A DNA stretch of 64,000 bases from Acholeplasma equirhinis (GTDB lineage Bacteria > Bacillota_I > Bacilli_A > Acholeplasmatales > Acholeplasmataceae), in the NCBI RefSeq assembly GCF_017052655.1, contig NZ_JAFIDC010000001.1, forward strand, positions 806,001 through 870,000. Reading direction: 5' to 3'. The notes beneath the pieces were generated by a model that was not told the origin of the DNA, searched no databases, and saw only the letters and a list, made by a program, of their open reading frames with translations. This document shows, piece by piece, positions 1-64,000 of the stretch; within the stretch, counting starts at the first letter, position 1; each line of letters begins with the position of its first letter. A program made the position numbers and the translations under genes.

Positions 1-89
1 GTGATGGTAAATATTTATTTGCAGTTACAGAAAAAAGAACTAAAGATGAGATTGATCAATTTGTGAAAGTTGTAGGTGAATTCAAATGA
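1..89 (+). CDS. gcvPA: Glycine dehydrogenase (decarboxylating) subunit 1, 3' end only
   Basis: Only the last 28 codons are inside the window, read in the frame beginning at base 3 and ending at TGA 87-89. The residues (…FAVTEKRTKDEIDQFVKVV…) match the usual C-terminal end of the alpha half of the two-subunit glycine cleavage P-protein. The stop overlaps the ATG of gcvPB by four bases (ATGA), so the two subunits are translationally coupled. The identification rests on this short tail plus the neighbour, so it is strong by context but not by length. Confidence 0.8.
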   Translation, partial: DGKYLFAVTEKRTKDEIDQFVKVVGEFK

Positions 90-1540
90 GATACTATGAT
101 ACTTTAATTTTTGAAATCACTAAACAAGGTCGTGTTGGTCACAACCTTCCAAAAAATCAATTCCCTTCTGTTAAACTCGATGCATCACTCTTAAGAGAAC
201 AAAAAGCGGAACTCCCTGAAGTTTCAGAATTAGAAGTTGTTAGACACTATACCAATGTTTCATTAAAGAACTTTGGGATTGAATCAGGATTTTATCCACT
301 TGGCTCATGTACAATGAAGTACAATCCTAAATTAAACGATGAACTTGCTGGCCTTCCTGGTTTTGCAAATGTCCATCCACTTCAACCAAATGAGGTTTCT
401 CAAGGTTTCTTAGAAATATACTTTGACCTTGCAAGATACTTATCTGAGTTAACTGGGATGGATGCATATTCATTAAACACCTATGCTGGTGCACATGGTG
501 AACTTGCAGGTTTAATGATTATTAAAAAATATCATGAACTTAGAAATGATTCTAAACGTAAATTAATTATCGTCCCTGATAGTGCACATGGTACTAACCC
601 AGCCTCTGCAACTGTGTGTGGATTTGATGTGATTGAAATCAAATCACATCCAGATGGTACAGTAAATATTGATGCATTAAAAGAAGTTTTAAATGCAAAT
701 GTTGCTGGTCTCATGCTAACAAATCCTAATACAGCCGGTGTATTTGAAAAAGACATCGTTGAAATTTCAAAACTTGTACACGAAGCTGGTGGTTTAGTTT
801 ATTATGATGGTGCTAACCTTAATGCACTCCTTGGTGTATCTCGTCCAGGAGACATGGGCTTTGACATTACACACTTAAACTTACATAAAACATTTTCAAC
901 ACCTCATGGTGGTGGTGGACCAGGTTCCGGTCCAGTTGGTGTTAAGGCCTTCTTAAAAGAATTCTTACCAGGACCAGTCGTTGAAAAAACAACTTCTGGT
1001 TTCAAATTCCATCAACCAGAAACTTCAATCGGTGCACTTTCTGCATTCTATGGAAATGCATCCGTATATTTAAGAGCTTATGTTTATATTAGAACATTAG
1101 GTATTGAAAATCTTAAAATGATTGGTAAACTTGCAACACTAAATGCCAATTATATTAAGGAAAGTTTAAAAGATTATTATAAACTTCCAATCGAAGGACA
1201 TGCAATGCATGAATTCGTCTTTGATGGCTTAATTGACCAATCAACAGGTGTTAAAACACTTGATATTGCGAAACGTCTTCTAGACTACGGTATGCATGCA
1301 CCAACAATTTATTTCCCACTCATCTTCTCTCAATCCATGATGATTGAACCAACAGAAGCTGAAAGTAAAGAAACACTGGATAAATTTATTGATGCTTTAA
1401 AATCTATTGCTAAAGAAGCAATTGATGATCCTGAAAATCTAAAATCTGCACCTCACAATACAGTGGTTCGTCGTTTAGATGAAGCCAAAGCTGCAAGAAA
1501 TCCAATCGTTGCATATAAAGATATTCATAAGTTTATTTAA
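86..1540 (+). CDS. gcvPB: Glycine dehydrogenase (decarboxylating) subunit 2
   Basis: This is the beta half of the P-protein of the cytosolic glycine cleavage system. Together with GcvPA it decarboxylates glycine using pyridoxal phosphate and passes aminomethyl to lipoylated H-protein. At 484 residues it has the normal length for the split type. The PLP-binding lysine is Lys268 in HLNLHKTFSTPH, followed by the glycine-rich stretch HGGGGPGSG; the substrate region PLGSCTMKYNPK lies near residue 71. It starts inside the gcvPA stop codon and is followed by a strong hairpin terminator. The T, H and L components are not in the window. Confidence 0.96.
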   Translation: MRYYDTLIFEITKQGRVGHNLPKNQFPSVKLDASLLREQKAELPEVSELEVVRHYTNVSLKNFGIESGFYPLGSCTMKYNPKLNDELAGLPGFANVHPLQPNEVSQGFLEIYFDLARYLSELTGMDAYSLNTYAGAHGELAGLMIIKKYHELRNDSKRKLIIVPDSAHGTNPASATVCGFDVIEIKSHPDGTVNIDALKEVLNANVAGLMLTNPNTAGVFEKDIVEISKLVHEAGGLVYYDGANLNALLGVSRPGDMGFDITHLNLHKTFSTPHGGGGPGSGPVGVKAFLKEFLPGPVVEKTTSGFKFHQPETSIGALSAFYGNASVYLRAYVYIRTLGIENLKMIGKLATLNANYIKESLKDYYKLPIEGHAMHEFVFDGLIDQSTGVKTLDIAKRLLDYGMHAPTIYFPLIFSQSMMIEPTEAESKETLDKFIDALKSIAKEAIDDPENLKSAPHNTVVRRLDEAKAARNPIVAYKDIHKFI

Positions 1541-1546
1541 CAAATA

Positions 1547-1574
1547 ACCCCATCCAAATCAGGATGGGGTTTTT
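1547..1574 (+). terminator. Rho-independent terminator of gcvPAB
   Basis: A perfect 9-bp stem, ACCCCATCC (1547-1555) with GGATGGGGT (1562-1570), has a six-base loop and is followed by TTTT. It lies seven bases after the gcvPB stop. The minus-strand reading lacks a good T run, so it mainly serves the plus strand. Confidence 0.9.
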
Positions 1575-1588
1575 CATTTACTTGATTT

Positions 1589-1903
1589 TTATTTAAATAC
1601 TGCTTGAAATACTTTAGTCGCTTCTGTAACTGATAGTGTTAGAAAATCTGATGTGTCACAAAGATCAACATTGTTTCCTAAAATACTATCAAAGAAATCT
1701 CTAAAGTCATCAATCTTTCCAACATAATCCGTAAAAATAAATCTAAATCTTGTTTCAGTTACATTATCACACAAAATAAAATCATAATCTTCAAATGTCA
1801 CTTTAATGACACGTTCTTCAATTTGTTCAAAACTGATTGGGAATACTTCATATAGGTTTGAGTTGATTTTACCTATCATTTCTGCAATTTGTTGTAAGTT
1901 CAT
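1589..1903 (-). CDS. Hypothetical small protein (104 aa)
   Basis: I do not recognise this family. The reading frame could extend upstream to base 1960, but the ATG at 1903 is preceded by a good Shine-Dalgarno GAGGTGA, so the 104-residue form beginning MNLQQIAEMIGK is preferred. The protein is soluble, acidic and without membrane segments, with alternating hydrophobic and charged residues. A TATAAT (minus strand, 1922-1927) lies just upstream, after the terminator of the large lipoprotein gene, so it is probably a single-gene unit. It ends tail to tail with gcvPB. Confidence 0.7.
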   Translation of the reverse strand: MNLQQIAEMIGKINSNLYEVFPISFEQIEERVIKVTFEDYDFILCDNVTETRFRFIFTDYVGKIDDFRDFFDSILGNNVDLCDTSDFLTLSVTEATKVFQAVFK

Positions 1904-1948
1904 AAGAATCACCTCATCCTTATTATATATCAGTATCATGTAATAAAG

Positions 1949-1980
1949 AAAAACAGGCACTTAAAATAAGTACCTGTTTT
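1949..1980 (-). terminator. Terminator after the CBM-repeat lipoprotein gene
   Basis: Read on the minus strand, a stem AAAACAGGTACTTA pairs with TAAGTGCCTGTTTT (one G-U pair) across a short T-rich loop and ends in TTTTTC. It lies 12 bases past the lipoprotein stop. Confidence 0.85.
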
Positions 1981-1991
1981 GAATGAAATGA

Positions 1992-4900
1992 TCAATCAAA
2001 TAAAGCTTCTACTGCTTCAAAACTTGAATAAGCTTCACCTTGTAGTGTGAAGTATAAATTGTTTCTAGTAAAGATTTCAAGGTCTGATGTTTGTGAACCA
2101 CTACCATTGTGAATAATGAAATTAATTGGACGGTATTCAACAGCGATAGGAATCACGATCATGAACCATCCTTCTTTTTCTTCTACTGCAACCATTTGTG
2201 TACCCGGCCAGTTACCTAAATTATTTGTATTCGGTGTTACTGTCCAAGAATATATATAAATAGATTCATATGCTTCTGAATTATAAACATAGATAGTTGT
2301 TGTAGGTTCAAAGTTTAACATACTAGTTTCTGCTTCTTCACGTGTCTCAAAACCTCTATTAATAGTGAAATAAAGCCCATTTTGAGTATTTGAATCGAGT
2401 GTTTGATTACCAATCCCATTTATGAATAAAAGACTTAATGCTTCAAGTTCAGTATCATGATCAACTTCAATATAGAACCAACCTTCATTTTCTAAATCTT
2501 CAGTCATTAAGATACCTGGCCAATTTTGAAATAGATTCCCATTAGTTGTCCATGCCCAAACATAAACTTCTTCCCAAGCTAAAGAATTATAAAAATAAAT
2601 TGTTGATGTTGTTGGTTCCTCATCACCTGGTTCTTCGTCTTCTTCTAAAGAAAGTAATGCAGCCTCCATTGATTCATAGATACCAAATTTTGTTGCGTAT
2701 AATTTGTCTTCTGCAACTTGATAATCACCAGATTGTTCAGTTAAATTATTATGGAACACAATTCCAAATGATCCAAATTCCAGACTATACGGAACTTCGA
2801 TATAGTACCAACCTGGTTCACCTTCTAATGGTGTTGCTTCTTCGCCAGGCCAATTTGGAAATGGATTATCAAAACCTCTCCATACCCAAACATAGATATG
2901 ATCCCAACCGACAGCATCATAGAAGTAAACAATTGTTGGTGTCTCAGTTTCAAGTTCAACCTCAGTATCTTCAAAAGTTGTATAAATGGCTAGTGGGGTT
3001 GCATATAAATGAACCTCAGTGACAGTATGTTCTTGACTTTGTGCATCAATACCATTACTGAAAATCACATTAAAAGGTGCATTTCCAGAGTCAAATGGAA
3101 TATCAACAACATACCAAATGTCACTTTCATCAAGTTTTTCAACTTTCACACCTGGCCAAGCTTCATACGCATTTGTTGTATTACGCCATGCCCATACATA
3201 TACTTCTTCCCAATCTAATGTATTTAAGAAATAAACTGTTGTTGAATCTTCTTCCACTTCAACTGGTTCTTCTGGCATAGCAGCTTCTGCTAATTCCATA
3301 GATTCGTACCAAGTACCATCAAAGAAATAAACATTAGTTTCATCAAGTAATTCTAGATTTTGTGTTTGTTCACCAGAATTGTTATTGAAAATAACATTTA
3401 ATGGTAATGCTAAGACATCAGTAACAGGAAGTTTAAACCAACCATCACCTAAATCTTCCATTTCAGTACCTGGCCAATTACCAGTAAGTTGTGGACTAAA
3501 TGTATAAAGATAGACTTCTTCCCATGAAGATGCATGATTGAAGTAATACACATCAACTTCTAACGGTTCAATAACTGCTTCTTCAGCTGCTTCCTTAGTT
3601 GCGAACACACTTGTTAAATTTGCATAAATTAAATTATCTTTAATTTCTAAAGTAACCGTTTGACGACCTAAGTCATTAGAAAGTCCATTATTGAAAATCA
3701 CATTAAATGGTGCTTCAGCCTTATCGAAAGGTATTTCAGCAACAAACCAACCTTCCATACCTTCTGCTGCAAAGATTTCAACACCAGGCCATGCTTGATA
3801 AGCATTTACTGAATCACGCCAAGCCCAGACAAATACCTTATCCCAACCATCTTGGTTGAAGAAGTAAACTAAAGTCCTATCTTCTTCAACAGGTTCTTCA
3901 GGTTCTTCTGGATCCTCAGGCATTTCTTGTGCAGCTTCAAAAGAATCAAAGACTTCTCCTGATAAGGTAACATAACGATTTGTTTCAGTGATTAAAACAT
4001 CTGGAGTCTTTCTTTCATCACTACCACTTAAACCATTGTTAAATAAGAATCCAAATTCATTGATCGTTACTGGAATTTCTGCATCTACTTGGAACCAACC
4101 TGCTTTTCCATTAACTGCAGTTGCTTGTGGTCCTGGCCAAGTAGTATAAATATCACCAGCAGTACTCCAACCCCAAGCATGTACTTCGGTCCAGTTATCA
4201 CTATTGTAGAAATAAACAGTGACTGTTTTAGTTTCTGCTGGTGCTACAATTGCAGCTTCAGCAGCTTGTTTAGATGGATACCATGTACCATTATAGAAAT
4301 AAACATCTGTTAAAGAATTTAGAACTAATTCAGCTGTTTGGTTACCTGTACCACCTGTACCTTTATTAAAGATAATATTAAGTGGTAGATTTGCATTTAA
4401 GAGTGAAATCTTAAACCAGTCACCACCATCACTTGTCATTGGCATACCAGGCCAAGTACCTAGCATTTCTGGATTAAATGTATAAGCATGTAAATTGCCC
4501 CATTGAGTTGTTGCATCTAAATAGTAAACAGTTAAATTCACAGGATCTGGTTGATTTGGTAAACCATTAACTGCATCTTCTCTAGATGCATATGGACTAC
4601 CTTCACCATTCATTGTTACAAATGTTGCGAAAGTACTTGAAATATATATATCTCCAGTTTGACGACCCATTCCACCTGTACCATCATTAAAGATGATCGT
4701 AAACGGCATTTCATCCGCGTCAATTTCAACATCAACATAGAACCAACCATCACCTAAATGTTCAACATCTAAGACTGCATTCGTCCCTGGCCAATCACCT
4801 AAAGGTCTTGAATCATCTTCTAAAAATGCATATGCATAAATAGAAAGCCAATTATTAGAGTTTAAGAAATGAACTCTTGTACCTTCTGTTTCTAAATGTG

Positions 4901-5243
4901 CTGCTTCAGCATCGTCAAATGATGTATATTGTCCCTTTAGACTAAAGTAAATGCCAGTTGTATTTGATAAATCGTAATTTACAGTCAGACTTGCAACTTT
5001 AAAGACTAGATCTAAATCAAGTCCTTCAAGTGAATCGAGTGTAATTGTTGCCTTATACCAATCTTGTCTTTCATGTGCTTCTAAAGTAATATCTGCACTT
5101 TCAGCAAGTTGTAAAACAACGTTTGAACTATCGGGACTATAAAAATAGACCGTTAAGCTTTCTTTCTGCGGTACTTCTTCCCCACAGGCCACTAAAAGTA
5201 ACGCCAATAATGCCGTTATAAAAAATATGCCTAATTTTTTCAT
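1992..5243 (-). CDS. Surface lipoprotein with nine tandem CBM26-like starch-binding repeats
   Basis: The 1083-residue protein begins with a lipoprotein signal peptide (MKKLGIFFITALLALLLVAC, lipid-attachment Cys20), so it should be anchored on the outer face of the membrane. The rest is about ten copies of a 100-115-residue module. Nine contain the core pattern vYFyN..W..vYvWaW…WPG…GWf.v.ip… viFnNG…qT, with WPG near residues 152, 265, 370, 485, 591, 698, 799, 908 and 1012. The first copy (about residues 28-115) lacks WPG. The pattern is that of family 26 starch-binding modules, normally appended to amylases. No glycoside hydrolase domain is present. Acidic linkers separate some copies. The start has a strong Shine-Dalgarno AGGGAGGG. 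A cre-like operator overlaps the promoter. A role in holding starch or glycogen at the surface is inferred; other glycans are possible. Confidence 0.85.
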   Translation of the reverse strand: MKKLGIFFITALLALLLVACGEEVPQKESLTVYFYSPDSSNVVLQLAESADITLEAHERQDWYKATITLDSLEGLDLDLVFKVASLTVNYDLSNTTGIYFSLKGQYTSFDDAEAAHLETEGTRVHFLNSNNWLSIYAYAFLEDDSRPLGDWPGTNAVLDVEHLGDGWFYVDVEIDADEMPFTIIFNDGTGGMGRQTGDIYISSTFATFVTMNGEGSPYASREDAVNGLPNQPDPVNLTVYYLDATTQWGNLHAYTFNPEMLGTWPGMPMTSDGGDWFKISLLNANLPLNIIFNKGTGGTGNQTAELVLNSLTDVYFYNGTWYPSKQAAEAAIVAPAETKTVTVYFYNSDNWTEVHAWGWSTAGDIYTTWPGPQATAVNGKAGWFQVDAEIPVTINEFGFLFNNGLSGSDERKTPDVLITETNRYVTLSGEVFDSFEAAQEMPEDPEEPEEPVEEDRTLVYFFNQDGWDKVFVWAWRDSVNAYQAWPGVEIFAAEGMEGWFVAEIPFDKAEAPFNVIFNNGLSNDLGRQTVTLEIKDNLIYANLTSVFATKEAAEEAVIEPLEVDVYYFNHASSWEEVYLYTFSPQLTGNWPGTEMEDLGDGWFKLPVTDVLALPLNVIFNNNSGEQTQNLELLDETNVYFFDGTWYESMELAEAAMPEEPVEVEEDSTTVYFLNTLDWEEVYVWAWRNTTNAYEAWPGVKVEKLDESDIWYVVDIPFDSGNAPFNVIFSNGIDAQSQEHTVTEVHLYATPLAIYTTFEDTEVELETETPTIVYFYDAVGWDHIYVWVWRGFDNPFPNWPGEEATPLEGEPGWYYIEVPYSLEFGSFGIVFHNNLTEQSGDYQVAEDKLYATKFGIYESMEAALLSLEEDEEPGDEEPTTSTIYFYNSLAWEEVYVWAWTTNGNLFQNWPGILMTEDLENEGWFYIEVDHDTELEALSLLFINGIGNQTLDSNTQNGLYFTINRGFETREEAETSMLNFEPTTTIYVYNSEAYESIYIYSWTVTPNTNNLGNWPGTQMVAVEEKEGWFMIVIPIAVEYRPINFIIHNGSGSQTSDLEIFTRNNLYFTLQGEAYSSFEAVEALFD
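2020..4960 (-). repeat. Tandem array of CBM26-like coding repeats
   Basis: Inside the lipoprotein gene, diverged copies of a unit of about 310-345 bases follow each other. The Trp-Pro-Gly codons appear on the plus strand as a ggcca core preceded by cc at about 2206, 2518, 2846, 3149, 3471, 3787, 4132, 4449 and 4788. The copies differ enough at nucleotide level that the array is an old duplication rather than a recent expansion. Confidence 0.85.
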
Positions 5244-5274
5244 ATACCCTCCCTATAAACTTTAATACAGACAT

Positions 5275-5296
5275 ATTATATATGTAAGCGCTTGTA
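5275..5296 (-). promoter_or_regulatory. Promoter -10 with cre-like (CcpA) operator for the CBM lipoprotein
   Basis: On the minus strand a perfect -10 TATAAT (5275-5280) lies 31 bases upstream of the start codon. Immediately upstream, at 5283-5296, is TACAAGCGCTTACA (TGTAAGCGCTTGTA on plus), one base from a perfect palindrome and close to the Gram-positive catabolite element TGWAARCGYTWNCW. It occupies the -35/-10 spacer, where a bound repressor would block RNA polymerase. The -35 region is weak. Control by CcpA with HPr-Ser-P is inferred; no ccpA gene is in the window. Confidence 0.65.
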
Positions 5297-5353
5297 GAAT
5301 GATAAGATTTGAACCTTTCAAGGATGTGGAAACATTACCATATTTCAAGGGAT

Positions 5354-5380
5354 AAAAAAACACACTCTATTAGAGTGTGT
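5354..5380 (-). terminator. Terminator of the parE-to-5392 operon
   Basis: On the minus strand the inverted repeat ACACACTCTA / TAGAGTGTGT (5360-5380) is followed by seven Ts. It lies 11 bases after the stop of the gene at 5392, closing the long operon that starts at parE. Confidence 0.9.
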
Positions 5381-5391
5381 CAATTTAAATC

Positions 5392-5757
5392 TTATTCTTG
5401 AACGTCATCATCCATGTTTACTGTGTAAACAGTTGATTTTTTAATTGTCTTCTTAACAGAATCACTAAAGCTTGGTCCAAATAAAATTTGGTAAATAGGA
5501 ATTAATAAAAAGACAATCCATGCTTTATCCCACCAACCAGTAAATGTACTAATTGTTACATAAGCGATAACCATAGCAATTGGAAAAGTAAACTTGAATT
5601 TCTTTAATCCCACGATGAATGGTGCAAGTGGAACAAATAAGAAAACTAACCAAGTTGGATGCCATGTATCTGTTAAATATCCAATTAACAGGAATGCAAA
5701 TAATGAAATAAAAAGAGATGCTGCAACGACGCGTTTTTGCCAGTTATATTGAAACAC
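5392..5757 (-). CDS. Small integral membrane protein of unknown function
   Basis: The 121-residue protein has about four hydrophobic segments (roughly residues 10-28, 33-49, 55-72 and 76-92), rich in Trp and Phe, and a short charged cytoplasmic tail ending DDDVQE. I do not recognise a named family. The start is GTG at 5757 with Shine-Dalgarno AAAGGAAG eight bases upstream. It is the last gene of the long minus-strand operon, 28 bases after the preceding gene and followed by a terminator. Confidence 0.75.
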   Translation of the reverse strand: MFQYNWQKRVVAASLFISLFAFLLIGYLTDTWHPTWLVFLFVPLAPFIVGLKKFKFTFPIAMVIAYVTISTFTGWWDKAWIVFLLIPIYQILFGPSFSDSVKKTIKKSTVYTVNMDDDVQE

Positions 5758-5785
5758 AATATGTACTTCCTTTCCTTTTTATATA

Positions 5786-6133
5786 TTATACAAGTTCTTC
5801 TATTTTTTCAATTAAAGTGTCTAAAATTTTAGGTATCATACCATTTCTTTCATACATAATGTAAGTGTCATTATCTGGTGACATATAATCTGTACGATAA
5901 ATAACAGTTAGTAACATCAGTAGTGTTTCAATACTTTGATCTTTAATCATATCTTTATTCGATTCAATTTTAACAAACTCACGCATCTTTTCGATGTAAT
6001 GTTTTTCAAGTAAATGTTTTTTTTCTAAATATTGCATTAAAGAACTTACAATGAAGTAAACATCTTTTTTGTTTGATTCAAGTTGTTCTTTAACTTCCTT
6101 AAAGAAGTTTAAATGATTCAAAAATGTTTTCAA
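5786..6133 (-). CDS. Hypothetical protein downstream of degV (115 aa)
   Basis: This is an unrecognised soluble, Lys/Glu-rich helical protein of 115 residues. The best start is TTG at 6133, with AAGGA a few bases upstream; this places the first 35 bases inside the degV coding end, suggesting translational coupling. The next internal ATG would remove about a quarter of the protein. No motif points to a function. It lies between the DegV gene and a small membrane protein gene in the same operon. Confidence 0.65.
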   Translation of the reverse strand: MKTFLNHLNFFKEVKEQLESNKKDVYFIVSSLMQYLEKKHLLEKHYIEKMREFVKIESNKDMIKDQSIETLLMLLTVIYRTDYMSPDNDTYIMYERNGMIPKILDTLIEKIEELV

Positions 6134-6989
6134 AGCCGTCCTTAATGATATATCCTAATCCAAGTATTTTTGATCCAATATGTGCACCAACAGTTGGTGT
6201 AATGGTTGAAACTAAAACTTCATCTACATTAGACTCAGTTTCTCTGATTTCTTTTGCAAGTTTTAAAGCATCATCTAATCGATTTGTGTGAAGCACAATA
6301 TAAGTGACATGTTTTTTTGTTGAAACTTCATTTTTAACGAGTTCTAGCATACGTAAAATTGCCTTACTATGTACTCTTACCTTTTCTTTAGTGGTTATTT
6401 TACCATCTTCCGAAAGATGTAAAATTGGTTTAATTTTTGCAAGTATGCCGATTGTACCAGAAAGTGCAGATAATCTGCCATTCTTAATTAAGTATTTAAG
6501 ATCATCAACAATAAAATAAGCATTCAAACCTTCTCTAACCCTTAATATGGTTTCAAAGATTTGTTCAACACTATAACCCATTTCTGCAAGATGTTCTGCT
6601 AAATGAACGAGATAACCTTGCATCAAAGTTGCAGTCTTAGTATCCAAAACATGAAAGTTAATACCTTCAATATGTGGTTCAACAAGTTCTTTTAAGTTTT
6701 TACCATATGTTGACAGATTTGTAGATATCGGCAAATGAATGACATCTGTACAACCTTCTTTTTTAAGGTTTTCAACTTGTTCAATCACTTCACCAAGTGT
6801 TGGTGCAGATGTTGAAGGTATAAATGAAGATGCTTCAAGCTTGTCATAAAATTGATCTGCAGTTATATCAACACCATCGGTAAGTGTTTCTTCACCAAAA
6901 TGTATTTGAGTTTTTGTAATTAAAGCCTTTGAACTAAATGGTGCATAAGCTAATCCTGATGATGAATCTGCTGTAAATCCTATTTTCAT
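6099..6989 (-). CDS. DegV family fatty-acid-binding protein
   Basis: DegV/FakB proteins bind a fatty acid and present it to the kinase FakA, which makes acyl-phosphate for phospholipid synthesis. The 296-residue length is normal. The N-terminal strand KIGFTADSSSGL and the conserved PSTSAPTLGEV motif (about residues 58-68) mark the fatty-acid-binding fold; HxPISTNLSTY near residue 95 is the second conserved loop. It is cytosolic. It lies two bases after the SDR gene and overlaps the next gene by 35 bases. No fakA is in the window. The fatty-acid ligand is inferred from the family. Confidence 0.88.
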   Translation of the reverse strand: MKIGFTADSSSGLAYAPFSSKALITKTQIHFGEETLTDGVDITADQFYDKLEASSFIPSTSAPTLGEVIEQVENLKKEGCTDVIHLPISTNLSTYGKNLKELVEPHIEGINFHVLDTKTATLMQGYLVHLAEHLAEMGYSVEQIFETILRVREGLNAYFIVDDLKYLIKNGRLSALSGTIGILAKIKPILHLSEDGKITTKEKVRVHSKAILRMLELVKNEVSTKKHVTYIVLHTNRLDDALKLAKEIRETESNVDEVLVSTITPTVGAHIGSKILGLGYIIKDGFENIFESFKLL

Positions 6990-6991
6990 AA

Positions 6992-7837
6992 TTACTTTTC
7001 CCCCAGTAAACTATGTGCATATGTGATAATTTCATCTTGCAGTTTTAAATCTTGGTAAATCATATGATGTTTAATGAGTTTCGCATTTTTATAAAGTGCA
7101 ATTTGTTTTGGATCTTCTCTTTCAATTAACGCAACAACATCTTTAGCAACCTTCTTAGGATTACTTAAGAAAACTGCTGCGAGCGGTCCAATAAATCTTA
7201 AGTATTTTGGAATCACACCAATTGCAGTCTTTGTATAAACAACACCTGGATCAACGAGTTTGAATATGACATCAAGATTGTATCTTGAATAGTAATAATA
7301 ACTCATTGCAGCCAGTTGTTTAGTTACTGCATAACTTTTAATTCTTCCGAAAGTGTGTATCCTATCAAGTTCGGTCATTGAAAATTTTCTATTCGTTGAC
7401 ATGGAGGTTGTATGGAGTACCATCTTTGTTTCAGATTTTTTTAAAGCAGGTAACATTGTTTCAAATAAAATGAGTTGTGATAAAAAGTTGACAACCATTG
7501 ATGTCACAATCCCATCTTTTGTTTGTTCACCACGCTTCTTTGGAATCATTGCTGCATTCATATAGATGAAATCAATTATAGGATGATCCTTTAGAATTTC
7601 CTTTGAAACAATCTTCATTTTTTCTAAATCTAAAAAATCCACTAAATAATATGAGTATTTTAACTCTGGATTTAAATGGGAAAACTCATCAATGACTTCT
7701 TTGATGAGTTTTTCATTTCTTGCAGTTAAGATGATATGGTAACCCTTGATCGCAAGTATTCTTGCAACTTCTTTACCGATACCATTGGTACCACCTGTAA
7801 TTAATATTTTTTTAGTCTGTGAATTGGAAGATGTCAA
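6992..7837 (-). CDS. Short-chain dehydrogenase/reductase
   Basis: This is an NAD(P)-dependent oxidoreductase with a Rossmann fold. The cofactor loop is TGGTNGIG close to the N-terminus. The NAA motif (YMNAAMIP), the catalytic Ser region (LHTTSMST) and Tyr-Lys in SYAVTKQ are all present, so it is probably active; the overall pattern is nearest to the retinol-dehydrogenase-like SDRs. The frame is open to an ATG at 7924, but that has no ribosome binding site and would overlap the upstream gene by 113 bases. TTG at 7837, preceded by AGGTGG at good spacing, gives 281 residues starting just before the Rossmann strand and is preferred. The substrate is unknown. Confidence 0.85.
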   Translation of the reverse strand: MTSSNSQTKKILITGGTNGIGKEVARILAIKGYHIILTARNEKLIKEVIDEFSHLNPELKYSYYLVDFLDLEKMKIVSKEILKDHPIIDFIYMNAAMIPKKRGEQTKDGIVTSMVVNFLSQLILFETMLPALKKSETKMVLHTTSMSTNRKFSMTELDRIHTFGRIKSYAVTKQLAAMSYYYYSRYNLDVIFKLVDPGVVYTKTAIGVIPKYLRFIGPLAAVFLSNPKKVAKDVVALIEREDPKQIALYKNAKLIKHHMIYQDLKLQDEIITYAHSLLGEK

Positions 7838-8876
7838 GCTGTCTACCACCTTTTCTTCTGTCTTCTGGAATCTTTTGCCATTTAGATGAACGACCTTTGC
7901 CAAGTGGTTGGATAACCCCTTCATCTTTAAGTCGTTTCAACGTACGATCGATGGTAATTTCAGAGACAGTTGGATGTACTTGTCTGATATCTTCTTTAGA
8001 AAAGATTTCTTTACCGCTTCTAACGGTTGATTCAATGTTATCACTTTTGTTGAGTTTCTTTTCGAAAGAATACTCTCTTGAGAAATCATTTACTTCTTCA
8101 TATGCTTGATACAAGATATCAATAATTAATCTATTTAGACTTTCTGTATTTGGATATCCTGTTTGATAATGATAATTTGCTTGATTGAGTGCCATCTTAT
8201 AGACTTCAAAATTCTTATAGAAGTATTCAAAGAAGGACACATACTTAAAGACTGAAAAGTCTCTAATTAAAAAGGCATATAACCCAAGATATGCAATCTC
8301 TTCATTATGCATATTGAAGAGTTTTGCATTTACAAAATCAATATAAAAGTTTGAAATGAGTTGGGTTAATTCATATAATTTAGTTTTATTCTGTTTATTG
8401 TATTCCATGATAATGGCATCTAAATCTTCTCTTTTATCCTTAGATTTAGCGGTTGCTGTGAAGATTGTGCCATCGTTCTTTTTCTCTTTACTCTCAAACT
8501 TAATGGTTTCGTAGTTTTTAGATAAGGCTTTTGCTAGGTTATCAAACTCATTTGTAAAAAGTTCAAATTGATCAGGGTGCTTTTGTATGGAAGTTAACGC
8601 ACCCTTAATATTAAGTAAAAATGTTTCTTTTTTATTTTTAGCCATTAACTTCTTTTTTGATAAAAGTTTTAATCTGGCATCTGTTAAACCAATGTCCATA
8701 AGTTTACCAAAATAGTAAACATTTTTCTCAATGGTTTTCTTTAAGAAAACATCTTTGTCTCTTTCAAAGAGTTCATCATAATAAAATGATTTACCTTTAG
8801 CTTCGTACACCTTTAGTAACAACAGTAAAGTTTCTGTTGTTACTAAAAGACGTGACATATTAGATAAAGCTTTCAT
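7812..8876 (-). CDS. Fic-like helical protein with C-terminal winged helix; catalytic motif absent
   Basis: The 354-residue soluble protein ends in a winged helix (about residues 285-337: KEDIRQVHPTVSEITIDRTLKRLKDEGVIQPLGKGRSSKW). Residues 200-265 resemble the region after the active site in Fic AMP-transferases (FFEYFYKNFEVYKMAL…), and many Fic proteins end with the same kind of winged helix. However, no HPFxxGNGR motif is present, so it would not be an active AMPylator. The Fic relationship is by eye and uncertain; the winged helix is firmer. Shine-Dalgarno GAGGT precedes ATG 8876. It follows the nucleoside kinase gene by 10 bases and overlaps the SDR start. Confidence 0.6.
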   Translation of the reverse strand: MKALSNMSRLLVTTETLLLLLKVYEAKGKSFYYDELFERDKDVFLKKTIEKNVYYFGKLMDIGLTDARLKLLSKKKLMAKNKKETFLLNIKGALTSIQKHPDQFELFTNEFDNLAKALSKNYETIKFESKEKKNDGTIFTATAKSKDKREDLDAIIMEYNKQNKTKLYELTQLISNFYIDFVNAKLFNMHNEEIAYLGLYAFLIRDFSVFKYVSFFEYFYKNFEVYKMALNQANYHYQTGYPNTESLNRLIIDILYQAYEEVNDFSREYSFEKKLNKSDNIESTVRSGKEIFSKEDIRQVHPTVSEITIDRTLKRLKDEGVIQPLGKGRSSKWQKIPEDRRKGGRQLDIFQFTD

Positions 8877-8886
8877 CTAATACCTC

Positions 8887-10476
8887 TTAATCATGGAATG
8901 GAGAACCACCAATGAATTCAAGTAAGAGGGAGTTAGAGGGAATTAATTTTTCGTCAATATCCTTGAAGTATTTCAAGAATTTAACTAAACGGTTAGCAGT
9001 AATAAAGTGTTTATGTGAACGATCGATTTGTGATAAATGTGGAATTGCATATTTCTTTAATACAAGTAACTCATAAGATAACTCTGAATTAAATACGTAG
9101 TTTACACCTTCTTGGTTTGGATAAATCCAGCGGAATTCACCACGTCTAACAGATGGCCACATTTCGATTGTCATATCTGCAGGTGTTGAACGATATTTTT
9201 GGTCACGAACCATTCTTCTTAATAGACGTAAATCTGTTAATGAAATTGGGTTGTGTTCATCAATATGGATTTGAGTTTGCGGTGCAATAAAAATCTTGAA
9301 TTTTTGATGTGAAGGAATAAGGGTTGTTAATCTGTCGTTTAAGGCATGGATACCTTCAATTAAAATTGGAGAATTTTTCTCTAATTTAATTTTTGGACCT
9401 TCCACACGTTTACCAAGTTTAAAGTCAAAGTGTGGTAATGAAACTTCTTTACCTTGAACAAGGGAGGCCATATCACGATTGAAACGATCGATATCAAGTG
9501 CTTCAACATGTTCTAAGTCTGGTTTTCCATCACTATCTTTTGGAGCTTCTGTTTTAGGTTTATAGTAGTCATCCATTGAAATCATCTTTGGTTTGATACC
9601 TTTTGCCATTAACTCAATACGTAAACGGTTAGTAAAGGTAGTTTTACCAGATGATGAAGGACCAGCAACTGCAATTAATTTAATATCATCGATTTGTGCT
9701 GCGATTAAATTACCAAGTTCAGCAAGTTGATCATTATGTTTTGTTTCACAAAGGTTAACAAAATCAACTTCAGCATCTCTTGTTTCAACATGTTTGTTAA
9801 TATTGGCAATCGTATCTCCACCAATGATTTTGCCCCATTTGTATGCTTCTTTTAATGTTTTACCAAATGTAACTTGATCAACAAATTCTGGAAGTTTACC
9901 TTGAAGTTCTGCTCTTGGATAGAAGATTAAGAATCCTGGTGCATAGAATTTAGTGTCAAAAATTGTAAGTAGCGACGTATTCGGTAACATATATGAGAAC
10001 ATATAGTTTACATAATTACCTGCTTGATACAAGTTAACTTGATCTTCTTGACGTAATTTTAATGTTTCAATTTTATCTAAGTAGCCATAGTTTGTATAAA
10101 TTTTAGTTGCTTCTTGTTTAGAAACAGACAAACGTTTGATTGTTAATTTTTCAGAAACAATCTTTTTTACTTCTTGAACAATCTTCTCATAAAGTTCATC
10201 TGTGACATCACCATTGGTTATTGTTGCAAGAATTGAACGAGAAACTGAATAAGAGAATCTAATCTTTAATGAAGGATTGATTCTATAAGTTGCCATTGCG
10301 AAGACATAACGCAGTGTAGCTTCATAAATACGCATCCCGTCATGTGTATCTAAACCTAAGAATTCGACTTCAGCGTCGTCACTCATTAGGTAAGATAATT
10401 CACGGATACGTCCGTTAACTGCTGCACATACTGCATCAGTTTTACCAAGTTTAGCTGCAATTTGCTCTAAACTCAT
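8887..10476 (-). CDS. Nucleoside (uridine-type) kinase with N-terminal TGS/ThrRS-like domain; start frameshifted
   Basis: This is a cytosolic P-loop kinase of the uridine kinase/phosphoribulokinase type, with Walker A GPSSSGKTTF near residue 274 and MDDYYKP downstream. It is fused behind a TGS domain and an SAD-like domain related to threonyl-tRNA synthetase, an architecture known from clostridial-type putative nucleoside kinases. The continuous frame begins at ATG 10476 (529 aa), but the first TGS strand is encoded upstream in another frame, at 10473-10520, with its own strong ribosome binding site. One extra A in the A6 run would join the two. It lies between parC and the Fic-like gene. The exact phosphate acceptor is not known; uridine is inferred. 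Confidence 0.82.
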   Translation of the reverse strand: MSLEQIAAKLGKTDAVCAAVNGRIRELSYLMSDDAEVEFLGLDTHDGMRIYEATLRYVFAMATYRINPSLKIRFSYSVSRSILATITNGDVTDELYEKIVQEVKKIVSEKLTIKRLSVSKQEATKIYTNYGYLDKIETLKLRQEDQVNLYQAGNYVNYMFSYMLPNTSLLTIFDTKFYAPGFLIFYPRAELQGKLPEFVDQVTFGKTLKEAYKWGKIIGGDTIANINKHVETRDAEVDFVNLCETKHNDQLAELGNLIAAQIDDIKLIAVAGPSSSGKTTFTNRLRIELMAKGIKPKMISMDDYYKPKTEAPKDSDGKPDLEHVEALDIDRFNRDMASLVQGKEVSLPHFDFKLGKRVEGPKIKLEKNSPILIEGIHALNDRLTTLIPSHQKFKIFIAPQTQIHIDEHNPISLTDLRLLRRMVRDQKYRSTPADMTIEMWPSVRRGEFRWIYPNQEGVNYVFNSELSYELLVLKKYAIPHLSQIDRSHKHFITANRLVKFLKYFKDIDEKLIPSNSLLLEFIGGSPFHD

Positions 10477-10520
10477 ATTTTTTCAAAAGTAAGTTCCTTT
10501 GAATCAATCGTTAGTTTCAT
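10473..10520 (-). other. 15-codon leader frame encoding the missing first strand of the nucleoside kinase
   Basis: ATG 10520 has an excellent Shine-Dalgarno (AAAGGAG, seven bases upstream) and reads MKLTIDSKELTFEKI before a TGA that overlaps the ATG of the kinase frame (ATGA). The peptide is exactly the first beta-strands expected of a TGS domain, which otherwise would be missing. At the A6 run (GAAAAAATATGA) a -1 slip, or one added A, gives …TFEKNMSLEQIAAKL, a complete TGS start. It could be a true mutation, a sequencing error, or real slippage. Confidence 0.75.
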
Positions 10521-10531
10521 ATTTATCTCCT

Positions 10532-13105
10532 TTATTCCTCTTCATCGAATAAATCTAATCTACTTAAGCGAATTTGTTTGTTATTTTTGGTCATGATCGC
10601 TTCTTCAATGACCTTAGCTTCTTGTTCTGGTTTAGAAACTTTTTTCTTTTCTACAACAACAACTTCTTCTTCATAAGATGATTTATCAATTTCCATGAAG
10701 TAACCATCGTCAATCATCTTTTTACCAAATTTATTTGGTGAATATTTGACTTCAGAGAGTGGCATATAGACTGCTTCTTTGGTGCCAACAAGACGAATAT
10801 TTACATCTTCTTTTTGTTGTGCTTTTGAAAGTCGTGCACCAGAAACAATTAAATGTGGTAAAGTCTTTTGACGTTCTAAGATAATAATGCCTCTACGTCC
10901 TCTTGCATATTTAGAAACTTCAGAAACTGAATCTTTAACAATATGCCCACGGCTTGTTAAGAAATAGAAATCATCGTTACTTCTTGCATAGAATGCAACT
11001 GCAAGTTCATCATCTTCTGCAAGCGACATCGATTTAACACCACCTGCTTGAAGTCCATATAGTGGAAGTTCTTCAGTTTCAAATCGAAGACCATACCCTT
11101 TTTTAGAAAGTGCAATAATATTTTCTTTTAGAGTGATATCAACACTTCTGACCTCATCACCTGGTGCAAGTTTCATAGCACGCAGTGATTTGTTATAGCG
11201 GGTAACTTCAAATTCAGTTAGGTTAACTTGTTTCATTTGACCAAATTTGGTTGCCATTAAAATCTTTTCGTCTGTCTTGAAGTTAGATACTGCAAGCACT
11301 TTAACTAAAACTTCATTCTTTTCAATTGGAACAATATTATTAATATAAACCCCTAAATCTTTCCATTTTTGCTCATCGATTTTATAGACAGGTAAGAAAA
11401 TGTATTGACCTAAATTAGTAAAGATTAAAAGTGTATCCAATGTGTTAACTTCTTTTAAGAAGATAAAAGCATCATTTTCTTTTAAGCCAGGTTCTGGTGT
11501 TGCTTGATAACTACGTAAGGATGCACGTTTAACATAACCATCCTTCGTAATACCAACCATCGTATTTTCATCACTGATTAAATCTCTATGATCAATCTTA
11601 ATTGTTTCAATTTCGTCTTCAATTAATGATTTACGATCATCACCTAAAACTGCATGTACTTCAAGTAATTCAGATTTAATCGTCTTCATTAAAATCTTTT
11701 CATTTGAAAGGATTTGGTTTAACTTTTCCATTTCAAATGTTAAGTTTTGTTGTTCATCACGTAATGCTTGGATATCGGTTGTTGATAAGCGGTAAAGTTG
11801 TAACATAACGATCGCTTCTGCTTGAAGTTCTGAGAAACTAAATTTATTTTGAATATTTAATTTAGCATCCGCTTTATTTTGAGATTCACGGATTGTTTTA
11901 ATGACTTCTTCAACAATTGATGTCATTTTAATTAATCCATCAACGATATGGAATCTCTTTTGAGCTTTTTCAAGTTCAAAGTTAGAACGGTTTGTAATTA
12001 CTTCTTTTTGGTGTTCAATATACGTTTTTAATAGTTCTCTTGCACCAACTAAAACAGGTCTGTGATTTAAAATTGCAACCATGTTATAGTTAAAAGCAAT
12101 TTGTAAATCCGAGTTTTTGTAAAGATAGTTTAGGATAAAGCCTGAATCTGCACCTTTCTTAAGGTCAATTGCAATTCTTAACCCTTCTTGGTCTGATTCA
12201 TCACGGATTTCTAAAATATCATCAATGTTATTATTCACACGTAAGGTATCAATTGTTCTTACAAGTTCAGCTTTATTCACTTCATAAGGAATTTCTGTGA
12301 CAACAATGCGATCTTGTGATTTAGAAATTTCTTCAATAAATGTTTTAGAACGGATAATGACTTTACCTGCACCGGTTGTTAGTGCTTGCTTAATACCATC
12401 TTTACCTTGGACAATACCTCCTGTTGGAAAGTCTGGTCCCTTAATGTAATGAAGTATATCATCATCTGATAAATCAGGATTTTCAATCAGTGCAATCGTT
12501 GCATCAATGACTTCTCTTAAGTTATGTGGTGGAATCTTTGTTGCATAACCTGCTGAAATCCCCATTGCACCATTAACTAAAAGGTTAGGAAATTTTGCAG
12601 GTAAAACTGTTGGTTCTTGTTCTTCATCATCAAAGTTTGGAACAAAATTAACCGTTCTTTTATCAATATCTTTTAATAAATATTCAGCTTCTTTTGATAA
12701 ACGTGCTTCGGTATAACGCATTGCAGCTGGTGAGTCACCATCAATCGAACCGTTATTACCATGCATATCGACTAAAGGTAATCTCATTTTAAAGTCTTGT
12801 GACATACGAACGAGTGCTTCATAAATTGATGAGTCACCATGTGGGTGATATTTACCCATAACTTCACCAGCAATACGTGCTGATTTTTTATATGGTTTGT
12901 TATATGCAAGTCCCATTTCACCCATCGCATATAAAATACGACGTTGTACAGGTTTTAAACCGTCTCTTGCATCTGGTAAGGCTCTATCTTGGATGATATA
13001 TTTAGAATAACGTGCAAAACGACTTGAGACAACGTCTTCAAGTAACATTTTTTCAACACGTTCATTCACAAACTTATTTACTTGTTCAATTACTTTTTTA
13101 CTCAT
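10532..13105 (-). CDS. parC: DNA topoisomerase IV subunit A
   Basis: This is the DNA-breaking subunit of topoisomerase IV, which decatenates daughter chromosomes with ParE. The breakage-reunion domain holds the catalytic Tyr131 ([11 protein letters not shown]) and the quinolone-resistance region [10 protein letters not shown] (88-96). The C-terminal beta-pinwheel (from about residue 490) has only a degenerate GyrA box (ARGRRGIII), which favours ParC over GyrA. The 857-residue length fits. It overlaps parE by four bases (ATGA) in the usual Firmicute parE-parC order and is followed after 11 bases by the nucleoside kinase leader. Confidence 0.93.
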
Positions 13106-15057
13106 CTAGACTTACCTTCTATGTCAAAATCATCTGTAATTTCAAAATCAACGTTTCTTTCAATCCATTCACGACGTGGTAATACTTGATCACCCATTAA
13201 AACAGTGATGTGTTTATCAGAGACTCCAAAGTCATCAATTGTTACTTGAATTAAAGTTCTAGTTTCAGGATTCATTGTTGTATCCCAAAGTTGAGATGCG
13301 TTCATTTCTCCTAAACCTTTATAACGTTGAATATTGTAAGACCCTTCAGAATCTTCTACAATCTTTTTAAGTTCTTCATCGCTCCAAGCATAAATAACTT
13401 CTTCTTTCTTTGAGCGTTTTCTTGAAATTTTATATAAAGGTGGTTGCGCAATATAAAGTCTACCATCTTCAATTAAAGGTCTCATGTATCTAAAGAAGAA
13501 CGTTAAAAGTAAGACTTGAATATGGGCACCGTCATCATCCGCGTCGGTCATGATAATAACTTTTTTATAGTTACATTTTGAAACATCAAAATCAAGTCCA
13601 AAATCCGCACCAATGGTGTAGATGATCGTTGAAATTTCTTCATTTTTTAAAATTGTTTCTGTATTTGTTTTTTCAGTATTGATGACTTTACCACGTAAAG
13701 GTAAAATTGCTTGGAAAGCACGATTACGACCTTGTTTAGCAGATCCACCTGCTGAGTCACCTTCGACTAAGAAAAGTTCATTTATGTTCTTATCTTTACC
13801 TTGAGCAGGTGTCAACTTCCCAGAAAGAATAACTTCCTTTTTATTTCTCTTTTTACCAGCTCTTGCATCTTCGCGTGCTTTTCTGGCTGCTTCTCTTGCT
13901 TTACTTGCTGCAACAGCTTTACCAATGATTTTTGATGCAATATCTCTGTTTTCTTCAAGGTATGTATTGAATTTTTCGTAGAATACGGATTCTGTTGCAT
14001 TTCTTGCATCAGGTGTTCCAAGTTTACCTTTAGTTTGTCCTTCAAACTCTAAAATATTTTCAGGTACTCTTAAAGAAATGATTGCTGTTAAGCCTTCACG
14101 AATATCCACACCATCTAAATTTTCGTCTTTATCTTTGATTAATGCATATTTTCTAGCATAATCATTCACAACTTTGGTTAATGCACTCTTAAATCCAACT
14201 TCATGTGTACCACCGTCTTTAGTTCTGACGTTGTTAACAAATGAGATAATTTCTTCTTGATAACTATCTGTGTATTGGAGTGCAACTTCAACTTCAATTT
14301 CTGAGCTTTTACTTGCTTTAAAAACACCTTCTACTGCTTTGACTTCATGGACTGCTGTTCTTGACTTGTTTAAAAGTTCAACATAAGCTCTAATCCCGTC
14401 ATCATATTTGAAAGTTTCTTTAATGTTTTTTCTTTGGTCGTTTAAGTTAATTTTTAAACCTTTAATTAAGAATGCTGATTCTCTTAAACGTTCTTTGATT
14501 GTGTCGTAGTTATAAAGTGTTGTTGAAAATATTTGCGGATCTGGTTTAAACCATACAGTTGTACCAGTCTTCTTTGAATCACCAATGCGTTCAAGTGGAT
14601 AAATTTTCTTACCACCATCTTCATAACGTTGTCTAAAAACTCCACCGTCTTTATATACAGTGACTTCAAGTGCACTTGATAATGCATTTACAACCGATGA
14701 ACCAACACCGTGTAACCCCCCTGCAACTTTATATCCACCTTCAGTGCCGAATTTACCACCAGCGTGTAAAACGGTAAAAATGACTTGAGTTGTCGGTACA
14801 CCAGATTCATGCATTTTATATGGCATACCACGTCCATTGTCAATAACTTCAATCGAATTATCTTGTTTAATGTTGACTGTAATTTCGTCACCAAATCCAG
14901 CCAAAACCTCATCCATCGCATTATCTACGATTTCCCAGACTAAATGATGCAACCCTCTGTGATCGGTTGAACCAATGTACATTCCAGGACGTTTTCTAAC
15001 TGCTTCTAATCCCTCTAATATTTGGATTGATTTCTCATCGTAATTTTTCTGTGCCAT
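13102..15057 (-). CDS. parE: DNA topoisomerase IV subunit B
   Basis: This is the ATPase subunit of topoisomerase IV. The GHKL ATP-binding features are clear: EIVDNAMDE near residue 42, DNGRGMP near 72, and [15 protein letters not shown] near 112. The transducer domain follows, then the TOPRIM domain with [15 protein letters not shown] and the metal-binding DADDDG. The 651-residue length is normal. It is the first gene of a long operon with a good promoter 29-57 bases upstream. A gyrase B identity is possible in principle, but the linked parC supports ParE. Confidence 0.93.
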
Positions 15058-15085
15058 GAATTACCTCGTCTGCTAATTTATATCT

Positions 15086-15114
15086 ATTATACAATAAAAA
15101 AGATAATCATTCAA
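15086..15114 (-). promoter_or_regulatory. Promoter of the parE-parC operon
   Basis: On the minus strand -35 TTGAAT (15109-15114) and -10 TATAAT (15086-15091) are separated by 17 bases. The -35 lies within the loop and arm of the upstream terminator, so the two units are packed tightly. Confidence 0.8.
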
Positions 15115-15130
15115 AAAGAATTGATTATCT
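15095..15130 (-). terminator. Terminator of the HPr-to-aldo/keto reductase operon
   Basis: On the minus strand AGATAATCA (15122-15130) pairs with TGATTATCT (15101-15109) across a 12-base loop, followed by a run of Ts. It lies 13 bases after the reductase stop. Confidence 0.85.
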
Positions 15131-15142
15131 TTATTTAACTTT

Positions 15143-15982
15143 TTACTCTGTAAAATTGTTGTTGTCTGGATCTGAATAAACACGTAATGCACGGTTTAAT
15201 TGACTCAATTTTTCTAGGTCTTTTGCACTTAAAGCTAAGCGTTGTCCATTAAAGTTTTCTTCTAATCTTTCATAGTGAACACTCTTTGGTATCATTACAA
15301 TATCACGAGATAATCCCCATGCAATAATGACTTGTGCAACAGTTGCGTTATAGTGTGATGCAATCTCATTTAACACATCAATTGTTGGTGATTCAAATAC
15401 TTTACCCTTAGCAAACGGACCGTATGAAGTCATCTGAATGTTATGTGCTTTTAAATACTCTAACATTGCATTTTGTTGTAAGAGCGGATGACATTCAATT
15501 TGATTCACCATTGGTTTTACTTTTGCTGTTTTTAAAAGTTCATTTAAGTGATGTTTTTGGAAATTAGATACGCCAATTGCACGAAATTTACCTTGTTGAT
15601 AATAGTCTTCAAAGATACTCCAAACTAGTGCATTCATTTCATATTTTTGATTTGGCCAGTGCATTAATAATAAATCAACATAACCAATGTTTAATCGGTT
15701 TAAAGAACCGTCGATATCTGCTTTGATCTTTGAAACATCACCTTGATATTGTTTAACAACTTTGGTTGTAACAAAGATTTCTTCGCGTGGTATTTTTGAG
15801 TCTCTGATTGCTCGACCAACATCTTCTTCATTTTGATACATCATTGCAGTATCAATATGTCTATAGCCAATCTTTAAAGCATTTAAAACAGTTTCATAAG
15901 TAGACTCTCCTGCTTCTACTTTGAACGTACCAAGACCAAAGGCTGGCATTTTTACACCATTTGATAGTGTATAAGTTTTCAC
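15143..15982 (-). CDS. Aldo/keto reductase
   Basis: This is an NADPH-dependent carbonyl reductase of the small 279-residue bacterial type (2,5-diketo-gluconate reductase-like). The catalytic tetrad is visible: Asp and Tyr in HIDTAMMYQNE (about residue 45), Lys in TTKVVKQ (about 78), and His in LLMHWPNQ (about 112). The phosphate-binding IPKSVHYERLEEN lies near residue 240. The start is GTG at 15982, directly abutting the stop of the M42 peptidase gene, with AAAGGAG upstream. It is the last gene of its operon. The physiological substrate cannot be told from sequence. Confidence 0.92.
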   Translation of the reverse strand: MKTYTLSNGVKMPAFGLGTFKVEAGESTYETVLNALKIGYRHIDTAMMYQNEEDVGRAIRDSKIPREEIFVTTKVVKQYQGDVSKIKADIDGSLNRLNIGYVDLLLMHWPNQKYEMNALVWSIFEDYYQQGKFRAIGVSNFQKHHLNELLKTAKVKPMVNQIECHPLLQQNAMLEYLKAHNIQMTSYGPFAKGKVFESPTIDVLNEIASHYNATVAQVIIAWGLSRDIVMIPKSVHYERLEENFNGQRLALSAKDLEKLSQLNRALRVYSDPDNNNFTE

Positions 15983-17041
15983 TTACATCAGCTCCTTTAA
16001 TTCTTTTATTTTTTCTCCTGTTAAATCTTTAAGTAATGCAAATAACATTTGTCTTGCTTGATCTAAATCAAAATAATCAGCCATTGCAACACTTGCATGA
16101 ATGTATCTTGCAGGAAGTCCAATTGTTGTTGCAATCACACCTTCATGCATATCAATTGCTTTCGCTGCATCGGTTCCACCCATTGAAACGTATGCTTGAT
16201 ATTTGATTTGATGTTTGTTTGCTAAATCTTCAATATAGTTTCTAAGTGGGAATAACATGATATTTTTAGGATCATAAATTCGAAGTAAGAAACCTTCACC
16301 TAATTTACCAATTGCATCCTTTTGATGAATATCATTCAAAGGTGAAGCATCAAGGGCAATAAACATATCCGGCATGAAAAGGTTTGTTGCAGTTTCTGCA
16401 CCACGTAATCCAACTTCTTCTTGTACAGTTGCGCCAATTGCAACATTAAATGGTAGTTCAATATTTGCAAATTTCTCAATTGCTTCTAATGCTAATCCGC
16501 AACCATATCGATTATCAATTGCCTTAGCAATAAATCGTTGACCATTTACTGTATCTATGTATGGTGTATCATATAAAACCATATCTCCGATTGAAACACC
16601 ATATGAGAGTGTTTCTTCTTTTGATGATGTTCCTAAATCAACGAGTAATGCTGAAATTTCAATTTGATTCTTTTCTTTCAAATGTGGTGGAATCGCACCG
16701 ATTACACCAGGTAATTTCTTACCATCTTTTGTATAAACATACATTATTTGGGAAATAAAAACTTCACCATTTAATCCACCAATCGGTAAAACTTTAATCG
16801 CACCATTATCTAAGATTTCTTTAACCATTAAACCAACTTCATCCATATGACCTGCAACAAGAACTGTTGGTGCATCTTTTACTTCCGATTTCTTGTATGC
16901 AAAAATACTTCCAAGTTTATCTTGGATGATTTCATATTGAGGATACTTTTCCATGACAGAACGCATGTATTCACGAATTCTTTTTTCATGAGATGAAATG
17001 CCAGGAAGTTCCATTAAGTTTTTATAATGATTGTTCTTCAT
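15983..17041 (-). CDS. M42 family aminopeptidase (glutamyl/cellulase-type FrvX/YsdC)
   Basis: This is a cytosolic two-metal aminopeptidase that trims peptides. Metal ligands and catalytic residues are present in order: GHMDEVG (His, Asp), AIDNRYGCG (Asp), QEEVGLRGAETA (Glu pair), ALDAS (Asp) and the final His in ARYIHASVAMADYFD. The chosen ATG 17041 gives 352 residues, normal for the family; the frame is open 14 codons further but only within the trmB remnant. It overlaps the trmB remnant by 20 bases and abuts the aldo/keto reductase gene. Some M42 members are annotated as endoglucanases, which is considered wrong for this family. Confidence 0.9.
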   Translation of the reverse strand: MKNNHYKNLMELPGISSHEKRIREYMRSVMEKYPQYEIIQDKLGSIFAYKKSEVKDAPTVLVAGHMDEVGLMVKEILDNGAIKVLPIGGLNGEVFISQIMYVYTKDGKKLPGVIGAIPPHLKEKNQIEISALLVDLGTSSKEETLSYGVSIGDMVLYDTPYIDTVNGQRFIAKAIDNRYGCGLALEAIEKFANIELPFNVAIGATVQEEVGLRGAETATNLFMPDMFIALDASPLNDIHQKDAIGKLGEGFLLRIYDPKNIMLFPLRNYIEDLANKHQIKYQAYVSMGGTDAAKAIDMHEGVIATTIGLPARYIHASVAMADYFDLDQARQMLFALLKDLTGEKIKELKELM

Positions 17042-17581
17042 CTTTATATACTGCCACCAATTGATAGATTGGACCAAATTCACGTTTCTTTTCTTCGTAT
17101 TCGGTCATATATTTTGATATTTCTAAATTCCAGTTACATTCTTTAATTTCAAAATTTGCTTCAGCAAAATATGTAAATGAATCATTAAAGAAATCAACAT
17201 GGTCTGTTCTAAACACAATTTTACCATTTTTCTTTAAGAAACTATGGTAAAGCGAAAGTTTAATTGAATAACATCCGCTTTTAATTGACCCATATATTCA
17301 GGTAAATTTTGTGCATCATCTAAAATCACGATTAAGTTTTCAAGTTCCATGATCTCTTTCTTTTGAGCTAAACGATAACACGCATTTTTATCACGTTCTA
17401 CTGCAATAAAAACTTGATCTTTAAAATCATTGGCTAGATTCGTAATAAATTGACCTTTTCCTGATCCAATTTCCATAAAAATTTGTTGACCTACAGGTAC
17501 AACAATTTTTTTTGGTGAAGTTAATACACCAAGTCTCATTAAGTTTTCAACTGTTGCATCTTTAATTTTCTTTTGTCTCAT
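17022..17581 (-). pseudogene. trmB: tRNA (guanine-N7)-methyltransferase remnant, deletion plus frameshift
   Basis: TrmB makes m7G46 in tRNA. Here the N-terminal SAM-binding half (17581 to 17234) contains MEIGSGKGQF and reaches VIQLNF, then runs into a stop. The C-terminal part continues in another frame, first as LSLYHSFLKKNG at about 17255-17220 and then IVFRTDHVDFF… to 17022. Compared with the family, about 19 residues are missing between the two parts, including the catalytic and tRNA-binding motif SDPWPKKRHxKRR. The missing length is not a multiple of three, so it both removes essential residues and shifts the frame. The gene overlaps its neighbours on both sides, as an intact operon member would. 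A sequence or assembly error is possible. Confidence 0.85.
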
Positions 17582-18461
17582 AACTATCCTTACTAAATAA
17601 TCTCGCTAACATAAATCCAAAAGGAATTAAAATAATTCCAATTAACCACATATACCATTGTTCACTAAAATTAAAAATATCAACTGGTGTCTCAGATGTT
17701 GCCATATCTACATGTAATGAAGCAATGATGTTAACTGGAGCTGCGATAATTATACCTAATATAATTTGATAAAACGTCTTTGGATATTTTTTTAAAACTA
17801 AATTTAATAACTTACCAAGTACAATAAATGCAAATATCAACCCTAATCCAACAAATAGGACATTCCAAAAGTGTGTAAAGAATAGTTCAAAGTTAATTGT
17901 TAAAACAGACTCTATCATTTCTTTACCTACGATTAAGAGTGGTCCATAATAACCAATCATTAAAAGTAACATTGTTCCAGATAACCCTGGAACAATTAAA
18001 GAAACTGAAAGAAGGATTCCAACAAAGAACCATAACACTAAACTTGTATTCGAAACATCAGTTGTTTTAAATAGCGGCAAGATAAATGTTAAGGAAATCA
18101 TTAAAACTGCAGTAACCGTAACAATGATTGCACTTTTAATGGATATTTTATCGTTCTTAGCAAGTAAGTAAATCTCCTGTATACCACCTAGGATTAAACC
18201 AATAAAAAGCAATGTTAAAGGAATTGGAATGATATAAAACACATATGCAATCGCAATAAAACCAACGAGTATGCCTAATGCAATTCCAATTAAATACTCC
18301 CAAATGGATAAAATTGCTTTAATAGGTTCCTTGGTTAATCGGTCTAATGCCTCAATTAACTTGCTGTATATATTGAAAGCGGCGGCGATCATGCCACCAC
18401 TTACACCTGGTAATATTGAACCGATACCTACAAGAGAACCTTGTAGTATTTTTTTAATCAT
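17562..18461 (-). CDS. DUF368 membrane protein, PopT-like undecaprenyl-phosphate translocase candidate
   Basis: The 299-residue polytopic membrane protein has about eight hydrophobic segments and the two hallmark DUF368 loops, GSILPGVSGGM (about residue 16) and LIVPGLSGTMLLLMIGYYGPL (about residue 147). DUF368 proteins have been described as flippases returning undecaprenyl phosphate to the cytoplasmic face. Its ATG overlaps the ptsH stop by one base, and its end overlaps the trmB remnant by 20 bases. uppP lies 0.7 kb away on the other strand. The function in a probably wall-less cell is open. Confidence 0.82.
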   Translation of the reverse strand: MIKKILQGSLVGIGSILPGVSGGMIAAAFNIYSKLIEALDRLTKEPIKAILSIWEYLIGIALGILVGFIAIAYVFYIIPIPLTLLFIGLILGGIQEIYLLAKNDKISIKSAIIVTVTAVLMISLTFILPLFKTTDVSNTSLVLWFFVGILLSVSLIVPGLSGTMLLLMIGYYGPLLIVGKEMIESVLTINFELFFTHFWNVLFVGLGLIFAFIVLGKLLNLVLKKYPKTFYQIILGIIIAAPVNIIASLHVDMATSETPVDIFNFSEQWYMWLIGIILIPFGFMLARLFSKDSYETKEN

Positions 18462-18730
18462 TATTCGATTGAGCCTAACCCTTCAGTTACCATGAAATCT
18501 GTAAGTCCTGCGATGGCTTCTTTTTCATCTGGACCAACCGCTGTAATTTCTACGATTTCACCATGGTAAATACCTAAGCTCATGACTCCCATGATACTTT
18601 TTAAATTAACTGTACGGTTAAATGCTGTTAAGCTGACTTCTGATTCATATGACATAGCTTGATTCACAAGACGTGTCGCAGGTCTTGCATGTAAACCATA
18701 TTCTGAAACAATTTTGAACTTCTGCTTCAT
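18461..18730 (-). CDS. ptsH: Phosphocarrier protein HPr
   Basis: HPr carries phosphate from Enzyme I to sugar-specific EIIA in the phosphotransferase system. In this 89-residue cytosolic protein the active-site His14 sits in GLHARPAT and the regulatory Ser45 in NLKSIMGVMSLG, so both catalytic and HPr-kinase-type regulation should be possible. It overlaps the EIIB-like gene by four bases upstream and the DUF368 gene by one base downstream. Enzyme I is not adjacent, unlike the common ptsH-ptsI arrangement. Confidence 0.95.
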   Translation of the reverse strand: MKQKFKIVSEYGLHARPATRLVNQAMSYESEVSLTAFNRTVNLKSIMGVMSLGIYHGEIVEITAVGPDEKEAIAGLTDFMVTEGLGSIE

Positions 18731-19086
18731 TTAGTTACCTCACTTTTTAGTTGATCAAGTTTTGTTTTAATGGTTACGGGATTATCCTTGATAAGGAGTT
18801 TCAACTCTTTACCACTTAACATACCGATAATGCCCATAGACTTTAGTAGAGTTTGTGATACTAACTTAGGATTTGACAAAGTTACTTTAAGTCTTTTATT
18901 ATCAAGACTTGTTTGCACAATATTACTTGCACCACCTAAAGCTTCTAGTAACGTAGAAACATCAATTGTTGGTTGAGCTTTTTCTTTATTCTGTTTTGTT
19001 TTTAAAACATAAAAAACAATAAATGCTGCCCCAAGCAGTACAACGATAGATGCGATAATTAAAGTGTAGATTTGTCCTTCGGTCAT
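18727..19086 (-). CDS. Membrane-anchored EIIB-like domain protein lacking the active cysteine
   Basis: The 119-residue protein has one N-terminal membrane helix (about residues 7-28) and a C-terminal domain resembling the glucose-family PTS IIB fold: LLEALGGASNIV…RLKVTLSNPKLV…GIIGMLSGKELKLL. In true IIB domains the phosphorylated Cys precedes the TRLRV segment; aligned by eye, this position is Asp here, so it cannot act as a normal phosphocarrier. Its direct coupling to ptsH (ATGA overlap) suggests a sensory or binding role next to HPr. The resemblance is moderate. Confidence 0.65.
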   Translation of the reverse strand: MTEGQIYTLIIASIVVLLGAAFIVFYVLKTKQNKEKAQPTIDVSTLLEALGGASNIVQTSLDNKRLKVTLSNPKLVSQTLLKSMGIIGMLSGKELKLLIKDNPVTIKTKLDQLKSEVTK

Positions 19087-19108
19087 GGTATCACGTCCCC
19101 TTGTTTTT

Positions 19109-19114
19109 ATTATA
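19109..19114 (-). promoter_or_regulatory. -10 element of the HPr operon
   Basis: TATAAT on the minus strand lies 22 bases upstream of ATG 19086, followed by the Shine-Dalgarno-like AAGGGGA. No convincing -35 was seen. Confidence 0.5.
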
Positions 19115-19156
19115 TGTTTTTTTACCTTAAATTACAATGCTTAAAACCTCCCATTA

Positions 19157-19165
19157 TGTTATAAT
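19157..19165 (+). promoter_or_regulatory. Extended -10 promoter of uppP
   Basis: TGTTATAAT (extended -10) lies 32 bases before the uppP ATG; AAAGGA is the ribosome binding site. The -35 region is poor, as expected for an extended -10 promoter. Confidence 0.65.
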
Positions 19166-19197
19166 GAGGCTAACAACTGACGTAAAGGAAAATCGCA

Positions 19198-20028
19198 ATG
19201 GAATATCTAATTGAAATATTAAAATATATCATCCTAGGAATTATTCAAGGGGTCACGGAAATCTTTCCAGTCTCATCTTCAGGACATTTAGTTATTTTCT
19301 CTCACCTTTTTATGGGTGGTGTAAACTTAGATACTGAATTGAAATTATTTTTAATGATTACAAATATGGGTTCATTCATAGCACTTGTAGTCTTCTACTT
19401 TAAAGATATTAAGGTGCTAGTTTCAGATTCTTTTGCATATGCCTTTAATCCATTATCTAGAAACGATGATAATGTCAAATCGAATTTCTTATATGCAGTT
19501 AAATTATGTATTGCTGTTATTCCACTAGGTATTGCGGGTTTACTATTTAAAGATATTTTCCCAACAGATTTACTGACAGTTGGTATCGCACTGATTGCTA
19601 CATCACTTTTATTAGCACTTGTCTTTAGTTTACGAAACGCTAAATTCCTAGAAGAATTAAATTTTAAAAATGCTGCAATTATTGGTTTATTCCAAATGTT
19701 TGCTATTGTTCCAGGACTTTCAAGATCTGGTATAACAATGGTTGGTGGTTTATCTCAAAAGGTTAGACTTTCTTATGTATTAAGATTTTCATTCTTGTCT
19801 TACATTTTAATATCTATACCTGTATCTGGACTTGGATTATATGAGGCAATAAAAAATCCAGGAACAATTGATGTTCTTGGATTCTCACTAGCTTTCTTAT
19901 TTAGTTTCATCTTCTCTTATTTAACAATCCATACCTTGAAAAAGTTTGTTCAAGTTAAAAACTTGATTTGGTTTGCAGGGTATGCATTCTTAATGGGTAT
20001 ATTCGCAATTGTCTTAAACTTTATTTAA
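19198..20028 (+). CDS. uppP: Undecaprenyl-diphosphatase
   Basis: This integral membrane phosphatase (BacA/UppP) converts undecaprenyl diphosphate to the monophosphate lipid carrier. The catalytic motifs are intact: GVTEIFPVSSSGHL (about residues 19-32) and PGLSRSGITMVGG (about residue 174). The 276-residue length and roughly eight membrane segments are typical. It stands alone on the plus strand with an extended -10 promoter, and its last eight bases overlap the end of queA on the other strand. In a cell without peptidoglycan it may serve another lipid-linked glycan pathway. Confidence 0.94.
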   Translation: MEYLIEILKYIILGIIQGVTEIFPVSSSGHLVIFSHLFMGGVNLDTELKLFLMITNMGSFIALVVFYFKDIKVLVSDSFAYAFNPLSRNDDNVKSNFLYAVKLCIAVIPLGIAGLLFKDIFPTDLLTVGIALIATSLLLALVFSLRNAKFLEELNFKNAAIIGLFQMFAIVPGLSRSGITMVGGLSQKVRLSYVLRFSFLSYILISIPVSGLGLYEAIKNPGTIDVLGFSLAFLFSFIFSYLTIHTLKKFVQVKNLIWFAGYAFLMGIFAIVLNFI

Positions 20029-21040
20029 GAAACATTGAATCACCGAACGAGAAGAATCGATATTCATTTCTAATTGCTTCATCATAAATATCTAGAATTT
20101 GTTCACGTGAATAGAATGCAGAAATTAACATAATAAGTGTTGATTTAGGTAAGTGAAAGTTTGTAATAATAGATTTCACGACTTTAAATTGATACCCTGG
20201 ATAAATAAAGATATTTGTTGAAAAATGACCAGCATGGAATTTATCATCAAAATTTGACTCTAACGTACGGACCGTTGTAGTACCAACTGCAATGATCCTT
20301 TTTTTATTTTCAACTGCTTGATTCAGTCTAACTTCTGCTTCTTTAGTAATTTCATAATCTTCATAATGCATATGATGAGATAAAACATCATCCACTTGAA
20401 CAGGTCTAAAGGTTCCTAGACCAACATGTAAAGTAATCTCAATGATTTCAATGCCTTTTTCTTTAATTTTGGCTAGTAGTTCTTTTGTAAAATGGAGTCC
20501 TGCAGTTGGTGCGGCTGCACTACCAGGATTCTCTGCATAGACAGTTTGATATCTTGATTGGTCTTTTAACTGTTCTGTAATATAAGGTGGTAATGGCATT
20601 GTGCCAAGTTTATCTAAAACTTCCAAGAAAATGCCTTGATAAACGGCCTCATAGACACGTATACCCTCTTCCTTTTCTTCGATACAAATCATTTCTAATA
20701 AACCATTACCAAACGAAATTTTAGTACCAACTTTGACACGTTTTGCAGGTTTAGTTAAGGCTTCCCATTTATTTTTAGAAGTCTCTTTTAAGAGTAAAAC
20801 TTCAATCGCTGCATTGGTTTCTTCTTTAATACCCATGAGTCTTGCAGGAATGACTTTTGTGTTATTCATGACAAGTACATCATTAGGTTCTAATTCATCA
20901 ATAATATCATAAAAATGACGATGTCTTCTCTCGCCAGTTTTTCTATCAATAACAAATAATTTAGAGTGGTCTCTTTTTTCTGCTGGATGTTGTGCAATTA
21001 AATTCTTAGGTAGATTAAAATCAAATAGATCTAGTTTCAA
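20021..21040 (-). CDS. queA: S-adenosylmethionine:tRNA ribosyltransferase-isomerase
   Basis: QueA transfers and isomerises the ribose of SAM onto preQ1 in tRNA to form epoxyqueuosine. The 339-residue protein has the family hallmarks: [23 protein letters not shown] at the N-terminus, [13 protein letters not shown] near the middle, [10 protein letters not shown], and the C-terminal [16 protein letters not shown]. Its ATG overlaps the ruvB stop by four bases in the common ruvA-ruvB-queA order. The last gene of that operon, it ends in an 8-base tail-to-tail overlap with uppP. Confidence 0.95.
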
Positions 21041-22050
21041 GTGTCTAATAGTCCTTTGTAGTATTTTTTACCAAGAACTTGATACGCAAGTTCTGTGGCT
21101 ACTCTACCCCTTGGTGTACGTTTAATATACCCTTCTTGAAGCAAGAATGGTTCATAAACTTCTTCAATCGTTCCTGGTTCTTCACCTATTGTTGAAGCAA
21201 GTGATTCAACCCCTACAGGTCCACCATTGAATCGATCAATAATCCCTCTTAAATACATATAATCTGCGTGATCTAAACCACGATTATCAATACCTAACTT
21301 ACTTAGTGCAAGTTCAGTAATTTTATAAGTGACAACAGAGTCGCTCATAATTTCAGCGAAGTCACGCACACGTCTAAATAAACGGTTAGCAATACGCGGT
21401 GTTCCACGACTTCTTTTTGCAAGTTCTAAAACAGCTTCTTCTTCAATTTCATTACCATAAACTGAAGATGTGCGTCTTACAATCATTGCAATTTCTTCTT
21501 GTGAATAGTAAGAAAGTCTTAAAACTGCTCCAAATCTTTCACGAAGTGGATGTGATAAATCACCAAATCTTGTCGTTGCACCAATTAGAGTAAATGGTGG
21601 TAACTCGATTCTGATACTTCTTGATGCATTGTCTTTATCAAGTACAATATCAAGCACGTAATCTTCCATTGCACTGTATAAAATTTCTTCAACAAATCTT
21701 GGCAGTCGATGAATTTCATCAATAAATAGCACATCACCTTGTTTAAGTGTTGTTAAAAGTGCAGCTAAATCACCAGTTTTTTCAATTGCTGGTCCGGATG
21801 TAATTTTTATATTTACACCAAGTTCATTCGCTATAATTTGTGCAAGTGTTGTTTTCCCTAACCCAGGTCCACCGTAAAGTAGAATATGGTCAAGAGATTC
21901 ACCTCGTTTTAAAGCAGCTTGAATATAAACAGATAGCATCTCTTTGACATCTGTTTGTCCAATATATTGATTTAAATATTGGGGACGAAGCATCAACTCA
22001 TCATCTTGCTTCTGACTTAAATCCCTTAATAGATCTTGTTCATTTTCCAT
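21037..22050 (-). CDS. ruvB: Holliday junction branch-migration ATPase RuvB
   Basis: RuvB is the hexameric AAA+ motor that, loaded by RuvA, moves Holliday junctions during recombination repair. Walker A is [13 protein letters not shown] (about residue 63), Walker B is DEIHRL, the sensor motif is [18 protein letters not shown], and the C-terminal winged helix carries RTPRGRVAT. The 337-residue length is normal. It lies nine bases after ruvA. No ruvC is in the window. Confidence 0.96.
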
Positions 22051-22059
22051 TTTAAGTCC

Positions 22060-22620
22060 TCATCGTAAAAGATATGCAAGTGCTTCTTTTAATGCACTTT
22101 CGACTGATTGATCAATATTAATATTTTTTAGTGCTTTCTTAATATCATTCTTGTTATAACCAAGTGCTTCAAGTGCAGCAATCACATCTTTTGAATTATC
22201 ATCAAGTAATCTTAAATCAGTACCCTCATCAACAAGTTTACCTTTAAGATCAAGAATAATTTGTTGGGCAGACTTCATACCAATTCCTGGGAATTTCGTT
22301 AAATATTTAGCATCACTTGTTTCAATTGCTTCAACTATTCTATTTGAATCATCAAAAGCAACAATTGAAAGTGCACTCTTCGGTCCGATACCTGAAACAC
22401 TAATTAATTTTTGGAATAATTTTAATGTTTCTTCATCTTTAAATCCATATAGTGCAAAAATATCTTCTCTGACATGAAGATATGTATAAACAACCACTTC
22501 ATCATCTAAATGATATTGATATGGTGTTGGACTTAAAATTAAATATCCAATCCCTTGGTTGTCAATAATAATATGTTCTGGTGAAACCTTTTTAACAATT
22601 CCTTTAATATATCCGTACAT
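22060..22620 (-). CDS. ruvA: Holliday junction DNA helicase subunit RuvA
   Basis: RuvA binds the four-way junction and recruits RuvB. The N-terminal OB fold starts MYGYIKGIVKKV, the helix-hairpin-helix region includes VSGIGPKSALSI and FPGIGMKSAQQI, and the C-terminal domain III (ALEALGYNKNDIKKALKNI) contacts RuvB. ATG 22620, with AAGGTGG upstream, gives 186 residues and is preferred over the in-frame TTG at 22635 that overlaps the ribosome binding site. It is the first gene of ruvAB-queA, with an extended -10 promoter. Confidence 0.94.
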   Translation of the reverse strand: MYGYIKGIVKKVSPEHIIIDNQGIGYLILSPTPYQYHLDDEVVVYTYLHVREDIFALYGFKDEETLKLFQKLISVSGIGPKSALSIVAFDDSNRIVEAIETSDAKYLTKFPGIGMKSAQQIILDLKGKLVDEGTDLRLLDDNSKDVIAALEALGYNKNDIKKALKNINIDQSVESALKEALAYLLR

Positions 22621-22652
22621 GACTTCCACCTTCAAAGTATTCGTTCTAAAAT

Positions 22653-22689
22653 ATTATATCATTTTTTGTTATCTTTATTATGTTATAAT
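22653..22689. promoter_or_regulatory. Divergent extended -10 promoters of ruvA and the coiled-coil gene
   Basis: Two extended -10 elements point away from each other: TGATATAAT on the minus strand (TATAAT at 22653-22658) for ruvA, and TGTTATAAT on the plus strand (22681-22689) for the coiled-coil gene. The cores are only 25 bases apart, so the -35 regions overlap and polymerases would compete. Confidence 0.65.
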
Positions 22690-22708
22690 AAATTTAGTAG
22701 GTGAAAGA

Positions 22709-25700
22709 ATGACCTTTGAATTTGTTACAGAAGCGATTAACAACTTAAAAAATCTAGCAAGTAAAGACAAGAAATATAAAGCAATTACTGATAGAATAGC
22801 AACCTTACTCCAAGATTTATCTAAGGAGTTTTTAGCATTTAAGGAAACGCATGAAAAAGTAACAAGAGATACAAAGCATGCACATTTAATTACCAAACAA
22901 AATCATCAAGATAAGATGAAAGTTTTACGCGAAAACTACGCTTTATTTGAAAAAGATACGAAAGATAAAATTAAAGCCTTATATCTTGCAAAAGATAGAA
23001 ACATCGAAACATTAAAATTAAAAACTTCAAAAGATATCGACAAATTCAACCATGAAATTAACGAACTTGAAGAAAAGTTAAATTTACTTAATAAACAAGC
23101 ATTAACAACTAAGTCTAAAGATTTAGCTTATATTGAAAAAGTCATTGCAGACATCAAAAAACAAAGTGCGAAATCCATGCACCAAATTAAACAAAACGCT
23201 GCAAGTGAACTCGTAAAAGTTGAAGCGAAATATCAAGAAGATGTTTTAGTGATTCAAAAAAATCAAGAAGCATTTGAACAAAACATGAAACTTGAAAAAG
23301 AACGCATTGTCACATCAAAAGCTTTATATCGCGAACAATCCGATTCCAAATATTTAAGTGTTAAAAATGATTATCATCAAGCTTCTACCGCTTTTAATAA
23401 AAAGGTAGACCAATTAAAGAAGAAAAAAGATGATGCATCAAATAAATTAAAATCTAGATATCAAGAATCTTTAGTACCAATTGATCTTGAATTAAAAGCT
23501 TTAGAACAATCTTATCAAGATTTAAAGTCTGAACATGAAAGAATATATTCTGAAAAGATTGAAACGCATAAAAATCAGATTTCAGTCATTATTGAAAAGT
23601 ACAATCAAAAGAAAGAACAAATCATCAAGGAAACAAGTGAATCAATTACTTTATATAACTCAAAGTTATCAGCATTCCGTGAAGCATTAATTAAAGATCG
23701 TGCTGAACAACAAAAAGAATATAAAGAACAAAGAAATCTTGCTAACAATGAAGATGAAAGAAAACTACTCTATAAGGAATTTTCTATAATCACAAGAGCT
23801 CAAGATGCTGAACTCAATAAACAAGTCCAAAGAACAAAAAAAGATACCGTAACTAAGACTAGAGAACAGTACCAAAAATTAAATCAAGCTGAAATTGAAT
23901 TTTTAGAAGATCGCTCTAAATGGCGTATTGAAGGTAAAATCTTACTCATAAACGAAAAATTAGAAAACTATTATAACGAACAAAATTATCAATATAAAGC
24001 AAGAGAAATCGAAACTAAGTTAAAGAAATTAAAACTGAATTTAGACCACGATTTAGAGCTTCTTGATATTAAACATCTTGAAGCAATCGCTCCACTTGAT
24101 AAAGATTTAGCTGTTGCAAATGCAATCTCTGAACGTGATATTAATTTACTTTCAAATGATACAAACTATCACTTAAACCACTTCCAACATCAAGAAGATA
24201 CGATTGATCATAAAATATTCCTATATCAACTTGAATGTCAGGAACAATTAGAAAAACTTAGAATTAAACTTGAGTATGATAAAAATGTTTTAATGATGAC
24301 TGAACAATTATCTTTAGAAAAAGAAACTGTCATTTTAGAACAACGTTTAAAAAATCAAGAACTTAAACAGAATTTAACTTTAAGTACATTTGAGGTTACA
24401 AACCTTACAAATGAACTTGAATTTTTACTTGAAAAAACTCAGCTTTCTACAGAAATTAACTACAAGATTAAAGAACAGAAAATTTTAAATGACTCATATC
24501 ATGACGAGACATCATCCTTTGTTTCAGATTTAGATCAAGAAATAAAATTCGAAAATGATAAAGTTTACTATCAAGATCAATTGTCTCAAATTGATACCGA
24601 AATGGTTGTCTTAAATAAAGAGTTAGATATCATTCATTCAAGAATCCACTACCTCTTCAATCAAGTGTACATTGTTTATAATGTGCACCATCATTTCATG
24701 TTAGAACTTATTAATTTATATCAATTGCCTGCTCACCCTGAAGATGTTAAACAATATATTACACTCTATTTAGAAGTCTTTAGAGAATTATCAAATATCC
24801 AAACATCCGCAATTGATGAATTTCTAGTTGATATGCAATCATATCATGAAACTAGATTCAATGATTTAACAAATCATCATTATCAAACTAACCTTAAAGT
24901 TTTAACAACAAATTTTCAAACATCAATGAAAGCACTAGATGATGAACTCAATGGATATAATGTTGAAATTCAGAAAATTGATAATCAAATCATGGTTTTA
25001 GAATCTAATATCGACCGCATTCAATCAAAAATTAATGTACTAGAAATTAAACAATCTGAAATTCAAGATAAAAAAGAAAATAAGAAATATCAAGTTGAAA
25101 TCGAAGACCTTCAGAAACAAATTAATTCAATCGAAACCGAGATGCAAAAACTTGATAAAGAAATTCAAAAGTTCAATAAACCAATGGATAAGATTAAAAC
25201 TTTAAAAGATAATCTATCGCGTCAATTTGAACTTGAAAAAGATAATTTAATTTCTCAACAACAAAAAGATACTAAAATTTACTTCCAACAACTTACATTC
25301 TATAAGAACTTAATGAAGAAATTAAGTACACTCTTTGTAAACTATGAATCTAAAATTGGACCATTAACTGAAAAACTAAATCAACCAATTTATTTAACCG
25401 AAGATATGATTAAAGAATACGAGAAAAACTTTAAACGTTTAGAAGCATCGTTTGAAAAACAATCTCATGTCTTATATCAATCATTGTTAAAGGGTTCTAT
25501 TCTTCTTTTTGAGAAACTCAATAAGGATCAATCTAATTTAAAGTCAAACTTCCTTAAAGAACAAAAAGATGATTTGGAAGCTCATGAGAAAATATTACTT
25601 ACCAATCGAAATGCACTCGATCTTTATCGAAACCGATTAAAAGCTCAACTCGCATCCCTTGAAAAAGAGAAAATCTTATCAATTGAAACATCAATTGAAA

Positions 25701-26281
25701 ATATCAAACAAACAAAATTGAGTGAAATCGAAACACTTAAAAATCAAATTAAAGCCTTTGAAACTCAAATTCTTCAAACAGAAGAAAAGATCAAGAATGA
25801 ACTTATTTTAATTGATTCAAACCTAACTTCAGTGATTACTCAACTTGATGTTGAATTCCAAAAGAACTTAACAAAGAGTGCTGACACCTTCATGAAGTCT
25901 AATCAAAAAGCAAACGACCAAATGGATTTAAAGATTAAAAATCTTAAATCCTTAGAAGAAACGACTCAACTTAAAAATGGTTTATTAAATACTAGATTCC
26001 AACAAACTGAAGTCAAATTAAACGAACAACTAAAAGAAAAACTAGCATCTTATTTAGATCAAACAACTAAGAAAAATTTACTTCATCAAAAACGCCTAAC
26101 ATCAATTGAACAAGAACTTAAACAAAGTTATGAAAAGAAAGAATCCATGATTCTTTCATTCAAGAAAAAGAGTGAGCATAATGCAAATCAAATTCAAGTT
26201 GAAGAAAAACGCATGCTTGATAAGGATTTAAAGGATGCAAACCAAAGTTATCAGTTTAAACAAAGAACATTAAAAGTCTAA
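22709..26281 (+). CDS. Giant coiled-coil protein of unknown function (1190 aa)
   Basis: The protein is almost entirely Lys/Glu/Gln/Leu-rich heptad sequence, predicted as long coiled coils with few prolines or glycines. No Walker motifs, signal peptide or membrane segment is visible, so it is not an SMC ATPase and should be cytoplasmic. A less charged stretch at about residues 645-720 (HYLFNQVYIVYNVHHHF…) may form a hinge. The frame is open from 22559, but ATG 22709, with AGGTGA just upstream and an extended -10 promoter, is clearly the start. It is a single-gene unit with a terminator, divergent from ruvAB-queA. A filament or scaffold role is speculation. Confidence 0.85.
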   Translation: MTFEFVTEAINNLKNLASKDKKYKAITDRIATLLQDLSKEFLAFKETHEKVTRDTKHAHLITKQNHQDKMKVLRENYALFEKDTKDKIKALYLAKDRNIETLKLKTSKDIDKFNHEINELEEKLNLLNKQALTTKSKDLAYIEKVIADIKKQSAKSMHQIKQNAASELVKVEAKYQEDVLVIQKNQEAFEQNMKLEKERIVTSKALYREQSDSKYLSVKNDYHQASTAFNKKVDQLKKKKDDASNKLKSRYQESLVPIDLELKALEQSYQDLKSEHERIYSEKIETHKNQISVIIEKYNQKKEQIIKETSESITLYNSKLSAFREALIKDRAEQQKEYKEQRNLANNEDERKLLYKEFSIITRAQDAELNKQVQRTKKDTVTKTREQYQKLNQAEIEFLEDRSKWRIEGKILLINEKLENYYNEQNYQYKAREIETKLKKLKLNLDHDLELLDIKHLEAIAPLDKDLAVANAISERDINLLSNDTNYHLNHFQHQEDTIDHKIFLYQLECQEQLEKLRIKLEYDKNVLMMTEQLSLEKETVILEQRLKNQELKQNLTLSTFEVTNLTNELEFLLEKTQLSTEINYKIKEQKILNDSYHDETSSFVSDLDQEIKFENDKVYYQDQLSQIDTEMVVLNKELDIIHSRIHYLFNQVYIVYNVHHHFMLELINLYQLPAHPEDVKQYITLYLEVFRELSNIQTSAIDEFLVDMQSYHETRFNDLTNHHYQTNLKVLTTNFQTSMKALDDELNGYNVEIQKIDNQIMVLESNIDRIQSKINVLEIKQSEIQDKKENKKYQVEIEDLQKQINSIETEMQKLDKEIQKFNKPMDKIKTLKDNLSRQFELEKDNLISQQQKDTKIYFQQLTFYKNLMKKLSTLFVNYESKIGPLTEKLNQPIYLTEDMIKEYEKNFKRLEASFEKQSHVLYQSLLKGSILLFEKLNKDQSNLKSNFLKEQKDDLEAHEKILLTNRNALDLYRNRLKAQLASLEKEKILSIETSIENIKQTKLSEIETLKNQIKAFETQILQTEEKIKNELILIDSNLTSVITQLDVEFQKNLTKSADTFMKSNQKANDQMDLKIKNLKSLEETTQLKNGLLNTRFQQTEVKLNEQLKEKLASYLDQTTKKNLLHQKRLTSIEQELKQSYEKKESMILSFKKKSEHNANQIQVEEKRMLDKDLKDANQSYQFKQRTLKV

Positions 26282-26282
26282 T

Positions 26283-26311
26283 AAAAAATCCCTCGTTTTG
26301 AGGGATTTTTT
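26283..26311. terminator. Bidirectional terminator between the coiled-coil gene and obg
   Basis: AAAAAATCCCTC / GAGGGATTTTTT forms a 12-bp stem with a five-base loop and T runs on both strands, serving the two convergent genes. Confidence 0.92.
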
Positions 26312-26322
26312 CATCTTTATAA

Positions 26323-27582
26323 TTATTCTAAATATTCAAATTCGTATGAAAGAATTCTAACAATATCACCGTGCTCAACACCTGCTTGTTTTAGAGCATC
26401 ATCGATACCTAAACCACGAAGTTGTCTTGCGAAACGTTTGATTGCAGATTCATTATTGAAGTCTGTACGATTAAAGAGTTGCATTACTTTTTCACCTGAT
26501 ACATCAAAGATACCATCATCACCTTTGGTGATAATAAATTCTTTATTAACTTCTTCATCAAATGTATAGAGTTTAGTTGATGATTTAGGTTCAAGTTTTG
26601 GAACTTCTTTTAATGCTTCAATGATTTTATATTTAAGTTCTTGGAGTCCAGATCTTGTTGCAGCTGAAATTGGTAGAACTTCAATATTACCAAGTTTCTT
26701 TTTAAACTCAGCTAATTTTTCTTCTGCACCTTCAATATCCATTTTATTCGCAACAACAATTTGTTTACGTTCTTTTAGGGATTCATCATATTGAACAAGT
26801 TCATTATTAATGACTTCATAATCTTTGAAAGGATCTTCTGATTCCATTGAAACGATGTGAAGTAAGACTCTACATCTTTCAACGTGCTTTAAGAATTGGA
26901 TACCAAGACCAACACCTAAGTGTGCGTGTTCAATTAAACCAGGTAAGTCTGCAACAACAAATGATTGATCATCAACTTGGACCATACCAAGTTGAGGAGA
27001 AAGTGTTGTAAAAGGATAGTCAGCAATCTTAGCTTTAGCATTTGAAATTGTTGAGATTAATGTTGATTTACCAACAGATGGAAATCCAAGAAGCCCAACA
27101 TCTGCTAAAACTCTTAATTCTACTTTAGCTAAAAAGTGTTGTCCTAAATCACCTTTTTCAGCAAAATCAGGTGCTTGGTTTCTATTCGTAGCAAATGCAA
27201 TATTACCTCTACCGCCTTTACCACCCTTAGCAACTAATAATTCTTGACCATGGTGTAACACTTCACCGATTAATCTACCATCTTCATGATAAACAACAGT
27301 ACCTAGTGGAACTCTTACATATGTATGTTCAGCATTTGCACCAAACATACCTTTAATTTCACCTCTATTACCATGATTACCACGGATATGACGGTTATAT
27401 TTTAAATCAATTAAAGTGTTTTTACCTGAATCACCAACAAAATAAATGTTGCCTCCGTTACCACCATTACCACCTGATGGACCACCGAATTCAACATGGG
27501 CTTCACGTCTGAAAGCAACTTTACCGTCGCCACCTTTACCAGCTTTAATTTCTACTGTTACTTCATCTATAAAAACACTCAT
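26323..27582 (-). CDS. obg: GTPase Obg/CgtA
   Basis: Obg is an essential GTPase acting in late 50S ribosome assembly and stress responses. The glycine-rich Obg fold fills residues 1-158, followed by the G domain with GFPSVGKSTLIS (G1), DLPGLIEHAHLGVGLG (G3) and NKMD (G4), and a C-terminal OCT domain (about 345-419). The 419-residue length is standard. It lies downstream of the rplU-prp-rpmA operon, as in many Firmicutes, but has its own TATAAT (27602-27607) behind a terminator. Confidence 0.96.
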   Translation of the reverse strand: MSVFIDEVTVEIKAGKGGDGKVAFRREAHVEFGGPSGGNGGNGGNIYFVGDSGKNTLIDLKYNRHIRGNHGNRGEIKGMFGANAEHTYVRVPLGTVVYHEDGRLIGEVLHHGQELLVAKGGKGGRGNIAFATNRNQAPDFAEKGDLGQHFLAKVELRVLADVGLLGFPSVGKSTLISTISNAKAKIADYPFTTLSPQLGMVQVDDQSFVVADLPGLIEHAHLGVGLGIQFLKHVERCRVLLHIVSMESEDPFKDYEVINNELVQYDESLKERKQIVVANKMDIEGAEEKLAEFKKKLGNIEVLPISAATRSGLQELKYKIIEALKEVPKLEPKSSTKLYTFDEEVNKEFIITKGDDGIFDVSGEKVMQLFNRTDFNNESAIKRFARQLRGLGIDDALKQAGVEHGDIVRILSYEFEYLE

Positions 27583-27612
27583 TTTTAATACTCCTAATTG
27601 TATTATATCAAG

Positions 27613-27638
27613 AAAAAAAGGTAATTAGATTACCTTTT
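27613..27638 (-). terminator. Terminator after rpmA
   Basis: On the minus strand AAAAGGTAAT pairs with ATTACCTTTT across a three-base loop and is followed by a T run. The obg -10 (TATAAT, 27602-27607) begins only a few bases further. Confidence 0.85.
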
Positions 27639-27640
27639 AG

Positions 27641-27919
27641 TTATGCAGCGTATACTGAAACTTGTTTACGGTCTTTGCCAACACGTTCGTATTTAACAAT
27701 ACCTTCGACCATAGCAAATAGTGTGTCATCGCCACCACGACCAACGTTTAGTCCTGGATGGATTTTAGTTCCACGTTGACGGTAGATAATTGCACCAGCT
27801 TTTGCTAATTGTCCATCAGCTAGTTTCATACCTAAGCGTTTAGATTGAGAGTCACGACCATTTCTAGTTGACCCTACCCCTTTTTTAGACGCGAATAACT
27901 GTATATTGAGTTTTAACAT
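27641..27919 (-). CDS. rpmA: Ribosomal protein L27
   Basis: L27 reaches the peptidyl-transferase centre of the 50S subunit. The 92-residue protein has the Firmicute-type N-terminal extension [14 protein letters not shown], which must be cleaved after Phe9 by Prp before assembly; the conserved body [17 protein letters not shown] follows. It lies directly downstream of prp and rplU. Confidence 0.97.
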
Positions 27920-27921
27920 GG

Positions 27922-28236
27922 TTATTCCTCCTTTAGATTTTTAATGTGAGATTTATATTGAGCTTCAAGCTCATTTAATGTGTAAATTAAATTTTGGAGT
28001 AATCCTTCGATTGTTGCATTAGATCTTAATACTTTTAATACGAAGTCTCCACTTTTAACTTTAGTTTGGATAGAATCCTTAAATCCTAAAGTTTCAATTG
28101 CATTAGCTGTCATAATTAAAGCGGTTGATACGGATGCACACACAATATCAGTTCCATAGTCACCGAAGAGTGCATGTCCTTTAACTTTAATTTCGTTAAC
28201 ATATCCATTTTCTTTTTTGAAAGTATAATGAATCAT
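27922..28236 (-). CDS. prp: Ribosomal-processing cysteine protease Prp
   Basis: Prp removes the N-terminal extension of L27. The 104-residue protein shows the catalytic dyad His21 ([15 protein letters not shown]) and Cys33. It sits between rplU and rpmA with two-base gaps, the standard arrangement, and the L27 in this operon carries the matching cleavage site. Confidence 0.93.
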
Positions 28237-28238
28237 AA

Positions 28239-28538
28239 TTATTCTACGATTGATTTAACAACTAACTTAGTGTATGGTTGACGATGACCTTGTTTTCTAC
28301 GTAAGTTCTTACGACGTTTGTACTTGAAAACAATGATCTTTCTTTGTTTACCTTGTTTTACAACTTCAGCGATAACTTTAGCACCTTCTACTAATGGACT
28401 ACCCACTTTAGAATCTGTAGCTAACACTTCTGTAAATTCGTAAATGTCACCAGGATTTACATCTAGTTTTTCAACATAGATTTCTTGTCCTTCAGTAACT
28501 TTTAATTGTTTACCGCCTGTAACGATAACTGCAAACAT
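28239..28538 (-). CDS. rplU: Ribosomal protein L21
   Basis: L21 is a 50S subunit protein binding 23S rRNA. The 99-residue sequence begins [14 protein letters not shown] and has the basic [21 protein letters not shown] region typical of the family. It is the first gene of rplU-prp-rpmA, with an AAGGAGGG ribosome binding site, a consensus promoter and a roughly 90-base structured leader. Confidence 0.97.
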
Positions 28539-28628
28539 GTTTGTTCCCTCCTTATATTTTTTTATTTTCGAAGACTCACTATGAAGGTAGCTTTAAAGCA
28601 TTTAAAACCTTTTCTATGTGGTACAACG
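28539..28628 (-). ncRNA. L21 leader-like 5' UTR of rplU-prp-rpmA
   Basis: The transcript from the promoter at 28635-28663 has about 90 untranslated bases. They contain nested inverted repeats: AAGGT/ACCTT around GCTTTAAAGC, with CAC/GTG flanks. Position and shape fit the L21 leader that many Firmicutes use for autogenous control of this operon. I could not test it against the covariance model. Confidence 0.55.
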
Positions 28629-28634
28629 CAAGAT

Positions 28635-28663
28635 ATTTTATATGATATTTCTAACTTTGTCAA
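28635..28663 (-). promoter_or_regulatory. Consensus promoter of rplU-prp-rpmA
   Basis: TTGACA (28658-28663), a 17-base spacer and TAAAAT (28635-28640) on the minus strand give one of the strongest promoters in the window. Confidence 0.9.
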
Positions 28664-28697
28664 GTAAATATAACATATTTACAGAAAAACCCACACT

Positions 28698-29639
28698 TTA
28701 CTTTGCTTCGTCAAGGTCTTCTAGTTTCTTAGCCTTTGGTTTAAACATATTAAAGACTGCATTAGGGAAAATCATGAGTCCATCTGCGATAACCATCGGT
28801 AAGTGTTTTGCTGCTTCTAGAAGCGCACCAAAGCGAATCTTTTCTTTTGTTAAGTCTTCCGCATCATCAAATAAATACTTTCTTGTCACGATACCAATTC
28901 TTAAAGTTAATAAAGCATTTGAGATACCTTCAACAACAGATGACATCACTGGTTTAATCAGTGGAATTTCACCTAACATATTCATTGTTGATTGAGGAAG
29001 CACGTCTTGAATTTTAATATTTTCAAGTCCTTCTGCAATCAGTGCAGTTGTAAAGACGTTGACCACAAGTTTCGCAAGATTTCGATAACTTGGTCTAAAG
29101 CCACACATAACAACCAAATCCTTAATCATACGAACATTGACTACAATTACAGTTATGAAATCTAATCGACCATTTTGAGAAATTGCAGTAGAGATCATCA
29201 CAGTTTTTGCATGTTCTCTAATTTTTGCATTCATCTTTTTCTTAATATGGTGATTATACGCATGGTTTAATGCATCACGAAGTTTGTGTGCATCACCCAT
29301 TGCATTTTTAATCTCTTCTTTTTCAGCTTGAGTTAGATCATTATTGTCTAATAATCTCTTAGCAACCACTTTGAAAACACTATATGTTTTCTTAGGGTTT
29401 TTGTCTAAGGTTGTATCAATTGAAAATGAAGGTGACCATAAAATGATAACGATTGGTCTAACCAATAAAAAATAAGTAAGTAATACTGCAAGCACATAGA
29501 AGCCATAAGATACATATGGGTGGATTGTAGCGAGTTGATTACCAATTTGTAATACAGATGCTGTTACCATCATAATGATTAAAATAATCGCACCAACACA
29601 CGCTAAATACCAAAGTTTAACACTAGAGTCTTTTTTCAT
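28698..29639 (-). CDS. DUF697 family membrane protein
   Basis: The 313-residue protein has two N-terminal membrane segments (about residues 9-30 and 42-66), a charged cytoplasmic region, then a DUF697-type domain (KTVMISTAISQNGRLDFITVIVVNVRMIKDL…, about residues 140-210) with further hydrophobic helices. DUF697 occurs in membrane proteins linked to GTPases, but no GTPase domain is fused here. It lies 32 bases downstream of radC. The function is unknown. Confidence 0.78.
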   Translation of the reverse strand: MKKDSSVKLWYLACVGAIILIIMMVTASVLQIGNQLATIHPYVSYGFYVLAVLLTYFLLVRPIVIILWSPSFSIDTTLDKNPKKTYSVFKVVAKRLLDNNDLTQAEKEEIKNAMGDAHKLRDALNHAYNHHIKKKMNAKIREHAKTVMISTAISQNGRLDFITVIVVNVRMIKDLVVMCGFRPSYRNLAKLVVNVFTTALIAEGLENIKIQDVLPQSTMNMLGEIPLIKPVMSSVVEGISNALLTLRIGIVTRKYLFDDAEDLTKEKIRFGALLEAAKHLPMVIADGLMIFPNAVFNMFKPKAKKLEDLDEAK

Positions 29640-29671
29640 CTATTTCACATCCTCTTTATGAATAGATTATA

Positions 29672-30331
29672 TCAAACTTTTACTAAGTTTCGCCCTTTAT
29701 AAGAGTAATATTCAAATTTACCAATAATCATATGGTCGATTAACTCTACTGAAAGTAGTTCAGATGCCTTTTTAACCTTTTCTGTTAAGAGATCATCTTG
29801 TATCGAAGGTCGTGCATCTCCAGTTGGATGATTATGAATCATAACAATCCCATATGCACCAAATTTGATTGCACTTTTAAATAAATCTTTAACTGAAACT
29901 GTAATCGATGTTGTCGTTCCAATATAAACAGTTTCTTTCTTTAAAACACTACCCTTTATATCAAGTGTTAAAACAATTAAATGTTCTTGTTCTAACAGTT
30001 CCATTTCATCTTTTAAGAATTCATAAATATCTTCAGTTGTTGTCATTGGTTTTGCTTTATTGTGCGATTTTTCATGGATTCTTCTGCCAAGCTCAAGTGC
30101 GGCAAGAATGGTTGTAGCCTTTGCTTCATTTATCCCTTTAACGGTCATTAAATCCTCTAATTTCAGCGTTTTAATATAACTTATGTGTCTAAATAGGTTC
30201 ATTACTTTAAGTGACAAATCCAGCACATTTTCATTCTTAGTTCCTGTCCGTAAAAGGATTGCTATAAGTTCATGATTATCGAGTGCAAATGCACCATATT
30301 TAATTAGTTTTTCTCTAGGTAGATCTTGCAT
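29672..30331 (-). CDS. radC: RadC family JAB1/MPN domain protein
   Basis: RadC-type proteins have a helix-hairpin-helix region (LMTVKGINEAKATTILAALELGRR) and a JAMM metalloprotease-like domain with MIHNHPTGDARPS. Both are intact in this 219-residue protein. Their role in DNA repair is unproven despite the name. The frame is open to GTG 30346, but ATG 30331 has the Shine-Dalgarno GAGGA eight bases upstream and is preferred. That Shine-Dalgarno lies inside the hairpin at 30339-30369. Confidence 0.9.
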   Translation of the reverse strand: MQDLPREKLIKYGAFALDNHELIAILLRTGTKNENVLDLSLKVMNLFRHISYIKTLKLEDLMTVKGINEAKATTILAALELGRRIHEKSHNKAKPMTTTEDIYEFLKDEMELLEQEHLIVLTLDIKGSVLKKETVYIGTTTSITVSVKDLFKSAIKFGAYGIVMIHNHPTGDARPSIQDDLLTEKVKKASELLSVELIDHMIIGKFEYYSYKGRNLVKV

Positions 30332-30333
30332 AT

Positions 30334-30369
30334 AAAAAGTCCTCACATACTATAGTAGTAAGTAAGGAC
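30334..30369 (-). terminator. Terminator/attenuator hairpin containing the radC ribosome binding site
   Basis: On the minus strand GTCCTTACTTAC (30358-30369) pairs with GTATGTGAGGAC (30339-30350), 12 positions with one mismatch, followed by TTTTT. It terminates the ABC-mrp-acyltransferase unit, but its 3' arm contains GAGGA, the radC Shine-Dalgarno, so read-through RNA would have the radC start occluded. Confidence 0.8.
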
Positions 30370-30380
30370 ATTGAATTCTT

Positions 30381-31073
30381 TTATATTCTGAAGATTTTAA
30401 CTAATTCTTGTTTTGTTGTACGCGGTGCGAAGACCCACATAATCGCAAGCAAGATTATCCCTGCAAGTCCTACCATTGCACCTGTCCATTCAATACCTTG
30501 TTCCATCCAATCGGTTGTAAAAGGAACGATTGAAACAAGTAAATCTAGGATGACTAAGAAGAATAAACTTCTAACATGTAAGAAATATTTCTTAGGCATC
30601 GTTGCAATGATTAATGGTAAGAGTGCTGTTGTACCAAGAAATAAGAATGGAACAACATAGGTCATTGCCCATTTGGTATGACCTGTAAATAAATCTAAAA
30701 TAACTAACAAGATTGAAACAATGATGACTTGACGGATTGCTTTGGTTGGATAATCATGTTTACTCATAATAATTTGACTAAAGAGTAACCAAATATAGAT
30801 TAATGTACCAACGATAATTAAACTCCAATATTCAGCAAATTGATTCCAAGTCAACCAGTTAATTACACCAACAATGAGAGAAATCGCTATTGAGATGACA
30901 CCTAAAATTCTTAATGCAATATCACCTTTATTCTTAATGACCTTAACATCAGGATAACCAACTGTAATGATGCTATCTTCAACATTAATTGTTTTCATTA
31001 AACGTCCACATACAATACATGTTTTTTCCTTATGATCATGAACGACATTACAATGTTCACAAAATTGCATCAT
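30381..31073 (-). CDS. Zinc-ribbon membrane protein (DUF6320-like)
   Basis: The 230-residue protein begins with a four-Cys zinc-ribbon (CEHC…CIVCGR, residues 5-23) and continues with about six membrane helices. It resembles the DUF6320 family found beside condensation-type acyltransferases in Firmicutes. Its ATG overlaps the acyltransferase stop by four bases, so the two are probably made together. It is last in its operon. The function is unknown. Confidence 0.75.
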   Translation of the reverse strand: MMQFCEHCNVVHDHKEKTCIVCGRLMKTINVEDSIITVGYPDVKVIKNKGDIALRILGVISIAISLIVGVINWLTWNQFAEYWSLIIVGTLIYIWLLFSQIIMSKHDYPTKAIRQVIIVSILLVILDLFTGHTKWAMTYVVPFLFLGTTALLPLIIATMPKKYFLHVRSLFFLVILDLLVSIVPFTTDWMEQGIEWTGAMVGLAGIILLAIMWVFAPRTTKQELVKIFRI

Positions 31074-32347
31074 ACCACCTCCCAGTTATTGGCTTCAATA
31101 CGCGATAAGATACCTTGTTCTTTAAGGATAACAAAGAATGCTTTTTCAAAATCACGATCAATAATCTTAGAGATAAATGAAAGACATAAGACATCACCAA
31201 ATGAAACCACTGAAGCAGCTTTTGGTGTATCTTTAGAAGGTGCAATTGTAAATTGATAATGACTAATGTGTGGAATCATTTGTTTAGGTAATTCAACTCT
31301 ACCTAAATTGGAGATGTCATATGAATTTAAGGTTTCACCAATAACACCATAAACACTGCGCATCGCAGGAATTTTAATTAACAGTGGTGCCATACGTAGC
31401 AAGAAGTTTTGTTCGATTTTAACATTACCTATAATTCGATTGACCATTAAATCCGGATCCATTTCTTTTTTCATAGATTCTTTGACATGGTCTAAAATTA
31501 TTTTCAATTCTTGTTCAGGTTGGTTTAAATCGTAATTAATTCTAACGTAGTTCACAAAATTACGCAGTGTAACAGTTGGGAACATATTTCTTAAGTTAAC
31601 CGGAATAAAAACTCTAAAGAGATTTTTATATTTCATTCCTGGTCCACCACTTCTTTTAGCAGCTAAAATAATTAACCCTACAAAGAATTCAGTCACAGAT
31701 ACACCATAACTTTTCGCAACTTTTCTAATTTGTTCAACAGAAATATACGCATGCATTAATGCATTATAGTTATTTTCGTAAAAGGTACCTTTCAAGTGAT
31801 GTGCTTTAGGTTCTTTTAGATTAACGATTTTTTGTTTATTATATAGTTTTTGGAATTCATCTTGAACCTCAGCATAACTACCTGCAACATCTGCAGTAAT
31901 AATTAAACCTTCTGGATCAATTTCTGCACCACGAATTGTTAAGTATTCATACGCAAGAGAGTTGATAAACTCTAACGCACCTTTACCATCAGTTAATGCA
32001 TGGAAAAATTCAACCGATAAGCGGTTTTTATAATAGAATGTTCTAAATAGAAAATCATTATTTTCTCTAGGGTCTAGATATTCATTAATGAGTCCATTTT
32101 CTTCTCTTAGGATTGGTGTCTTTAAATTTTCTTCAAAGAAAAACCAGAAGAATCCTTTTCTGATTCTTACATTCAAATGTTTAAAACGTTTAGTTATTCT
32201 GATTAATGCTTTTTGTAAATCTTCTACAACGATTTCTTCTTTAAAGACAATCGATTGACGAAACATGTAGCTACGTGATTCGTTTGCTACAACAGGGAAG
32301 ATTTTGGCTGCATTATCAAGATCATAAAACTTTCTTAATTTAGCCAA
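31070..32347 (-). CDS. Condensation-domain type acyltransferase (alcohol acetyltransferase-like)
   Basis: The 425-residue cytosolic protein has the catalytic HxxxD motif of the condensation/BAHD acyltransferase superfamily, FFHALTDGKGAL (about residue 116), and the later structural segment FRVFIPVNLRNMFP. Such proteins transfer acyl groups to alcohols or amines. No carrier-protein or other synthetase domain is fused or nearby, so it acts as a stand-alone enzyme. It is two bases after the mrp-like gene and overlaps the membrane protein gene. A membrane-associated lipid or alcohol as acceptor is speculation. Confidence 0.78.
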   Translation of the reverse strand: MAKLRKFYDLDNAAKIFPVVANESRSYMFRQSIVFKEEIVVEDLQKALIRITKRFKHLNVRIRKGFFWFFFEENLKTPILREENGLINEYLDPRENNDFLFRTFYYKNRLSVEFFHALTDGKGALEFINSLAYEYLTIRGAEIDPEGLIITADVAGSYAEVQDEFQKLYNKQKIVNLKEPKAHHLKGTFYENNYNALMHAYISVEQIRKVAKSYGVSVTEFFVGLIILAAKRSGGPGMKYKNLFRVFIPVNLRNMFPTVTLRNFVNYVRINYDLNQPEQELKIILDHVKESMKKEMDPDLMVNRIIGNVKIEQNFLLRMAPLLIKIPAMRSVYGVIGETLNSYDISNLGRVELPKQMIPHISHYQFTIAPSKDTPKAASVVSFGDVLCLSFISKIIDRDFEKAFFVILKEQGILSRIEANNWEVV

Positions 32348-32349
32348 AT

Positions 32350-33357
32350 TTAAACCTCACTTTGAATCAAATTTAGTATATCTTGTGCGAGTTTATAATA
32401 TAGTTTACCATTCATATCTTCTAAACTGAACAAATATGATGTTTGATCAAGTGGTTGATTAATCGGAATTTGAGTTAAAAGTGGTGCATTTATGGTATCT
32501 GCTACCATTTTACCGCCACCTTCACCAAAAATAAATTCATTCTTACCATTTGCTTCATTAAAATAGTAACTCATATTTTCAACAACACCTAAAACTTCAT
32601 GTCCAATCTCCTTCGCACCAAGACCAGCTTTTAATGCAACATGGCTCGCATTTGGATGTGGTGTTGTTACAAGCACCATTTTAGCATGTGGAATGAATGA
32701 TTGAACATCCAGTTGAACATCACCAGTACCTGGTGGTAGGTCAACAAAAATAAATTCAGTGTCTGGGTCCCATGCAGTATTTTCAAAGAAATGCATGAGC
32801 AGTTTTCCAAGCATTGGACCACGCCACATTAATGGTTGGTTTTTTGGCATGAAAAACTCAGGTGAAATCACTTGAATACCGTCTTTTTCTGCAGGGATTA
32901 ATTCATCATCTTCTGTTGTTGAAAGTGGTTCAATTGGAATTTGAAAGATTGAAGGTAATGATGCACCATAAACATCGGTATCAATGACACCAACAACCTT
33001 ACCTAATCTTTGAAATGCAAGCGCTAGGTTAGCAGTCACAGTTGACTTTCCAACCCCACCTTTTCCAGAGATCACTCCAATATAAGTAACTTTTCTTTCC
33101 TCATCTATCGAGAATTTAGAATCTGTAAACTCAATCTTTAAACCAGGATATTGATATTTAACCTTAACCAGTCTTGCAATATCAAGTTTAATCTTAGTTT
33201 CATCCTTTTTACGGGATTTTAATGCAACCTTCATTTCAACAACATCATGCTCATTCACAGCAATCGCTACTAGACTGCCTGCTTGTTCAAAGGAAAGATT
33301 TAAGGTTGGGTCAACTAATTTTAATAGATCAAGTTTTAGATCATCAAACTTACTCAA
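32350..33357 (-). CDS. Mrp/ApbC-like P-loop ATPase lacking the Fe-S CxxC motif
   Basis: Mrp proteins are Fe-S cluster carrier ATPases. The deviant Walker A GKGGVGKSTVTANLA, DTDVYGASLPS and the switch DLPPGTGDVQLD are intact, and an N-terminal MIP18-like domain is present. However, in the segment VVENMSYYFNEANGK the two cysteines usually found (CPxC type) are absent, so cluster binding at that site is unlikely. TTG 33357 with GAGGAG upstream is preferred to ATG 33372, which has no ribosome binding site; this gives 335 residues. It overlaps the ABC permease end by eight bases. Confidence 0.87.
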   Translation of the reverse strand: MSKFDDLKLDLLKLVDPTLNLSFEQAGSLVAIAVNEHDVVEMKVALKSRKKDETKIKLDIARLVKVKYQYPGLKIEFTDSKFSIDEERKVTYIGVISGKGGVGKSTVTANLALAFQRLGKVVGVIDTDVYGASLPSIFQIPIEPLSTTEDDELIPAEKDGIQVISPEFFMPKNQPLMWRGPMLGKLLMHFFENTAWDPDTEFIFVDLPPGTGDVQLDVQSFIPHAKMVLVTTPHPNASHVALKAGLGAKEIGHEVLGVVENMSYYFNEANGKNEFIFGEGGGKMVADTINAPLLTQIPINQPLDQTSYLFSLEDMNGKLYYKLAQDILNLIQSEV

Positions 33358-34735
33358 GATGATTCTCCTCATACATTTTTTGATTTTCTTTTAATGCTTT
33401 CGCAGTTTTAATCGTATTTTTAATACGTTTGAATAAACCAGATTGGTCATAAGATAGGATACTTGCACGATACAGTGGTGAAATTAATATGACAAGTAAT
33501 ACTACAAATGCAAGCACAATCGCAACACCAATCCAAGCCTCACCTATTGTCATAAAGCCCATTGCAAGGTTCACTGGTAAAACCATTGGTGTAAAGAATG
33601 GAATATAACTTAAGATTAAGATTGCTTCTTTTGAACCTAAAGTTCCTGCAAAGATTGCTCCCATATACCCAAATGTTAAAAGTAACATAACAGGTGATTG
33701 TGTTTGTTGATAGTCTTCTTGGTTAATTGATAAAGAACCAATGAAAGCACCAACGACTGAATAAAGTGTTGTACCAATTAATGCACAAATTAATACGAAA
33801 CCAATAACAGGTAATAAATCAATATCAAGTGATTGGGTCACATTACCCCATGAAGAACCAAGACCACCGGCTTTTGAAATGAGTTCATTACCAACAATAC
33901 CTACGACACCGTACATGAAATATAAGAATAATTGAATGAGTTGAAATGAAATTAATGATAAGTTTTTTGCAAGGAAATGTGTTGATGGTTTCACTGAAGC
34001 AATAATTATTTCAATTGCTTTAGTTGATTTTTCCTCAATAATTTCAGCACCAATTGCTTGGAATGCAAATGTAATTAAGATGAAAATTGGAATAATTACA
34101 ACTGGTGCAAACGCAGCCATGATTTCACTCACACCATCATCAACAACATTTGGATTTTCAACCATAACAGGTTGTAAATCTGAAACTAACGTTGGATCAA
34201 ATGTAGGGTGATCAATTTGATATTTAAATCTTTGTAAATCAGATACTGCAACTTGAATCATTTGTAAAACTGCTGGATGCATACCACTGTCATAAATTTT
34301 TACAACGATTTTCTCATTGTCTTTATCGAGTGGATTACCATCTGGATCAATCAGTTCTAAATAAATATAAACTAATCCTTTTTCAATATTTGTTTCATCA
34401 TAATAATTATCTGTTGGAATTCTATTAGCGTTTGTTGTGACGTTGATAGTTAATTCAACTTCATATCCAAATTGCGGATTAAGAAGTGAATAATAAACAG
34501 TATCTTTGACTCTTGTACCTAAATCGGCTTCACCAACTTCATAACCTGTTGTATTTACAATTAAAATGGTGTCGTTTAAAACTTCACCTTTACCTCCTGT
34601 AAACATGGTTACTAATGAAGGTAACATGGTAACTGCAATAATTAAAAGTCCTACAACAACATTTGAAATGACGAAGGCTTTAGACATAATACGTTTCTTT
34701 AGGCCGTATTTAATTAGATAACTAAGCTTCTTCAT
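33350..34735 (-). CDS. ABC-2 type transporter permease (NatB-like)
   Basis: The membrane subunit of an ABC exporter has an N-terminal membrane helix, a large extracytoplasmic domain (about residues 40-190) and a cluster of roughly six helices at the C-terminal half (IIIPIFILITFAFQ…). This layout matches the NatB/ABC-2 family. The start is ATG 34735, within the ATPase coding end, giving 461 residues; an in-frame TTG lies seven codons upstream. It is coupled to the ATPase gene upstream and to the mrp-like gene downstream. The substrate is unknown. Confidence 0.85.
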   Translation of the reverse strand: MKKLSYLIKYGLKKRIMSKAFVISNVVVGLLIIAVTMLPSLVTMFTGGKGEVLNDTILIVNTTGYEVGEADLGTRVKDTVYYSLLNPQFGYEVELTINVTTNANRIPTDNYYDETNIEKGLVYIYLELIDPDGNPLDKDNEKIVVKIYDSGMHPAVLQMIQVAVSDLQRFKYQIDHPTFDPTLVSDLQPVMVENPNVVDDGVSEIMAAFAPVVIIPIFILITFAFQAIGAEIIEEKSTKAIEIIIASVKPSTHFLAKNLSLISFQLIQLFLYFMYGVVGIVGNELISKAGGLGSSWGNVTQSLDIDLLPVIGFVLICALIGTTLYSVVGAFIGSLSINQEDYQQTQSPVMLLLTFGYMGAIFAGTLGSKEAILILSYIPFFTPMVLPVNLAMGFMTIGEAWIGVAIVLAFVVLLVILISPLYRASILSYDQSGLFKRIKNTIKTAKALKENQKMYEENHLE

Positions 34736-35627
34736 ATTTCTTACCAACCTTCGCAATAAAGATTTCTTCTAAAGTTGCTTCATCAACATCAAAGCGTCTC
34801 ACGTGTTCTAGTGTTTTAATATAATCAAAGACTGCTTTTGCATTTTCTTCAGACTCAACTCTAACAATCCATTCATTCGCATTTTCAATAACATCATAAA
34901 CACCAGAAATTTCACGTAAACGTCCAGCATCTACACCATCTGCAATAATTGAAATGGTTTGTTTCTTAAATTGTTTTTTAATTTCTTTAATTATCCCTGA
35001 TAAAACCATCTTACCTTTTTGTAAGATGACTAATCTCTCGCAAAATGATTCAACATGATCTATTTGGTGAGATGAGAAAATAATAGTACAACCTTTCTTT
35101 TGGTACTCTTTAATAACTCCAACAAATAATTCCATGTTGATGACATCAAGTCCTGAGAAAGGTTCATCTAGTACTAAAAGACTTGGTTCATTAATTAAGG
35201 CTGAGATGAATTGAATCTTTTGTTGATTACCCTTTGATAACTCTTTGATTTTCTTATTCTTATACGACTCAATATCAAAGCGTTTAAGCCAATAATCAAG
35301 TCTTTCTAAAATTGTTTGAACAGGTACATTTTTTAATTGACCAAAATACAGCATTAAATCTTTTACCGTTAATTTTGTTAATAGACTGCGTTCTTCAATC
35401 ATATAACCAATTTTATCTACTGTGTCGTAAGATACGAATTTACCATCATACTTTACATAACCTTTAGATGGATAAAGTAATCCCATGATCGTTCTAAATG
35501 TTGTTGTCTTACCTGCACCATTGGTACCAAGTAATCCAAAAATTTCACCTTTATTAACTTCAAAAGATAAATCATCAACAGCAACGAAATCACCATACTT
35601 TAGAGTGACATTTTTTACTTCTAACAT
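34722..35627 (-). CDS. ABC transporter ATP-binding protein (NatA-like)
   Basis: This is the cytosolic ATPase of the ABC-2 exporter. Walker A is GLLGTNGAGKTT, the signature is LSKGNQQKIQ, Walker B is LLVLDEPFSGLD, and the H-loop is FSSHQ. A C-terminal extension of about 80 residues (DUF4162-like) ends the 301-residue protein. It is the first gene of a five-gene unit. An inverted repeat at 35661-35686 lies in its promoter region. Confidence 0.9.
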   Translation of the reverse strand: MLEVKNVTLKYGDFVAVDDLSFEVNKGEIFGLLGTNGAGKTTTFRTIMGLLYPSKGYVKYDGKFVSYDTVDKIGYMIEERSLLTKLTVKDLMLYFGQLKNVPVQTILERLDYWLKRFDIESYKNKKIKELSKGNQQKIQFISALINEPSLLVLDEPFSGLDVINMELFVGVIKEYQKKGCTIIFSSHQIDHVESFCERLVILQKGKMVLSGIIKEIKKQFKKQTISIIADGVDAGRLREISGVYDVIENANEWIVRVESEENAKAVFDYIKTLEHVRRFDVDEATLEEIFIAKVGKKYEEA

Positions 35628-35660
35628 CGCTTTACCTCTTTACTTTCATTATCTAGTAAT

Positions 35661-35686
35661 ATGATAACACATTTCATGTGTATCAT
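35661..35686. promoter_or_regulatory. Inverted repeat, possible operator of the ABC-mrp operon
   Basis: ACACAT TTC ATGTGT (35667-35681) is a perfect inverted repeat, extended by ATGAT and ATCAT on the outside with one extra base on one side. It lies 34 bases upstream of the ATPase ATG, overlapping a possible -10 (TGTTATCAT on the minus strand). The size and symmetry suit a GntR- or TetR-type repressor site. No regulator gene is adjacent. Confidence 0.5.
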
Positions 35687-35712
35687 AAATGTAACTTATC
35701 CCTTAATGAATG

Positions 35713-35738
35713 AAAAAAGCAGTCCAAAACTGCTTTTT
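35713..35738 (-). terminator. Terminator of thrS
   Basis: AAAGCAGT pairs with ACTGCTTT across a five-base loop and is followed on the minus strand by a T run, 14 bases after the thrS stop. Confidence 0.88.
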
Positions 35739-35751
35739 ACTTAAATAAAGG

Positions 35752-37680
35752 TTAATTTTTTTCTGACGCACGTTGTTTGAAGATTTGGATAAACTCTTCA
35801 ATTGAAACTGTGTGTTGTAAAGTTTGACCATATTCACGATAAGTCACTTTACCTTCTTTAACTTCATTTTCACCGATAACTAGTTGATAAGGCACTTTCA
35901 TTGTTTGAGCTTCTCTAATCTTATAACCTAGTTTTTCGTTTCTGAAGTCTGATTCAACACGGATGCCTAGTTTTGCAAATTTTTCATGTAATGATTTGAC
36001 ATAGTCACCATGTGCATCTACAGATACTGGGATTAACATCATTTGAACTGGTGCTAACCATAATGGGAAGGCACCTTTATATTCTTCAATTAAGTATGCA
36101 ACAAATCTTTCCATTGTTGATACAACACCACGGTGAATAACAACTGGACGTTTATCATTCTTACCATCTTCACCAACATAAGTTAAGTCAAAACGTTGTG
36201 GTAATAAGAAATCAAGTTGAACAGTTGAAAGTGTTTCTTCCATTCCTAAAGCGGTTTTAACTTGAATATCAAGTTTTGGACCATAAAAGGCTGCTTCACC
36301 AATTGCTTCTTTATATGGCATACCTAAATCATCCATAACTTGTTTAAGTTTTGCCTCAGCATTTTGCCACATTTCATCATCATCAAAGTATTTTTCAGTG
36401 TTTTCTGGATCGCGATATGATAGACGGAATGAGAAATCTTTAATCTTGAAATCTTTATAAACTTCAATGATTAAATTCACAACTCTTTTAAATTCTTCTT
36501 CAATTTGGTCAGGACGTACAAAGATATGTGCATCATTTAAAGTCATTTCGCGGACACGTTGTAACCCTGATAAAGCACCACTCTTTTCATATCTGTGCAT
36601 CATACCAAGTTCAGCAATACGAATTGGAAGTTCACGATAGGAATGTAAATCCTTTTTATAAATCATCATATGGTGTGGACAGTTCATTGGTCTTAGAACT
36701 AACATTTCACCATCACCTAAATCTATTGGGGGATACATGTTTTCATGATAATGATCCCAGTGTCCTGAACGTTTATAGAATTCAACGTTTGCCATAATAG
36801 GTGTATAAACATGTAAATAACCTAATTCGATTTCTTTATCAACGATATAACGTTCGATTAAACGACGAACAGTTGCACCTTTTGGTAACCAGAAAGGAAG
36901 ACCTGAACCAACATCATTGTTCACCATAAACAGATCTAATTCTTTACCAAGTTTACGATGGTCTCTAGCTTTTCTTTCTTCTAAGATTTCTAAGTGTTTA
37001 GCAAGCTCTTCTGGTGTGAAGAATGCAGTACCGTAAATACGAGTTAATTGTTTATTCTTAACATCACCTCTCCAGTATGCACCAGCTAAACTTAATAATT
37101 TAAAGTTTTTGATATAACTTGTTGAAGGTACATGTCCACCACGACAAAGATCAGTAAAATCACCTTGAGAGTAAACTGTTAAACCATCAGCTTTAAATTG
37201 TTCAATTAATTCTAATTTATATGCGTCATTCTTGAATAGTTCTTGTGCTTCTTCGAATGAAACCTCTTTTCTTTCAATCTTAAAGTCAGCCTTTGCAAGT
37301 TCTGCCATCACTTTTTCAAGTTCTGGTAATTTTGCATCACTAAAGATGTCATCACCAAAGTCAACATCATAGTAGAAACCTTCTTCAATTGCAGGACCTA
37401 CACCAAACTTAGCATTTGGATATAATCTCTTGATTGCTTGAGCCATTAAGTGTGCAGCACTATGGTTTAATACATCAAGTGATTCTTTATCTTTTGCTGT
37501 AAGTAAAATTAAAGAACCGTCTTCTAAAAGACCTCTGTTCGATTCGATTAAATGTCCATTAAATTTTGCTGCAACAACTTTCTTTGCTAAAGAAATAGAA
37601 ATGGATTCAGCAATTTGTAAAGGACTAATACCTTTATTAAATTCTTTGATACTTCCATCTGGGAAAGTAATTTTTATCAT
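35752..37680 (-). CDS. thrS: Threonyl-tRNA synthetase
   Basis: ThrRS charges tRNA-Thr in the cytosol. The 642-residue protein has a TGS domain (residues 1-60), an editing domain with [10 protein letters not shown], a class II catalytic core with [19 protein letters not shown] (motif 2) and zinc ligands ([12 protein letters not shown]), and a C-terminal anticodon-binding domain (from about residue 535). It is controlled by a T-box leader with a clear antiterminator and terminator just upstream. Confidence 0.97.
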
Positions 37681-37697
37681 GATTAACCTCCTAAAAA

Positions 37698-37917
37698 ATA
37701 AAAATCCTTACATATCAAAAATATGTAAGGACGAAATAAACTATTCCGCGGTACCACCTTAGTTCCAGTTACCTGGCACTCAATTATATCTTTAACGCAG
37801 ATTTACGGACTTATTGGGTTAAGTCAGCTCCGAGGTGGTAACTTAATTCTTTTTTGTAGGCTTTCACCGTTCCTACATCGCTAGGTGCGAATTAAATCGT
37901 GTCCTCTTCAACGCTAC
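37698..37917 (-). promoter_or_regulatory. T-box riboswitch (threonine) of thrS
   Basis: On the minus strand the roughly 220-base leader holds the conserved T-box AAGGTGGTACCGCG (37747-37760), a stem I region, and a terminator hairpin TCCTTACATAT/ATATGTAAGGA (37705-37731) followed by a T-rich run. An ACC codon (about 37837-37839), a Thr specifier, lies in the expected 3' side of the stem I internal loop. Uncharged tRNA-Thr would stabilise the antiterminator and allow thrS expression. The exact specifier placement was not folded. Confidence 0.92.
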
Positions 37918-37923
37918 TTTAAT

Positions 37924-37951
37924 ATTTTACTCGTTTTTCTATAGAAATCAA
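37924..37951 (-). promoter_or_regulatory. Promoter of the T-box/thrS unit
   Basis: TTGATT (37946-37951), a 16-base spacer and TAAAAT (37924-37929) on the minus strand would start transcription right before the T-box stem I. The -35 overlaps the last codons of dnaI. Confidence 0.65.
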
Positions 37952-38748
37952 TCATTTTTGAACCTTTTGTCAAATTTAAGTGTTTTTGTTAAAGTTTGAA
38001 TTCTCTTAATAATTCTTGCACTTTGAATCGTCATATCTTCATTATTGAGTTGCATCATTTGTGCAAGTTGTTTTAAGTCATAATTTGATGAAACAAAAAC
38101 AGTTAATTCAGCACTTAATCTGTAATGAAGTACAGGTAATAAAACTTCATCTCTAAACCATTGCGTGATATTTTCTCCACCTAAATCATCTAGAATTAAA
38201 ACATCACAACGCTTAAGTAAATTTAACTTCTTTTCTAAATCTGGTGTACCCATAGATGCTTTAAGACTTCTTGTTAAATCCGGTACAAACGTATATACAA
38301 CATTTACAAATCTTTTGGTTAATTCTTTAGCAAGCCCTTGTAAAAAGTAACTTTTACCAGTGCCATAAGGGCCATATAAATATAAACCTCTTTGAAATTT
38401 TTTAGGTTCTTTTAAAAATTCATCCACAAATTTCATTGCTTTTTCATGTTGTTCATCATCAACAATAAAATCATTTAAATTTGCATCTGCAATATAGGTA
38501 TCTGATTCAAAGACTTCTAAGTTTGCTTTAAGTTTGTTTGTTACTTCTTCATTAAGTTTTTCTTTTGTTGGAACATATGCAATATGTAAATAAGGTTTTA
38601 AAACTAGTTTTGGAATAAAACCTTTTAAGGTATTGTTTTGTTTTTGTAAGATATATTGATACGCAATTAAAAGATCAGACTCATTTAAATTTAAGTCTTT
38701 AGTTTCGGGGTCGCTTTGAACGATTAATTTAACTTCAGTTAAGTCCAT
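37948..38748 (-). CDS. dnaI: Primosomal protein DnaI (helicase loader)
   Basis: DnaI loads the replicative helicase onto DNA. The 266-residue AAA+ protein has a helical N-terminal domain and a DnaC/IstB-type ATPase with GPYGTGKSYFLQG (Walker A, about residue 124), LILDDLGGEN (Walker B) and the arginine-rich end. It lies one base after the dnaB gene, the usual Firmicute dnaB-dnaI pair, and upstream of thrS as in Bacillus. Confidence 0.92.
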   Translation of the reverse strand: MDLTEVKLIVQSDPETKDLNLNESDLLIAYQYILQKQNNTLKGFIPKLVLKPYLHIAYVPTKEKLNEEVTNKLKANLEVFESDTYIADANLNDFIVDDEQHEKAMKFVDEFLKEPKKFQRGLYLYGPYGTGKSYFLQGLAKELTKRFVNVVYTFVPDLTRSLKASMGTPDLEKKLNLLKRCDVLILDDLGGENITQWFRDEVLLPVLHYRLSAELTVFVSSNYDLKQLAQMMQLNNEDMTIQSARIIKRIQTLTKTLKFDKRFKND

Positions 38749-38749
38749 A

Positions 38750-39940
38750 TTAAAGCTCCTCTTCTAAATTGTCTAACTCTCTTAAGTATGCCTCTACCCA
38801 TTCAGGGTTATTGTTTTGTTTCTTACCATTATATGGTTTACCGGTTGCTTGTTCATTATTTAATATTTCATTATATGCATCTTCAGTTGTTTTAATACCT
38901 TTGGTCATCCATGTTTCTAAGACTTTTTCAAGATAATTAATATGTGGTAAATCACCATTCTTACGTTTTAAGATATGTAAAAGTAAGGCGTTAATGACCC
39001 CAATTTCAACCTGCTTTCTTTCCATTAACTGCATCACAGTATCAGTTGCCATTAATTGGTAATCATTCTTAACATAGTTTTCGATGATTCTAACAGGTGA
39101 AACAGTTTTAAGATAATGAATTTGATTGCCATTTCCGTTAATCTCTTGTTTTGTTGCAACAACTGGAATATCTTTTTTCTTATTGGAATAGAATAGTTGC
39201 GCATTAAATGAGAGTCGTCCTAAATCAATTAAACCATCTTTTTCAGCTGTCTGTGTATAAACTTCAACCATATCATCAATAGATAACTGATAAACAAAGA
39301 CAAGTTTTTGAACTGTTTCTTGTGTCTTGTTCGATGTTAAAATTGGTTTCTTTAAGCGTTCTGGAAGTTTAGATACAAAGGTATCATAGTTGATTTGTTC
39401 TGCAATTTTCACACCAACATTGTTACGTTTACCAAGATACATTGAAGTATCTTCATAATCATTACTTGCAACAAAATTAAATACATCATCAAAGTTTTTA
39501 GTAATTTCTTCGAAATTATCTAAACTCATTTTTTCTACTTTAAAGATAGCTTGCAGTTGGTCAAAGACTTTATTACCAAGTTCAGTTGCTAGAAATTGTC
39601 CTAAGACTGTATCTTTGAAAAAACCTCTAGGGGAAAGTGGAGTTTTCAATTGATAGACAAAGTGTTCTTGATCTTGATAAGTTGAAAGTAAATTCAGTGC
39701 TTCAAGACGATCTTTTGCATCTTTTAATTTATCGTATTTTTCATTTAATAAATCCGATAAAAACTGATGTGTGAAGACTTCACTACGATAATTCTTTTGG
39801 TTTAAAAGATGATAAAAAGTATGATATAGCGAAAATGCTAATGTACCCATTAATGGTTGATATAACAATCCTAAAACCTTCCATTCATCAGAAGATAATG
39901 CGGATTGTGACATAATTGTAAATGTTTGTCTTGCTTTCAT
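38750..39940 (-). CDS. dnaB: Replication initiation protein DnaB/DnaD family
   Basis: This is the Firmicute-type DnaB (not the helicase), which helps load the helicase at origins. The 396-residue protein starts with a winged-helix-like region (LSSDEWKVLGLLYQPLMGTLAFSLYHTF) and has a DnaD-like C-terminal domain (about residues 285-360: VISPVRI…MERKQVEIGVINALLLHILKRKNGDLPHINYLEKVLETW). It sits between mutM-coaE and dnaI. Identification rests on the fold pattern plus synteny. Confidence 0.87.
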   Translation of the reverse strand: MKARQTFTIMSQSALSSDEWKVLGLLYQPLMGTLAFSLYHTFYHLLNQKNYRSEVFTHQFLSDLLNEKYDKLKDAKDRLEALNLLSTYQDQEHFVYQLKTPLSPRGFFKDTVLGQFLATELGNKVFDQLQAIFKVEKMSLDNFEEITKNFDDVFNFVASNDYEDTSMYLGKRNNVGVKIAEQINYDTFVSKLPERLKKPILTSNKTQETVQKLVFVYQLSIDDMVEVYTQTAEKDGLIDLGRLSFNAQLFYSNKKKDIPVVATKQEINGNGNQIHYLKTVSPVRIIENYVKNDYQLMATDTVMQLMERKQVEIGVINALLLHILKRKNGDLPHINYLEKVLETWMTKGIKTTEDAYNEILNNEQATGKPYNGKKQNNNPEWVEAYLRELDNLEEEL

Positions 39941-39953
39941 ACTTTTCCCCTTT

Positions 39954-41318
39954 TTAAAAATTCATTAGACAATCGTCAATTTGTTGATAGAGTGATTTTA
40001 ATGTGCCATTATTCTTAATGACATAATCGGAAAGTTTTTCTTTTTTAGTTAAACTTATTTGAGATTTGATGGAAATTATTGCATCTTCTTCTGATACATG
40101 ATCTCTTGCCATAAGTCTTTCAATTTGTAGCTTTTTGGTTGTTGTAACCATAAATGAAACATCATATCCTTGATAACCCGTTTCAAATAAGAGTGGAATA
40201 TCTAGGAAGATAAGATGATCAAAGTTTTCTTTTTTAAATGTTTCAATCATCTCAAACACTTTTGGATGAATCATTTTTTCTAACATTTTACGTTTTGATT
40301 TATTTTCAAATATTAGATTTCTTAAAAGAGCCTTATTTAGTGTACCATCTTCATTCAAAGTATTAAACTTTTTACCAACCATTTTTGAAAATTTCGGATC
40401 TTGATAGAGTGTTTTAACTGTTTGATCACTATCAAAGACTTTAAATCCTTTTTTAAGTAAGTATTTAGTAGCTTCACTCTTACCAGTTGCAATACCACCA
40501 GTAATTGCGATCACTTTAGATTTTTGACATGTAGGGCAATAATATGTACCTCTACCTTTTAACATAACCTTTTCAATCGGTGTACCACATCTTTGACAAG
40601 GTTCACCTTTTTTTCCATGCACCATAAGATGTTCTTGGAAACTACCTTTATGACCTAAAGTCTCAAAGGTATCAATTGTTGACCCACCAAGTAAGACCGC
40701 TTGATCCATGACTTCTTTTGTTATCTTTAGAATCTCATCGATTTCTCTCTGGTCAAGAAGGAATCCTCTCTTGGATGGATGAATTTTTGCACGATATAAT
40801 ATTTCATTGGCATAGATATTACCAATACCACCAATAATTTGTTGATCAAGTAGTATTTCTTTAATTGTTTTTTGACTCTTTTGAATACTTGTAACAATAT
40901 CATTTAATTCTAATTGATTTGGATCTTTAGCGAGTTTTTTATGTCTGAAGAAACTTTCTTCTTCATTTATATCAATCAATTCGAATCGACCAAACTTTCT
41001 GGTGTCATGATAGGAAAGTACTGTGCCATCTGTAAAATAGAATTCAACATGTGTATGTTTTGGATTTCTTGCCTCATTCAGCATGTACTTTCCTTCCATA
41101 CGGAGGTGTGAAATGAGTTTATATTGATCTAAATTAAAGATTAAGTATTTTGCACGACGAGAGATTGAATGAATGGTTTGATTTTGTAGTTTTTCTTCAA
41201 ACGCAAAATCATTAGAGACAATTGGGCGATAGTAAACGACCACTTTATCAATGGTCTTTTTACCGACTTTCTCTTCTAATATTTTTCGGTTTGTTTCAAC
41301 CTCAGGTAACTCTGGCAT
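39954..41318 (-). CDS. mutM-coaE: Fused formamidopyrimidine-DNA glycosylase and dephospho-CoA kinase
   Basis: One 454-residue frame joins two enzymes. Residues 1 to about 268 are MutM/Fpg, which excises oxidised purines: catalytic Pro2-Glu3 (MPELPEVE), GGIGNIYANEIL, and a complete C-terminal zinc finger CQRC…GRGTYYCPTC. Directly after it, residues 270-454 are CoaE, which phosphorylates dephospho-CoA: ITGGIATGKSEAT (P-loop), DSDQTV, and FLDIPLLFETG. There is no linker beyond two or three residues. The start ATG 41318 has AGGGGGA upstream and leaves Pro2 at the N-terminus after Met removal. The genes are neighbours in Bacillus (polA-mutM-…-coaE), which suggests fusion by loss of the boundary. 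Confidence 0.93.
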   Translation of the reverse strand: MPELPEVETNRKILEEKVGKKTIDKVVVYYRPIVSNDFAFEEKLQNQTIHSISRRAKYLIFNLDQYKLISHLRMEGKYMLNEARNPKHTHVEFYFTDGTVLSYHDTRKFGRFELIDINEEESFFRHKKLAKDPNQLELNDIVTSIQKSQKTIKEILLDQQIIGGIGNIYANEILYRAKIHPSKRGFLLDQREIDEILKITKEVMDQAVLLGGSTIDTFETLGHKGSFQEHLMVHGKKGEPCQRCGTPIEKVMLKGRGTYYCPTCQKSKVIAITGGIATGKSEATKYLLKKGFKVFDSDQTVKTLYQDPKFSKMVGKKFNTLNEDGTLNKALLRNLIFENKSKRKMLEKMIHPKVFEMIETFKKENFDHLIFLDIPLLFETGYQGYDVSFMVTTTKKLQIERLMARDHVSEEDAIISIKSQISLTKKEKLSDYVIKNNGTLKSLYQQIDDCLMNF

Positions 41319-41326
41319 AAATCCCC

Positions 41327-43966
41327 CTACTTCAATTCGTACCAAGTTTTACCAGTATCACATGAAGTTGATAATTCCACGTTAAGTGGGAATGCTGTCT
41401 TCATGATTTCTGGTACCTTTTTTTCCATTTCTTCTAATTCTTCTGGAACAACATCAAGAATCAATTCATCGTGTACTTGAAGAATTAATTTTGATTTTTT
41501 CTTATTTTTAACTAGATATTCGTGAAGTTTTATCATGGCAACTTTAATAATATCCGCAGCAGAACCTTGGATTGGTGCATTTAAACTTGTTCGCTTACCG
41601 AACTCACGCACTGCATAGACTTTACTTTCAAGTTCTGGAATATAACGACGACGTTTCATAATCGTTTCTACATATCCGTGTGATTTCGCAAATTCTACGA
41701 TATCTTTCATATACTTTTTAATTTCAGGATATACTTCTAAATATTTTTCAATAAATTTTTCTGCTTCACTCACTGTGACATTAATATCTTGAGATAAACT
41801 CCAAGAACCAATTCCGTAAATAATACCGAAGTTTACAGCTTTTGCACGACGACGTTGTTCACTATCGACTGTTTCAACATGGAATACTTTTTGAGCAGTT
41901 GATGTGTGAATATCAAGTCCTGTTTCAAATGCATGCTTTAATTCCTTAACATCAGCCATATCTGCAAGGACACGCAGTTCAATTTGAGAATAGTCCGCAC
42001 CAACTAAGTAATTTTTATCACTTGGTACAAACAGTTTTCTAATTTGACGTCCTTCTTCTGTACGAATTGGGATGTTTTGAAGATTTGGCTCAAGAGATGA
42101 TAATCTTCCAGTTAAAGTTAAAGCTTGATTAAAGATTGTATGTACTTTTCCGTCTGGGAAAATTGAATCTTTAATACCAATTAAATATGTTGAATAAAGT
42201 TTTGTTAATTGTCTATATTGTAGAACTTTATCGACAACAGGATGTTTATCTGCAAGATCATTTAAAACCTCTGCATCGGTTGAATAACCTGTTTTTGTCT
42301 TCTTACCATTTGGTAGTCCAAGTGTTTCAAATAAGACATCACCTAATTGTTTTGGTGAATCCACATTAAAATCAACACCTGCAAGTTCAATAATCTCACG
42401 TCTTAAATTATCAATTCGCTCTTCTAAGTTCTTCGTTTGCGTTTTAAGCTCATTTTGATCGACATAGACACCTTGGAACTCCATATCTGCAATGACATCA
42501 GATAATGGAATTTCAACCTCATTTAAAAGATGTAATTGCTCACGCTCTTTAATCGTCACAAGTGTCTTATCTTTTAATTCATAAATAATTGATGCTTTTT
42601 TAGCAATATGACTTTGATAAAGTGCTTTATCTTCAGGTAACCCTTTTTTCGCACCCTTACCATAGATTTCTTCATCATATGATAAATGGTTGATTTCAAA
42701 ACTTTGTGCAATTGCAGTAAAGTCTTCTTTACCAATTGAAGATTTAATAATATATGCAGCTAGTAATAAATCATATGTGACAGCATTAAGTTCAAGACCT
42801 TGCCACATTAAAAATACCTTTTGTGCTTTATAGTCATAAGCATATTTTTCAAATTGAGAATTTTTCAAATAGTCTTTTAATGCATCACTTTGTAAAAGTG
42901 TTTCTTTTGAAACATAATAATGGTCCTTACCATTAGAAATTCCAATACCCCAAAGTTCAGCTTTATGATAATTAAATTCTGAGAATTCAAAATGTATGGC
43001 TAGGTTTTCTTTTAAAATTAATTTTAAATCAGATTCTTCAGTTAATTCTTTAAAGTTAAATTCACTTGATTGATCAACAGTAAAGAGTGTATCTTTCTTT
43101 CTAAATCCAATAACCAGTTGTTTAAGTTCCAGACGTTTATAAAAGTTAACTAGGCTTTCTTCATCGACGGGTTGAATCTCAATATCTTCAACTACAAATG
43201 GTAGTGGTGTTTTACAGTCAATTGTTGAAAGTTCTTTTGAGAATAAAGCTTGTTCATGATAGGTTCGAATGTTTTCTCCAAGTTTACCCTTGATTTCATC
43301 TTTTTTAGCAATCATGTTTTCAAGTGTGCCATATGTTTGTAAAAGTGAAACAGCCGTCTTTTCTCCAACACCAGGTACACCAGGAATATTATCTGATGCA
43401 TCACCCATTAATGCTTTTAAATCTACAAACTGTTCATGGGTTAAACCATAACGTTCAAAGAGTGCAGCAGGTGTATAGTGATCAACAACTTTCATACCAC
43501 TTTTTAGCATATGTACTGTGATTTTATCACTCACAAGTTGTAAAAGGTCTCTATCAGATGAATAGACATCAACTAAATAACCTTTAGATTCTGCTTCTTT
43601 AGCTAAAGTACCAATGATATCATCTGCTTCATATCCTTCATAACTAAACTCTTTAATCCCTAAATATTTAATCAGTTCATGAATGAGTGGAATTTGTTGA
43701 ACAAGTTCCTCAGGCATCTCTTTTCTACCTGCTTTATAGTTCTCATAAGCTAAGTGTCTTTTGGTTGGTTTTCCAGTGTCAAAAGCAATTAACATGTGGC
43801 TATCTGCAAGTTCAATTATTTTATCCAGCATATTACTAAATGCAAAAACTGCATTCGTATAAATGCCTGTTGATGTTTGAAGTATCTTAGCCCCCGGATA
43901 TGCTGTTGCATAATATGCTCTAAATAGAAGTGAGTTTCCATCTACTAAAGTTAATCTTTTCATCAT
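41327..43966 (-). CDS. polA: DNA polymerase I
   Basis: Pol I fills gaps and removes RNA primers. The 5'-3' exonuclease occupies about residues 1-290 (DGNSLLFRAYYA, YEADDIIGTLA, GDASDNIPGVPGVGEKTA). The middle 3'-5' exonuclease domain is vestigial: the DxE metal ligands are replaced (LAIHFEFSE). The polymerase has motif A DYSQIELRVLA, motif B RRRAKAVNFGIIYG and motif C QVHDELILD. At about 879 residues it has the Bacillus/Thermus size. The start is ATG 43966 or the adjacent ATG 43963; AAGGGTGG precedes both. DnaA-box-like sites and an extended -10 lie upstream. Confidence 0.95.
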   Translation of the reverse strand: MMKRLTLVDGNSLLFRAYYATAYPGAKILQTSTGIYTNAVFAFSNMLDKIIELADSHMLIAFDTGKPTKRHLAYENYKAGRKEMPEELVQQIPLIHELIKYLGIKEFSYEGYEADDIIGTLAKEAESKGYLVDVYSSDRDLLQLVSDKITVHMLKSGMKVVDHYTPAALFERYGLTHEQFVDLKALMGDASDNIPGVPGVGEKTAVSLLQTYGTLENMIAKKDEIKGKLGENIRTYHEQALFSKELSTIDCKTPLPFVVEDIEIQPVDEESLVNFYKRLELKQLVIGFRKKDTLFTVDQSSEFNFKELTEESDLKLILKENLAIHFEFSEFNYHKAELWGIGISNGKDHYYVSKETLLQSDALKDYLKNSQFEKYAYDYKAQKVFLMWQGLELNAVTYDLLLAAYIIKSSIGKEDFTAIAQSFEINHLSYDEEIYGKGAKKGLPEDKALYQSHIAKKASIIYELKDKTLVTIKEREQLHLLNEVEIPLSDVIADMEFQGVYVDQNELKTQTKNLEERIDNLRREIIELAGVDFNVDSPKQLGDVLFETLGLPNGKKTKTGYSTDAEVLNDLADKHPVVDKVLQYRQLTKLYSTYLIGIKDSIFPDGKVHTIFNQALTLTGRLSSLEPNLQNIPIRTEEGRQIRKLFVPSDKNYLVGADYSQIELRVLADMADVKELKHAFETGLDIHTSTAQKVFHVETVDSEQRRRAKAVNFGIIYGIGSWSLSQDINVTVSEAEKFIEKYLEVYPEIKKYMKDIVEFAKSHGYVETIMKRRRYIPELESKVYAVREFGKRTSLNAPIQGSAADIIKVAMIKLHEYLVKNKKKSKLILQVHDELILDVVPEELEEMEKKVPEIMKTAFPLNVELSTSCDTGKTWYELK

Positions 43967-43984
43967 TTCCACCCTTCTTTAGTA

Positions 43985-43993
43985 AGTATTTTA
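43985..43993 (-). promoter_or_regulatory. -10 element of polA
   Basis: TGTTAAAAT (TG plus TAAAAT at 43988-43993, minus strand) lies about 20 bases upstream of the polA start. No good -35 is visible. Confidence 0.45.
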
Positions 43994-44012
43994 ACATACT
44001 AAAATTATAAAT

Positions 44013-44035
44013 TTTTCCACAATATTTGTGGATAA
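44013..44035. promoter_or_regulatory. Two convergent DnaA-box-like sites upstream of polA
   Basis: TTATCCACA, the consensus DnaA box, lies on the minus strand at 44027-44035. TTTTCCACA, a one-base variant, lies on the plus strand at 44013-44021. Together they make a near-symmetric element (CCACAA-tat-TTGTGG) just upstream of the polA -10. Whether DnaA binds is not known. Confidence 0.45.
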
Positions 44036-44040
44036 AATGA

Positions 44041-44069
44041 AAGGTAATTCCATTGCTGAAACTACCCTT
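44041..44069 (-). terminator. Possible terminator of ffh
   Basis: On the minus strand AAGGGTAGTTTC pairs imperfectly with GGAATTACCTT (one bulge, G-U pairs), followed by a weak CATTTTAT tail. It is a plausible but weak terminator. Confidence 0.4.
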
Positions 44070-44076
44070 AATTTAA

Positions 44077-45480
44077 TTAGAATCTAAAGCCGCCTCTATT
44101 TTTACCTTTACCCTTCTTAACTTTAGGTTGGGCAATTGGCATGGCTGACGGATTTTTCGCCATTCTTTCCATTTGTTTTTCGTCCAAATTAGACATTTGT
44201 TTCATCATTTGTTTTTGTTGTTCTAGTGATTGACGGAGTCTGTTGACATCGGCAACTTGTACACCAGCACCTTTTGCAATACGTTCTCTTCTTCGAGAAG
44301 ACGTGTCAATTAGTTTTGGATTTTTGCGTTCTTCTTCAGTCATTGATTGAATAATGACATTGATTCTGTCAAATTGTTTATCATCAACTTGACTTAATGC
44401 ATCTTTCATTTTACCTAATCCTGGAATAAATCCGATGATTTTAGAGATTGAACCCATACGTTTAATCATCTTGAATTGTTTTTGTAAATCAAGATAATTA
44501 TATGAATCACTCATCATCTTTTCCATCATTGACTTAGCTTCATCTTCATCGATATTAGATGTCACTTCTTCAATTAAGGTCATCATGTCACCCATACCAA
44601 GGATACGAGATGCCATACGTTCAGGATGGAATTGTTCTAATTGATCTAACTTTTCACCGTTAGAAGCAAACTTAATTGGAATTTGTGAGATTTCTCTAAT
44701 CGAAAGTGCCGCACCACCACGTGTGTCACCATCCATTTTAGTTAAGATAACACCGGTTGCACCAACTTGATCATGGAATGATTTTGCAACGTTTGCTGCT
44801 TCTTGTCCCATCATCGCGTCAACTGTTAACAAGACTTCATTTGGGTTCGCTAACTTTTTAACATCGATTAACTCTTGCATCATGTCTTCATCAATAGTTA
44901 AACGACCAGCGGTATCGATAATGACAACATCATATTTGTTTGCTTTTGCGTATTCTAAGCCGTTTTTAACAATTTTACGGGCATCTTTAAGTCCTTCTTC
45001 ATATACATGAATACCTAAAGATTTACCTAGCGTAACTAATTGATCAATTGCCGCAGGACGATAAACGTCAGCTGCAATAAACATCACGTTTTTCTTTTCT
45101 TTCTTGCGAATCCATAAACCGAGTTTACCAATCGCAGTTGTTTTACCAGAACCTTGAAGACCTATTGTCATAATGGTTGTCATACCATTATTTGCATAGA
45201 TTAATCCTGCTGAGTCTTCACCCATGACACGTTTCAATTCATCATGTACGATTTTAACAACTTGTTGACCAGGATTTAAGCCTTGTAGTATTTTTTCTCC
45301 AAGTGCTTTTTCTTTTACATTCGCAGTAAATTGCTTAACAATTTTAAAGTTTACGTCAGCTTCTAAAAGAGAAAGTCTAACCTCTCTCATCATTTCTTCA
45401 ATATCATTTTCAGTTAAACGTCCGCGTCCAGTTACTCGGCGGACAAACATTTGTAAGCGATCAGATAATGAATTTGGCAT
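44077..45480 (-). CDS. ffh: Signal recognition particle protein Ffh (SRP54)
   Basis: Ffh binds SRP RNA and signal sequences of nascent membrane proteins and, with FtsY, delivers them to the translocon. The 467-residue protein has the N domain, the G domain (GLQGSGKTTAIGKL, DTAGRLTID, TKMDGDTRGGAALS) and the Met-rich M domain ending in a basic, Gly-rich tail (KVKKGKGKNRGGFRF). Its start overlaps the ylxM stop by one base in a ftsY-ylxM-ffh unit. Confidence 0.96.
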   Translation of the reverse strand: MPNSLSDRLQMFVRRVTGRGRLTENDIEEMMREVRLSLLEADVNFKIVKQFTANVKEKALGEKILQGLNPGQQVVKIVHDELKRVMGEDSAGLIYANNGMTTIMTIGLQGSGKTTAIGKLGLWIRKKEKKNVMFIAADVYRPAAIDQLVTLGKSLGIHVYEEGLKDARKIVKNGLEYAKANKYDVVIIDTAGRLTIDEDMMQELIDVKKLANPNEVLLTVDAMMGQEAANVAKSFHDQVGATGVILTKMDGDTRGGAALSIREISQIPIKFASNGEKLDQLEQFHPERMASRILGMGDMMTLIEEVTSNIDEDEAKSMMEKMMSDSYNYLDLQKQFKMIKRMGSISKIIGFIPGLGKMKDALSQVDDKQFDRINVIIQSMTEEERKNPKLIDTSSRRRERIAKGAGVQVADVNRLRQSLEQQKQMMKQMSNLDEKQMERMAKNPSAMPIAQPKVKKGKGKNRGGFRF

Positions 45481-45794
45481 TATTCATCCAACTTTCTTAA
45501 TTCTTCTAAATATTTTTTATCGTTTGTTTCATCAAACAAATCAAGTAATTCTTTTCTCTTCAAGGATAATTTTAATAATCCTAATTTCTCTTCGAAGTTT
45601 ATTAAATGCTGTTCTGCAATTTTTAATTGGTCATGGATTGCATTTCTTGAGACATGGTATGTTTCTGCAATCTCAAAAAGCGTCAAATCCATATGATAAT
45701 AGTCTACAAAATACTTTTGTTGTTTTTCAGTTAATAAACTACCATAATAACTAAATAATTGATTAAGATATTCGGTCTTCTCTAAATTTTCCAT
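45480..45794 (-). CDS. ylxM: YlxM family SRP-associated HTH protein
   Basis: YlxM is a small helix-turn-helix protein that modulates the SRP pathway and is almost always encoded beside ffh. The 104-residue protein contains LTEKQQKYFVDYYHMDLTLFEIAETYHVSRNAIHDQLK (residues 21-58), the sigma-region-4-like helix-turn-helix. It overlaps both ftsY and ffh by single bases (TAATG). Confidence 0.92.
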   Translation of the reverse strand: MENLEKTEYLNQLFSYYGSLLTEKQQKYFVDYYHMDLTLFEIAETYHVSRNAIHDQLKIAEQHLINFEEKLGLLKLSLKRKELLDLFDETNDKKYLEELRKLDE

Positions 45795-46750
45795 TAAAAG
45801 AATCCTTTAAATAAGTTATAAATATAGTTTTCAATATCAAATGGAACTAAATCATCAATCTTCTCACCAAGTCCAACATATTTAATTGGTAAGTTATATA
45901 GATGGCGAATTGCAAGTACAATACCACCTTTTGCAGTACCATCTAATTTCGTTAAAACAATCCCTGATAATTCAGTAACTTCATTAAAGATGTGTGCTTG
46001 ATTCATACCATTTTGTCCAGTTGTTGCATCAATCACTAAAAGTGTTTCTTGCGGACTATCTGGTAATGTTTTAGAAATAACACGTTTCATTTTTGCAAGT
46101 TCATTCATTAAGTTAACTTTGTTTTGAAGACGACCAGCAGTGTCGACAAGTACTAAATCATAGTTTTCTTTAACTGCAATTGTTAATGCATCAAAAATAA
46201 CACTTGACGGATCTGTACCTGCATCTTTAGCAAAAAATCCTACCCCTGCTCTGTTACTCCATTCACGAAGTTGTTCAATTGCACCTGCTCTAAAGGTGTC
46301 ACCTGCAACCATCATGACTTTTTTACCTTCAGATTTATATTGTTTTGCAAGTTTACCAATTGTTGTTGTTTTACCAACACCATTGACACCAACAAATAAA
46401 TAAACATTTGTTTTTCCATCATCAAAACGAAGTGTCGTATCAACAAATTCATCTTTTAAATAGATCTCAAATAATTTATCAACAATAATTTCTGAAAGTT
46501 GGTGTGGGTCTTCAATACCTTGTTTTTTAATTTCTTCTCTTAATGCATTTGTAAAGTATAATACTGTTTCAACACCAATATCAGCTGCAATTAAAAGGTC
46601 TTCTATTGAGTCAAATAGGTCTTCACTTATTGAGTCAGATTCATCAATTAATTTCTTTAAATTATCAAAAGAGGCTTTACTTTTATGTAAACCCATTTGA
46701 TACTTATCATTTTTTGGTTTCTTTTTAAATAAGTTGGCAAAAAATCCCAT
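45794..46750 (-). CDS. ftsY: Signal recognition particle receptor FtsY
   Basis: FtsY is the membrane-associated SRP receptor GTPase. The 318-residue protein has a very short basic N-terminus (MGFFANLFKKKPKN) instead of a long acidic A domain, then the N domain and G domain with GVNGVGKTTTIGKLA, DTAGRLQNK and TKLDGTAKGG. The amphipathic first residues could bind lipid directly. It is the first gene of ftsY-ylxM-ffh, with an extended -10 promoter at 46778-46786. Confidence 0.96.
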   Translation of the reverse strand: MGFFANLFKKKPKNDKYQMGLHKSKASFDNLKKLIDESDSISEDLFDSIEDLLIAADIGVETVLYFTNALREEIKKQGIEDPHQLSEIIVDKLFEIYLKDEFVDTTLRFDDGKTNVYLFVGVNGVGKTTTIGKLAKQYKSEGKKVMMVAGDTFRAGAIEQLREWSNRAGVGFFAKDAGTDPSSVIFDALTIAVKENYDLVLVDTAGRLQNKVNLMNELAKMKRVISKTLPDSPQETLLVIDATTGQNGMNQAHIFNEVTELSGIVLTKLDGTAKGGIVLAIRHLYNLPIKYVGLGEKIDDLVPFDIENYIYNLFKGFF

Positions 46751-46777
46751 GCATAATTCTCCTTTTTGCTTCTACTT

Positions 46778-46786
46778 ATTATAACA
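46778..46786 (-). promoter_or_regulatory. Extended -10 promoter of ftsY-ylxM-ffh
   Basis: TGTTATAAT on the minus strand (TATAAT at 46778-46783) lies 27 bases upstream of ftsY; AAGGAG is the ribosome binding site. The -35 position reads TTCGAA. Confidence 0.65.
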
Positions 46787-46815
46787 TAATAAAACGTATC
46801 TTCGAAGTTAAAAAG

Positions 46816-46847
46816 AAAAAGTTGGTTAGAAAATCTACCAACTTTTT
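46816..46847 (-). terminator. Terminator of tpx
   Basis: AAAAAGTTGGT and ACCAACTTTTT form a strong stem with a ten-base loop, with a T run on the minus strand, seven bases after the tpx stop. Confidence 0.88.
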
Positions 46848-46854
46848 ATCATCA

Positions 46855-47349
46855 TTATTTAACGTTTTTATCGATGAATTCAAAGAGATTATCGTAATTC
46901 GGATGTTGACTCATTTCATCTAAATATTCAACGTATATGACTTCTCTTTCTTTATTAAGTAAGAAGACTGCTCTTGCTAGTAATCTTAAGTCATCAATTA
47001 ATAAACCGTATTTCAATCCAAACTCAACTGTTCTATAGTCAGATAGTGTTGTCATCGCAAGTCCTTCTTGACCACACCATCTCTTTTGTGCAAATGGTAA
47101 GTCAACTGAAATTGTAACAACATCAATTAACGGATTAGATGTTAATTTTTCATTGATTGTTCTGGTTTGTAAACTACATACTGAAGTATCAAGTGATGGT
47201 ACTGAACTAATTAATACATATGGTTTTTTAAAATCAGATAATTGCATCCATTCTTGGGACTGTGTGATTGCTTTAAATTCTGGTGATTTGTCTCCTACTT
47301 TTAATGCTGTACCTAAAATTGTAATTGGTTTACCTTTCATTGTTTTCAT
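46855..47349 (-). CDS. tpx: Thiol peroxidase
   Basis: Tpx is a peroxiredoxin that reduces peroxides with thioredoxin. The peroxidatic Cys58 is in SLDTSVCSLQTR and the resolving Cys92 in KRWCGQEG. ATG 47349, with AGGAGGT six bases upstream, gives 164 residues; an ATG at 47367 overlaps that ribosome binding site and is rejected. It is a single-gene unit with its own promoter and terminator. Confidence 0.95.
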   Translation of the reverse strand: MKTMKGKPITILGTALKVGDKSPEFKAITQSQEWMQLSDFKKPYVLISSVPSLDTSVCSLQTRTINEKLTSNPLIDVVTISVDLPFAQKRWCGQEGLAMTTLSDYRTVEFGLKYGLLIDDLRLLARAVFLLNKEREVIYVEYLDEMSQHPNYDNLFEFIDKNVK

Positions 47350-47373
47350 AAAGGTTACCTCCTTCATAGTTTA

Positions 47374-47401
47374 ATTATAGATTTTATACCTTAAGAATCA
47401 A
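47374..47401 (-). promoter_or_regulatory. Promoter of tpx
   Basis: TTGATT (47396-47401), a 16-base spacer and TATAAT (47374-47379) on the minus strand lie 25 bases before the start codon. Confidence 0.75.
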
Positions 47402-47416
47402 TCAATTATGCATTCA

Positions 47417-48187
47417 TTAACCGTTCTTTAAATTAAGTTTTTTACTTATGTAAAACTTTGTTACAAAGAATGCTGCAATACCTAAACCAACTGTAAATAT
47501 AAAATTTATAACAATAATTGGCAGCACAGCATCAACCACTAATGTTTGATCGTTTGAAAAAATATTTGGATTAATTAAATATGCAATACCTAAATTAATC
47601 ATACTAAGTAATTGATTGATTGCATAATAAATCATAAAGAAAACAAATACATTTAACCATTCTTTTTGGTTAAAACTAAATTCATATGAGAGTGCTGCGT
47701 AAAATATCATCAGAGAAATCAAGGTAGAGCATAAAGCTACTAAAACACCATATACCATCATATTAAATGAACTTGGGTCTAAATCTTTCATCATCATTAA
47801 GTCATTCCAATTTAAGACACCAATTAAGAAAAACAACAATATTGCTAGTACTGCTGCAATTAAAACTGCAACAACACCAGCTAAATACTTAGCTAAGATA
47901 ATATGTGTTTTACTGATAGGAAGTGTATGTGTAAAATAACCTTCATCTTTTAATACACTTAAATAAAATCTTCTTAAGACTAAGAAAAATGCATAAAATA
48001 GTGAAACAAGAATACCAACGATACTTAAAATAAAGGTTGTATTATAAATAAAATCAATACCGATATTTGAAGCTTTAACCTCTTTAAAAATAAAGGTTAC
48101 AAGACTAAATAAAATTGACCCCGCTAAAATCCATTTTAATTGATCAAAGTAAAAGAAAAGGTCCCACTTAAATAGTTTTTTCATCAT
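47417..48187 (-). CDS. ABC transporter permease (second exporter)
   Basis: The 256-residue membrane subunit has six hydrophobic segments without a large external domain, as in simple ABC-2 permeases. The preferred start is ATG 48187, with AAGGAGG upstream, lying inside the end of the ATPase gene; the open frame reaches 48214 without a ribosome binding site. The substrate is unknown. It is distinct from the NatB-like permease at 33350. Confidence 0.83.
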   Translation of the reverse strand: MMKKLFKWDLFFYFDQLKWILAGSILFSLVTFIFKEVKASNIGIDFIYNTTFILSIVGILVSLFYAFFLVLRRFYLSVLKDEGYFTHTLPISKTHIILAKYLAGVVAVLIAAVLAILLFFLIGVLNWNDLMMMKDLDPSSFNMMVYGVLVALCSTLISLMIFYAALSYEFSFNQKEWLNVFVFFMIYYAINQLLSMINLGIAYLINPNIFSNDQTLVVDAVLPIIVINFIFTVGLGIAAFFVTKFYISKKLNLKNG

Positions 48188-48875
48188 ATTTAAAGACCTC
48201 CTTAAAGTATTCACCGAGTGTCATCTTGTACTTAGATCGTAACTTTTCACAATCATCATAGTCAATGACTTCACCTTTTCTTAAAAGGATTGCTTGATCT
48301 AAATTAGATTCAATGTCAGCAATTTGATGTGTTGAAAGGATAATTGTTGAACCTTCTTTACGATACTTCTTAATAATCTTCATAATGAAATCGCGACTTG
48401 CAGGATCCATACCATCAAGCGGTTCATCTAGAATATATAAATCAACTTTTCTTGCCATAACAAGTGCTAGATGGACTTTACCCTTTTGTCCTTTAGATAG
48501 ACTATGCAATTTTCTATTTATTGGAATTTCAAATAAATTTAAAATGTGTTTTGCTTCTTCAATTTGAAAATCTGGGAAGAAATCTTGAAACATTTTTAAA
48601 CTATCCGATACCTTTTGATTGTTATCTAAATAACTTCTTTCTGGTAAATAGGCTATATAGTTTTTTGTTTCTATTGATAAATTTTGATCATTAATTTTTA
48701 GAAATCCTGAAGTTGGTTGTATCAGATCATTGATGAGTTTGATGAAAGTTGTTTTACCACTTCCATTTGGCCCTAATAAACCAATGATTTTACCTTTAGG
48801 AATTTCAAGATTAACATTATTTAATACGATTGTATTACCGTACATTTTTGTTAATCCAATACTTTCTATTAGCAT
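48168..48875 (-). CDS. ABC transporter ATP-binding protein (second exporter)
   Basis: The 235-residue ATPase has Walker A GLLGPNGSGKTTF, signature LSKGQKGKVHLA, Walker B LYILDEPLDGMD, and H-loop LSTHQ. It is coupled to the permease gene. The start has an AUAGGGG ribosome binding site complementary to a C-rich motif of the small RNA encoded directly upstream. A -10 TATAAT lies between that RNA terminator and this gene. Confidence 0.9.
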   Translation of the reverse strand: MLIESIGLTKMYGNTIVLNNVNLEIPKGKIIGLLGPNGSGKTTFIKLINDLIQPTSGFLKINDQNLSIETKNYIAYLPERSYLDNNQKVSDSLKMFQDFFPDFQIEEAKHILNLFEIPINRKLHSLSKGQKGKVHLALVMARKVDLYILDEPLDGMDPASRDFIMKIIKKYRKEGSTIILSTHQIADIESNLDQAILLRKGEVIDYDDCEKLRSKYKMTLGEYFKEVFKYDEKTI

Positions 48876-48945
48876 TTAACATCACCCCTATAAATGTTTT
48901 CTTAATTTCATTATAACCTAATATCAAATGTTTTTCTGATTAGAT

Positions 48946-49048
48946 AAAAAAAATGGACCCCCTGACTAAAGGCCAGGAGGTCATAAAGGGGATTTGTGTA
49001 CCTGTAGTACACTAATAGGGGATAAGTAGCACCCATTTGATTGGATGC
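48946..49048 (-). ncRNA. Putative C-rich small RNA with own promoter and terminator
   Basis: From the predicted start near 49048 to the T run at 48946-48953, the transcript (about 103 bases) folds into three hairpins: GCAUCCA/UGGGUGC (7 bp), GUGUAC/GUACAC (6 bp), and the terminator GACCUCCUG/CAGGGGGUC followed by eight Us after a short CA. Two copies of AUCCCC (UUAUCCCCUAUU and AAAUCCCCUUUA) lie unpaired on either side of the middle hairpin. This layout is like RsaE/RoxS-type sRNAs that pair with Shine-Dalgarno sequences. There is no SRP-type GGAA loop and no open frame of note. A cis role for the ABC genes downstream is the alternative. Confidence 0.65.
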
Positions 49049-49054
49049 ACGGTT

Positions 49055-49083
49055 ATTATATACCCTGTCTATACTTGAGTAAA
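49055..49083 (-). promoter_or_regulatory. Promoter of the small RNA
   Basis: TTTACT (49078-49083), a 17-base spacer and TATAAT (49055-49060) on the minus strand lie between the topA stop and the RNA. Confidence 0.75.
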
Positions 49084-49147
49084 GTTTAATACATTACTAT
49101 GTAATTTTTTACAAATTTTTTTAGACTGTGTGTAATTTTTAACACGA

Positions 49148-50935
49148 TTATTCTGGAATTTGTTCAATGTGACGGCATTTTGGATAACCTGAGCAACCGT
49201 AGAATTGACCATATTTTGATTTTCTTAAGACAAGTTGTTTACCACATAGTGGACAAACCTTTTCAACAGTTTGTGCTTTGACTTTTTCCATCTTTTCATT
49301 TGCTTCATCAAGTAGTGGTATAAAGCTGTCATAAAATGCTTTTAAGAGTTTTCTACCATCAACTTTACCTTCTGCAATTTGGTCAAGTCTTGATTCCATA
49401 CGTGATGTGTATTCGACATCCATAATGTTTTTAAAGAATTTTTCAAGTTCTCTTGCAGTTAAACGACCTTGTTCTGTTGGTTTGAAACGACGTTCAACAA
49501 CTTCAACATAATCGCGTGACTTCAGTGTTTCAATAATCGATGCATATGTAGATGGTCGACCGATTCCTTGTGCCTCTAACTCTTTAATTAAAGATGCTTC
49601 ATTGTATCTTGTTGGAGGTTGTGTGAACTTTTGAATCGCTTCAACATTTAAAGCATCCAACGCTTCGCCTTCTTTCAACTTAGGTAACATCTTATCTTTT
49701 TGTTTATCTTGAGAAACTTTTAGATAACCATCAAAAACTAAGACCGCACCCTCAACTTCGTATAATGCACCACCTGCATTTAAAGTAATTGTTGTTTGTT
49801 CGAATGAAGCAGATGCCATTAAGGACGCCAATGCTCTTTCGTAAATCTTTTTATAGACTTTAAATTCATCTTTCGCAAGATAAGGTTCAATTGATTCCGG
49901 TGTTCTTCTAATATCAGTTGGACGAATCGCTTCATGTGCGTCTTGTGCAGAGTCATTTTTTCTTGTACGATAATGACCTAAATATTGTTTACCATATGTT
50001 TCTTCGATAAATTCATTGGTTGGTCTTACAAACTCTTGAGATAAACGATCTGAATCGGTTCTCATATAGGTAATTAAACCAGTGATTTCACCATTGATTT
50101 CTACACCTTCATAAAGCTTTTGAGCGATTTTCATCACTCTTGATGATGACATATAAAGGCTATTTACCGCTTCTTGTTGGAGTGTTGATGTAATAAATGG
50201 TGCTTTTGGATGACGCTTTGTCTCTTTAACTTCAACTTTTTGAACAGTAAATGGATTTTTAGATACTTTTAAGATTTCATCCGCTTGTTCTTTTGAGATT
50301 CTAGTATCTTTTGGAATTATATAATCTGCTTTAAAACCATCAAATTCAGCATGAATTGTGTAGTATTCTTCAGCAATGAAACTTTCGATTTCAGATTCTA
50401 AGTCACAAATCAATTTTAAAGCAACGCTTTGTACACGTCCAGCTGATTTAGATTTAATTTTATTTTGTAACAGTTTTGATAACTTAAATCCAATGATTCT
50501 ATCTAAGATTCTTCTTGATTCTTGTGAATTCACTAAATCGGTATTAATCGGTCTTGGATGATTCATTGCTTCTAAGATTGCTGGTTTTGTAATTTCTCTA
50601 AAGATGATACGATTACTTTTTGTTAAGTCTAATTTTAAGACTTGTGCAAGATGCCACGCAATTGCTTCCCCTTCACGGTCAGGGTCAGTTGCAAGGAAGA
50701 CTTCTGCATCTTTAGTTTTCTTTAATAGTTCTTTAACGAGTGCGTCTTTACCACGAATCGTCTTATAATTTGGTTCAAAGTTATTCTCAACATCGACACC
50801 AAGTCCATCTTTTCCACTAGTTGCTAGATCTCTAATATGCCCAACGGAAGATAGAACTGTTACTTGGTTTTTAAAATAACTTGCTATCGTCTTTGACTTG
50901 GCTGGCGATTCAACAATGATGACTTGTTTAGACAT
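49148..50935 (-). CDS. topA: DNA topoisomerase I
   Basis: TopA relaxes negative supercoils by single-strand passage. It has the TOPRIM domain (VIIVESPAKSKTIASYF, ATDPDREGEAIAWHL), the catalytic Tyr in GLITYMRTDSDRLS, and a single C-terminal four-Cys zinc finger (CPLCGKQLVLRKSKYGQFYGC then CRH). ATG 50935 with GGGAGG upstream gives 595 residues, shorter than the usual 690-plus because most C-terminal zinc fingers are absent. It has a consensus promoter and stands alone. Confidence 0.95.
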   Translation of the reverse strand: MSKQVIIVESPAKSKTIASYFKNQVTVLSSVGHIRDLATSGKDGLGVDVENNFEPNYKTIRGKDALVKELLKKTKDAEVFLATDPDREGEAIAWHLAQVLKLDLTKSNRIIFREITKPAILEAMNHPRPINTDLVNSQESRRILDRIIGFKLSKLLQNKIKSKSAGRVQSVALKLICDLESEIESFIAEEYYTIHAEFDGFKADYIIPKDTRISKEQADEILKVSKNPFTVQKVEVKETKRHPKAPFITSTLQQEAVNSLYMSSSRVMKIAQKLYEGVEINGEITGLITYMRTDSDRLSQEFVRPTNEFIEETYGKQYLGHYRTRKNDSAQDAHEAIRPTDIRRTPESIEPYLAKDEFKVYKKIYERALASLMASASFEQTTITLNAGGALYEVEGAVLVFDGYLKVSQDKQKDKMLPKLKEGEALDALNVEAIQKFTQPPTRYNEASLIKELEAQGIGRPSTYASIIETLKSRDYVEVVERRFKPTEQGRLTARELEKFFKNIMDVEYTSRMESRLDQIAEGKVDGRKLLKAFYDSFIPLLDEANEKMEKVKAQTVEKVCPLCGKQLVLRKSKYGQFYGCSGYPKCRHIEQIPE

Positions 50936-50976
50936 ACTAAAAACCTCCCTTGTTTTCTTTTGTTTATACCTCATAC

Positions 50977-51004
50977 ATTATAACCGCTATTGAATCAATG
51001 TCAA
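50977..51004 (-). promoter_or_regulatory. Consensus promoter of topA
   Basis: TTGACA (50999-51004), a 16-base spacer and TATAAT (50977-50982) on the minus strand. The supercoil-sensitive short spacer is compatible with topA homeostasis, but that is inference. Confidence 0.88.
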
Positions 51005-51084
51005 GCGATTAAAATCTCATATTTTTCCTTCTATATAAATGTATTATATAGAAAGATTTTTATCAAAATTTCACACAATTTTTA

Positions 51085-51109
51085 AAAATAAAAACCATGT
51101 TGCCATGGT
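51085..51109 (-). terminator. Terminator of the ftsK-rbgA-rnhB unit
   Basis: ACCATG/CATGGT with a four-base loop, followed on the minus strand by TTTTATTTTT, five bases after the rnhB stop. Confidence 0.85.
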
Positions 51110-51113
51110 CTTC

Positions 51114-51725
51114 TCATTCTTGTTTCCTTATATATATAGATACAGGATTAAATGTTGTTCTGTGAATAGGTGAAACACCATTCTTTTCAAGTGCTTCTAA
51201 GTGTTTTTTTGTACCATATCCTTGATTATTTTTAAAATCATAATGTGGATATATTTCATCATACTTTTTCATGATTTCATCACGTGTAACTTTCGCAATG
51301 ATCGATGCTGCTGCAATTGAGGTACTCTTTTGATCACCTTTCACAATAGCCTCATGTGGAAGGTCTGGCAGCTTCATAAAATCAGTGAGTATAAATTCTG
51401 GTTTTATTTTTAAATCTTTAATCGCTTTTAACATTGCAAGACGTGCTGCTTCTAAAATATTAATCTTGTCAATTTCTTTTTCAGAAACAATACCAACTCC
51501 GATAGCGAGTGCTTCTTTTTCAATTAAATCTTTTAAGGCTTCTCTTTTCTTTTTAGATAAAGCTTTTGAATCGAAAACCTCAGGATGATTAAAATCAGGT
51601 TTTAAAATAACTGCTGCAGCAACGACAGGTCCTGCAAGTGGTCCACGACCCGCTTCATCTACACCTGCGATTAATTTAATACCTTGTTGCCAATATTTTA
51701 CTTCAAAATCAAAGTTTGCTTTCAT
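51114..51725 (-). CDS. rnhB: Ribonuclease HII
   Basis: RNase HII removes ribonucleotides from DNA. The 203-residue protein holds the conserved carboxylates in AGVDEAGRGPLAGP (Asp-Glu) and ILTDFMKLP (Asp), plus KGDQKSTSIAAASIIAKVTRD. The start is ATG 51725 inside the end of rbgA. rbgA-rnhB is the standard Firmicute pair. Confidence 0.95.
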   Translation of the reverse strand: MKANFDFEVKYWQQGIKLIAGVDEAGRGPLAGPVVAAAVILKPDFNHPEVFDSKALSKKKREALKDLIEKEALAIGVGIVSEKEIDKINILEAARLAMLKAIKDLKIKPEFILTDFMKLPDLPHEAIVKGDQKSTSIAAASIIAKVTRDEIMKKYDEIYPHYDFKNNQGYGTKKHLEALEKNGVSPIHRTTFNPVSIYIRKQE

Positions 51726-52566
51726 CAAAAGACATTGCTCCTAATGCTTTACCTCTAATGTCGGTTAAAACAATTTGATAGATTCTATCATAATCAAGCT
51801 CTCCACCTTTAACATAAGCTTTTCTGAAATGTCCAATTTGATCTAGAATTTCATGGTCTGTTAAAGTTTCTGGATTTTTAATTTCATATCTTTCTGTTAG
51901 TCTTCTTGAATAATGATCTCTAATATAGTTTAGTGCATATAAAACAACTTTATCAATAGGTAAAGTGTCATCTTTAATTGCACCAGTTACAGATAATGAA
52001 TAACCGACTCGTTCTTCATCAAATTTAGGCCATAAGACCCCTGGTGTATCAAGCAGTTCAAATTCAGGATTAATCTTAATCCATTGTTGAGCTTTAGTCA
52101 CACCTGGTTTGTTACCTGTGACTGTAACTTTCTTTTGCACCATTTTATTGATTAAGGTAGATTTTCCGACGTTTGGAATACCTAAAATCATACCACGGAC
52201 GACTTTGAACTTCATGCCTTTTTTTAGTGCACGTTCAATTTTCTCTTTAAGAATTTCTTTTGAGACTGAATAAATTCTATCTACATTAAAACCTGTTTGA
52301 CTATTAATAGGTAATGTATAGAACCCCATATCTTCATAATACTTTTGCCATGCTGCTAAATTCTTACGGTCACAAAGGTCCATCTTATTAAAGAGTAAAA
52401 GCGTTGGTTTCTCACCAACGATTTTCAATATTTCTGGGTTCATACTTGAATATGGAATACGTGCATCAAGTAAAACATACACAATATCCATAAGACTTAT
52501 TCTTTCTTTGATTTCCCTCAAGGACTTAAACATATGTCCAGGAAACCATTGAATTTGTTTCATCAT
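51709..52566 (-). CDS. rbgA: Ribosome biogenesis GTPase RbgA
   Basis: RbgA (YlqF) is a circularly permuted GTPase for late 50S assembly. G4 (NKMDLCDR) precedes G1 (GIPNVGKSTLINK) and G3 (DTPG), the permuted order, and the N-terminus QWFPGHMFKSLREI is typical. The 285-residue length is normal. It overlaps ftsK by four bases and rnhB by 17. Confidence 0.94.
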   Translation of the reverse strand: MMKQIQWFPGHMFKSLREIKERISLMDIVYVLLDARIPYSSMNPEILKIVGEKPTLLLFNKMDLCDRKNLAAWQKYYEDMGFYTLPINSQTGFNVDRIYSVSKEILKEKIERALKKGMKFKVVRGMILGIPNVGKSTLINKMVQKKVTVTGNKPGVTKAQQWIKINPEFELLDTPGVLWPKFDEERVGYSLSVTGAIKDDTLPIDKVVLYALNYIRDHYSRRLTERYEIKNPETLTDHEILDQIGHFRKAYVKGGELDYDRIYQIVLTDIRGKALGAMSFDESKL

Positions 52567-54665
52567 ATAATGCCTGCTTCTTTTAAGATTTTTTCTAACT
52601 CATCAAAATCCACTAAAACTTCTCTTGCTTTAGTGCCTTGTGTTGGTGAGACAATTTGGTATGTTTCCAATAGGGATACAATCTTTTGAGCTCGGTTAAA
52701 CCCAATCTCAAATTGTTTTTGAATGTTATTTATTGAACAATTACCTTCTCTTACAACAAAATATGCAATATCAGCGAATAAATCATCATTAATGATTTCC
52801 TTAGCTGTTACTTTCACTCTTAAATCTTCATGACGAAGAATATAGTTTGCTTGAGATTGTGCTTTGATATAATCAATAACTTGGTCAATTTCATTATTTG
52901 AAATAAATGCACCTTGAAGACGAATTGGACGTTCAGTTTCTTTTAATAACATGTCACCACGTCCAAGTAGTTGTTCTGCACCGGCACCATCAAGAATTGT
53001 AGTTGAGTCAGTAAATGATGAGACACGGAATGCAATACGTGTTGGAATATTTGATTTAATTGTACCTCTAATAACATCCACCGTTGGACGTTGGGTTGCA
53101 ACAAGTAAGTGAATACCAGCAGCACGTGCTTTTTGAGTAATTCTTTGAATCGCATCTTCAACATCATGTGCTGCAACCATCATAAGGTCTGCAAGTTCAT
53201 CAATTACGATAACAATTAAAGGCATTTTTTCATCATCAACAAAACCTTTTTTAATGTTTTCGTTGTATGACTTGATATCACGGCTTCTTGAATCAGCAAA
53301 CTTCTTATAACGATTTTCCATTTCGTCAACTACCCAATTAAGTGCTGTTGCTGCCATCTTTGGATCTGTAATGACTGGAGTAATTAAATGTGGTAAATCA
53401 TTATATGGTGTTAATTCAACCATCTTAGGGTCAATTAAAATTAATTTTAAATCTTCCGGCTTATTCTTTAATAATAAGGATACTAAAATTGTGTTGACAC
53501 AAACAGATTTACCAGACCCTGTACCACCTGCGATTAATCCATGTGGCATTTTCGCAATATCAACATAAATGTTTGTACCATCGATATCTTCACCAAGTGC
53601 AACCTTTAAAGGATGTTCATGGTCATTTAAGAATTCTTCTCTATCAACTACATTACCAAATGAAACGATATCTGCAACTTGGTTAGGTACTTCAATACCA
53701 ACAAAAGGTTTACCTGGAATTGGTGCTTCAATACGCAGAGTTTTAGCAGCTAAATTCATCATGATATTATCTTGAATTGCAGTGACTCTTTTAACTGGTA
53801 CCCCAGGTTCAAGAGAAATTTCATAGCGGGTAACTGTTGGACCTTTTTTAGAACCAGCAACTTCACCATCAACTGCATGATCATTTAACGTACGATTAAT
53901 AATATCAATTTGATCTAAAAGCCATTGCGGCTTTTCATCTGAATTACGTGTTGTTTTTTTAAAGATTGAAAGTGGTGGGTATTGGTAATTTCTTGTAGTT
54001 AAGTTAGATGCTGATGATGCATATGGCTTCGTCTTAACTTCTCTTGGTGCTGATTTCATTGGAACAGATTCAAAAGGTACTTCAATATCTTCATCCTTAT
54101 CCATACCAAAAGATGATTTTACCTTAATTTCTTTGTCATCTCTTTTATGTGTTTCAATTTGAAGATCTTCATCTTCAGCATCCATTTCAATTGAACGAGT
54201 TTTCATCCAAGGTGGTAAAACCCTAGCTTGTTCAATAACTGGTTTTGGTTGGAATTCCATTTCATCAGCTTCTTCAACAATTGGTTCAATTTTCTTTGGT
54301 TCTTCAACAGGTGCTTCATATTTTGTTTCTGATTTTTGGTAAGTATCTACACCAAAAACTTGTTTTCTAGTTTCTTTGGAAATAACTTGATCTGTGAACT
54401 CATAGTATTTAGTTCCAGTTTTCTTTTCAATTGCATCTTGATCCATTTGAGGTTTTGTTCTAAATGCATCATACTTTTTAACTTTATCCCCAATAACATG
54501 GACTGCGAAAGGTACCGATATTTCATCTTTAACATCCGAACCAAAAAGTGGAGAAACAAAGCGTTCTTTCACATACTTATGCGCACCTCTAATACCATCA
54601 ATTTTCGGTATTTGAGGAATCGTGAATACTTCTTTAATTTGATCTTTATTTTTCAACTTCTTCAA
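52563..54665 (-). CDS. ftsK: FtsK/SpoIIIE DNA translocase without membrane domain
   Basis: FtsK pumps DNA through the division septum. Here the N-terminus begins directly with a soluble charged linker (about residues 1-235), with no membrane helices. The motor domain is complete: Walker A GGTGSGKSVCVNT, DPKMVELTPYNDLPHL, Walker B VIVIDELADLMM, and ATQRPTVDVIRGTIKSNIPTRIAF. The C-terminal gamma winged helix follows (CSINNIQKQFEIGFNRAQKIVSLLE). The upstream gene overlaps by 20 bases and encodes a membrane protein that might supply anchoring; this is inference. Confidence 0.93.
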   Translation of the reverse strand: MKKLKNKDQIKEVFTIPQIPKIDGIRGAHKYVKERFVSPLFGSDVKDEISVPFAVHVIGDKVKKYDAFRTKPQMDQDAIEKKTGTKYYEFTDQVISKETRKQVFGVDTYQKSETKYEAPVEEPKKIEPIVEEADEMEFQPKPVIEQARVLPPWMKTRSIEMDAEDEDLQIETHKRDDKEIKVKSSFGMDKDEDIEVPFESVPMKSAPREVKTKPYASSASNLTTRNYQYPPLSIFKKTTRNSDEKPQWLLDQIDIINRTLNDHAVDGEVAGSKKGPTVTRYEISLEPGVPVKRVTAIQDNIMMNLAAKTLRIEAPIPGKPFVGIEVPNQVADIVSFGNVVDREEFLNDHEHPLKVALGEDIDGTNIYVDIAKMPHGLIAGGTGSGKSVCVNTILVSLLLKNKPEDLKLILIDPKMVELTPYNDLPHLITPVITDPKMAATALNWVVDEMENRYKKFADSRSRDIKSYNENIKKGFVDDEKMPLIVIVIDELADLMMVAAHDVEDAIQRITQKARAAGIHLLVATQRPTVDVIRGTIKSNIPTRIAFRVSSFTDSTTILDGAGAEQLLGRGDMLLKETERPIRLQGAFISNNEIDQVIDYIKAQSQANYILRHEDLRVKVTAKEIINDDLFADIAYFVVREGNCSINNIQKQFEIGFNRAQKIVSLLETYQIVSPTQGTKAREVLVDFDELEKILKEAGII

Positions 54666-55431
54666 GCTTAGTATCCCCTTTCGCCATTTTTACAATTTCT
54701 TCATAAATTGAATCTATGCCAGAATCAATCTCTTTATCTTCATTAAATACTTTCTTAGAATAAATACGATATGTTTCTTCACCAGTAAGTGAAATAATAA
54801 CTAAACCAAGTTTAATCATAATCGCATTCGTAATTTTATCAAGCACTAAAACACGCATCCAGTAAATTGGATTAATTGGATTTAACGCAACCCCAACCTT
54901 TTTCAACCATTCGCCAATTTTAAATTTATTTGCTTGCTTAACAAGTAAGTTATTATCAAACTTAACTTTAGCATCATTTAAGGTAATTAATCGTCTTAAG
55001 GTAATCCCTTTAAACATTTTTAAAATACCTTTGTTTAAAAGTGATTCAAACCGTGTAGAGACATATTTTAATAAGATTAAAGATTCATCCAGTGTTAATT
55101 CTAAATAAGGATATTTAGATTTTGGATAGAACTTAGTCGCAATATCATTTGATAAATCAAGTGAAATATTTAAAAGATGTTGTCCATAACCAACCGCATC
55201 ACGCTTTTCTTTATCTTTAAAAAGTTTGTGGGCATCATCAATTAACCATTTAATTTCTTTTTCATCGATATCTTCAACATCGACATTTCTTCTTCTAATC
55301 CCTTTATTTAAAGAAGAAAGTACAGCAACCAAATACCATAGTGCCATGAGAATAAATCCAAAAATCGCTCCGGTAAAGAACGTAATGATTAAACCTAAAT
55401 CAATTGTAAATGGTCCTATGTTAAATGTCAT
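54646..55431 (-). CDS. Membrane protein of unknown function coupled to ftsK
   Basis: The protein of about 261 residues has one strong N-terminal membrane helix (IDLGLIITFFTGAIFGFILMAL region), a long charged helical cytoplasmic part, and a second hydrophobic stretch near residue 225. I do not recognise the family. ATG 55431 is preferred; a GTG at 55449 is also possible. A TATAAT lies upstream at 55461-55466. Its end overlaps ftsK, so the two are translated together. Confidence 0.72.
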   Translation of the reverse strand: MTFNIGPFTIDLGLIITFFTGAIFGFILMALWYLVAVLSSLNKGIRRRNVDVEDIDEKEIKWLIDDAHKLFKDKEKRDAVGYGQHLLNISLDLSNDIATKFYPKSKYPYLELTLDESLILLKYVSTRFESLLNKGILKMFKGITLRRLITLNDAKVKFDNNLLVKQANKFKIGEWLKKVGVALNPINPIYWMRVLVLDKITNAIMIKLGLVIISLTGEETYRIYSKKVFNEDKEIDSGIDSIYEEIVKMAKGDTKLEEVEK

Positions 55432-55500
55432 TGAAAAAGAAAACCTCACTCCATAAAATAATTATACAATAATTATGAACTTTTTTTATCCCATTCGAAC

Positions 55501-55529
55501 TTGTTAATTAAGTTTAGATATGGGATAAT
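55501..55529 (+). promoter_or_regulatory. Promoter of the HAD phosphatase gene
   Basis: TTGTTA (55501-55506), a 17-base spacer and GATAAT (55524-55529), followed by GGGAGG and ATG 55558. Confidence 0.7.
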
Positions 55530-55557
55530 GATTTTGGCAAGGGAGGATATGCACATA

Positions 55558-56370
55558 ATGGAAAGACATTTAATTGCTTTAGACTTAGATGGTACATTAC
55601 TTGATAACAATCAACAAATTTCAGAATTTACCAAAGAGACATTAAGAAAAGTTCAAGATTTAGGACATTTAGTTGTCATAGCTACAGGTCGTCCTTACCA
55701 TGCATCTATAGACTACTTCTATGAAGTCGGTATGACTGGTCCACTAATCACCGATAATGGTGGCAACATTAGAGAACCGCTTAATCCTGATTTTCAAATT
55801 GTGATTGATGGTATTCCAACTTGGGTTGCTCATCAAATCTTTGTATATTCTAAACCTTATTTAGAATCAGCATTCTATTCTTATGGTGATCATGTCTATT
55901 CATACAAGTATTTAGACCGATTACATAGTATTTTTATGGGTAGTCAAAAAGCTAAAATTGTACACTGCGACTTTTTAGAATATAACCATACACCAACCGG
56001 AATGATTTATTTAATTGATAAATCATTCAAACAAAGTTTTGAAAATCACTTAATTAATGATTTTGGTGATTATGTAAACTTCCGTTTATGGGGTGAAGAT
56101 ACAAAACATGGTATCTATGAAATCTATAAACGTGGTTCTTCTAAATTATCAGGTATTCGTTGGGTACAACGACATAATCAAATTAAAGACGAAAACGTTA
56201 TGGCATTTGGTGATGGATTAAATGATATTGAAATGCTACAAGGTGTTGCACAAGGTTATGCGATGCCAAATGGTGAATTAGAAGCAAAACATGCAGCAAA
56301 AGCAGTAATTGAATTTACAAATCAAGAAGATGGCGTTGCAAAATTCTTGAAAAATTACTTTAAGATTTAG
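55558..56370 (+). CDS. Cof-type HAD hydrolase
   Basis: This is a cytosolic sugar-phosphate or flavin-phosphate phosphatase of the Cof/YkrA type. The nucleophile motif is ALDLDGTLL (residues 6-14), motif II is IATGRPYH, and the metal loop is AFGDGLNDIEML. ATG 55558 gives 271 residues, with DLDGT near the start as expected; the frame extends 19 codons upstream without support. It is a single-gene unit with a promoter and terminator. The substrate is unknown. Confidence 0.9.
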   Translation: MERHLIALDLDGTLLDNNQQISEFTKETLRKVQDLGHLVVIATGRPYHASIDYFYEVGMTGPLITDNGGNIREPLNPDFQIVIDGIPTWVAHQIFVYSKPYLESAFYSYGDHVYSYKYLDRLHSIFMGSQKAKIVHCDFLEYNHTPTGMIYLIDKSFKQSFENHLINDFGDYVNFRLWGEDTKHGIYEIYKRGSSKLSGIRWVQRHNQIKDENVMAFGDGLNDIEMLQGVAQGYAMPNGELEAKHAAKAVIEFTNQEDGVAKFLKNYFKI

Positions 56371-56377
56371 TCAAAAT

Positions 56378-56401
56378 AAAAGACCCAGTGGGTCTTTTTT
56401 T
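56378..56401 (+). terminator. Terminator of the HAD phosphatase gene
   Basis: AAAAGACCC/GGGTCTTTT with a short loop is followed by Ts. It also faces the convergent recX gene. Confidence 0.88.
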
Positions 56402-56414
56402 ATAAATGATAGAA

Positions 56415-56978
56415 TTATATTCTCATGAGACTTTGAACTTTTTCTTCACTAAATCCTTGAGAAACTAAATTTCTATATATCTTTTCGTTTTTCTTAGGAT
56501 ATTGTTCATTAGCATATTTTTTCAAAGCGACTGCAAAAGCTTTTTTAAGTGCATAAGATTCATCATAATCTTCTAGTGCTTTATCAATTTGTTCACTATC
56601 TAATTCATAGTGCTGTAATTTTGATAAAAGTTTTTGATATGAATAACCTTGACGTTTTAGATAGGCGATTAACTGCCAATCATTAATAACTTTATCACGC
56701 TTTAATCTTTGAATCATTTCATAGGTATTTTGCATCCCATGTTCGTTTAGATATTTAATCATTTGATTCTCAGATTTACCATATGAAGCGAAGCGAATTG
56801 CTTTATCGTAAAGTTTATTTTTTTCAACTTCTTTTTTAATTAAACTGATATTATCAACATCCATACCTGGTAAGAGTTTATTGTTGACAATTGTATCTTC
56901 ATCAACAATCAATTTTTCACCATTCTCAAAAACGATTTGATAGTTTTTCTTCAGTTTCATTAAAGTTTTAATTTTCAT
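56415..56978 (-). CDS. recX: Regulatory protein RecX
   Basis: RecX modulates RecA filaments. The 187-residue protein has the family's repeated three-helix units: YDKAIRFASYGKSENQMIKYLNEHG, INDWQLIAYLKRQGYSYQKLLSKLQ, and KIYRNLVSQGFSEEKVQSLM. It overlaps the YitT gene by four bases. recA is not in the window. The family is divergent, but the repeats are clear. Confidence 0.87.
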   Translation of the reverse strand: MKIKTLMKLKKNYQIVFENGEKLIVDEDTIVNNKLLPGMDVDNISLIKKEVEKNKLYDKAIRFASYGKSENQMIKYLNEHGMQNTYEMIQRLKRDKVINDWQLIAYLKRQGYSYQKLLSKLQHYELDSEQIDKALEDYDESYALKKAFAVALKKYANEQYPKKNEKIYRNLVSQGFSEEKVQSLMRI

Positions 56979-57847
56979 GAAATATCATTCCTATGGAAAC
57001 CATCACCTAAAACTTCTTTAGTATTAAATATTAATGTGAAAGCTTTTGGATCAAGTTCACTAATTTTATCTTTTAACATGTAAAGCTCTTGTCTATTAAC
57101 CGTTGTGATTACAAGTTCTTTTTCATGACCAGTATAACCACCGGTTGCTTTTAAGAATGTTAAACCACGATCAATATCTTTTAAGATATACTTTTTGATT
57201 TCTTCTGTTTTTTCACTAATAATCATAAGTGCAAATGCACTTCTTCCCATAATCGCAGTCTTATTAATCATAAAGGCTGTAATAAACATTGTGAAGATTG
57301 CGAATATTCCATTTTGGAAACTGACTAACATACCAAATAAAATTATAATTCCATCTGTCACATAGACTGCAACTGTGAATGGTACTTTTAAGTATTGATT
57401 GATTGCTTTTTGGAAAACATCCATACCACCTGTGGTTGCGTTGTTTCGTAAAACAAGACCAATTCCAAGGCCTACTAACACACCACCACCAAGTGCTGCA
57501 ATTAAGACATGATTGTTTTGATCAATTTGATCTAAAACTAACCAATCAGAAATTTCTAAAAGTTCAAATACAGAAACTAAGAGTGGTGCAAGAATTGTTG
57601 CATAGATGGTTCTCACAAAAAATTCTTTACCAAAAAGTGTTGCACCTAAAATTAATGCAACAATGTTTAATACAAAATAAATTGTACCTACGGATATTGA
57701 TATCATTGGCTCTAGCAACATTGATACCCCCATCATACCACCAATGACTAATCCAATTGGTTGTAGAAAGAAGTAAAATCCAATGTGCAGTGCAAAGACT
57801 CCAAGTGTAATCAAACTATATGATTTGAACTTCTCTTTAAATTTCAT
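56975..57847 (-). CDS. YitT family membrane protein
   Basis: The 290-residue protein has five or six membrane segments and a C-terminal cytoplasmic DUF2179 domain (about residues 225-285, GYTGHEKELVITTVNRQELYMLKDKISELDPKAFTLI). The conserved NNATTGGMDVFQKAINQYLKVPFTV loop is typical of YitT proteins. Family members may be transporters; the substrate is unknown. It lies one base after prfB and overlaps recX. Confidence 0.9.
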   Translation of the reverse strand: MKFKEKFKSYSLITLGVFALHIGFYFFLQPIGLVIGGMMGVSMLLEPMISISVGTIYFVLNIVALILGATLFGKEFFVRTIYATILAPLLVSVFELLEISDWLVLDQIDQNNHVLIAALGGGVLVGLGIGLVLRNNATTGGMDVFQKAINQYLKVPFTVAVYVTDGIIILFGMLVSFQNGIFAIFTMFITAFMINKTAIMGRSAFALMIISEKTEEIKKYILKDIDRGLTFLKATGGYTGHEKELVITTVNRQELYMLKDKISELDPKAFTLIFNTKEVLGDGFHRNDIS

Positions 57848-57848
57848 C

Positions 57849-58937
57849 TTATTTCACCTTAAGAAATGCAGTGATGAAACCATCAATATCACCATCCATT
57901 ACGGATTGAATATTACCAACTTCATAATTGGTACGATGGTCTTTTACCATTTGGTATGGTTGGAAGACATAAGATCTGATTTGGTTTCCCCAACCAATTT
58001 CTGTCTTTTCACCTTTAATATCATTGATTTCTTTTTGTTTAGCTTCAATTTCAAGTTGAATCAATTTTGATTTTAAAATTGTCATTGCAGCTTCTTTATT
58101 TTTTATTTGACTTCGTTCGTTTTGCATTGAAATAACAATCCCAGTTGGTAAGTGAGTTAATCGAACTGCTGAATATGTTGTATTAACAGATTGTCCACCT
58201 GCACCTGATGATTGGAACGTATCAATACGTAAATCTTCGTCTTTAATTTGAATCTCAACATCATCATCAATTTCAGGTGCAACATCACATGAGACAAATG
58301 AAGTATGACGACGCTTGTTCGCATCAAAAGGCGAAATACGGACTAAACGATGGACTCCACGCTCTGCTTTTAAGTAACCATAAGCATAAGGTCCAGAGAT
58401 ACGCATAGTAACTGATTTTACCCCTGCTTCTTCACCTGGAAGATAGTTTAAAAGTTCAACTTTAAAACCTTTTAATTGGGCATATCTTTGATACATACGC
58501 ATCAGCATAGAACACCAGTCCATGGATTCTGTACCACCTGCTCCAGGATGAAGTTCTAAAATTGCATTTGAGTCATCGTATGGTTCATTAAGTAAAATTT
58601 CAACTTCAAAGTTAGATAACTTATGGTCTAAATCTTTTAATTCATCTTCAACGATTTCCCAAGCTTCAGTACCTTCTTGAGATTCTTCTAACCACATCGT
58701 AAGATCTTCATATTGAGCTTTAAGTTTTTTGATCATATCTTTTTTGTAGTTAAGTCCTGTTGCTTCTTGGGTAACTTTCTTAGCACGATTTGGATCATTC
58801 CAAAAGGTTGGTTCATGCATCAATTCTTCTAATTCTAAAAGACGTGCATTGAGCACGTCTAAATTAATTGCTTTTTCTAAATCATTTATTGAAACTTCAA
58901 AACGTTCTAAAGTTTTATAGACTTCATACTTTTCCAC
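57849..58937 (-). CDS. prfB: Peptide chain release factor 2, no programmed frameshift
   Basis: RF2 terminates translation at UGA and UAA. The stop-recognition tripeptide SPF (RISPFDANKRR) and the catalytic GGQ (SGAGGQSVNTT) are present in this 362-residue protein. The frame is continuous from ATG 58937, with no in-frame TGA or slippery site near codon 25, unlike most prfB genes. It follows secA by five bases. Its presence shows that UGA is a stop in this organism. Confidence 0.96.
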   Translation of the reverse strand: MEKYEVYKTLERFEVSINDLEKAINLDVLNARLLELEELMHEPTFWNDPNRAKKVTQEATGLNYKKDMIKKLKAQYEDLTMWLEESQEGTEAWEIVEDELKDLDHKLSNFEVEILLNEPYDDSNAILELHPGAGGTESMDWCSMLMRMYQRYAQLKGFKVELLNYLPGEEAGVKSVTMRISGPYAYGYLKAERGVHRLVRISPFDANKRRHTSFVSCDVAPEIDDDVEIQIKDEDLRIDTFQSSGAGGQSVNTTYSAVRLTHLPTGIVISMQNERSQIKNKEAAMTILKSKLIQLEIEAKQKEINDIKGEKTEIGWGNQIRSYVFQPYQMVKDHRTNYEVGNIQSVMDGDIDGFITAFLKVK

Positions 58938-58942
58938 AAAAA

Positions 58943-61414
58943 CTACCTTCTATTCCACGGCATTTGGTTTCTATGTACTTTGATTACTTTAGGTTTATCT
59001 TTTTTAGCTTCACTACCTTGGTTTGTAGAAGTGTTTTTAACAACTGCTTCTCTTGAAACATTTAATTGAATTTGACCAAGACATGCATAACGGCTGACGT
59101 CTCTTGAAATGTTATAAAGCATTTCATCAAATAAACGTTTACCTTCTCTTTGATAAATAATGAGTGGGTTTTGTTGACCATATGATTGTAGTCTTACGCC
59201 TTGACGTAATTCTTGCATCATATCGATATGACGCATCCAATAGGTATCAATCACACGAAGCATAATAACCTTTAAGAATTCATTATAAACTTCAACAGGA
59301 ACTTTATCTTTCTTATCTGTTAAGAGTTTAACTGCGACTTCTTTTAAGTAACTTACAATAGAAACTTCATCTAATGTTTGTAAATGTGCTAAATCAAGTG
59401 TTTCTTTTGGTAAAAGTAAGTTTTCAAAGTGAGCTTTAATTTGTTCATCTTTGATGTCATATTTACCACGACCAACTTGTTCAATGTATGGATCAAGTTC
59501 TGATTCCACTACATCTTCGATAAACTTAATGACTTTATCTTCGACTGAAGTTTCAGTTAAAACAGATGTTCTTTGTTCATAAATGATTTCTCTTTGTAGA
59601 CGTAAGACATCATCATAACGTAGGACGTTCTTACGCACTTCTGAGTTGTAACCTTCTGAACGTTTTTGAGCACCAGTAATTAAGTTTGTAATAATTTTTG
59701 ATGTAACAGGTTGACCTGTTGTTTGAGCTTTTTGTAATGTACCAATAATCGTTTTAAAACGATCACCACCACGGCGAATCATTAATTCATCTTCTGCAGA
59801 TAAATAGAATCTAGTGAAACCTGGGTCGCCTTGACGACCTGAACGTCCTCTTAACTGATTGTCAATACGGCGTGCTTCATGTTTTTCAGAACCTAATACA
59901 GCAAGACCACCAAGTTCTTTAACCCCATCACCAAGTTTAATGTCAGTACCACGACCAGCCATATTGGTTGCAATCGTAACAGATCCTTTTAAACCTGCTT
60001 TTGCAATAATTTCAGCTTCTCTTTCATGGTTTTTAGCATTTAAGACTTCGTGTGTAATTCTTCTTTTTCTAAGTTGCATTGAAAGTAATTCAGAAGTTTC
60101 AACTGCAACCGTACCAATTAGAATTGGTTGACCAAGTTTATGGCGTGCTTCAACCTCATCCACTAACGCATTATATTTTTCTTCTGCTGTAACAAAGAAG
60201 AAATCTGGTGCATCTTGACGGATGACTGGTTTATTGGTTGGAATTTCAACAACTTGCATATTATAGATTTCAATAAATTCCGGTTCTTCAGTCTTAGCAG
60301 TACCTGTCATACCTGAAAGTTTTTTATACATTCTAAAGAAGTTTTGATAAGTAATTGTTGCGACTGTAACAGTTTCTTTCTTAACTTCAACACCTTCTTT
60401 AGCTTCAAGTGCTTGGTGTAGACCTTCTGAGAATTGTCTACCTCTTAAAATACGACCTGTAAATTGGTCAATAATTAAGACTTCACCATCAAGCACCATG
60501 TACTCTTTATCTCTTGACATTGTGAAGTTAGCTTTTAAAGCATTATTAATGTGGTGTAAGAGAGAAACATGTTTTAAATCGTACAAGTTATCAATACCAA
60601 ATAGACTTTCAGCTTTTGAAATACCCACTGGAGTTAATTCAACTGTGTTTGCTTCAACATCATATTCATAATCTTCATCATTAAGTGATTTAACAAATCT
60701 ATCTGATTGTTGATATAGGTTTTGAGATTGTTTTGCTGGACCAGAAATAATTAATGGTGTTCTTGCTTCATCAATTAAGATGGAGTCAACTTCATCGATA
60801 ATTGCATATGGATAGCCGCGTTGTGCAACCATATCTTGATGATATAAAACCATGTGGTCTCTTAAATAGTCAAAACCTAATTCTGAGTTCGTAGAATACA
60901 TAATATCGCAATCATAAGCTGCACGTTTTTGAGTTCTATCATAATCTCTTAAGTTTAAACCAACACTTAAACCTAAGAACTTAAATAAATCACCAATTTC
61001 ACCTTCAGCTTCACGTTTTGCAAGGTATTCGTTGACTGTAACAATATGTACACCCAATCCGTTAAGTGCATTTAAATATGCTGGCATAACCGCAGTTAAA
61101 GTTTTACCTTCACCAGTTTTCATCTCAGCAATATTACCTTCATGAATTGCAATACCACCCATAACTTGGACAAAATACGGTGTCATTTTTAACACACGTG
61201 TAGCTGCTTCACGAACGGTAGCGAAAGCTTCAACTAAAATGTCGTCTAGCGTTTCACCGTTTTTTAATCTATTTCTAAAAAGTTCTGCTTGATTACGTAA
61301 TGCCTCATCTGACATTGCTTTCATAGTATCTTCTAAAGCAAATACTTGAGTTGCAATCTTTTTATATCTCTTTAGTGCTTTTTTTGATGGATCAAATAAT
61401 CCAAACATCGTCAT
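58943..61414 (-). CDS. secA: Preprotein translocase ATPase SecA
   Basis: SecA drives secretion through SecYEG at the membrane. The nucleotide-binding motifs are intact: MKTGEGKTLTA, DEVDSILIDEARTPLIISG, and TNMAGRGTDIKLG with LRGRSGRQGDPG. The 823-residue protein ends in a short basic tail (VIKVHRNQMPWNRR) without the C-terminal zinc-binding cysteines used for SecB and lipid contact. The start is ATG 61414 or 61408 in GAGGATGTGATGACGATG. It precedes prfB, as in Firmicutes. Confidence 0.96.
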   Translation of the reverse strand: MTMFGLFDPSKKALKRYKKIATQVFALEDTMKAMSDEALRNQAELFRNRLKNGETLDDILVEAFATVREAATRVLKMTPYFVQVMGGIAIHEGNIAEMKTGEGKTLTAVMPAYLNALNGLGVHIVTVNEYLAKREAEGEIGDLFKFLGLSVGLNLRDYDRTQKRAAYDCDIMYSTNSELGFDYLRDHMVLYHQDMVAQRGYPYAIIDEVDSILIDEARTPLIISGPAKQSQNLYQQSDRFVKSLNDEDYEYDVEANTVELTPVGISKAESLFGIDNLYDLKHVSLLHHINNALKANFTMSRDKEYMVLDGEVLIIDQFTGRILRGRQFSEGLHQALEAKEGVEVKKETVTVATITYQNFFRMYKKLSGMTGTAKTEEPEFIEIYNMQVVEIPTNKPVIRQDAPDFFFVTAEEKYNALVDEVEARHKLGQPILIGTVAVETSELLSMQLRKRRITHEVLNAKNHEREAEIIAKAGLKGSVTIATNMAGRGTDIKLGDGVKELGGLAVLGSEKHEARRIDNQLRGRSGRQGDPGFTRFYLSAEDELMIRRGGDRFKTIIGTLQKAQTTGQPVTSKIITNLITGAQKRSEGYNSEVRKNVLRYDDVLRLQREIIYEQRTSVLTETSVEDKVIKFIEDVVESELDPYIEQVGRGKYDIKDEQIKAHFENLLLPKETLDLAHLQTLDEVSIVSYLKEVAVKLLTDKKDKVPVEVYNEFLKVIMLRVIDTYWMRHIDMMQELRQGVRLQSYGQQNPLIIYQREGKRLFDEMLYNISRDVSRYACLGQIQLNVSREAVVKNTSTNQGSEAKKDKPKVIKVHRNQMPWNRR

Positions 61415-61446
61415 CACATCCTCTTATCTTTTATATGATACCTTAT

Positions 61447-61899
61447 TTAGCGATTTCTAGCAATATACTCTTTGAGTATAAGGACATTGTGTGATATTAA
61501 ACTATCCCATGGAATCTCATCTAATTCAAACCATTTAACCTCTAAAACTTCGTTTAAATCGAGTTTGATTTCTCCAGTCCATTTAGATACGATAAAGATG
61601 TTATCGACTAAATATACAATATCTTCATTCGGGTATTTGATTTTAAATTCTTCCCCGCTAAATACTTTAAAAAATTGAAACACTGTTGGTGTCAAACCAA
61701 TTTCTTCTTTGACTTCTCTTTTCATTGCATCTTCAATCTTTTCACCAAGTTCAAGTGCACCACCATGAATAGCCCAACAATTTAAATCCGTTCTTTTTTG
61801 AAGAAGGATTCTATTCTCTTTTATCATAATTGCAGCTGCACTCACCATGATTAAAGGTTGATGTCCAACATATTTTCTTAAATCTCTGATATAACTCAT
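61447..61899 (-). CDS. Nudix hydrolase
   Basis: Nudix enzymes cleave nucleoside diphosphates linked to another group. The 150-residue protein has a full Nudix box GGALELGEKIEDAMKREVKEEIG (about residues 46-68: G-x5-E-x7-REVxEE-xG). It abuts the DUF3137 gene with no gap and lies upstream of secA. The substrate cannot be predicted. Confidence 0.9.
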   Translation of the reverse strand: MSYIRDLRKYVGHQPLIMVSAAAIMIKENRILLQKRTDLNCWAIHGGALELGEKIEDAMKREVKEEIGLTPTVFQFFKVFSGEEFKIKYPNEDIVYLVDNIFIVSKWTGEIKLDLNEVLEVKWFELDEIPWDSLISHNVLILKEYIARNR

Positions 61900-62826
61900 T
61901 TAAACCTCATCATTAAATTTAACGCGGTCTAAACCAAATCTATCGACAATTTCACTGATGATTACAATGTCTTTATCGTATAGCTTAACACCTTCATCAT
62001 TTAATGGAATTGATAATTTTGGTTCTAATCTGTCTGTACTGTCGTTAATTGCTATATGCAGTTCATCACCACGCCACAACATTGAAAGTTCACCTTTAAA
62101 TGAAGCTTCTAATTGTTGTAAGCGTTCAATCATCATCGGTGTGATGATATAGAATGCATGATGTTGGTCTGTTGATTGAACAGAGAACTTCTTATTAAAT
62201 TCGATGGATTCAGTTTCAATTTTCTTAAATCCGCTTGGTGCAAAGTTAAATCCTAAAAATGATTTTTCAACAATTCTAATTTGATGTGCAAATCGTTTTG
62301 GGAATTTATAAATGAACCAACGACCTCTAAAATAAGTTTGATAAGTTACATGTGTATTACCTTTTGAATCACGTGTCACATGTCGCTCTTCTAATTTAAA
62401 CTCAGAAACTCTAAACTTAATATTTTTATATGTTCCTGAAATATAATCTTCACCATTCCAACGATCAGGGCTTTTAACAAGTCCTGTTGATAAGATTTCT
62501 TGTAAATTAATTGCTTGATTTGGGAAATACATCACATCTTCGTAACGATTTTTTAATAGCGTAAGAATAACTTGTGATTTAAATTTCTCACGAAATGGTT
62601 TTGATGCTGCTTGTGATGAAACCTGAATAATAAATCCTACAATTAATAAAGCAATTCCAATAAAAAACATGATTGGAAGTGAACCACCTTGTAACTCAGT
62701 TAAAAATGAAATCACAAGTAAAACTGCACCAATTATATAAAAAGGTATCGCTAACTTTGTTGCCTTCTTTTGCTTAGCAATGATAGCTTGACGTTCTTGT
62801 TCAAGTGCTTCGAGTTCTTTGATCAT
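61900..62826 (-). CDS. DUF3137 family membrane protein
   Basis: The 308-residue protein has an N-terminal coiled segment, two membrane helices (about residues 25-43 and 51-70) and a large cytoplasmic domain with GTYKNIKFRVSEFKLEERHVTRDSKGNTHVTY and FRGRWFIYKFPK, the DUF3137 pattern. It is adjacent to lemA, a common pairing, which suggests a shared membrane role. The function is unknown. Confidence 0.83.
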   Translation of the reverse strand: MIKELEALEQERQAIIAKQKKATKLAIPFYIIGAVLLVISFLTELQGGSLPIMFFIGIALLIVGFIIQVSSQAASKPFREKFKSQVILTLLKNRYEDVMYFPNQAINLQEILSTGLVKSPDRWNGEDYISGTYKNIKFRVSEFKLEERHVTRDSKGNTHVTYQTYFRGRWFIYKFPKRFAHQIRIVEKSFLGFNFAPSGFKKIETESIEFNKKFSVQSTDQHHAFYIITPMMIERLQQLEASFKGELSMLWRGDELHIAINDSTDRLEPKLSIPLNDEGVKLYDKDIVIISEIVDRFGLDRVKFNDEV

Positions 62827-62846
62827 GTGTTACCCTTCCTTTTACC

Positions 62847-62881
62847 AAAAAAAGCAGAAACTAAAAATAGATTTCTGCTTT
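62847..62881 (-). terminator. Terminator of lemA
   Basis: AAAGCAGAAA/TTTCTGCTTT with an 11-base loop and a T run on the minus strand lies 19 bases after the lemA stop. It separates lemA from the DUF3137 gene. Confidence 0.88.
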
Positions 62882-62900
62882 CATGCTTAAAATTCTAACT

Positions 62901-63461
62901 TCAGAAATTAAAATCGACGTCTTGTCTCTTAGCTACTTCAGCTTCGAAGAAATCACGTTTAGTGAATTTTTTCCAACCTGCAACTAAGCTTGCTGGGAAT
63001 GTTACTAAGTTTTGATTGTAAACAGAAACATTTGAGTTGTAAACTCTTCTTGCAGCTTGTAAGTTTTCTTCAACTTCCATCGTAGCGTTTTGTAAACTTA
63101 GGAAGTTTTGTGAAGCTTTTAAATCAGGATATTGTTCAACAACAACATTAAGTTGTGACATACCTTGAGTTAAAGCATTTGCGAATTCTTGTTTTTCTGC
63201 AATTGATGCATTTCTAGCAGGTTGACGCATTGAGATAACTTTTGCTAAAGTTTCTTGTTCATGCTTCATATAACCTTTAGTTGCTGAAACCATTTTAGTC
63301 AATAGATCAAAACGTTTAGTCAACGCAACATCAATTGAAGACTCAGCCTCATCAATTTTAACTTGTTGTTGTCTAAAACTGTTAAGCGTTGAAATGTACC
63401 AGCCAAAGAAGATTAAAGCGAGTACTAAAATAATACCTAAAACAATTAATAAAACATCCAT
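62901..63461 (-). CDS. lemA: LemA family protein
   Basis: LemA proteins are single-pass membrane proteins with an external or cytoplasmic helical bundle. The 186-residue protein has an N-terminal helix (LLIVLGIILVLALIFFGWYI) and the conserved RFDLLTKMVSATKGYMKHEQETLAKV, plus VYNSNVSVYNQNLVTFPASLVAG near the C-terminus. A good ribosome binding site AAAGGAG precedes ATG 63461. The function is unknown; it is linked to DUF3137. Confidence 0.92.
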   Translation of the reverse strand: MDVLLIVLGIILVLALIFFGWYISTLNSFRQQQVKIDEAESSIDVALTKRFDLLTKMVSATKGYMKHEQETLAKVISMRQPARNASIAEKQEFANALTQGMSQLNVVVEQYPDLKASQNFLSLQNATMEVEENLQAARRVYNSNVSVYNQNLVTFPASLVAGWKKFTKRDFFEAEVAKRQDVDFNF

Positions 63462-63509
63462 TTTTTATATCTCCTTTATAAAAAAGTTTCTTTTGACTCA
63501 CTTGTTATT

Positions 63510-64000
63510 TTATAACAAATCGCTAAAAATATCAATTAAATCTATTTGTTCCCAAGAAAATATTTCATCCTGTTTTCCAAAATGACCAAAATGAACAGTT
63601 TGCTTGAAAATCGGACGCTTTAATCCAAGTTTATTGATAATGGATTTTGGTGTCAATTTAAAGTTTTTTTGCAGTCTTTCTTGGATGAGAGAATCGCTTA
63701 TTTTAGCAGTTCCAAAGGTGTTTACATAAAGTGCTACAGGTTCTGCAACGCCAATTGCATAAGCAAGTTGAATTTCACATGTTTTTGCGATACCTGATGC
63801 AACAACTTGTTTAGCTAAATAACGTGCCATATAGGATGCTGAACGGTCAACTTTAGATGCATCTTTACCTGAGAATGCACCACCACCATGACGTGAATAT
63901 CCACCATATGTATCAACAATCAATTTACGTCCTGTTAAACCTGAATCACCAACTGGTCCACCAATCACAAATCTACCTGTTGGATTAATGTAATACTTTG
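63510..64000 (-). CDS. metK: S-adenosylmethionine synthetase, 3' part only
   Basis: MetK makes SAM from methionine and ATP. The 5' part of the gene lies beyond the window; coding continues to base 64000 in the same frame (…[15 protein letters not shown]…). The visible 160 or so residues include [44 protein letters not shown] and the C-terminal [12 protein letters not shown], all conserved in the family's C-terminal third. SAM made here would serve queA. Confidence 0.95.

Follow-up and report, generated by a model that had tools for sequence, protein, structure and literature searches.

Does the gap between topA and an ABC ATPase gene of Acholeplasma equirhinis hold the gene of a regulatory RNA and, if so, on what would this RNA act? 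An initial annotation of the window, the 64,000-nt stretch of the A. equirhinis genome analysed here, had proposed at this place a new C-rich small RNA (sRNA) that may block Shine-Dalgarno (SD) sequences. To our knowledge, regulatory sRNAs are nearly unknown in mollicutes and their relatives. An RNA family that has strong covariation support, is absent from Rfam and occurs in cultured species gives a concrete starting point for studying how bacteria with few transcription factors control gene expression after transcription.

A predicted sRNA gene with its own promoter and terminator

The locus has the makings of an independent sRNA gene, in that the sequence predicts transcription from its own promoter and termination at its own intrinsic terminator (Table 1). 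The promoter TTTACT-17-TATAAT of the initial annotation is present on the minus strand and its boxes are conserved in relatives, the arrangement CTTTACA-spacer-TATAAT/TGATAATAT being kept in 30 aligned loci. No further operator conserved beyond the -35 and -10 boxes is visible in this 30-locus promoter alignment. The predicted start, G49048, lies 6 nt past the -10 box. This spacing was the most frequent one in a study that mapped 607 transcription starts in A. laidlawii PG-8A (PMC5138195). From 5' to 3', the predicted RNA consists of GCAUCCAAUCAAAUGGGUGC (hairpin 1), UACUUAUCCCCUAUUA (linker A), GUGUACUACAGGUACAC (hairpin 2), AAAUCCCCUUUAU (linker B) and a terminator made up of GACCUCCUGGCCUUUAGUCAGGGGGUC, CA and UUUUUUUU. 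Its sequence is present as a single copy in the 1.45-Mb genome of the window (G000).

Table 1. Features of the predicted sRNA gene and its neighbours (window coordinates)
Feature	Position	Strand	Basis
-35 box, TTTACT	49083-49078	minus	sequence; relatives' consensus CTTTACA
-10 box, TATAAT	49060-49055	minus	sequence; conserved; 17-nt spacer from -35
Predicted sRNA transcript, ~103 nt	49048-48946 (G49048 to U48946)	minus	fold and covariance models
Hairpin 1 (5' end), GCAUCC...GGGUGC	49048-49029	minus	helix 1 covariation
Linker A, UACUUAUCCCCUAUUA, unpaired, C-rich	49028-49013	minus	invariant columns; unpaired probability
Hairpin 2, GUGUAC...GUACAC	49012-48996	minus	helix 2 covariation
Linker B, AAAUCCCCUUUAU, unpaired, C-rich	48995-48983	minus	AUCCCCUU conserved in most homologues
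Intrinsic terminator	48982-48946	minus	hairpin 48982-48956 and U8 (48953-48946); helix 3 covariation
topA, upstream neighbour	49148..50974	minus	Pfam Topoisom_bac; synteny
ABC ATPase, downstream neighbour in several genus members only	48168..48875	minus	Pfam ABC_tran
ftsY, downstream neighbour common to the wider class	45794..46750	minus	Pfam SRP54; synteny

Fold, covariation and the exposed linkers

The minimum-free-energy (MFE) and centroid folds of the 103-nt RNA concur. Both contain three hairpins and leave unpaired the two AUCCCC motifs that flank the middle one, so that these elements, like the eight-T terminator, are present as first described. The MFE of -36.7 kcal/mol compares with a mean of -21.3 +/- 2.7 for shuffled sequences (z = -5.69), and none of 200 shuffles is as stable. 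G-U pairs, for example a U-G pair in hairpin 1, are consistent with an RNA of minus-strand sequence.

All three helices are supported by comparison with relatives, in which the C-rich motifs are conserved as well. An alignment of 18 sequences on a hand-set structure has 95.8% of its cells paired, with changes on both sides in 16 of the 24 pairs; no shuffle equals the real pairing, and sliding the partners abolishes the signal. The corresponding values for an alignment of 31 diverse sequences (A4), which was fitted to a covariance model and hence favours the structure, are 95.4% of cells and 23 of 24 pairs. Its controls comprise 500 shuffles, none of which equals the signal, and slid partners, which yield at most 16 pairs and at most 45% paired. 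Broken down by helix, A4 has changes on both sides in 7/7 pairs of helix 1 (94.2% of cells paired), in 5/6 pairs of helix 2 (97.8%) and in 11/11 pairs of helix 3, the terminator, while its sequence drifts. The changes in hairpin 1 and in the terminator are evident in the raw sequences too, apart from the model-fitted alignment. Because conservation with compensatory changes extends over dozens of species, the comparative data confirm the 103-base element as a real conserved structured RNA, far beyond chance.

The linkers follow a different pattern of conservation. Averaged across 46 homologues, linker A is unpaired with a probability of 0.97 and linker B with one of 0.93, and information content is highest in linker A, of which UUAUCCCCUA is the most conserved part of the RNA. 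Linker A is nearly invariant across homologues and very strongly conserved over several families. The flanks of the two motifs differ, with UUAUCCCCUA in linker A as against AUCCCCUU/AUCCCCUUCC in linker B. Conserved and exposed C-rich linkers of this kind bear the sequence signature of an interaction seed.

Distribution of the RNA family

A blastn search of 150 relatives detected the RNA in all eight genus genomes and, at E < 1e-3, in 36 genomes in total, including one from another family of the order. It occurs in most of the window's family, phytoplasma-sized genomes excepted: a group of small genomes (g8; 0.3-0.9 Mb), presumably phytoplasma-like to judge from size and family, yielded no copy by blastn or by either covariance model, R2 or R3. 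Carriers named by an exact-pattern scan are Acholeplasma laidlawii, A. oculi, A. granularum, A. equifetale and Haploplasma modicum, together with several environmental Acholeplasmataceae. In G003, taken here as A. laidlawii, the RNA occupies C1:352880-352981 on the plus strand.

The two covariance models score 88.4 (R2) and 90.8 bits (R3) at the window's locus. Within the order, R2 matches 49 of 160 genomes. Unexpectedly, it also matches 18 genomes from other orders, in which the plan is alike: a 5' hairpin, ACUUAUCCC[CU]UACAUA, a hairpin, ACAUCCCCUUCC and a terminator. R3, rebuilt from the 31 diverse sequences of A4, extends the family to 82 of 395 class genomes and to 43 of the 192 genera, although matches below about 35 bits, few in number, are doubtful; in a phylum-level draw of genomes it has no match outside the class. 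Matches in Xianfuyuplasma coldseepsis zrk13 (G203) and Hujiaoplasma nucleasis zrk29 (G253), both outside Acholeplasmatales, mean that the family takes in Izemoplasmatales. The "mollicute-type" setting of the initial annotation is, in the narrow sense of mollicutes, too small for the RNA, which reaches Izemoplasmatales and further class families.

Some matches are suspect. Of six weak model matches inspected, four (L087, L088, L291, L300) resemble chance matches, and a second copy in G048 (L083, G048:C2:12500-17500) probably stems from a contaminant contig; G048 is rated 7% contaminated, and L083 is nearly identical to L104, a homologue from another family. The other two of the six, L082 and L085, from g11 genomes, are divergent forms with ACUUUCCCCUUUAUAAGUGCA in which the second C-rich motif is not clear, and they may be degenerate members.

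Gene neighbourhood and extra copies

In almost every locus of family f1, topA precedes the RNA and points in the same direction. The gene that follows is the ABC ATPase in several genus members and another gene elsewhere; in most of the family, tpx and then ftsY lie downstream. According to blastp, the RNA is preceded by topA and followed by ftsY in eleven loci of families f5, f9 and f16 (L084, L097, L106, L287, L294, L296, L298, L299, L302, L303, L304). The order topA-RNA-ftsY is thus common to at least four class families, with tpx or ABC genes interposed in some. These flanks suggest that topA-RNA-ftsY is probably the ancestral arrangement and the ABC operon of the window a later insertion.

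Several genomes of f16 carry two or three copies. A serine recombinase gene adjoins copies L100 (by Pfam) and L104 (by similarity), and copy L101 lies near tmRNA. Such neighbours suggest that some copies travel on mobile elements. The RNA has no counterpart in phage records beyond short stretches at the terminator that match by chance, and a search of viral_contigs with FtsY gave no match. Copy L293 also has an adjacent serine recombinase, identified by resemblance only, and the only copy found in G021, a genome of the window's own family, is among the copies with a neighbour of these kinds. In three genomes, the second f16 copy (L286, L289, L305) follows a gene whose acidic product, of about 400 aa, is similar among them; this shared location could hint at a paralogue-specific role.

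Relation to known RNAs

The RNA matches no Rfam family at threshold and is in this sense new, as had been proposed. Rfam 15 at gathering score gives no match in the whole window, permissive E-values bring up nothing significant at the locus or in two distant homologues, and twenty homologue loci contain only tRNA and tmRNA matches, none of them at the RNA. The papers surveyed, on Acholeplasma sRNAs and mollicute transcript maps, do not mention it in their openly readable text. In the same genus, the uORFC-13-1 motif (PMC8632094) is likewise a structured RNA but occurs only upstream of aroF, and the text of that report contains neither topA nor the new RNA.

Closer parallels exist in function-oriented terms. 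RsaE/RoxS (RF01820) of Staphylococcus and Bacillus shares the exposed UCCCC motifs within an autonomous sRNA of about 100 nt; in the new RNA, by contrast, the middle hairpin has a C-rich linker on either side, and the gene is placed between topA and ftsY. The iron-sparing sRNAs IsrR of Staphylococcus and FsrA of Bacillus are likewise built of stem-loops and a terminator and block SD sequences through single-stranded C-rich regions (PMC9410917). However, two of the three C-rich regions of IsrR are in hairpin loops rather than in linkers, the IsrR gene is controlled by Fur, and no Rfam model of this group matches the new RNA. We therefore class it as a new family of an already known kind, the stand-alone, C-rich, SD-targeting sRNA, which would probably act by blocking SD sites.

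Candidate mRNA targets

The individual targets named in the initial annotation are, unlike the gene, not supported. A complement to the RNA, GGGGATTT, is indeed present at 41326-41319 before mutM but is not kept in sister species, the site GGGGAUUU occurring in one of eight genus genomes, that of the window. The proposed match to the ribosome binding site of the ABC ATPase exists as ATAGGGG at 48891-48885 and is lost in sister species, whose sites read AAGGAGG, AAGGGGA or AGGAGG. The UCCCCUU motif does have a complement, AAGGGGA at 19102, but this precedes a 119-aa open reading frame (18727-19086), and the other genomes lack the match, most of them carrying AAGGAA or AAGGGA at the site. The EIIB-like/HPr operon to which it had been assigned was not found: the 119-aa frame matches no Pfam family and is flanked by genes for a VCA0040-like protein and a methyltransferase. 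Since sRNA targets commonly drift from species to species, the lost matches weaken the named targets and not SD targeting as a class.

Pattern searches were also used to look for targets across genomes. Each of the five genomes scanned has plausible SD sites of the AGGGGAU type, with 17-24 occurrences of AGGGGAT-N3-9-ATG per genome vs 2-12 of the reversed pattern; since any SD-like motif would be in excess upstream of start codons, complementarity alone is weak proof. Among the genes behind AGGGGAT sites, an all-vs-all blastp left a single ortholog pair with the site at a real start. It encodes a membrane protein, whose SD keeps GGGGAU in four of eight genus genomes. No well-conserved target emerged from the five-genome pattern scan. 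A search for the 13-nt linker A complement, one mismatch being allowed, retrieved the RNA itself; all other sites were coding or species-specific, and they include a leader common to the close pair G002/G003.

The mutM and coaE sequences form one open frame in the window (39954-41321, minus strand, 455 aa), with Fapy-glycosylase, H2TH, zinc-finger and CoaE domains in Pfam. As a frame of similar length (about 456-470 aa) is found in 8/8 genus genomes, mutM-coaE looks like a conserved gene fusion.

Proposed mode of action and alternatives

We favour, with a probability of about 0.65, a stand-alone sRNA whose C-rich linkers would pair with the SD sites of several mRNAs and so block ribosomes. RNA polymerase would start at G49048 and the RNA would end at its own terminator, with the 5' base locked in hairpin 1, which may protect it from 5'-3' decay. 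UUAUCCCCUA and AUCCCCUU, single-stranded and kept apart by hairpin 2, could then serve as seeds that pair with purine-rich, AGGGGAU-like SD sites of several mRNAs, and this pairing would block ribosome binding, with or without decay of the mRNA. C-rich single-stranded motifs are the usual route of Firmicute sRNAs to G-rich SD sequences, and in AT-rich Firmicutes the exposed C-rich motifs of RoxS and IsrR have been shown to pair with G-rich leaders or SD sequences (PMC5419742, PMC9410917). From this practice and the conserved unpaired linkers we infer SD occlusion in trans, and translational repression by such a route is plausible. Action in trans is also what the neighbourhood argues for, since the downstream gene varies while the RNA stays and extra copies lie elsewhere.

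The same variation (ABC operon, tpx, ftsY or unrelated genes downstream) speaks against a leader or attenuator that would act in cis on the next gene, as do a new TATAAT-like box behind the terminator in many loci and the dominance of the three hairpins, with no alternative anti-terminator fold seen. Although the RNA and its neighbours are co-directional in most loci and the next start codon in f1 is usually close behind the terminator (70 nt in the window), we consider a leader quite improbable. Little probability is likewise left for a diverged member of RsaE/RoxS. Its UCCCC motifs are of the same kind and one distant homologue reaches a sub-threshold RsaE score of 20.1 bits, but the gathering score of 79 bits is not attained in any of 15 RNA-carrying genomes, where the weak matches sit elsewhere, and the window's locus gives no match at all; in the same search, a control genome scored above the cut-off and Bacillus subtilis was detected. 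A fortuitous meeting of promoter-like and terminator-like sequences, which the reading of a single genome could not by itself exclude, is refuted by conservation and covariation over many genera and has virtually no chance of being correct.

CsrB-type decoys titrate protein through GGA motifs, and the C-rich linkers around hairpin 2 might in a comparable way serve as a decoy or scaffold for an RNA-binding protein. The near identity and the spacing of the two motifs, together with the strong conservation of linker A, would suit a fixed protein partner, and the tests run found no conserved mRNA target. We nevertheless judge this reading unlikely: multi-target sRNAs normally have conserved seeds too, the flanks of motifs A and B differ, and we know of no C-rich-binding bacterial regulator of such a sort in these genomes. 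SD occlusion by a stand-alone sRNA could also be drawn more broadly. Rather doubtfully, the RNA might be an ancient general mimic of the 16S anti-Shine-Dalgarno tail, older than the split between Acholeplasmatales, Izemoplasmatales and allied lineages, seated next to topA-ftsY, duplicated and partly mobile, that in wall-less bacteria would control a large number of mRNAs, perhaps independently of Hfq. In the wider class, linker B reads AUCCCCUUCC, which resembles CACCUCCUUUC of this 16S tail.
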